This document shows, piece by piece, positions 1 to 28,832 of a stretch of DNA of 28,832 bases. The stretch is from a virus. Within the stretch, counting starts at the first letter, position 1. Each line of letters starts with the position of its first letter. The notes beneath the pieces were generated by a model. The model was given only the letters and a program-made list of their open reading frames with translations. It ran no database searches and was not told the DNA's origin. The DNA lies in IMG/VR virus record IMGVR_UViG_3300020463_002191, positions 1-28,832 of that record, one strand, 5' to 3'. A program made the translations under genes and the position numbers.

Positions 1-932
1 GCGTTACATGCCCATCCTTCGAAATTGTTGAAATTAAAGGCATTAAAGCGTTCTGCTTGGTCCATGTACCACTTTTTACCTTTTGAATCTTCTAGTTCAA
101 CCTGCATATGCCACGGTACACTGGCGTCATTTTTTCCTGTTATTCCTGCGGGAACTTGAAACTGTGGTCGTGGACGGTTATTCCAAATACGTTTCGTTTC
201 GGTGAAGGCTCTTTGCGGCATTCCGTTGTAGAGTCTTTTGAGATCTTCTTCTTTGTATCCATCAACCACTCTGGACGCAGTCGGATCCGACTGAGGTTTA
301 AGGGTAACGTTGATTCCTTGTTCGTGAAAGAAAAGAGCATTTTCCCAATCCCTTTCAAAGTGTTCTGGAACCATAACTTGATTAATTGTAACTTGTACAT
401 CATACTCCTGACATAAATTTAATTTGTCTGCAAAATCTTGCATCTTATCTTTTGTATTTACATGCTCAACATGTAGGCTTGCAGTTATGCTGGCACGATG
501 AAATGGCTTTGCATAATCTACATATGTACGAAACCACTTCATTGGTCTCGAACAGTTTGATGTCATGTGTATACTAGTATAATTAGTATTGTCGACATCA
601 TCAGCCAAATATTTAAGGATGTCCAAGTATCCTGGGTGGAAAGTAGGCTCACCACCAGAAAGACTAAAATGAAAACTATTAAAGCCGTTGTCACGTGCTT
701 GCCTCTTTATCTCATCGATTGTATGATAAGCGAGCTGTGTGGGCCTGTGATCTTTGCGATCTGATCTGGCGTATGGCCAACAATAACTGCAACGATAGTT
801 GCAAAAGCGACCAAGAAGCCAACTAACAGTAAACAGATCTCTGTATAGAAGCGTCCTTTGGCCGACCTTAATAATGTCGTCAAATGGTATTTTCGAAAAG
901 TCATAATTACTCCATTTTAAATCTTCGGTCAT
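1..932 (-). CDS. Radical SAM protein, C-terminus cut off by left edge
   Basis: An open frame runs from the ATG at 930-932 to the window edge (310 codons) without a stop, so the gene is real but its C-terminus is missing. The radical SAM [4Fe-4S] motif CNYRCSYC lies at residues 44-51 and GGEP at 93-96. Near the edge the sequence reads EGWACN, which matches KGWACS in the product of 2019-3194, and both proteins open with a GRxCNYxCSYC pattern; I infer that they are paralogues. The start lies 2 bases after the stop of 935-2026, so it is probably the distal gene of the operon starting at 7090. Base composition is unlike the neighbours: bases 121-180 hold 29 G+C of 60, against 13 of 60 at 1201-1260. 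Substrate unknown. The family call is secure, the function is not. Confidence 0.85.
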   Translation of the reverse strand, partial: MTEDLKWSNYDFSKIPFDDIIKVGQRTLLYRDLFTVSWLLGRFCNYRCSYCWPYARSDRKDHRPTQLAYHTIDEIKRQARDNGFNSFHFSLSGGEPTFHPGYLDILKYLADDVDNTNYTSIHMTSNCSRPMKWFRTYVDYAKPFHRASITASLHVEHVNTKDKMQDFADKLNLCQEYDVQVTINQVMVPEHFERDWENALFFHEQGINVTLKPQSDPTASRVVDGYKEEDLKRLYNGMPQRAFTETKRIWNNRPRPQFQVPAGITGKNDASVPWHMQVELEDSKGKKWYMDQAERFNAFNFNNFEGWACN

Positions 933-934
933 AC

Positions 935-2026
935 TTATATTATATACTCTTTTACAAGATTATGCAAGTCCGGATTTGCATCTTTCCAATGTTCATTTCG
1001 TAAATTATTCATTAGTTTATCCTGTTCAAGAAATATATTAAAGTTTCCTTTCTTACTTAATTCTTTTTTGTACACCTCAAAACTTGCTATACCTTGTATA
1101 CTTTCTAGTATTTTTGGCTTTACTTGCTCTGGTAAATGCCTTGGCATCATATAATTAGGGCCGTCTATAAGAAAATATTTTTGACAATCTTGTTTTAACT
1201 CGTTACAAAAATTAACAAACTCTTTTGCTTTATTAATATTATAAATGCTTAGAACACTATGAACAGACGACTGTGGGAACATATCAAAAAACCATAACAG
1301 ATTTTTGAATGTGCTTTTCCAATTACTTCCTTTACGTAAAAAGTCATTTAGCTCTCCATGTGCATCTATGCTTAGTGTAACTTTTACTAACTTACATTTA
1401 GAAAATAATTCAAAAAGTTCTTCATTAGGACGTAAAGTTGCATTTGTAATTAGATGTACTGTAAGATTTTCTAAATCACATTGTTGTAAAATCTTTATTA
1501 GAACATTTTGCTCCATTAAAGGTTCTCCGCCTAATAGCTTTATATAGTTCAATGTAGAAAAGTCTGTATTTTCTATAAATGGATTTCTAACTATTCCTTT
1601 TGGTATTTCTAAACCTAATTTTTTTGCATCACTATACCAATGAGTGCTTAAAGACGGAACGCACATTCTACATTTATTATTACAAGTATTGCTAACACTT
1701 AGGTCAACATAACGTAATACAGGATCTCCTCCTTTAGATAAACTTGTAGCTCCATACTTTTCTTGCTCGTCCCAAGCTTCTAATCTAAAACTACTCGCAT
1801 TGTTTTTTTCTCTTTCATAGCAATGAGTACATCCTGCAACAGGTTTATCCTCTAGCATATCCTTTCTAAGTTTTTGCATATAATGATGATTGAAAGGATC
1901 TTTATGATAGATATTTAAATCTTGTGGTACATCGTCCCACCTAAAAATACAGCATGGAAAAATTTGACCGTCAGGTCTTATTGCCATATGATTGAATGGC
2001 AGAGGACATGCATATTTCTTATCCAC
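935..2026 (-). CDS. Twitch-type radical SAM protein (N-terminal auxiliary cysteines)
   Basis: This 363-aa protein starts at GTG (2024-2026), 8 bases inside the end of the preceding gene, with a GGGA stretch upstream that could serve as ribosome binding site. The N-terminal segment has C7 in CPLPF, the pair C25-C26 and C66-x2-C69, a pattern seen in SPASM/twitch domains that bind auxiliary Fe-S clusters, here placed before the catalytic core. The radical SAM motif CNNKCRMC is at 115-122 and GGEP at 166-169. The same layout recurs in four other proteins of the window. In the family, SAM is cleaved reductively to a 5'-deoxyadenosyl radical. The substrate cannot be read from the sequence; peptide, sugar and nucleotide substrates are all possible. 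Confidence 0.9.
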   Translation of the reverse strand: MDKKYACPLPFNHMAIRPDGQIFPCCIFRWDDVPQDLNIYHKDPFNHHYMQKLRKDMLEDKPVAGCTHCYEREKNNASSFRLEAWDEQEKYGATSLSKGGDPVLRYVDLSVSNTCNNKCRMCVPSLSTHWYSDAKKLGLEIPKGIVRNPFIENTDFSTLNYIKLLGGEPLMEQNVLIKILQQCDLENLTVHLITNATLRPNEELFELFSKCKLVKVTLSIDAHGELNDFLRKGSNWKSTFKNLLWFFDMFPQSSVHSVLSIYNINKAKEFVNFCNELKQDCQKYFLIDGPNYMMPRHLPEQVKPKILESIQGIASFEVYKKELSKKGNFNIFLEQDKLMNNLRNEHWKDANPDLHNLVKEYII

Positions 2027-3194
2027 TTATTGTTCCCAATACAGAAGTATCTATATGATTTTTCATAACCTCCGTATAATTGTCTATATGTTTTGATTTA
2101 GGCGCACATAGCCCACAACTACAAGTATGTTTAGGGCAAATAACAGTAGGCATTGTGTTGTTTTCTAAATTCTGTTTTAATTCTGCAATTAATTTTTTAC
2201 CTTCACTTAGTTTTCCTATAGGGCCTCTAGTTTTATCAAAACGAGCTTGGCATGTTTGATGATGATAAATGCTATCTGTTTGTTGCTCTAAATGTAAGAA
2301 AAACCAATTGACACTACATGCCCAACCTTTAAATTCTCGCATATCAACAAATGTTGCTTTTCTTCCTTTACCCTTCATACTTAAACACATTTCTCTACTT
2401 CCGCAACAAGGCCTTCCTACAGTAAAACCTAACTTCTTTTTTTCAGTGGTTTTTTCTCCGGCGGCACTTAGTATGTTAGCTTCTTCTCTGTCATTGTTTA
2501 ATTTTTCGTTTTTATACTTCCAGTAATTTTTTATATAATCTAATTGTTGATCTGTATATTGGTGTGAAAAACTTGCTCTACTTCCTGGTTCCTCACCAAT
2601 TATCCGAGGAACATATTTTACTTTTATGTCATCTAAATATTCACATAAATCTTTACACTCATCAAAATATTGTGCATGAAACATTACATTTACACTTACT
2701 GATAATCCATGGTCAGGCCCTTGTGTGTGAAATTGTTTTATTCTATCTCTAACCTGTTGCTTCAATTTATTATTACTTTCAGAATGATAGCTTACAGTAA
2801 TATGGCCAAGATTTTCCATAACTTTCTGAGCCATTTTTTCTCCCATAGCTCCGTTACTTGTAAGTGCAAAACTGCCTTTCCATCTGTCTGCATATTTTTC
2901 CTCATATTCTGTTCTTAAATATTGAATGAAAGGAATAAAGTTTGGATTTACAGTTGGTTCTCCTCCTGTAAAACTTATACTTGTTCTTTTATATGTTCTA
3001 TATTGCATATATGTATCGATATATTCGAACAGGAAATCAGTATTTGCTTTTAGCTCATCTATAGTAGCATGTTTACTAAAATTGTCATGCCGATGTGCAG
3101 GACAATAACTACAGTCGTAATTACACCTACGCCCTGTATCCCATGTGACTTGGAATACTTTTCCTGTCAATAAGTCAATAGTATCAAAGCTCAT
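2019..3194 (-). CDS. Radical SAM protein with C-terminal cysteine cluster
   Basis: This 391-aa protein has the radical SAM motif CNYDCSYC at residues 24-31 and GGEP at 77-80. The C-terminal third carries further cysteines: GWAC, a QTC, and a CPKHTCSCGLC cluster near residues 355-366 that could hold an extra Fe-S cluster. There is no N-terminal twitch segment, so the architecture differs from both neighbours; its closest match in the window is the truncated gene at 1-932. The ATG at 3192-3194 overlaps the end of the radical SAM-QueC-like gene by 11 bases, with GGAAAAG just upstream, which suggests translational coupling. Function beyond radical SAM chemistry is unknown. Confidence 0.88.
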   Translation of the reverse strand: MSFDTIDLLTGKVFQVTWDTGRRCNYDCSYCPAHRHDNFSKHATIDELKANTDFLFEYIDTYMQYRTYKRTSISFTGGEPTVNPNFIPFIQYLRTEYEEKYADRWKGSFALTSNGAMGEKMAQKVMENLGHITVSYHSESNNKLKQQVRDRIKQFHTQGPDHGLSVSVNVMFHAQYFDECKDLCEYLDDIKVKYVPRIIGEEPGSRASFSHQYTDQQLDYIKNYWKYKNEKLNNDREEANILSAAGEKTTEKKKLGFTVGRPCCGSREMCLSMKGKGRKATFVDMREFKGWACSVNWFFLHLEQQTDSIYHHQTCQARFDKTRGPIGKLSEGKKLIAELKQNLENNTMPTVICPKHTCSCGLCAPKSKHIDNYTEVMKNHIDTSVLGTISG

Positions 3195-5694
3195 TCTTTT
3201 CCATTGCCCATTCTCTTTCTACACACCAATAACAAACTCCACATTCGTCTGGTATAATGTTGGTATACCTATACCAAGTAGCATCCATTCCAAAATGTGT
3301 TCTTTCTATGTGTGCATCACCTTCGCAACTTCTAGTAAGGTGTAGCAGTTCTAATATATTTAAATCTTTATACTGTTTGATTACCCAATCTTTTGCTGTA
3401 TGGCTGTAGGGCTGAAGAGCCCACCATGTACTTCTATACATAGCAACATATTTTTCTGCTTTTTCATCTCTGTTTAGCATTCTATGTCCTGTATAATTAG
3501 GTATATTAGCTGTAGTTGCATTATATACAGCATCGTAACCATTAGTAAATTGCATGTACCTGTTAAATTCATTCATTAAAATCTGTTCTCCAGATTTACC
3601 ATCTATAATTTCTCCAGATACTCCGTGTTCTAGCTGTGGTGGTACAAATGTAGTAAAACGCTCTCCAATTATGTTTGGAAATCTAACTTTAAGCCAGTCA
3701 TAGACACGTTTACTAACGTCTGCTTGCCATGGTCTAGTTTCCCAACATCTATGTGAACTTAAAATATCTATAGTACATTCATGTTTATTTTTTTCAATCT
3801 CTGTACATAAAATGTATGCCAGTGAGGCACTATCTGCTCCTCCACTTAACATAAGTGCAAGTTTAGTCCATTCAGGATTCAAAGGAATATCTACACCATC
3901 ATGATCAAAAGTGTTTATGCCCTTACGAAGTAGATTTTTGTTATTCTCTGTGTCTCTTAGTAAAACTATTTTTCTAATTTCTTCCTGTACTAATGTCTTT
4001 TTGTGCAAATCAGCTTTAGCAAGTTCACACTTACGTTTCTCATCTTTGTGATGATTTAGTATTATATTATATGCTTTTTCATGTGTACTATTCCTAATTT
4101 CCTCTTTTTCAGCTTTACTTACATATTTTATATGATATTCTAAATCTTGTTTATCCTCAAGTTCTTGAATTAGATTATTCCAATGTTCTGCGGCATTAGC
4201 TTTTTTCCTTAGTGCAGGAACATCTTTCAGTAGTTCCTGTTGTTCTACAATTTGGTCGTTATAGGTTACAGGTTCTGGTAGAGTAAACTCTTCCTTATAA
4301 GGAATTGATTCATAAGTAAGTACTCTCCCCATTGGGAATAGTGTATCTCTTTCCATTTTTTTATCCTTTCTTTTGTATTTTATAAAATAGTCGTTAAAGT
4401 TTTTTTTCCATAATTTGTCTATTTTCTGGCTATAGTGTAAAAACCCTTCCCAGTCTTTTTCTGTAGTGTATTTGTAATTAGTTACATATTCTTCAATTAT
4501 ATCTATACCATTACGGGCTGATCTAATATCACTAAATGGATGATCTTGCAACCCGTCCCAAGACCTATGTATTTTAGGATCACCTAATAGCCTGACTTCC
4601 TCTATATGTGTAATTGTTTCTCTAACAGCTTTTAGGTCTTCCATAACTTCTTTAGAAAAATGACGCATCATTAAAGCTGGGTTAATATATTTTGGAGTGT
4701 AAACAATACTACAATTAACTGCATTTAAATTTAGTGTAAGTAAAGATTCTATTACATTTTCTATGTCCATTATCTGATATGCACTAGTGGTACATACTGC
4801 ATCTATTTCGGTAAAATCATTTACTTCATTAAATTTTCTTAAGTTTTCTTTTAATTTTTTCCAACTACCGTCTCTAAAATAAGGATATATATTTGTTCCT
4901 GCATCAACACTAATCATAATTTTAGTTCTGCCAAATGGTTTTAAAGCATCACTTAGATCTTTTACATCAAAATCTGCATTGAAATTACTGTGGAAAAATA
5001 TTAATAAATTTTTTGCATTTGGATGTTCAGCTAATTTATGTAAACATGGAAGAAATTGTTTTTGATATAAAACTTCTCCTCCGGCAAAATCAATTTTTTC
5101 AATGTTAGGAAAATTTTTATTTAAATCTTCTGCAATCTCAAGCACATGAGCTTTCTTTAGATCTATGTTTGCATCAAAAAACTTAGCATCTCCTGGATCT
5201 GCGTTTTTTTCTAGCCTGTCAGGCCACCAAACTCTATGCTGTGTACCTAGTAATTGTTCTAAATTATATTCTTTATCTATTTCATCTGGTACATAATTTT
5301 TTAATCTACTTCCCCATAAACTACTATAAACATTACTACAATGTAAACATGCCATATTACATGCATTACTAAATCTTAATTCAACGTGTTTAAGTCCTTC
5401 AAATTTAATTTTTCCAGTAGTTGGATCATAATTAGATAAATCTGCAGGGTAATCCTGCCTCATACTTTTTATATTATTTTCTTCATTAGTTTTACATAGG
5501 CTACAATCTTTAGGCCATTCGCCTTTATCTAATAATTTTCTGTACTCTGTAAAATAATTGTTGTTCCAAAATTTACTAGGAATTTCTCCATTTAATTCTT
5601 TTAATCGTGCTCCGCTAATAGGACAAACAGTTGCAAATCCGTTTTTATAATTTAAACCTCCATGGGCATAATAGCAAGGTATCTTAGAAGTCAT
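3184..5694 (-). CDS. Radical SAM protein fused to QueC-like PP-loop ATPase
   Basis: I chose the ATG at 5692-5694 (836 aa) because a GAGG ribosome binding site precedes it and the overlap with the upstream gene is then 11 bases; the open frame itself reaches 5805. N-terminal half: an auxiliary segment with HGGLNY and CSLC, the radical SAM motif CNMACLHC at 112-119 and GGE at 205-207. C-terminal part: SGGADS at 617-622 is the ATP-binding PP-loop of N-type ATP pyrophosphatases, followed by SC at 789-790 and CGVCYWC at 818-824. That four-cysteine arrangement matches the zinc site of QueC (7-cyano-7-deazaguanine synthase). About 120 charged residues link the halves and include a segment shared with the 11025-12281 protein. 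QueC adenylates a carboxylate and turns it into an amide, then a nitrile. The pairing with a twitch-type radical SAM domain suggests one polypeptide doing two successive steps; the substrate is unknown. Confidence 0.85.
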   Translation of the reverse strand: MTSKIPCYYAHGGLNYKNGFATVCPISGARLKELNGEIPSKFWNNNYFTEYRKLLDKGEWPKDCSLCKTNEENNIKSMRQDYPADLSNYDPTTGKIKFEGLKHVELRFSNACNMACLHCSNVYSSLWGSRLKNYVPDEIDKEYNLEQLLGTQHRVWWPDRLEKNADPGDAKFFDANIDLKKAHVLEIAEDLNKNFPNIEKIDFAGGEVLYQKQFLPCLHKLAEHPNAKNLLIFFHSNFNADFDVKDLSDALKPFGRTKIMISVDAGTNIYPYFRDGSWKKLKENLRKFNEVNDFTEIDAVCTTSAYQIMDIENVIESLLTLNLNAVNCSIVYTPKYINPALMMRHFSKEVMEDLKAVRETITHIEEVRLLGDPKIHRSWDGLQDHPFSDIRSARNGIDIIEEYVTNYKYTTEKDWEGFLHYSQKIDKLWKKNFNDYFIKYKRKDKKMERDTLFPMGRVLTYESIPYKEEFTLPEPVTYNDQIVEQQELLKDVPALRKKANAAEHWNNLIQELEDKQDLEYHIKYVSKAEKEEIRNSTHEKAYNIILNHHKDEKRKCELAKADLHKKTLVQEEIRKIVLLRDTENNKNLLRKGINTFDHDGVDIPLNPEWTKLALMLSGGADSASLAYILCTEIEKNKHECTIDILSSHRCWETRPWQADVSKRVYDWLKVRFPNIIGERFTTFVPPQLEHGVSGEIIDGKSGEQILMNEFNRYMQFTNGYDAVYNATTANIPNYTGHRMLNRDEKAEKYVAMYRSTWWALQPYSHTAKDWVIKQYKDLNILELLHLTRSCEGDAHIERTHFGMDATWYRYTNIIPDECGVCYWCVEREWAMEKNEL
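4030..4134 (-). other. Segment shared with the 11025-12281 protein
   Basis: Residues 521-555 of the fusion protein, in the linker between the radical SAM and QueC-like parts, begin HIKYVSKAEK and end NHHKDEKRK. By eye they align to residues 222-255 of the 418-aa radical SAM/SPASM protein with 15 identities over 35 columns and one gap, including the SK.EK core, NI.L and the HH..E.RK end. The two host proteins otherwise belong to different architectures, so a moved or recombined segment is plausible. No function is known to me. Confidence 0.6.
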
Positions 5695-7090
5695 TAAAAA
5701 TGCCTCGCATTTCAGGAAAGGTGTCTGCAAAAGATATACCTCTTTGTTTATCACAAAGTTGTAAAAATTCTTGCATCTCGGGAAGACGTCTGCTCCAATC
5801 TTCACTTTCCATAAATGTAAGCATACCTTTTAACCTATCAATGCCGTATTCTGCACTACGCCATTCTTCGTATTTTACTTTACCTTTATGCCAACTAGGT
5901 ACACCTAATTCCCAATTTTCTTCCCACCAGGGGTAAAACCTTTCATACTTTAATCTACATTCTTTCTTAAACCATGCAGGTAATATTTTTACATTAAGAT
6001 GCGGCGGGTGATAAACAAAATGATAATTTATTGCTCCTGCGGCAAACGGCCACATGTTTATTTTTCTAAATTTCTTTTCTAATTTCCATTTTATAAAATC
6101 TGGAATATAATAAACGTTTAAAGCCTGTACTGCACAAGCTATAGTTACTTCAACATTATCACTAGTCTCATTATCTAAAATATGAAAAACTTCTTCTTGG
6201 CGTTTCCAATCACTAGGATAACGTATATAGTCATTCATCTGTTTTATGCTGTCGACACTATAATGAAAACGCACCAACTTAAAATGCTTCCATAGATCAA
6301 ATAAATCGTCACGCCATTCAACACCATTGCTGTTATACCTTAGCTCTAAATTTTTAGCATAGCCCATTTTAATAGCATGTTCAAGTATTTCATAGTGTTC
6401 CTCAATAATAAGACTTTCGCCTCCAGCAAAATATATCTGTTGCATACTTGGCATCTGTTCATAAAACTGTTTCCAGAATGTAGGATTTTGTTTGTGCCAA
6501 TTGTAGCTACTTCCATTAAAACTGCCTTTATCTTTCCATTGCATTGTTTCTTTTAGGCTGGCATTTTCTACAGCAGGAAATACAGCTTTCCAGTCTTTAA
6601 TCCAGCCAGAACTATCATGCGGTGAACACATAACACAGGCTAATTGACATTTTGTGCCAAAACGTAAATCGATATATGCAAGTTGTGGTGGTACAGATCC
6701 ATCTTCTTTGGTGTCAGATAATATTTTATCTATATCAACACGCTGTCCCCAATAATGAGTTTCCCACATACGCTTACTTTTATGCCCTGCTTCTTCTTCC
6801 TTGTAGCATTTCAAACAGCTAGGAGGCTTTTGCCCGTTAAGCATTTGCTTACGTACATTTTTCATGTATGTACTATTCCAAGCAGTCTCAAAATCACTTA
6901 CATTTAAGTTATTAGGTTTGCCGTCTTCTGTTTTAAGAATACCAACTTGTCCGCCATGCTCTCGGTCATTGGTGGCTCCTACTGAACTTGCGTTTGCAGT
7001 ACAGCATACTCGCATACTTCCATCTGGTCTTGTGCTTAAATGCACCCAAGGTAACAAACAAAATGTATCTGAAGGTAGTTTTCTATCCAT
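5684..7090 (-). CDS. Twitch-type radical SAM protein, first gene of the left minus-strand operon
   Basis: This 468-aa protein begins with a classic twitch-like segment: C11 in FCLLPWVHL, a G-rich stretch, C29-C30, and C92-x2-C95. The radical SAM motif CQLACVMC is at 148-155 and GGES at 223-226. The C-terminus carries a DTFPE motif in the context DKQRGISFADTFPE, which recurs as DKKRRINFHDTFPE in the 12298-13677 protein; the two are probably closest relatives here. The ATG at 7088-7090 has no Shine-Dalgarno sequence and lies about 24 bases downstream of the predicted transcription start of the palindromic promoter at 7113-7128. It probably leads an operon running down to base 1. Substrate unknown. 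Confidence 0.9.
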   Translation of the reverse strand: MDRKLPSDTFCLLPWVHLSTRPDGSMRVCCTANASSVGATNDREHGGQVGILKTEDGKPNNLNVSDFETAWNSTYMKNVRKQMLNGQKPPSCLKCYKEEEAGHKSKRMWETHYWGQRVDIDKILSDTKEDGSVPPQLAYIDLRFGTKCQLACVMCSPHDSSGWIKDWKAVFPAVENASLKETMQWKDKGSFNGSSYNWHKQNPTFWKQFYEQMPSMQQIYFAGGESLIIEEHYEILEHAIKMGYAKNLELRYNSNGVEWRDDLFDLWKHFKLVRFHYSVDSIKQMNDYIRYPSDWKRQEEVFHILDNETSDNVEVTIACAVQALNVYYIPDFIKWKLEKKFRKINMWPFAAGAINYHFVYHPPHLNVKILPAWFKKECRLKYERFYPWWEENWELGVPSWHKGKVKYEEWRSAEYGIDRLKGMLTFMESEDWSRRLPEMQEFLQLCDKQRGISFADTFPEMRGIFNDF

Positions 7091-7112
7091 AGTTAAATGC
7101 TAATATAATGTA

Positions 7113-7128
7113 CATAAATATATTTATG
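7113..7128. promoter_or_regulatory. Palindromic bidirectional T4-type late promoter
   Basis: CATAAATATATTTATG is a perfect 16-base palindrome in the 68-base gap between divergent genes. Each strand reads CATAAATA, one base from the T4 late-promoter box TATAAATA. With a start about 6-7 bases downstream, leaders would be about 24 bases to the minus ATG at 7090 and about 32 bases to the plus ATG at 7159. Identical CATAAATA stands before the 320-aa virion gene. The promoter role is inferred. Confidence 0.7.
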
Positions 7129-7158
7129 CTTGATTTATGTGGATTTTTTTAGAACAGA

Positions 7159-8385
7159 ATGGGTGAAACTTTTTGCCCATATATGTGGATACAACAATGC
7201 GTAACGACTACTGGCGGAGTTCAACCTTGCTGTAATTCTTATGTAGATGATCCGTTATGGAAAGATTTAGACTTTACTAAAGGTATAAAAATTAAAAGGT
7301 TCGAGGACGAACGTATAAGGATGCGTAAAGGACGTTGGCCTTTAGTGTGCAAGGTTTGTAAAGATTACGAAGAATTAGGCTCATCTAGTCCAAGACATCA
7401 TGCATTACACGATTGGCCTAATATTACACCAAAAAGCGAACCTCATCTTAAATTCTTAGATATTAAGTATACAAATACTTGTAATTTATCCTGTAGAATG
7501 TGTAAACCAACTGATAGTTCTATGATTGAAGAAGCATACATGAATAAAAATGTTGACGAGATTCCACATTATATAACAAGCATAGGCGGTGTAAACAACG
7601 AAAGAAAAGTATTAGACTTATGTAGTCCAACTGAGAAAGTTGAATATACAAAAAAATGTATCAAAGAAGGTCTTGAAGTTTTAAAGGTGACAGGCGGTGA
7701 ACCACTTGCATGTAAGTATTTTATGAGCGTTATAAACTGGGCAATAGAAAATAATTTTGCAAAAAATCTGTCTTTAAAATTTACTACAAATGCAACCAAG
7801 TATAATAAATCTTTTATAGAGAAAACAAAACATTTTAAACATATACAAATTACAATTAGTTGTGATGGTACTGAAAACATTTATAATTATATAAGAAATA
7901 AAGGTGACTGGAACCAGCTGTACAAAAATTTACAACTAATAAGCAAATTTAAAAAAGATTATCCAAATAAGACATGGGTACAATTAAGCACAGTTTTGCA
8001 GTACTATAATATGTTGAATATTCCTTCATTAGCTGACTTATGTATAGAATTAGACTTCGTTTTTCATGTAGATATCTTCCTTAGACCTAAAGACAGCGAG
8101 TTGCAAGTAAAATGGGCATCAGAAAAACTACTAAATATATTGCAAGACGATTGTAAAAGAGTTATTAAAACTTCTACAGATACTAATACAAATGAACAAA
8201 TGGAAAAAATAATAAAATACATTAGTAGCAATTCTAATTGGGTAGGATTTAAAAAAACTAAGAGAAATAAATTTGCACAGTTAAGGCAATCAACTGAAAG
8301 AATGGATAAAATTTATAAAACAGACTTTAGAGACTATCTAATGCAAGAACAAGTACAACACTTACAATCAAGAAAAGGTTTTTGA
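7159..8385 (+). CDS. Twitch-type radical SAM protein
   Basis: This 408-aa protein has the N-terminal auxiliary pattern (C6, C24-C25, C64-x2-C67), the radical SAM motif CNLSCRMC at 108-115 and GGEP at 179-182. Its C-terminus (STERMDKIYKTDFRDYL) resembles a stretch before the linker of the radical SAM-QueC-like fusion (YSQKIDKLWKKNFNDYF), so this core may be its nearest relative in the window. It opens a two-gene plus-strand unit set into the minus-strand array, read from the bidirectional promoter at 7113-7128. No clear Shine-Dalgarno precedes the ATG. One base separates its stop from the GTG of the nitroreductase-like gene, so the two are co-translated and may act as a pair. Confidence 0.9.
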   Translation: MGETFCPYMWIQQCVTTTGGVQPCCNSYVDDPLWKDLDFTKGIKIKRFEDERIRMRKGRWPLVCKVCKDYEELGSSSPRHHALHDWPNITPKSEPHLKFLDIKYTNTCNLSCRMCKPTDSSMIEEAYMNKNVDEIPHYITSIGGVNNERKVLDLCSPTEKVEYTKKCIKEGLEVLKVTGGEPLACKYFMSVINWAIENNFAKNLSLKFTTNATKYNKSFIEKTKHFKHIQITISCDGTENIYNYIRNKGDWNQLYKNLQLISKFKKDYPNKTWVQLSTVLQYYNMLNIPSLADLCIELDFVFHVDIFLRPKDSELQVKWASEKLLNILQDDCKRVIKTSTDTNTNEQMEKIIKYISSNSNWVGFKKTKRNKFAQLRQSTERMDKIYKTDFRDYLMQEQVQHLQSRKGF

Positions 8386-8386
8386 C

Positions 8387-9049
8387 GTGAAGTTAACGTG
8401 GGATTTATTAGAAAAAGCAAGTGACAATGCAAATCACTGTCAAAGAAATTGGGATAGAACAAAGGTTATTAGTAATAAAGAGAGAGATACCTTAATAAAA
8501 GTTGCAACAAATATGCCAACTAAGCAAAATCGTGCCTATTATCATTTACTAGTATCTGACAATATGGATGTAAACAGGGAAATATACAAAAGAGCCTTTG
8601 ATAACAAAAATATATGGGGTACAGACCAACGCAATTCACAAGTAGATAGCCACTTACTGTTCATTTATGTTAAGAATTCAATTCGTCAGGTAGAAGAAGG
8701 AATGACCGGTAGTGAAAAAAATACTAAGACTACAAACCTAATTGAAACACACAACTTTAACGTAAATTTGTCTGTAGGTATCAGTTCAGGTGCAGTTGCA
8801 TTAGCCGCAAATGAAATGGGTATGAGGTCTGGATTCTGTTGTTGTTATGACAAGGATATGATTAAAAGTTATTTAAAAAGTATAGGACACAACCTTACTG
8901 ATGCGATAGTAACGATGTTAGGTATTGGTTATCCAAATACCGAATATAAAAGTAATGTAGTAGTAAAAGATGCTGAAAATAAAGAAGACGAGAAAACACT
9001 ACAAAGAGTCACACAACATCCTAAATTAATACAATACAAAATATTATAA
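8387..9049 (+). CDS. Nitroreductase-family flavoprotein
   Basis: This 220-aa protein starts at GTG (8387-8389) with AAAAGG about 8 bases upstream. It shows the layout of FMN-dependent nitroreductases: an N-terminal arginine region (RNWDR, 20-24), the MPTKQNRAYYHLLV stretch at 43-56 in the place of the family's PSxxN segment, the helix GISSGAVALAANEMGMRSG at 131-149, and MLGIGYPN at 177-184 in the place of the family's LGxGxP segment. Family members use NAD(P)H and FMN to reduce nitro, quinone or unsaturated groups, and some relatives oxidise azolines in peptide natural products. Pairing with a radical SAM protein suggests a redox step in the same pathway or an electron supply to it; this is inference. 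Its stop overlaps the convergent stop of 9044-9985 within TTATAA. Confidence 0.8.
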   Translation: MKLTWDLLEKASDNANHCQRNWDRTKVISNKERDTLIKVATNMPTKQNRAYYHLLVSDNMDVNREIYKRAFDNKNIWGTDQRNSQVDSHLLFIYVKNSIRQVEEGMTGSEKNTKTTNLIETHNFNVNLSVGISSGAVALAANEMGMRSGFCCCYDKDMIKSYLKSIGHNLTDAIVTMLGIGYPNTEYKSNVVVKDAENKEDEKTLQRVTQHPKLIQYKIL

Positions 9050-9985
9050 TTTTTCTCTAATAAACTTATCTCGTCTATTTTGCTTACAAACACTTTCGCA
9101 TTTTGGAATTCTATTGTTACTATTCCAACTTTCCTGGATGTCTGTCCAAACTTTTCCGTACATAGCTTGGTCAAGACTTACATTTTTCAAATTTATATCA
9201 CTCATGTAATTATTTTCTACAAGGATTTGCTCAAATCTATCTTTTTGTTTATCATTTACAGCAAATTCTAACATTTTACTATTTAAATGACAACAAGGTA
9301 TGACATTACCCATATGATTTACAAATATTCTTTTTTGATTACCATATTTACAACTAATAGATGGGGATTCTTCTACCTCTAACTTTTTATGTTTTACTCC
9401 GCCTGTGTCTTTTCTATGGCTAATAATGGTTTTGAATTCTTTAAAGCCTTCATTGATAGCCATTTGCTTTGCAATTTCTAATTGGTGCTCGTTATGCTCA
9501 AAAACAATAAATTGCCAGTGAGCTCTGCCGCCGGAACCTATAAATGCCCGGAAATTTTTCTGTACTTTTTTAAAATTACTACCTTGTCTATACATTTCAC
9601 TTGTTTCGTCACTACCATCTATTCCCCAGGTTACTACGTGACTTTCTGGCATAAATCCGGCAAGTTTACTCCACCATGATTCAGTTCGTAAGCTACCATT
9701 AGTTGCAACATTTATATGACAATTCCACGTTGCAAAATGTTTTATTATCTCAAAGAACTGAGGATGTGTAGTAGGCTCGTCAACACTTCCGCAGAAGTTT
9801 ATAATTTTTATATTAGGAAACATTTCTTTTTGAAATTTTTCTTTTATAACATCTAAATCTAAATAAGTCTTATTTAAAATCTTATCTGCTTCTTTAGACA
9901 TAACCCTAAAACAACCTTTGCAACTTATGTTACAAAAACTTGTAAGTTCAATATCAATCCATTCTAATGTATCAGTAGACCACAT
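9044..9985 (-). CDS. Radical SAM/SPASM protein with altered GGE motif
   Basis: This 313-aa protein has the radical SAM motif CNISCKGC at residues 18-25, right at the N-terminus, and a C-terminal SPASM-like segment: C212, C231-C232, C296 and C300. Where the family normally has GGEP it has CGSVDEP (65-71). A signature GGRAHWQFIVFEHNEHQLE near 152-170 is shared with the three other proteins of this subfamily. The start ATG overlaps the preceding stop by one base (TAATG), so it is probably the last gene of the operon starting at 12281. SPASM proteins often modify peptides or proteins, but no precursor is visible. Substrate unknown. Confidence 0.88.
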   Translation of the reverse strand: MWSTDTLEWIDIELTSFCNISCKGCFRVMSKEADKILNKTYLDLDVIKEKFQKEMFPNIKIINFCGSVDEPTTHPQFFEIIKHFATWNCHINVATNGSLRTESWWSKLAGFMPESHVVTWGIDGSDETSEMYRQGSNFKKVQKNFRAFIGSGGRAHWQFIVFEHNEHQLEIAKQMAINEGFKEFKTIISHRKDTGGVKHKKLEVEESPSISCKYGNQKRIFVNHMGNVIPCCHLNSKMLEFAVNDKQKDRFEQILVENNYMSDINLKNVSLDQAMYGKVWTDIQESWNSNNRIPKCESVCKQNRRDKFIREKL

Positions 9986-11028
9986 TACGCTTCTACCTTA
10001 ATTTCATTATGATATGCATGATTGTATGCACAAGTTCTAACACACCGTGTCAAATGTTTATCATGGCTTGGCCACCAGCTGTCGATTAGTATCTTATCAA
10101 ACCACGGATGGCTTAAAACATCACTTATAGAATTTGTTTTCAAACTATTCCATCCTGTTGAATACTCACTTAATTTCTCGTTAATGTTTTCATAATTTTT
10201 AAATGTGCTATCCCATAAAAAACAACAAGGCCACATTTCCTGCTTCGAACTTATAAAAATTTCACCCTCGTGTATAAGTTTACATGTCATAGAATTTATT
10301 ATTTCGGTTGTTTGTTCTAATGTTTTGTTAGCATTTCCTAAAAACTTATCTAGCTGTTGAATTTGTTTTAGTTTAGAATGTTGTTTAGCACCTGTTGTTG
10401 TTATAACCTTTTCTTTTTGAGAGTTTTTCTTTCCTAACTTTGCTATCCAAGAATTATAACTATTACGCATACCTGTCCTAGTGGCAAATTTAAAACCTAA
10501 TTCTTTTGCATGTAGCCGTGCCGCTTCTAGTTCATGTTCATTATGATCAAAAACTATGTATATCCAGGTTGCTATGCCGCCAGCGTCACTGTATGCTTTC
10601 ATGTTTCTTTCTAAAACAGCCCACTTTGTGTTTACACGGTATATATGATTTGTTTCTTTGTGACCATCCACACAAAAACTAATATCTAACTTTTTAGTTT
10701 CTTTACTTAGTTTGCCTAATTGTTCCCACCAGTCTGCTGTTTGATATCCACCATTTGTACTCCACTGACAATTGGCTCCGTTGTAAATTAAGTATTCGGT
10801 CATTTTAATTGCGTCTTTGTTTACAATAACGTCTCCTAAGTAGCCACAAAATTTAAATTTTTTGTTTTCTATATGCCTACGATCCGGAAACATCCTTTGT
10901 AGATCTTCTAGTGTAAAACTTAAAACTTCTACCTTGTCAATATTAATTGTTCTATTACACCCTGGACATGCGGCATTACAATCACTAGTAACTTCAAGCT
11001 CAATTCTTTTTATATTGTCTATATTCAT
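9985..11028 (-). CDS. Radical SAM/SPASM protein, tandem paralogue (short form)
   Basis: This 347-aa protein has CNAACPGC at 17-24 and CGYLGDV at 61-67 in the GGE position. The auxiliary cysteines are C249, C267-C268, C329 and C333. It aligns without gaps to the 418-aa neighbour for the first 190 residues and again through the C-terminus, for example HEGEIFIS, QEMWPCCFLWDS and EKLSEYSTGWNSLK, so the pair arose by tandem duplication. It lacks the 71-residue insert of that neighbour. The start overlaps the upstream stop as ATGA. A lysine-rich linker (GKKNSQKEK, TTTGAKQHSK) joins the core to the SPASM-like part. Substrate unknown; the duplicated pair may act on related substrates or as a complex. 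Confidence 0.88.
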   Translation of the reverse strand: MNIDNIKRIELEVTSDCNAACPGCNRTINIDKVEVLSFTLEDLQRMFPDRRHIENKKFKFCGYLGDVIVNKDAIKMTEYLIYNGANCQWSTNGGYQTADWWEQLGKLSKETKKLDISFCVDGHKETNHIYRVNTKWAVLERNMKAYSDAGGIATWIYIVFDHNEHELEAARLHAKELGFKFATRTGMRNSYNSWIAKLGKKNSQKEKVITTTGAKQHSKLKQIQQLDKFLGNANKTLEQTTEIINSMTCKLIHEGEIFISSKQEMWPCCFLWDSTFKNYENINEKLSEYSTGWNSLKTNSISDVLSHPWFDKILIDSWWPSHDKHLTRCVRTCAYNHAYHNEIKVEA

Positions 11029-12281
11029 ACTGGCTCATGATTTATCTGATTGTGGTATGCTTTATTATAAGCACAAGTTCTTATACATCTAGGTAAATGT
11101 TTATCATGATTGGGATTCCAACTTTGACCTAAAATTTTATCAAACCAAGGATGATTTAAAACGTCATTAATGCCTTGAATTTTTAGACTATTCCATCCTG
11201 TTGAATATTCACTTAACTTTTCCATAATATTTTCTTTATTTTTAAAAGCACTATCCCATAAAAAACAGCAAGGCCACATTTCTTGTTTTGCACTTATAAA
11301 GATTTCTCCTTCATGTATAAGTTTACATTTTATAGTAGGCAATATTTCTTTTATTTCCTTAACAGTTTTTTCTTCCTTTGCTATAAATGTATTAAGTTTT
11401 TTTACTTTTTCCTTTTGTGTGTGTTCCTTAGATCCTGTAGTTGTAATAATCTTTTTTTCTTTATTATTTTTTTTACCTAGTTCGGCTACCCAAGCATTAG
11501 CATTGTTAGGATCACGTTTTCTTATTTCATTAGCATGATGATCAAGCACTATATTTAAAACATCTGCGCCTTGTTGCTTTGCTATTTGTTTTTCTTCTTT
11601 ACTAATATGCTTTACATGCGTTTGGGGATCTTCCTTTCCTTCAAAAACTGCTTTATATCTTTTCTTCCATAAGTCTAATTCATGATAATTTTTTGTTGAG
11701 TTACTTTCCAAACTATTACGCATACCTGTTCGTGTAGCAAATCTAAACCCTAATCTCCTAGCATGTTCTCTTGCCTTTTCTACTTCATTTTCGTTGTGGT
11801 CAAAAACTATGTAAATCCATTGTCCGTTACCTCCAGCATTACTAAATGCTTCTATATTTCTATTAAGAATAGGCCACTTTGTATTTACTCTATAAATATG
11901 GTTGGTTTTTTCATGCCCGTCTATGCAAAAATTAACTTCTACTAGCCCTGTTTCTTTGCTTATTTCTCCTAGTTCTTGCCACCATTCTGCACGTTGGTAT
12001 GCACCGTTTGTACTCCATTGACAAAATCCTCCGTTATCTGTAAGATACCTAGTCATTTGCACGGCATCTTTGTTAACAGCCGGATCTCCCAAAACCCCGC
12101 ACAGCTTAAATTCTTTGTTTTTTATATATCGTTCGTTAGGAAACATCCTAACTACATCATCAATAGTAAAACTTTTGATTTCTAGTATGTCAGGATTTTG
12201 TGTCCTGGCACAGCCTGGACATGCGGCATTGCAGTCACTGGTTATTTCCAGTTCGATTTTGGAAACATTGTCAATATTCAT
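11025..12281 (-). CDS. Radical SAM/SPASM protein, tandem paralogue (long form)
   Basis: This 418-aa protein has CNAACPGC at 17-24, CGVLGDP at 61-67 in place of the usual GGE, and SPASM-like cysteines C319, C338-C339, C399 and C403. It differs from the adjacent 347-aa paralogue mainly by about 71 extra residues (191-261) between the core and the linker. The ATG at 12279-12281 leads the three-gene minus unit. Only 16 bases separate it from the divergent ATG at 12298, and a near-palindrome related to the 7113-7128 element fills that gap, so the transcript would have a leader of about 5 bases and no room for a Shine-Dalgarno sequence. Substrate unknown. Confidence 0.88.
   Translation of the reverse strand: MNIDNVSKIELEITSDCNAACPGCARTQNPDILEIKSFTIDDVVRMFPNERYIKNKEFKLCGVLGDPAVNKDAVQMTRYLTDNGGFCQWSTNGAYQRAEWWQELGEISKETGLVEVNFCIDGHEKTNHIYRVNTKWPILNRNIEAFSNAGGNGQWIYIVFDHNENEVEKAREHARRLGFRFATRTGMRNSLESNSTKNYHELDLWKKRYKAVFEGKEDPQTHVKHISKEEKQIAKQQGADVLNIVLDHHANEIRKRDPNNANAWVAELGKKNNKEKKIITTTGSKEHTQKEKVKKLNTFIAKEEKTVKEIKEILPTIKCKLIHEGEIFISAKQEMWPCCFLWDSAFKNKENIMEKLSEYSTGWNSLKIQGINDVLNHPWFDKILGQSWNPNHDKHLPRCIRTCAYNKAYHNQINHEPV
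11499..11711 (-). other. 71-residue in-frame insert in the long paralogue
   Basis: The 347-aa and 418-aa paralogues match in register up to residue 190 (GMRNS) and resume at WxAxLGKKN. The extra 71 residues in the long form are charged and probably helical. They contain the part (residues 222-255, about 11517-11618) that resembles the linker of the radical SAM-QueC-like fusion. No intein splice signature or nuclease motif is visible. Either an insertion here or a deletion in the short form would explain it; the match to a third protein favours a mobile or exchanged segment. Confidence 0.65.
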
Positions 12282-12283
12282 AA

Positions 12284-12300
12284 CTATAAATATACTTATG
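12284..12300. promoter_or_regulatory. Divergent late-promoter element in a 16-base gap
   Basis: CTATAAATATACTTATG spans the gap between divergent starts. The plus strand holds an exact TATAAATA late box (12285-12292). The minus strand reads CATAAGTA at about 12300-12293, one base from the CATAAATA found elsewhere here. The element is nearly the palindrome at 7113-7128. Start sites 6-7 bases downstream would fall at or just before the two ATGs, giving leaderless or near-leaderless mRNAs. The promoter role is inferred. Confidence 0.65.
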
Positions 12301-13677
12301 AAAAGATCTTTCGAAATTTCACCTAAATTGAGAGCCCATAATAGAGTTATAGAAAGATTTAATAGTAAAATATTTTGTTCCGCCCCATTTACACATATGC
12401 AATTTACTGAAAATAATCAGATTACTGCCTGTTGTAAAAGTAAAACTTCACTAGGTGATTGTTCAAACGATAAAACTGAGGATATCTATAACAGTCCTAT
12501 AGCAAAAGAACTTAGACGGTTTATGCTTGAAGGCAAAAAACATCCACAATGTGTTTCATGCTGGAATGTTGAAAAACAACATGAAGGTTTCCCTAGTGGA
12601 AATAGAAGAGACAGTAATAGCCAGATGTATACAGATTATGGCTTAGCAGAATTAGAAAAAAATATCCTTCCAGATGGAACTTTAAAAAATCCTATCCCTG
12701 GATTTGTAGATTTGCTTTGGACAAATAAGTGTAATTTTGCATGTTTAGGCTGTAAACCTCAATTCAGCACAACAATTAATGATGTATACAAAACGGAATT
12801 TGCTACCTTACAGGGATTTAAGTTAGAAGACTACTATCCAGACCAGCAAGAATGGAAAAGCGGGAATGAAGAGAAAATAAGATTTATTTTAGAAAATAAA
12901 GAACAAATAAAAGTTATACATTTACAAGGTGGAGAGCCTTTTTTAGTAGACGATGTATACGATTTTTTACAATCAATGATTGACGTAGGTTTACACAAAA
13001 CTTGTAAATTAGTAGCACATACAAATGGTAGTATTCACAAAAATAGAAAAGGCAAAGATCTTATTGGTGACTATCTAGGACATTGGGGTAAAAATGCAAG
13101 AATATTAATGAGCATAGATGGTATTGGGCAACGAGGAGAATATATAAGATATGGATGGAAAGAAAAAGTTTGGCGGAAAACATTTGATAAGTTAGTTGAA
13201 TCAGATATTGATGTTGCAACAGACAGTAGGGCAAATATATTTAATTTGCTAACAATACCACACTTTGAAGACTACATTTACAATATGTGTAACAAAAATA
13301 AAGTTGATGTTAATGAACCAAAATTAGAAGTCTGGCAAAATGAAACACTAAACGTAGCACTTGCTAAAATACATGAACCTACTAGATTAAAAGCAATAAG
13401 GGCAATGAAACATGTATCATATATGCCTGGATGGAAAAATAATTCGAAAAAAATTATCGATTGGTTAGAAAATGATTATATGCCTAGACCGAAAGATGTA
13501 AAAAGTTTTATAGATGGTGTTATTGCATTAGACAAGAAACGACGTATAAATTTTCATGATACTTTTCCAGAACTGCATGATTGGTGGGAATCTGCAGAAT
13601 TGTTAGCCAGGTCAATCGATTACAAAGAAGATGAAAACTGGAAAGATTTAGAAAAAGTTGCTGTAATAGTTAGGTAA
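12298..13677 (+). CDS. Twitch-type radical SAM protein
   Basis: I place the start at the ATG 12298-12300 (459 aa). The frame is open further upstream to 12070, but that part lies antisense to the 11025-12281 gene and adds nothing family-like. The auxiliary pattern is C27 in CSAPFTHM, C45-C46 and C85-x2-C88; the radical SAM motif CNFACLGC is at 145-152 and GGEP at 211-214. The C-terminal DKKRRINFHDTFPEL matches the 5684-7090 protein. It is a single-gene plus-strand unit with a perfect TATAAATA immediately upstream and no Shine-Dalgarno sequence. A TTG start near 12328 is a weaker alternative. Its last 8 bases overlap the end of the convergent gene 13670-14734. Substrate unknown. Confidence 0.88.
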   Translation: MKRSFEISPKLRAHNRVIERFNSKIFCSAPFTHMQFTENNQITACCKSKTSLGDCSNDKTEDIYNSPIAKELRRFMLEGKKHPQCVSCWNVEKQHEGFPSGNRRDSNSQMYTDYGLAELEKNILPDGTLKNPIPGFVDLLWTNKCNFACLGCKPQFSTTINDVYKTEFATLQGFKLEDYYPDQQEWKSGNEEKIRFILENKEQIKVIHLQGGEPFLVDDVYDFLQSMIDVGLHKTCKLVAHTNGSIHKNRKGKDLIGDYLGHWGKNARILMSIDGIGQRGEYIRYGWKEKVWRKTFDKLVESDIDVATDSRANIFNLLTIPHFEDYIYNMCNKNKVDVNEPKLEVWQNETLNVALAKIHEPTRLKAIRAMKHVSYMPGWKNNSKKIIDWLENDYMPRPKDVKSFIDGVIALDKKRRINFHDTFPELHDWWESAELLARSIDYKEDENWKDLEKVAVIVR

Positions 13678-14734
13678 ATTGTTCTGTAAAAGGATCAAAT
13701 TCTGCACCACACTTCATTGAACAAACTTTTAGCTTTCCGTCAGCACAGCTAGGTTTATTCCAACTATTAGAAATATTTGTAAATATACCTGTATTAAAAA
13801 CCTGTTCAAGGCCTTTCTTAGCATTAAGTTTATCTTTATCAATAAAGTCCCATATCTGCTCTACATAAGGATCTTCATGCCACCATTTGTACATTCTGCC
13901 TGCTGTCCAACAACAAGGAAGCACTAATCCTTCAGCACTTACATAAATTTCTTTCTTGTCAACGCATTTAGGTTTAATAGGAGCAACATCATAATAGGCA
14001 TCCATACTACCATATTTTTTAATGATAACATCTTGCTTTTTTAATGCTTTGTTTTGATACTTAGGATCAGGTTTTTTTAATTCTGCTGTGTTTTGTCCCT
14101 TTTTACTAACTGCTTGGTGTGATTCTTTCTTCTGTGAATCTTGAGTTATAAATCTTCCTGTTTTCTTAGCAACGAATTTTTCACAACCCCATTTATTTGC
14201 AAGTTCTCGTGCTTCCTCTACTTGGTGTTGGTTATGTCCAAAAATTAAAAAATCCCATCGAGCTCTTCCGCCAGCATCACAAAATGCTCGCATGTTGCGT
14301 TCTACATTGTTCCAAACAACATTTTGCCTATACAGATGATTAGTGTCACTAAGACCGTCAACAGAGAATATAACGGCACCCTTTTTTCCAATTGTTTTAG
14401 CAAGTTTTTTCCACCATTCAACATTTTTTGCTCCTGCGTTTGTATTCATACTTAACCACATTGTGGAATTATTTTGTCTAAAATAATCAAATACTTCTAA
14501 TGTATCTTTTGCAATTATAGGATCTCCTAAATTTCCACACATATACATGGTTTCCAATTGGTTAATAAATTTTGGAGAAAAGATATCCATACAATCTTGC
14601 AAAGATAATTCATCTAAGTTTATATGAGGATTAATCCCTTCTCCATTCATATTCCGATCGCACATAGGACAAGCCGCTTGGCAATTCTGCGTAATCTCTA
14701 AATGAATTGTTTTTATATCTGCGTAATTATACAT
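13670..14734 (-). CDS. Radical SAM/SPASM protein with altered GGE motif
   Basis: This 354-aa protein has CQAACPMC at 18-25, CGNLGDP at 66-72 in the GGE position, the subfamily signature GGRARWDFLIFGHNQHQ near 155-171, and SPASM-like cysteines C257 and C274-C275 plus a C-terminal group (PSCADGKLKVCSMKC). A lysine-rich linker of about 50 residues lies between core and SPASM segment, in the same place as in the tandem paralogues but with different sequence. It is the last gene of the long minus chain that starts at 21709, separated from its relatives at 9044-12281 by an inverted gene. It overlaps the upstream kinase-like gene by 8 bases. Substrate unknown. Confidence 0.88.
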   Translation of the reverse strand: MYNYADIKTIHLEITQNCQAACPMCDRNMNGEGINPHINLDELSLQDCMDIFSPKFINQLETMYMCGNLGDPIIAKDTLEVFDYFRQNNSTMWLSMNTNAGAKNVEWWKKLAKTIGKKGAVIFSVDGLSDTNHLYRQNVVWNNVERNMRAFCDAGGRARWDFLIFGHNQHQVEEARELANKWGCEKFVAKKTGRFITQDSQKKESHQAVSKKGQNTAELKKPDPKYQNKALKKQDVIIKKYGSMDAYYDVAPIKPKCVDKKEIYVSAEGLVLPCCWTAGRMYKWWHEDPYVEQIWDFIDKDKLNAKKGLEQVFNTGIFTNISNSWNKPSCADGKLKVCSMKCGAEFDPFTEQFT

Positions 14735-15266
14735 CTTTTATATTATTATAATACCTTTGTATTCTATGCATAAGTTCTACATGAACTTGAATAAATTTGT
14801 ATCCACTTTCTAATTCAGAACTAAACCCGTATGAGTCAGGATCTATGAATTTAATTTGATAGTCACTAGTCAAAACTAAATTACATAATTTTAAATCATC
14901 GTGTGTAAAATATTCATGGCCTTTAAGGGTTTTAGAATATTCAAAATCTATGGCCCAGGCTCTACTTAAAACACTAATTGTTTCACATATCAAATCTTTT
15001 GTAATTAAATTTTTATGTTTAGAACCTGCTTTAAAGAGTTCTTCTAAATTACATATTACGTCTAGCTTTTCCATAACTATCATCTTGCCTTCGTTTGTAA
15101 CATCATAAACTTTAACTAAATTTTTATTCTCTTTGTATAATGTACGATATGCTTCTAACCAATCAGAATTACATATCAAACCTTTATGTAAACTTTTATA
15201 AACTTTGCCGTTTTTTACAAAAATTCTATGATTAGGTTTGTGCTCCAAAGGTGTTATTTCTTTCAT
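14727..15266 (-). CDS. Small kinase-like / aminoglycoside phosphotransferase-like protein
   Basis: This 179-aa protein carries the catalytic loop of the kinase-like fold: HDDLKLCN at 122-129 gives the HxDxxxxN pattern, and FIDPDSYGF at 140-148 gives the metal-binding aspartate (D142 or D144). An N-terminal strand pair (RIFVKNGKVYKSL) could supply the ATP-binding lysine, and IVMEKL near 63-68 resembles the hinge. It is much shorter than typical protein kinases (about 250 aa or more) and has no clear glycine-rich loop, so the closest fit is the aminoglycoside/choline kinase or LPS-core kinase group. It may phosphorylate a sugar or other small molecule in the pathway of the neighbouring glycosyltransferases, or be a degenerate fold. 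Start ATG overlaps the preceding stop as ATGA. Confidence 0.65.
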   Translation of the reverse strand: MKEITPLEHKPNHRIFVKNGKVYKSLHKGLICNSDWLEAYRTLYKENKNLVKVYDVTNEGKMIVMEKLDVICNLEELFKAGSKHKNLITKDLICETISVLSRAWAIDFEYSKTLKGHEYFTHDDLKLCNLVLTSDYQIKFIDPDSYGFSSELESGYKFIQVHVELMHRIQRYYNNIKDV

Positions 15267-15490
15267 TCTTCACTATCCATAATTAATTTTACCTTTGTAC
15301 CTGGTCCTATCTTGCTTGGTAATCCACCGTATGAATCAATATACCATTCAACCACTGCCTTGTACCAATCTTGACTGTTATGGTGAGCTTTTTTGTTAAA
15401 TTGGTGTATGTTGTTGTTAGTGGCTTGCATAGTTTGTAATGCTCTAGCACATTCTAACTGTAATGTACGTAAATTTAAATTTTCTATCAC
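15263..15490 (-). CDS. Unknown 75-aa protein
   Basis: The GTG start at 15488-15490 overlaps the upstream stop as GTGA, and the gene's own stop overlaps the kinase-like ATG as ATGA; this tight coupling on both sides supports a real gene. No family recognised. The N-terminal half looks helical and polar; the middle has KKAHHNSQDWYKAVVEWYIDS; the end is glycine-rich (YGGLPSKIGPGTKVKL). No signal peptide, membrane segment or cysteine. It is the smallest gene in a cluster rich in radical SAM and tailoring enzymes, so a substrate or carrier role could be considered, but nothing in the sequence proves it. Confidence 0.65.
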   Translation of the reverse strand: MIENLNLRTLQLECARALQTMQATNNNIHQFNKKAHHNSQDWYKAVVEWYIDSYGGLPSKIGPGTKVKLIMDSEE

Positions 15491-16158
15491 AACGGTATAG
15501 CGGAAAATTGATTGTCTGGTATATTTACATCTGTAATTATATCATATCCTAGTGTTAACCTAGGCATATCATCTTTCCATTCCTTGTTTACAATTACTTT
15601 ATGATCTCTATGGCCGGGGCCTATATAAATATTTCCTATTTCATTTTTTACCTCATAATTACCAAACGTGGTTGTAGTAAAATGAGGACGAATAGATACA
15701 TATCCGTGCATAGGAAATGCATGGTTATGCCAATCTAAAACTTCATCTTGTCTGTGGTAGTTTAACCAGCACTGAATCCACTTTGGTCCGTGATAATCAA
15801 ATTGTTGCTCAACAACATATTTTATTTCTTGGAATAATTCCCAAAAAAGTGGGCTAGGTGTGGTTAAACTAAAAACATTATAAAATCTATAGCCTGACAC
15901 ATCTTGGTTAGTATTTAAAAAACTTCTATCTACTTCTTCTTCTCGTTTTATATTTTCAAATATATTTGGCAAATCTTTTAAAGATGTATTTGTAAAGGGA
16001 TCTACACTTGTTAACGATGAATTCATACCTGTGAATGTTTCTGTAAATAATCTATATGCCCTGCCTAGTTCTGCAGACATTTGTTCTATGTTGTTTTCTA
16101 CTACATCTGATCTCCATAAAGCCCAATCTTCACCAGTTTCTATTTTTCTTACTGACAT
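15487..16158 (-). CDS. 2OG-Fe(II) oxygenase family protein
   Basis: This 223-aa protein has the fingerprints of the phage/marine group of 2-oxoglutarate and iron-dependent oxygenases: KWIQCWLNYHRQDEVLDWHNH at 126-146, whose HNH (144-146) supplies the first metal ligands; a GNIYIGPGHRDHKV stretch with the distal histidine (H183 or H186); and MPRLTLGYDI, whose R200 would bind 2-oxoglutarate. Such enzymes hydroxylate proteins, nucleotides or small molecules and need oxygen. The ATG overlaps the upstream stop by one base (TAATG). It lies between a methyltransferase-like gene and the small unknown gene, so a tailoring role is likely; substrate unknown. Confidence 0.75.
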   Translation of the reverse strand: MSVRKIETGEDWALWRSDVVENNIEQMSAELGRAYRLFTETFTGMNSSLTSVDPFTNTSLKDLPNIFENIKREEEVDRSFLNTNQDVSGYRFYNVFSLTTPSPLFWELFQEIKYVVEQQFDYHGPKWIQCWLNYHRQDEVLDWHNHAFPMHGYVSIRPHFTTTTFGNYEVKNEIGNIYIGPGHRDHKVIVNKEWKDDMPRLTLGYDIITDVNIPDNQFSAIPL

Positions 16159-16994
16159 TATATTCTTCCTATCATCATGTAACGAGTATATCCTTGCAAT
16201 GCTAATTCTCCGCTATACTCAACGCGAGACATAGGATATTTTTTATACATTTCTTCTAAATTGTGTATAGTATTTACATGCTCTGGCAAACTATGTAAAT
16301 TGTTTGTTTGTATTATAAACAACGGATCTGTAGATTGTGGTTTTTGCCTATATTTTAAGAACCAGTTTTCTTGAAAATGTTCTGCACTTGTATTAATAAT
16401 CAAATCTGCTTCTGTTTTTTCATTTTTACTATCCGTAATTGGATATTCAAACCCTGTCCTATACAAGGTTGAAAGATCATTTACATCTGCAATTGAAGAC
16501 TTTACACAATAATTTTCCAAGTGCATATTATTAAATACTTTATCACTTACTTCGTTTGCTACTGGATCAATATCAAAAATACGCATTTTTTCATAACGTA
16601 TATTCATATGATCTAAATATAATCTTAACTGTCCAAACCAACCTGCATGGACATGCACCATCTCGAACTTTTTTTGAATCTTAAATAGCTCAGTAACCAA
16701 CCATATTTTACTTAATACTTGTCCCCTACTAAATGCATCTTGTAATGCATTTGATTCATATCCTAATCTGTAGTACTTATATATTAAACTTACAATATCA
16801 TTATCTGCGTATTTTTTTAAGTGATAAATGAACTCGTTCATATCAAATGTTTCTTTGATATGGATAGGACTGTTTTTCGAATACATAAGTCCTAACAAAA
16901 AATCTACATAATTTTTTGCTTCAGTATCTCCTGAAAATTTTAAATAATCTTGTAGTCCGTGTAACCAACTTAAAGAACTTACATCATTGCTCAT
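16158..16994 (-). CDS. SAM-dependent methyltransferase-like protein
   Basis: This 278-aa protein shows a Rossmann methyltransferase order: MVHVHAGWFGQL at 112-123 in the place of motif I, RIFDIDPVANEVS at 138-150 with the acidic residue at the end of strand 2, SSIADVND around 166-173, and ADLIINTSAEHF at 196-207 in the place of the motif IV strand. The first 100 residues are helical and not recognised. The glycine motif is unusual (HAGWFG, not GxGxG), so substrate class is open: sugar, protein or small molecule. The start overlaps the end of the upstream tandem glycosyltransferase-like gene by 11 bases. I see no DNA-methyltransferase motif such as DPPY. Confidence 0.65.
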   Translation of the reverse strand: MSNDVSSLSWLHGLQDYLKFSGDTEAKNYVDFLLGLMYSKNSPIHIKETFDMNEFIYHLKKYADNDIVSLIYKYYRLGYESNALQDAFSRGQVLSKIWLVTELFKIQKKFEMVHVHAGWFGQLRLYLDHMNIRYEKMRIFDIDPVANEVSDKVFNNMHLENYCVKSSIADVNDLSTLYRTGFEYPITDSKNEKTEADLIINTSAEHFQENWFLKYRQKPQSTDPLFIIQTNNLHSLPEHVNTIHNLEEMYKKYPMSRVEYSGELALQGYTRYMMIGRI

Positions 16995-18570
16995 TAAATT
17001 TCTCCCTTAACCAATCGAAGTCATTTATTAACCCCAAATCAGCCCCGATAGAAAGGCCAAACTCCATACCAGCGGTAGCACCTGCCAAAGCGTATTCGCC
17101 ATATAGTCTATCGTGTCCCACGGTTGTCCAAGTTTTAAGTCTTGCATTTGTTTCATCCTCCTTCTGTCGATCTATTATCTTACTTGCTAATTTTGCACAT
17201 TCTCTAAATGCACTTTTCCAAGCCTCATATGGTCCTGTATTAAATTTAGTTACACAACTTAGCTCTTTCATAACTTTAAACTTTGTACTAATACTAGTGT
17301 TAACATCTACCCTACTTGCGTCTACTTTCTTTGTCAGTTCTACAGGTAAAAGTTTTATGCCTCCATATCCATATTCTAAATCATTAATAGGATTCTTACT
17401 TCTCCATACATGAACAGCATCCTTGTCATGCTCTGGAACAACATAGCTAAAATTAAAATTATCCAAAACTTCTGCATCTCCGTCTACAATCCACATCATA
17501 TCTGTATCTGCTATTTCTGCACAAGCAATATGTCCATTTGCTATCCCTTTCACTCCGTGTATGCGTTTTGCTTCCGGAAATCGTTGTTTAAGTTTTGCAA
17601 AGTTTTCATTTGAATTTTGTTCTCCGTAGGATAACATTATAATATCATACTGACCACTATTTTTAGGCAAGACTGTGTGATGCGTTATACGCGGAGGATT
17701 TTGATACAACGTCTTAAAAAATTTACTGCCGCCTTCGTCTAACGGTAATAAACTAATAGGTACTTGTATTTGATTAATTAATTCTTCTCCGTATTCCTCT
17801 ATCTTTTCATATACAGTATCTTCGGTAGTTTTTTTATTTGCCCAGTATGTATTAAGGTATTCAAAGTCTCTTACATTAATGTAATCCCAATCTGTTAACA
17901 TGGTTTTGTAAAATCCTTCACGAGCACCATATATTGCCCACTGACCGTTTTTAACATCTGCTCCAACCATTGTCCATACAAACAACCTATGCATGTTTTT
18001 CCAATGAACATTTATTAAATCGTCCAGTGAAGGTTTTTCTCCTTCGATCAAACACATTTTTACGCCTTCTCTAAAACCAGCTCGCCAGGCTTGTTTCGAA
18101 TTATAATTATTCTCAACAATACTCATACAATCATCCATTTGTATATACTCTAGATCCCAACAGAAATCAACTTGTGCCTGTATATTATTAGGGTCTGCGT
18201 TTTCATGTGTTTTCATATTCAAGACAGTATCTCTGTCCCAACACTTTATTCCTCCATTCCCATACATCAATCCATTAATAGTATTATATCCTGTCCAGCT
18301 TATAACGTTTTTAGCAATATCTGAACCTGCTATAAACTCTACACTTTGATTTATAAATTCTGGCTTAACCATATTATCGCCGTCTATAGTTATAAATCGT
18401 TGTGTTTCAGATATTTCTGCACAGGCTTTATGTGCCGCATCTGATCCTTCTACTCCATGTATACGTTTTGCCCATGGCACTTTTGTAAGTAAATCTGCAT
18501 AGTTTTTTTCTGCATTAGGTTCATCGTAACTTAAATAAACAACATCACAATCTAGTACATTAACTTTCAT
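16984..18570 (-). CDS. Tandem-domain GT-A glycosyltransferase-like protein
   Basis: I take the ATG at 18568-18570 (528 aa) because AAGGA lies 6 bases upstream; the frame could also open 6 bases earlier at a TTG. The protein holds two copies of one domain. Copy 1 has VVYLSYDEPNAEKNYADL, KRIHGVEG and ITIDGDNM (DGD at 63-65). Copy 2 has IIMLSYGEQNSNENFAKL, KRIHGVKG and WIVDGDAE (DGD at 363-365). Each is followed by NGLMYGNGGIK or NDLEYGYGGIK and an AWR.GFRE or AWKSAFRE helix. The DGD fits the nucleotide-sugar and metal-binding DxD of GT-A enzymes. Both copies keep it, so both may be active. Acceptor unknown: surface glycan, virion protein or modified DNA base. Confidence 0.7.
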   Translation of the reverse strand: MKVNVLDCDVVYLSYDEPNAEKNYADLLTKVPWAKRIHGVEGSDAAHKACAEISETQRFITIDGDNMVKPEFINQSVEFIAGSDIAKNVISWTGYNTINGLMYGNGGIKCWDRDTVLNMKTHENADPNNIQAQVDFCWDLEYIQMDDCMSIVENNYNSKQAWRAGFREGVKMCLIEGEKPSLDDLINVHWKNMHRLFVWTMVGADVKNGQWAIYGAREGFYKTMLTDWDYINVRDFEYLNTYWANKKTTEDTVYEKIEEYGEELINQIQVPISLLPLDEGGSKFFKTLYQNPPRITHHTVLPKNSGQYDIIMLSYGEQNSNENFAKLKQRFPEAKRIHGVKGIANGHIACAEIADTDMMWIVDGDAEVLDNFNFSYVVPEHDKDAVHVWRSKNPINDLEYGYGGIKLLPVELTKKVDASRVDVNTSISTKFKVMKELSCVTKFNTGPYEAWKSAFRECAKLASKIIDRQKEDETNARLKTWTTVGHDRLYGEYALAGATAGMEFGLSIGADLGLINDFDWLREKFNEQ

Positions 18571-19201
18571 TATCAATCCTTAACTGAACCCTACGTAAAT
18601 CACTAGGTGGATTACAACTAGGTATTTTTCCGTAACATTTATAATATGCTACTAACATTTGCATCTCTGCATCTTTAACAAGACTGTTGTGCATAGGCAA
18701 ATATGCTTGATATACGTTGTCTATATATTCCTTGCCTATCTTTTCCTTAAATGCTGTTCCACAGCCATAAGGTGATAGTCTATCATTCCTTACTGTACCT
18801 TTAAAATCTGTTCTCCTACCTAGCATACAATTTCTAGTTGTTGCTCTACTTTCACCAATGTATATCACTCCAGGATGTAAGATGTCTACATTATCTGGCG
18901 GATTATTTTCGAACAGCCCGTACATGTAACAACCTGCATCTTTTTTATCAAATCCCCAACTTGCATTATATTTCTCATCTATATGATGCCACTTTGTAAA
19001 ATTCTTAAAACTTGGCATTGTATTTGTAAATACTTGTGTAGTTAAATAATCTTTACCACCGTGTTCTAAAACTTTCTTGAGAGTATATGCAAAATCTTCT
19101 AAGTTTTGTATCTTTTCAAAAATCTTTACAAGTTCATTGTGTTTTAAGCCATGTCCACCTGAACCTTTTACAATATTTTCTGCCAATGTTTCTGATTTCA
19201 T
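18560..19201 (-). CDS. GIY-YIG nuclease-like protein
   Basis: This 213-aa protein has GCYMY at 90-94 and IYIGES at 113-118, which fit the GIY and YIG strands, with arginines at 123, 129 and 130 after the second strand and the conserved glutamate in DAEMQMLVAYYKCYGKIPSCN (E179). Family members cut DNA and include phage homing endonucleases. About 85 residues precede the domain and no separate DNA-binding domain is recognised after it. It lies inside a glycosyltransferase cluster in the same orientation. It is not flanked by an intron-like gap, so it could be a free-standing homing nuclease or a host-DNA degrading enzyme. Confidence 0.75.
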   Translation of the reverse strand: MKSETLAENIVKGSGGHGLKHNELVKIFEKIQNLEDFAYTLKKVLEHGGKDYLTTQVFTNTMPSFKNFTKWHHIDEKYNASWGFDKKDAGCYMYGLFENNPPDNVDILHPGVIYIGESRATTRNCMLGRRTDFKGTVRNDRLSPYGCGTAFKEKIGKEYIDNVYQAYLPMHNSLVKDAEMQMLVAYYKCYGKIPSCNPPSDLRRVQLRIDNES

Positions 19202-19202
19202 A

Positions 19203-19751
19203 TTAATACCTTACATGTATAAAGTTGTCGTTGCCAGATGCAATGTATAAGTCACAGTCTTTTATTGTTTCTGCTTTTATTTCAAACTCAGCATCTGTAA
19301 AAAAGTTTTCAAAGTCAACAAAAATAGTTTCTAATAATTTCCTTTTATCTCCTCTTTCTGTAATATACAAAACTTTATATTGTCCAAAATAATCTTTACT
19401 ACGTTTATAAAAGTCTCTACATTCGTTTGTTAGGCTTGCATACCCTAACCATTGTGTTCCTCTCTGTATGACTTGAAACACATCCTGTGTTCCTTGTATT
19501 TTATCAAACCTTTTTAACGGAAATATACTATTATTTGTTATTACTTCTTTTTTATTTTTTTGTTTTTTTGATATAGTATACTTGCTCTCACTGTCACTAG
19601 TTACAATCCAGTCTAGCATATTTTCTGTAGCATTTAGAAAACTAATTGCAAGAGCATCATCTATTTCTATACAAAGTCTAGTGCTATCTTTTTCACTAGT
19701 TACTTCTATAACTTCGCCTGTATTTTCATTAAAGTATGCGAAACAACTCAT
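19203..19751 (-). CDS. Unknown 182-aa protein
   Basis: No family recognised. The protein opens MSCFAYFNENTGEVIEV and contains a basic low-complexity run (SKKQKNKKEV) near residues 60-70, then a possibly globular second half with strands such as YKVLYITERGDKRKL and a final DCDLYIASGNDNFIHVRY. No membrane segment or signal peptide. The ATG overlaps the stop of the upstream glycosyltransferase gene as ATGA, and only one base separates its stop from the next start, so it belongs to the same transcript. The position suggests an accessory role in the glycan pathway or a link with the GIY-YIG gene, but this is only positional. Confidence 0.7.
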   Translation of the reverse strand: MSCFAYFNENTGEVIEVTSEKDSTRLCIEIDDALAISFLNATENMLDWIVTSDSESKYTISKKQKNKKEVITNNSIFPLKRFDKIQGTQDVFQVIQRGTQWLGYASLTNECRDFYKRSKDYFGQYKVLYITERGDKRKLLETIFVDFENFFTDAEFEIKAETIKDCDLYIASGNDNFIHVRY

Positions 19752-20569
19752 GTTTCAAGTTCCTTTATAAGTTCATCTGTTAAGAACTTGTCTTCTACAT
19801 AATGGAATACATTGTTTTGTATAAAATTATCTACAATAAGTTCTTTGCTATTATTTACAGACCAATCAACCTTATCTGTCCAATTTAGACATGATTCGTT
19901 CCAATTTTGTAAAGCTGATTTCATATGCACAAAATTAACAAAACTGTTAGGATCACATACTTGTTTGTCTATTCCTAAAATTTTGCAGGCAATAGCTGTG
20001 CTAACATCTACACTATAAAAATTTTGCATCTTTATAGGGGAATAAATTTTATAAAATGTTTCCCAATTTTCTGTAATAATTTTTAACAGATCGAAATATC
20101 TTTTTGCTGTTTTTGATTTTTTAAAATAAAATATTCCGTTATATAAATTAGGTAAATTATTATTAATAAAAACCTTTCTATGCCAAGTGGAAGTTATTGT
20201 TTCATTTCTGTAAGTTTTAACATTGCTTACAAAAAATAAATCATAATTTTTTAAATATGACCACCAATTAGTTATGTCACGCATAACTAACATGTCTACG
20301 TCCATACCAATAGTTTGCGTATAAGGTGATAACTCATACATCTTGCAACGATTGTGCATTTTTTTCTTTTCATTTGAAGCATTGTCTTTTTCTATTGGAA
20401 TAATTTTATCAAATAATACTTTATACCTTTTTGGTATTTCGTCATTTGTGATTAAAGAAATATTTTGACTGCTGTTAAACTTGTGTATACTTACTGCAAG
20501 AAGACATGCTTGTCTAACATAATCTGTCGTATCATTATTCTGCGCCACAAAACAAAATCCTTTACTCAT
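19748..20569 (-). CDS. Glycosyltransferase with DxD motif (paralogue of next gene upstream)
   Basis: I place the start at the ATG 20567-20569 (273 aa) because AAGGAG lies 7 bases upstream; the frame is open 27 bases further. The opening MSKGFCFVAQNNDTTDYVRQA parallels MSQGVLLFAHNSPQIDYVKQA in the neighbour at 20562-21377, so the two are paralogues. TIGMDVDMLV at 86-95 holds the DxD (90-92) that binds metal and nucleotide sugar in GT-A enzymes. The layout is like glycosyltransferase family 8 and its phage relatives. No membrane segment, so it is likely cytoplasmic. Donor and acceptor sugars cannot be read from the sequence. Confidence 0.75.
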   Translation of the reverse strand: MSKGFCFVAQNNDTTDYVRQACLLAVSIHKFNSSQNISLITNDEIPKRYKVLFDKIIPIEKDNASNEKKKMHNRCKMYELSPYTQTIGMDVDMLVMRDITNWWSYLKNYDLFFVSNVKTYRNETITSTWHRKVFINNNLPNLYNGIFYFKKSKTAKRYFDLLKIITENWETFYKIYSPIKMQNFYSVDVSTAIACKILGIDKQVCDPNSFVNFVHMKSALQNWNESCLNWTDKVDWSVNNSKELIVDNFIQNNVFHYVEDKFLTDELIKELET

Positions 20570-21377
20570 TTTGCAACTCCTTGTGTATATTTTCATTCAG
20601 TGTAAACTTATTCATAACATGGACATTTGTTTTGTTTACTGAGCATACAGTTTCATTGTCTAATAATATTTTATATCTGTCATCTTCTATTTCAATAAGC
20701 AAGTCTTTATCAGTTGTTAGGAATATACTACAAGGTAACTCTTTTTGAGGATTGCCCATTAAATGCAATGCTATAGAAAATGCAAAATCATTTCTAAAAT
20801 TGTTTTCTTGTATTTGATAACAAAGCCTATAGTAATTCCAGTTATCTTGAATATGTTGTACTAAATCAAAAAACGTTTTACTAAATTTATTTTTACAAAA
20901 GTAAAATACAGTTGCCCAATACATATCAATTGATGTATCACTTACTCTACTTAATGTAATATCATTCCTGCTCGGATTTAAATCTATAAATTTTTTACTA
21001 ATTTTAAAGTCATTGTTGCTAAAGCATTTGAGTAGTAAATTGTTTCCTACTAAAAAATCTGTATCTAGTACTAAAGTTCTATCAAACGGAGTTAGATCAT
21101 AACTATAACATCTTGTAAAATTATTCCAAGGCAATGTTTTATACGAGCTACCGTTCCAAAACTTTCTATGTTGATCTGTCTTATGATGATTACCAATAAC
21201 AACATCAATATAATTAGAATAGTAAGGAAATGCACGTTCTAAATATGCTTTAGAATCAGTTACTAATGCTACTTGTAAATCTAAATGTTGTTTAATCTTC
21301 TTTGCACAATATACTGCCTGTTTTACGTAATCAATTTGAGGGCTGTTGTGTGCAAATAACAGTACTCCCTGACTCAT
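20562..21377 (-). CDS. Glycosyltransferase with DxD motif
   Basis: This 271-aa protein has an N-terminal Rossmann-like strand (GVLLFAHNS), VALVTDSKAYLERAFPYY, and RTLVLDTDFLV at 100-110 with the DTD metal/nucleotide-sugar motif at 105-107. It is paralogous to the gene at 19748-20569. The stop of the preceding 111-aa gene overlaps the ATG as ATGA, so it is the second gene of the unit driven by the sigma70-type promoter at 21730-21758. Likely transfers a sugar to a phage or host glycan, or to a modified macromolecule; the target is unknown. Confidence 0.75.
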   Translation of the reverse strand: MSQGVLLFAHNSPQIDYVKQAVYCAKKIKQHLDLQVALVTDSKAYLERAFPYYSNYIDVVIGNHHKTDQHRKFWNGSSYKTLPWNNFTRCYSYDLTPFDRTLVLDTDFLVGNNLLLKCFSNNDFKISKKFIDLNPSRNDITLSRVSDTSIDMYWATVFYFCKNKFSKTFFDLVQHIQDNWNYYRLCYQIQENNFRNDFAFSIALHLMGNPQKELPCSIFLTTDKDLLIEIEDDRYKILLDNETVCSVNKTNVHVMNKFTLNENIHKELQNE

Positions 21378-21709
21378 ACTTCAATTAGATCCTCTATTTT
21401 TCTTTTTACCTTCAACTTAGAATACTGCTCATAATATTCTGTAGATGCTTTTGCATATTGTACACGTATATCATACAAAAAATCTTTTAGTGTAACTTTT
21501 ATAGGTAATTGATTATCATCTATTAGCACAACATTATCATAACCTGCGGCATTACAATATGCTATCAGTTCAGGTGTGATAGTAAACTTTCCTCCATTAC
21601 AATAATATAACAAACTTTCTTGGTATTTTTCCCACAACAATCTTTTTTGATTGTTTAGTGTAGTCATATATTGAGAAAAGTCTAATGCTTTGCTTAATTT
21701 TGTATCCAT
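21374..21709 (-). CDS. Conserved 111-aa protein of T4-like marine phages
   Basis: The protein (KALDFSQYMTTLNNQKR near the start, CNGGKFTITPELIAYC in the middle, VVLIDDNQLPIKV and EYYEQYSKLKVKR near the end) resembles, from memory, a small hypothetical protein found beside tail-fibre genes in marine T4-like phages. No enzymatic motif; helical ends flank a small strand-rich centre. It is the first gene after a strong sigma70-type promoter and has a good ribosome binding site (AGGAGA, 5 bases before the ATG). It leads the long glycosyltransferase-to-radical SAM chain. Function unknown. Confidence 0.75.
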   Translation of the reverse strand: MDTKLSKALDFSQYMTTLNNQKRLLWEKYQESLLYYCNGGKFTITPELIAYCNAAGYDNVVLIDDNQLPIKVTLKDFLYDIRVQYAKASTEYYEQYSKLKVKRKIEDLIEV

Positions 21710-21729
21710 AGTATTCTCCTATTAGTAAT

Positions 21730-21758
21730 ATTATATACTAATATGGATACGTTGTCAA
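21730..21758 (-). promoter_or_regulatory. Consensus sigma70-type promoter
   Basis: On the minus strand TTGACA (21753-21758) and TATAAT (21730-21735) are both perfect matches to consensus, separated by exactly 17 bases. The predicted start is about 21723, followed by AGGAGA and the ATG at 21709. It occupies the 61-base gap behind the 320-aa virion gene. It should be read by host RNA polymerase early in infection, unlike the late boxes before the virion genes. Confidence 0.85.
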
Positions 21759-21770
21759 GTAATTTATTGG

Positions 21771-22733
21771 TTATTGTAGTTCGGAAGTAGTAGATACCGA
21801 AGGAAAATTAACAGATACATTTGAACCAGAAGCCCTTAAACCTGTTATCACGCTTGTAATTGTGCCGTTAACACTTTCGTCTACACCACCCGGAGTACCT
21901 CCATAAGGAACAGGTGTAATAGGTGGATCACCTGTATCTGCATCTATATATTCAACATTGAAAGTTATAATTGTACTTGGAGAATTTCTTTTAGCACTTA
22001 TTTTGTAGTAGTTTTCTCCGTATGTTGCACCAGTTGCATTTTGTCTAAAAACTTCTTGGTAAGAAGTTGTTAAATCGTACCATCCTTTGCTTGTAGTTGT
22101 ACCACCTGTACCTGTTTGGGCTGTGGAAGTATACTTAAATTTAATTGTTCCCATTGTACTTTGAATAGACTGCCAACTTGTAGTTTTTGATCCTGATCCG
22201 CCTGTGTGTGTTGAGGAAAATCTAATCTCTCCGCCACTATTAAAAAAATGTCTAGCGTGATTAGCATCTGTAAAGGAACATGTAAATTCATGGTTGATGC
22301 TTGTACTCCAAGAACTTGTTCTTGCACTACTGTCTAAAGATCCTGTAGTAGAGTTAGCTGGAACTTCGTTAATTAAAAATCTATTTGTTGTTATAGTTGT
22401 AACAGCAGAGTCGTAGTCATTATAACCTTCAGTTGTTTCAGTCAAAGCCCCTAAAGATGTGCCACTTGCATCTGCACCAATTATTTGTCCAGCGTCTATA
22501 TTTCCTATGCCTGCATCAGTTCCTTGCTGATGATTATGACATTTGTTTATATCTACACGCAAATTATCCATTTGCGTAGCTGTTATTGTACTTCCTGTTA
22601 AAACTTGGGCACTTGTTAGTGACTGTCCGTAACCAGAGTCACCAGAACCAGTACCTAAAATTTGGTTAGTTCTACTTTGCAAATCATTATATTGCGCCGC
22701 TGTAACCGTTTGTCCGGAAGAAACTGTTGCCAT
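21771..22733 (-). CDS. Virion structural / tail-associated protein
   Basis: This 320-aa protein begins with a module common in marine T4-like phage virion proteins: ITAxQYNDLQxRxNQILG-like start (TAAQYNDLQSRTNQILG), GYGQSLTSAQV, and MDNLRVDINKCHNHQQGTD. The rest is rich in Ser, Thr and Gly, low in charge and strand-forming, typical of extended fibre or adhesin material. A late box (CATAAATA) and AGAGG precede the ATG. It is the last structural gene before the sigma70-driven accessory chain. Probably a tail fibre accessory or baseplate-attached protein; the precise place in the particle is unknown. Confidence 0.75.
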   Translation of the reverse strand: MATVSSGQTVTAAQYNDLQSRTNQILGTGSGDSGYGQSLTSAQVLTGSTITATQMDNLRVDINKCHNHQQGTDAGIGNIDAGQIIGADASGTSLGALTETTEGYNDYDSAVTTITTNRFLINEVPANSTTGSLDSSARTSSWSTSINHEFTCSFTDANHARHFFNSGGEIRFSSTHTGGSGSKTTSWQSIQSTMGTIKFKYTSTAQTGTGGTTTSKGWYDLTTSYQEVFRQNATGATYGENYYKISAKRNSPSTIITFNVEYIDADTGDPPITPVPYGGTPGGVDESVNGTITSVITGLRASGSNVSVNFPSVSTTSELQ

Positions 22734-22758
22734 TTTTAATCCTCTTTATATACGCACT

Positions 22759-22766
22759 TATTTATG
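22759..22766 (-). promoter_or_regulatory. T4-type late promoter box
   Basis: Minus-strand CATAAATA lies 26 bases before the ATG at 22733, with a start expected near 22752 and an AGAGG ribosome binding site in between. It is one base from the T4 consensus TATAAATA and identical to each half of the palindrome at 7113-7128. Recognition by a gp55-like late sigma factor is inferred. Confidence 0.7.
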
Positions 22767-22771
22767 CTTTT

Positions 22772-24280
22772 TTAAACTGCAACTTCTATGAGTCGGACAC
22801 CACTTTCGTTACAATCTTCTAAACTCTTACCTACTACACATAAACAGTTTGGCATAGCACTATCTTTTTTCAATCCAGTAGCTGTGCCTTTCATTGGTCC
22901 TGTTACTAGTATGTCGCCTTTTTTCACTGGACCTTCTACCTTACAAGGTACTCTGCCTTTTAGTGCAATAGCAACACCTTCAATTTCGCTATTCATTAAA
23001 TGTGCTGGTTCTGTTGAAACAACTCCTGCTAGTCTGTTGTCACAAAATGCAACTGACTCTGTTACTTCTGCATCTCCGCCATATATTAAAACTGTACCGC
23101 ACTCGTAGTCCTTATCTGCTCTATATTTTTCTGCTAAGTCAGCATACTGTGCAGAAGTTGCTGTTCCGTTAAACACATTTGCAAATATATCACCTGTGCT
23201 ATTTCTTGCCGCTATTGTATTTGCAGTTGCTGATGTACTTGCAGATCTTCCTATTCCGCCTTGTTCTAGTGTTTGTGCTAGTGTTGCAGATCCGTTAAAT
23301 GTGTTTGCATACATTGTTCCAAAGCCATGACTTGAACTTCCAACATCTACTGATTCTGTACCTGTCCAAGAAGTTATATTACTGTAGCCAGGCAATATTG
23401 CATTAGCTTCAAGCCTCATTGGCATTTTTAATGTAGCTGATGAATTATTTGCTTGAAAATAAATGTGTTGACCTTGTTCGTTTGAAACTAAACCTTTATC
23501 ATCGTCAACAATTCTAATTTTTAGATCGTTTGATGCACCAATAGCAATACCTAAATCACCAAACTCAACTAAGCTCGAGAAACTTGCTAGTCCAGTTTGT
23601 ACAAAATTAGCCGCACTTACTCCACCTAACTTATCTGCGTTAGATGCTGTACCGAAAAATCTATGATTTGAACTTGTTACACCGCCGGTGCTGTTAATGG
23701 TGTTTTTAAGTGTTATACCTTGTTTGACAACATCAAATCCAGGATAACTTGCGGCATCTGTTGATCCTATTGTAAATTGTATTCCACTTATAATATGTAT
23801 TACTTCATCTGCAATGACTGAGACAACTACCGCTCTGTTTGTGCCGCCGTTATCTTTAATTGTTCTACTTTGAAACTGTGTTACAGCAGATCCTGCTCCT
23901 TGTGGTCCTACTAATACAAAACTTGATCCGTCATAGGCGTATAACTGTTTATTAGTAGTATCCCACCAAAAATCACCTTGTGATAATCCTGCAGGAGTTG
24001 AAGAACTTACTTCTGCACCACCTGTTGTTCTCCACTGTGTGCCGTCGTAAAATTTTAATTTGCTGTTAGAGCTATCAAACCATATCTGTCCACTTACAGC
24101 CTTTGGTGGTTGATTTGCCCCAGCAAAGTTTTCTAATAAGAATACAAAGTTTTCGTTTTGTATCTCACCGTAACCAGCATAGTTTTTTCCAACTAGTTTT
24201 AAGTCTGTAGATTGATTAATTGTCCCGTCTTCGACTACAGCAAGTTGGGTTGTATTATATTTGTTAATAGTATACGCCAT
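22772..24280 (-). CDS. Tail-fibre-like protein (502 aa)
   Basis: The N-terminal 130 residues (LKLVGKNYAGYGE, ENFVFLLENFAG, GQIWFDSSNSKLKFYDGTQW, GDFWWDTTNKQLYAYDGSSFVLVGP) form a module shared with the next two proteins. A repetitive middle follows, then a distinct C-terminal domain from about residue 378 (YADLAEKYRADKDYECGTV, GVVSTEPAHLMNS, GRVPCKVEGPVKKGDILV). That ending recurs, from memory, in fibre proteins of marine T4-like phages and may be a chaperone or capping domain. A GATAAATA late box and AGGGG ribosome binding site precede the gene. Role: host attachment fibre, inferred. Confidence 0.82.
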   Translation of the reverse strand: MAYTINKYNTTQLAVVEDGTINQSTDLKLVGKNYAGYGEIQNENFVFLLENFAGANQPPKAVSGQIWFDSSNSKLKFYDGTQWRTTGGAEVSSSTPAGLSQGDFWWDTTNKQLYAYDGSSFVLVGPQGAGSAVTQFQSRTIKDNGGTNRAVVVSVIADEVIHIISGIQFTIGSTDAASYPGFDVVKQGITLKNTINSTGGVTSSNHRFFGTASNADKLGGVSAANFVQTGLASFSSLVEFGDLGIAIGASNDLKIRIVDDDKGLVSNEQGQHIYFQANNSSATLKMPMRLEANAILPGYSNITSWTGTESVDVGSSSHGFGTMYANTFNGSATLAQTLEQGGIGRSASTSATANTIAARNSTGDIFANVFNGTATSAQYADLAEKYRADKDYECGTVLIYGGDAEVTESVAFCDNRLAGVVSTEPAHLMNSEIEGVAIALKGRVPCKVEGPVKKGDILVTGPMKGTATGLKKDSAMPNCLCVVGKSLEDCNESGVRLIEVAV

Positions 24281-24301
24281 TCTTTACCCCTATTATAGTT
24301 T

Positions 24302-24309
24302 TATTTATC
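24302..24309 (-). promoter_or_regulatory. T4-type late promoter box
   Basis: Minus-strand GATAAATA lies in the 41-base gap behind the 637-aa fibre gene, 21 bases before the ATG at 24280. The start would fall near 24295, leaving a 15-base leader with AGGGG. One mismatch to TATAAATA. The assignment is inferred from the box and the structural gene it precedes. Confidence 0.65.
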
Positions 24310-24321
24310 GCAAAAACACAT

Positions 24322-26235
24322 TTATACTGAAGTCCTGCTTGTAAACGCCCAGGTGCCACTGTTATTTGTAAACACATAAACGTATCTCGTTGCCGTTAAT
24401 GAAACTGTACCACTAGCAGTATTGCTAGCCACTACATCTTGAATAACACTCTCTGTGCCTGTACCTGCGGCATCTCTAACAGATACATTTGATTTTTGTA
24501 ATACTGCTGATCCGCCTGTACTTACTGACACATTAATACCTGCTACTGTACTGTTACTATATGATACCACCAATACTTTAGCTTGTGTTCCGTTAGATGT
24601 GCTACCTGCAGATCTCATTGCTTCTAAAAGTGCAATTATAGAATTAGTTGGTCCGTCACCTGTAAAAATGTCATTAGGATTTGTAAGTCCTGTTACATCC
24701 ATTGACATTATAATAGAACTTGCGGCAAGTTCTGAGTCAACATAATTTTTTGTAGCCGCATCTTGAGCGTTTGTAGGATCTGCTAAACTTACAATCTTTT
24801 GGCTATCGATAGTAATATCTCCTAAAGCTGTAATGTTTAGTCCTGCACCTCCAACTCTACTAATAGTTTGTCCATCTAATTTTATATTATCAACTGTAAG
24901 TTCAGCTAACGTGCCAAAACTTGTTATTCCAGGAGCACTTGTAATACTACTTCCTAGTGCATTTTTTGTTAATACTGTAACTCCGCCTATCTTAAAACCT
25001 GTAGTATCATCAGATAAGTCTATGTTTTGATTACTAGTCCAAGAATCAGTTCCATTATCCCAAGTAAAATCTTTTGAACCATCAAGGCTTCTTAATATAA
25101 TTCCGCCGCCGTCTACTGCTATATCATTTCCTTCAGAGCTATCACTTTGCAATCCTAGTTCAATATTTTTATCTTCTACTCGTAAAGTTGCTGTATCAAT
25201 AAAAGTTTGCGTTCCTTTTACATTAAGATTTCCTTGAATTGTTATATCTCCATTAACATCCAATGTAGAAGATGGGTTTGTTTTAAATATTCCAATTCTA
25301 GATGTTGAAGCATCTACATAAAAAGCGTTTAAAAAGCTACTTCCTGATCTTACCCTTACAGCTAAATCTGCATTACTCTGTTGTGTTTCTAATATTGTAG
25401 TAGCACCTGATACCTTAAGTATTCCATATTCAGTATCTCCTACACCTACACTAAGTCCTGCACTATTTTTTATTCTTATGCTTCCTGTTGTAGTTCCGTT
25501 TGCATCTGTAGGTAAAAAGTTTGATGATCCTCTTTCATTTCCTGCATCGTCAACTAGTTTTTTAGCTTTATCAGCAGTTCCTCTCCACCAAAAACCGTCA
25601 GTTGCTGTTTCTGCATCAGTGTTTGCAATATTAAAACCCTTATAAAGTTTTTGTCTTTTTGGACTTAGTGTGTCGTTAGGATCTACACTTAGTCCGGCAA
25701 TAGATCGATCAAGTGGTATAATAAATGTTTCAGGTGAATATATTCCTACTAATGTTCCGCCTAAAAATAATTTTAAGATTGTACGTTGTACATCAGTTGT
25801 ATCTAACTGGCTTGCTGTTTCGAAACCTGTCTTACCTTGTCCTGCATCATAAGTAGGACCTACTAATACTAAATCAGTTCCGTCCCATAGATACAATTTA
25901 TTATTTTCATTATCAATCCAAATATCACCTGTTGTCAAATTACTAGGTTGACTAGCCGCTACAACAGATCCTGATGATGGCTTAAAAACTGTACCATCAT
26001 AAACTTTTAATCTTGCATCTTGTTTGTCATACCACATTTGTCCTACCATAGGATTTGTAGGTTGTGACGTTGAAGCAAAATTTTCTAATAATTTAACAAA
26101 GTTTTCGTTAAAATATTCTCCGAACCCTTTGTAATTTTTTCCAATAAGTGTAAGGTCGGTAGTTGTTTCATCAATTATACCATCAGTAAGGTCAATTAAT
26201 AATTCTCCGTCTGTTCTGTTTATTCTATAACTCAT
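24322..26235 (-). CDS. Tail-fibre-like protein (637 aa)
   Basis: It shares the N-terminal fibre module (LTLIGKNYKGFGEYFNENFVKL, GQMWYDKQDARLKVYDGT, GDIWIDNENNKLYLWDGTDLVLVGP). The middle has features of phage fibre shafts: DVNGDITIQGNLNVKGTQTF, TLRVEDKNIELGLQ, then DPTNAQDAATKNYVDSEL near residue 490-510. The C-terminal 130 residues are Ser/Thr/Val-rich strands ending WAFTSRTSV. No enzymatic motif. Three bases separate its start from the stop of the 671-aa fibre gene, so the two are one transcript. It lacks both the collar domain of that neighbour and the C-terminal domain of the 502-aa protein, so the three fibres share a base and differ at the tip. Confidence 0.82.
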   Translation of the reverse strand: MSYRINRTDGELLIDLTDGIIDETTTDLTLIGKNYKGFGEYFNENFVKLLENFASTSQPTNPMVGQMWYDKQDARLKVYDGTVFKPSSGSVVAASQPSNLTTGDIWIDNENNKLYLWDGTDLVLVGPTYDAGQGKTGFETASQLDTTDVQRTILKLFLGGTLVGIYSPETFIIPLDRSIAGLSVDPNDTLSPKRQKLYKGFNIANTDAETATDGFWWRGTADKAKKLVDDAGNERGSSNFLPTDANGTTTGSIRIKNSAGLSVGVGDTEYGILKVSGATTILETQQSNADLAVRVRSGSSFLNAFYVDASTSRIGIFKTNPSSTLDVNGDITIQGNLNVKGTQTFIDTATLRVEDKNIELGLQSDSSEGNDIAVDGGGIILRSLDGSKDFTWDNGTDSWTSNQNIDLSDDTTGFKIGGVTVLTKNALGSSITSAPGITSFGTLAELTVDNIKLDGQTISRVGGAGLNITALGDITIDSQKIVSLADPTNAQDAATKNYVDSELAASSIIMSMDVTGLTNPNDIFTGDGPTNSIIALLEAMRSAGSTSNGTQAKVLVVSYSNSTVAGINVSVSTGGSAVLQKSNVSVRDAAGTGTESVIQDVVASNTASGTVSLTATRYVYVFTNNSGTWAFTSRTSV

Positions 26236-26238
26236 TTA

Positions 26239-28254
26239 TTACCCCTGCCCTGCATATATGATGTAATTCAAAGTCATGTAAGGATTCATTACGTCCATTG
26301 CTGTTCCTAAGCTGTCAGTTGTAAGTATGCCCCCACTATCTGGTAACGCTTGACCGGCTCCTGTTGCGTTTGGAGCATCATAAACAATAGCATTATTATC
26401 ACTAGGTGTACCTGAAACATCTCTTACTACATAATACTGATCTCCGCTATCGCCTCTTAAATCGTGTTTGTGTTCAGGTAAGTTTGCAACTTGTATGCTT
26501 ACACTTTCTGCTCCGTTCTTAGCGCCTAACACATCGGCGGCAATATCTGTTACATTATTTGCACTTGAATCATTCATGTTATCTTTGCCTAATGGAAATC
26601 TACCACGTAGATCCGGAATTGCAAAATAGCCCGATGTAGGACTTGCTTTGTATGTTGTTCCAAGAACATTGTAAAGCTGTGTATATGCAGAAATTAAAAT
26701 TTCTGACCCATCACAAAGTAGCCAACCTGTTGGTGCGGCCGGTCCTGCAAATGGAGCAATTAATCCTATAGGTGTTACCGGTACTGCTGATAATAAATTT
26801 TGTACGCTTATCTTCTTAAGTCCAGTTGCTCCTGTGATTCTGTTGATTATAAATTCATCATCGTTTTGTGATGAAGACACATTGGTTTTACCAGAAATAA
26901 TTGTATTAGCTATTGTTGTTGTAAATGTTTTAAGTGACCCGCCTACTTGTCCGTCAAATATAATATCACTAGCTGTAACATCTCCTGTAATACGGAAAGT
27001 AGTTGCAGATGTAAGTTTATCTGCCGACCCAGCTCTACCACTTACAGTACCACTTACATTTCCTGTAACATTTCCTATAAAAGTAGTAGCATACACATTT
27101 GCATATTTTGATGCTGATGCTCCAATATCTCTTAAGTTATTTTGCTCGGGTATAATATTTCTAGTTGTTATTGTTCCTGTAAACTCTGAAGTCCCACCTA
27201 CGTTTAAATTCTTTGAAACTCCTAACCCACCTGCTGTTCTTATTGCTCCTGTACTAAAACTTGTACTATCAGTTGTATCTGTGTTTCTTATAGTTCCACT
27301 AGATAAAATATTTCCTGTGACATCTAATGCTTCATCAGGTGCAACATTGTTTATACCTATTCTTAAATTACTATCAACTCGTAATGCAGTTTTTAAAATA
27401 CCTGCATTTTTAACCTTAAAGTCAACACTACTACCTGCAATGTTATGTTGTATTACGCCTGCGTTTCCAACAACACCTATGTTCATTTCTGCATTTATGC
27501 CATAATTAATACCGCCATTGTTCTGAACGTTAATCGGAAAAGATGTAGTGCTAGTAGTATCACCTCTTAAAAAGTTTCCTGCGGCAACAGCGTTACCTGA
27601 AACAATTAAACTTTCAGCCTTTTCTGCTGTACCAACATACTTTGGTACGCCTGTTCCTGTGATATTAGACGTACTTAAATTTACCCCTGGAACTATTGTT
27701 GAAAATCCTGGTATCTTAATTTTAGGTGTAAATGTGTCAGTAGCAATTACTGCCATTGGTTGCGAAGAAACATCAATTTGTAAAATATTATAAGATGAAT
27801 CATCAGTTCCTGTAAGAACTTTTGGTGAAATTCCTGTAACTAATCCGTCACTAAATTCTGGTCCTACTAATACCCATCCACTTCCACTATACAAATATAA
27901 TTGTTGGTTATCAGTATCGACCCATAAATCTCCGATTAAACTTTGTGCCGCTTGTGGCTCTGTACTTGCTTTTTTTAGACCGCCTGAAGCGACCCAGTTA
28001 GTTCCATCATAAACCTTTAATTGATCCACACCCGGTGTTGAATCATACCATAACTGTCCTTCAACTGGTGTTGCAGGTTGAGTTGCACTAGCAAAATTTT
28101 CCAGTAGGTGTAAAAAATTTTCTGCTATTGCACTACCGTAAGCTGTTGTATTTCTTCCTGGTATTTTTAAAGAAGTATCTTGGTTAAGAGTACTATCTTC
28201 TATAGTAATAGTTCCCTTGTTAGCTTGATCAGTATATGGTATAGTATATGCCAT
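26239..28254 (-). CDS. Tail-fibre protein with C-terminal phage tail collar domain
   Basis: This 671-aa protein has the shared fibre module at 1-135, a repetitive shaft (NLNVGG, TTFIGNVTGNVSGTVSG, SADKL), and a tail collar domain: PIGLIAPFAGPAAPTGWLLC at 495-514, YFAIPDLRGRFPLGKDN at 543-559, then NLPEHKHD (HKH at 595-597) and the ending NPYMTLNYIIYAGQG. Collar domains of this kind occur in T4 gp12-like short fibres and related receptor-binding proteins, where HxH residues can bind metal. The start is 3 bases after the stop of the partial structural gene. Likely a receptor-binding fibre; receptor unknown. Confidence 0.88.
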   Translation of the reverse strand: MAYTIPYTDQANKGTITIEDSTLNQDTSLKIPGRNTTAYGSAIAENFLHLLENFASATQPATPVEGQLWYDSTPGVDQLKVYDGTNWVASGGLKKASTEPQAAQSLIGDLWVDTDNQQLYLYSGSGWVLVGPEFSDGLVTGISPKVLTGTDDSSYNILQIDVSSQPMAVIATDTFTPKIKIPGFSTIVPGVNLSTSNITGTGVPKYVGTAEKAESLIVSGNAVAAGNFLRGDTTSTTSFPINVQNNGGINYGINAEMNIGVVGNAGVIQHNIAGSSVDFKVKNAGILKTALRVDSNLRIGINNVAPDEALDVTGNILSSGTIRNTDTTDSTSFSTGAIRTAGGLGVSKNLNVGGTSEFTGTITTRNIIPEQNNLRDIGASASKYANVYATTFIGNVTGNVSGTVSGRAGSADKLTSATTFRITGDVTASDIIFDGQVGGSLKTFTTTIANTIISGKTNVSSSQNDDEFIINRITGATGLKKISVQNLLSAVPVTPIGLIAPFAGPAAPTGWLLCDGSEILISAYTQLYNVLGTTYKASPTSGYFAIPDLRGRFPLGKDNMNDSSANNVTDIAADVLGAKNGAESVSIQVANLPEHKHDLRGDSGDQYYVVRDVSGTPSDNNAIVYDAPNATGAGQALPDSGGILTTDSLGTAMDVMNPYMTLNYIIYAGQG

Positions 28255-28257
28255 TTA

Positions 28258-28832
28258 TTATTCCTCAGCCAAGCCAGACAAACTCTGTACTCTAACAGTA
28301 TAGTCAATTTGAATTAGTCTGTTTAAACTTTTTTGTACAGGATGAAAAATGACATGTGTAAGTAAATCACCGGTTCCTGTCGGATTCCAACCCTTTAATC
28401 CTAGTTCGTCAAATACATATAAACTTGAAGCATTAGTTGCTGTATCAAATGCATCTTGTCCTGACGGCTCTCCGTAATCTAACAAACAAGTAATAAGCAC
28501 GTCTGTGTAATTTGTACCACTAACATGTCGTGTTTCTAGCTTATTCCTTACAGGATCTAAATTATTAATACTTCTGTCATCCACAACCTTAGTATATGTT
28601 TGATTGTAAAGACTTGCATTTGTTCCTGTGCTGTTAGGAGTTAAGTATGTAATAATACCTGTAGGATCAACACTAGTACCACCGTTACCAAAACTCATTT
28701 CATATATCCAACCTTCACCTGCATTAGCCAAACTTTTAGCTAACGCAACACTCATGTTTTCATAATGAATAGCATTTCTTTTGTTAACGTATACATGATC
28801 ACTTTCAGGGTCAAATATCTTAATATGACCTT
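28258..28832 (-). CDS. Virion structural protein, N-terminus cut off by right edge
   Basis: The frame stays open from the stop at 28258-28260 to the window edge. An internal ATG at 28753-28755 would give 165 aa, but 25 more codons upstream read in frame (GHIKIFDPESDHVYVNKRNA, then IHYEN) and resemble, from memory, the N-terminal part of a conserved virion protein of marine T4-like phages. So the true start lies beyond the edge. Visible motifs include YEMSFGNGGTSVDPTGIITYL, DVLITCLLDYGEPSGQDAFD and IDYTVRVQSLSGLAEE. It is first in a run with the fibre genes, which suggests a baseplate or fibre-base role. Confidence 0.8.
   Translation of the reverse strand, partial: GHIKIFDPESDHVYVNKRNAIHYENMSVALAKSLANAGEGWIYEMSFGNGGTSVDPTGIITYLTPNSTGTNASLYNQTYTKVVDDRSINNLDPVRNKLETRHVSGTNYTDVLITCLLDYGEPSGQDAFDTATNASSLYVFDELGLKGWNPTGTGDLLTHVIFHPVQKSLNRLIQIDYTVRVQSLSGLAEE

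Follow-up and report, generated by a model that had tools for sequence, protein, structure and literature searches.

In a 28.8-kb stretch of a virus record (28,832 nucleotides, called the window here), one gene encodes both a radical SAM enzyme and a relative of QueC. What would such a double enzyme make, and how general is the association of its two parts? On the way to preQ0, the radical SAM enzyme QueE is followed by QueC, and QueC relatives were recently found modifying proteins in bacterial defence. The first-pass annotation of the window named two kinds of product for the fusion, nucleobase-like or amide-linked.

Results

The fused gene lies on the minus strand (3184..5694) and encodes a protein of 836 aa, with an ATG at 5694, a stop codon at 3184-3186 and no internal stops. 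Its translation bears out the initial description of a single polypeptide carrying CNMACLHC (residues 112-119; 5338..5361), GGE (residues 205-207), SGGADS (residues 617-622; 3829..3846) and a four-cysteine site. Domain matches, a structural model and fold searches divide the protein, all on the minus strand, into an N-terminal auxiliary-cluster (twitch-like) and radical SAM domain (residues 1-445; 4360..5694), a linker (residues 446-594; 3913..4359) and a QueC-like PP-loop ATPase domain (residues 595-836; 3187..3912). The AlphaFold2 model has a mean pLDDT of 85; it predicts the linker of ∼150 residues to be mostly helical, with low confidence at residues 454-476. Another radical SAM protein of the window (11025-12281, minus strand) has an insert at residues ∼200-280 similar to part of this linker (E 9e-5, with 41% over 44 aa), a resemblance that looks like reuse of one segment.

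The N-terminal half matches the NCBIfam family NF033640, 'twitch domain-containing radical SAM protein', over residues 18-441 (E 5e-59) and passes its curated cut-off (200 bits against 170 bits). It differs from other N-twitch proteins of that family in the QueC-like domain that follows. The twitch-like auxiliary domain is N-terminal, with C7, C24, C66 and C69 invariant in 20/20 relatives from split pairs; the equivalents in the fusion are C7, C24, C64 and C67. Together with the three cysteines of CxxxCxxC, these make seven invariant cysteines. Fold matches of this half include BlsE, CteB, DesII, anSME and PqqE, at Z ∼11. The half had been described as unlike QueE, and this holds: although QueE too is a radical SAM enzyme, the N-terminal half is longer, carries an auxiliary cluster domain with four invariant cysteines, and has no QueE family among its profile matches.

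The C-terminal half matches phrog_1550, 'QueC-like' (E 5e-7). In its predicted structure we recovered a QueC fold that includes the zinc region, consistent with the QueC-type assignment made at first pass: B. subtilis QueC (3bl5) aligns with model residues 609-836 (Z 14.9, rmsd 3.4, 181 aligned). This match came from a VIA second look, and in the Foldseek search of the full model alone QueC was not among the matches listed. Further matches are 2pg3 (Z 14.1), MesJ/TilS 1ni5 (14.0) and NcsA (13.1) and, among QueC-like modifiers, Cap9 (9nto, 13.2) and QatC (9y01, 13.0, to residue 836). Since values no more than 1 Z unit apart count as tied, QueC and TilS are not separable by fold alone. The 1ni5 match stops at residue 794 and the 3bl5 match reaches residue 836; in the model, what places this half with QueC and not with TilS is the set of zinc cysteines together with an alignment that runs to the C terminus. 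The four cysteines proposed as the zinc site are found in the translation as C790, C818, C821 and C824 (3223..3327, minus strand), and C790 is followed by an invariant E791.

All 42 relatives of the C-terminal half share SGGADS, CxxCxxC with a fourth cysteine, P[LFY]x4K and TR[SG]CE. The PP-loop fold, SGGxDS, the four-cysteine zinc site and P[LF]x4K are common to canonical QueC (PF06508; 3bl5, 2pg3). The zinc spacing, in contrast, is C-x20-31-CxxCxxC in the relatives and x8 in E. coli QueC, TR[SG]CE aligns at the position of QueC's essential CY, and a motif search for the canonical YxQxHxxE, VPxRN and YPDC (described in PMC13329287) found them in 0/42. YPDC contributes the Tyr and Asp with which QueC and Cap9 recognise the 7-deazaguanine (PMC13279940). 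No relative matched PF06508 at E 0.01 in hmmscan, and a six-frame search with the same profile gave partial, mostly sub-threshold matches. A PDB sequence search with the domain profile gave marginal PP-loop matches at best, and PADLOC called weak QueC matches in 3/42. Aligned by hhalign with one E. coli QueC, the family profile matched at the zinc end (probability 9.8%, E 0.0033); by this low-probability alignment an invariant arginine, R742, falls near the YPDC site, a placement that is uncertain. E689 is invariant as well. As judged from the motif search and the alignment with one canonical QueC, the CDG-reading motif is lost and the substrate pocket appears remodelled.

Two defence proteins help to place the family. 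QatC of the qatABCD system likewise has the canonical motifs replaced and a long zinc spacing, C-x19-CGxC (PMC13329287). It differs in that the phage family has a radical SAM partner instead, and QatC-type N- and C-terminal extensions are not evident in the split proteins of ∼275 aa. Cap9 of type IV CBASS has PFx4K in common with the phage family, as well as a CE that follows the first zinc cysteine, but keeps the CDG-reading YxDC, which is present in 0/42 phage relatives; its CD-NTase is not seen in the phage gene cassette. The QueC-like half would thus work on the QueC plan and, as with QatC, this does not imply the use of CDG.

At most loci the two halves are encoded by separate, overlapping neighbour genes, and the fusion is the exception. 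Fused forms occur in the window and at six other loci (L007, L022, L024, L025, L029 and L030). The search for other genomes with the same fusion, suggested at first pass, recovered a homologue of 843 aa in L007 that is 75% identical. The linker of the window fusion is shared with L007 and with no other relative; used as a query, it picked up nothing related in the second fused group. The fused L007 protein and a second fused group with an unrelated linker rule out a fusion created by sequencing error. On the domain tree, fused forms fall in two places. A single ancestral fusion conflicts with the supported branches, which force at least two changes, a number that a gain plus a loss could also supply. 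The tree and the unrelated linkers suggest that two separate fusions probably took place.

To avoid selecting on the QueC-like gene, we seeded a linkage scan with the radical SAM half alone. The scan covered 80 loci, two of which stop at a contig edge, leaving 78 testable. A QueC-like gene is adjacent or fused in 65 of the 78 (57 adjacent, 5 fused and 3 adjacent with a longer ORF overlap), a pairing far beyond chance. Split pairs mostly overlap; the overlap measures 8 nt in 33 of 63. The pairing is not absolute, because 13 more divergent radical SAM relatives have no adjacent QueC-like gene (most have a distant one within a few kb) and certain QueC-like genes occur without this radical SAM partner. 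At many loci (L015:9929-10864, L041, L048-L055 and others), another, diverged QueC-like gene lies upstream of the radical SAM partner, and these second genes form a clade of their own.

A scan with the whole fusion matched 9 viral contigs, and the profile of the QueC-like half 172. The same profile gave one weak match among bacterial genome contigs, on a 3.5-kb MAG contig, and tblastn of the fusion against the 50,697 deposited phage records of INPHARED gave none. Among the contigs searched, the QueC-like family is almost confined to those of phages.

The fusion gene stands in a run of overlapping genes that belongs to a cassette whose gene order is conserved across 89 loci. The window encodes ten further radical SAM proteins with CxxxCxxC, the number counted at first pass (3-932, 935-2026, 2019-3194, 5684-7090, 7159-8385, 9044-9985, 9985-11028, 11025-12281, 12163-13677 and 13670-14734). 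Upstream of the fusion, in the same operon and overlapping it by 11 nt, the minus-strand gene at 5684..7090 encodes an N-twitch radical SAM protein of 468 aa (NF033640, 424 bits); present in 88/89 loci, it is the most conserved cassette member. Downstream, also on the minus strand, lie a radical SAM gene with CNYDCSYC at 2019..3194, which overlaps the fusion by 11 nt and is found in 83/89 loci, and an N-twitch gene with CNNKCRMC at 935..2026, which matches NF033640. Among the radical SAM genes are a nitroreductase-like (8387-9049, plus strand) and a kinase-like gene (14727-15266, minus strand), both weak matches.

At the head of the array, a strongly conserved minus-strand gene (15266..15490) encodes a helical protein of 74 aa (model pLDDT 89) and is found in 66/89 loci and 460 viral contigs. 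It almost always lies between methyltransferase-like and radical SAM genes, and it matches no known family. The fold search with its model gave a best Z of ≤4.6, uninformative on a carrier or any known fold. Viewed from this gene, the core of the cassette, present in ∼71-79 of 80 loci, consists of a glycosyltransferase-like gene, a methyltransferase-like gene, the 74-aa gene and rS2, the first radical SAM gene after it (13670..14734, minus strand). A QueC-like gene lies within 6 kb of the 74-aa gene in 24/80 loci, many of which are truncated.

Radical SAM cassettes have been described, without a function, in the host recognition cluster of pelagimyophages (PMC7029224), and 12 radical SAM genes are reported from a T4-like genome (PMC5332604). 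These are phage regions of the same kind; neither paper appears to take up a QueC-like partner or a fusion. Our search of the open-access literature found no description of the partner. In Vibrio phage K566 (L118), an isolated phage of KVP40 size, N-twitch-like radical SAM genes alternate with glycosyltransferase-like genes, and a QueC-like gene was not seen in the stretch read. This phage is a possible cultivable model for the radical SAM array.

The deazaguanine genes suggested as search targets at first pass were sought in long contigs of the same phages; the search was positive for FolE and, in a few contigs, for QueD, and negative for TGT and DpdA. Of the 21 long contigs that have a QueC-like gene, 16 encode FolE and the same 16 a strong QueE-like gene; QueD occurs in four of the 21, all among the longer ones. 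TGT was found in 0/21, and a search for DpdA2 relatives, run without a positive control, returned none in 26 contigs. In L107, L108, L112 and others, FolE and the QueE-like gene lie close together and far from the cassette. The QueE-like protein of these contigs has CxxxCxxF instead of CxxxCxxC, with GCD conserved further along the chain. Tight coupling with QueE is not supported, a QueC-like gene being found in about half of 14 long QueE contigs.

With genes for FolE and a QueE-like enzyme present in several long contigs, CDG may be the carboxylate that the QueC-like enzyme uses. On such a route FolE and QueE, with QueD, would make CDG, and the QueC-like half would attach it to a protein or convert it to a modified base, while the radical SAM half would serve as tailoring enzyme. 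The proximity of FolE and the QueE-like gene in the 16 contigs and the four contigs with QueD fit this route, as do the resemblance of TRSCE to Cap9's CE and the fact that a separate canonical QueC was not recognised over the profile length in the 21 long contigs. However, the CDG-reading Tyr and Asp and the other canonical motifs are missing throughout the family, the searches for TGT and DpdA2 came back empty, about half of the long QueE contigs lack a visible QueC-like gene, and the same type of QueE is present in phages of the KVP40 type that have retained an ordinary QueC. An N-terminal Met-Gly is the acceptor in CBASS and Qat, but Met-Gly is not a conserved start in any protein family of the cassette, as seen with mechanically called starts of cassette genes only. 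We consider the 7-deazaguanine route weakened and unlikely. Of the two products named at first pass, an amide-forming role is plausible by homology; a nucleobase-like product is unsupported, since CDG-reading motifs are absent in 42/42 relatives and TGT and DpdA2 relatives were not found.

Discussion

The explanation that we favour, at a probability of roughly 45%, is that the protein represents a phage module of two enzymes in fused form. An auxiliary-cluster radical SAM enzyme and a QueC-type ATP-dependent ligase with a remodelled pocket would act as one unit of a tailoring cassette, and the product would belong to the virion or the host surface. By analogy with QueC and Cap9, the QueC-like half would most likely adenylate a carboxylate with ATP and pass it to an amine, forming an amide. 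The radical SAM half would make or modify the same molecule; with both halves acting on it, their physical linking would help the hand-over. Within a large tailoring cassette made up of glycosyltransferase-like and methyltransferase-like enzymes, the 74-aa protein and many radical SAM enzymes, the pair would be a single exchangeable unit. Judged by the context of this cassette, which adjoins tail-fibre genes, its product is probably a modification of a protein or glycan of the virion or host surface, and not of DNA. The best-supported idea is amide formation driven by ATP and coupled to radical chemistry, and the product of the pair is probably an amide-linked modification. More tentatively, an undescribed ligase of the QueC superfamily with a dedicated radical SAM partner could join some carboxylate that is not 7-deazaguanine to a component of the phage or of the host surface, as a module of a mix-and-match host-recognition cassette; in this specific form the proposal is possible but doubtful.

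We regard it as improbable that the radical SAM enzymes and the ligase follow a RiPP-like scheme in which their substrate is a small protein of the phage, for example the conserved 74-aa product. Peptides are a frequent target of twitch/SPASM-type radical SAM enzymes, sactisynthases and anSME are among the fold-search matches, and the 74-aa gene is conserved at the head of the array. Yet conservation of the 74-aa protein extends over its whole length, with no variable core peptide, its predicted structure is a compact helical domain, and many loci have its gene with no QueC-like gene seen within 6 kb. Equally improbable is a cassette that builds an unusual nucleotide sugar or glycan, with the QueC-like half as an amidotransferase like the sugar amidotransferases WbpG/PseA: glycosyltransferase-like, methyltransferase-like and oxidoreductase-like neighbours, the matches of the radical SAM half to the sugar-acting BlsE and DesII, and the placement of WbpG-like proteins in the wider PF06508 set speak for it, but the neighbour assignments are weak and mostly below curated cut-offs.

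The two enzymes are a conserved, little-known pair of many uncultured aquatic phages. It represents a phage-side branch of QueC, widespread in aquatic viral contigs, with a near-fixed radical SAM partner and an apparently changed substrate pocket. As a defined two-enzyme unit, the pair offers an entry to the products of the unexplained radical SAM arrays in marine T4-like phages.
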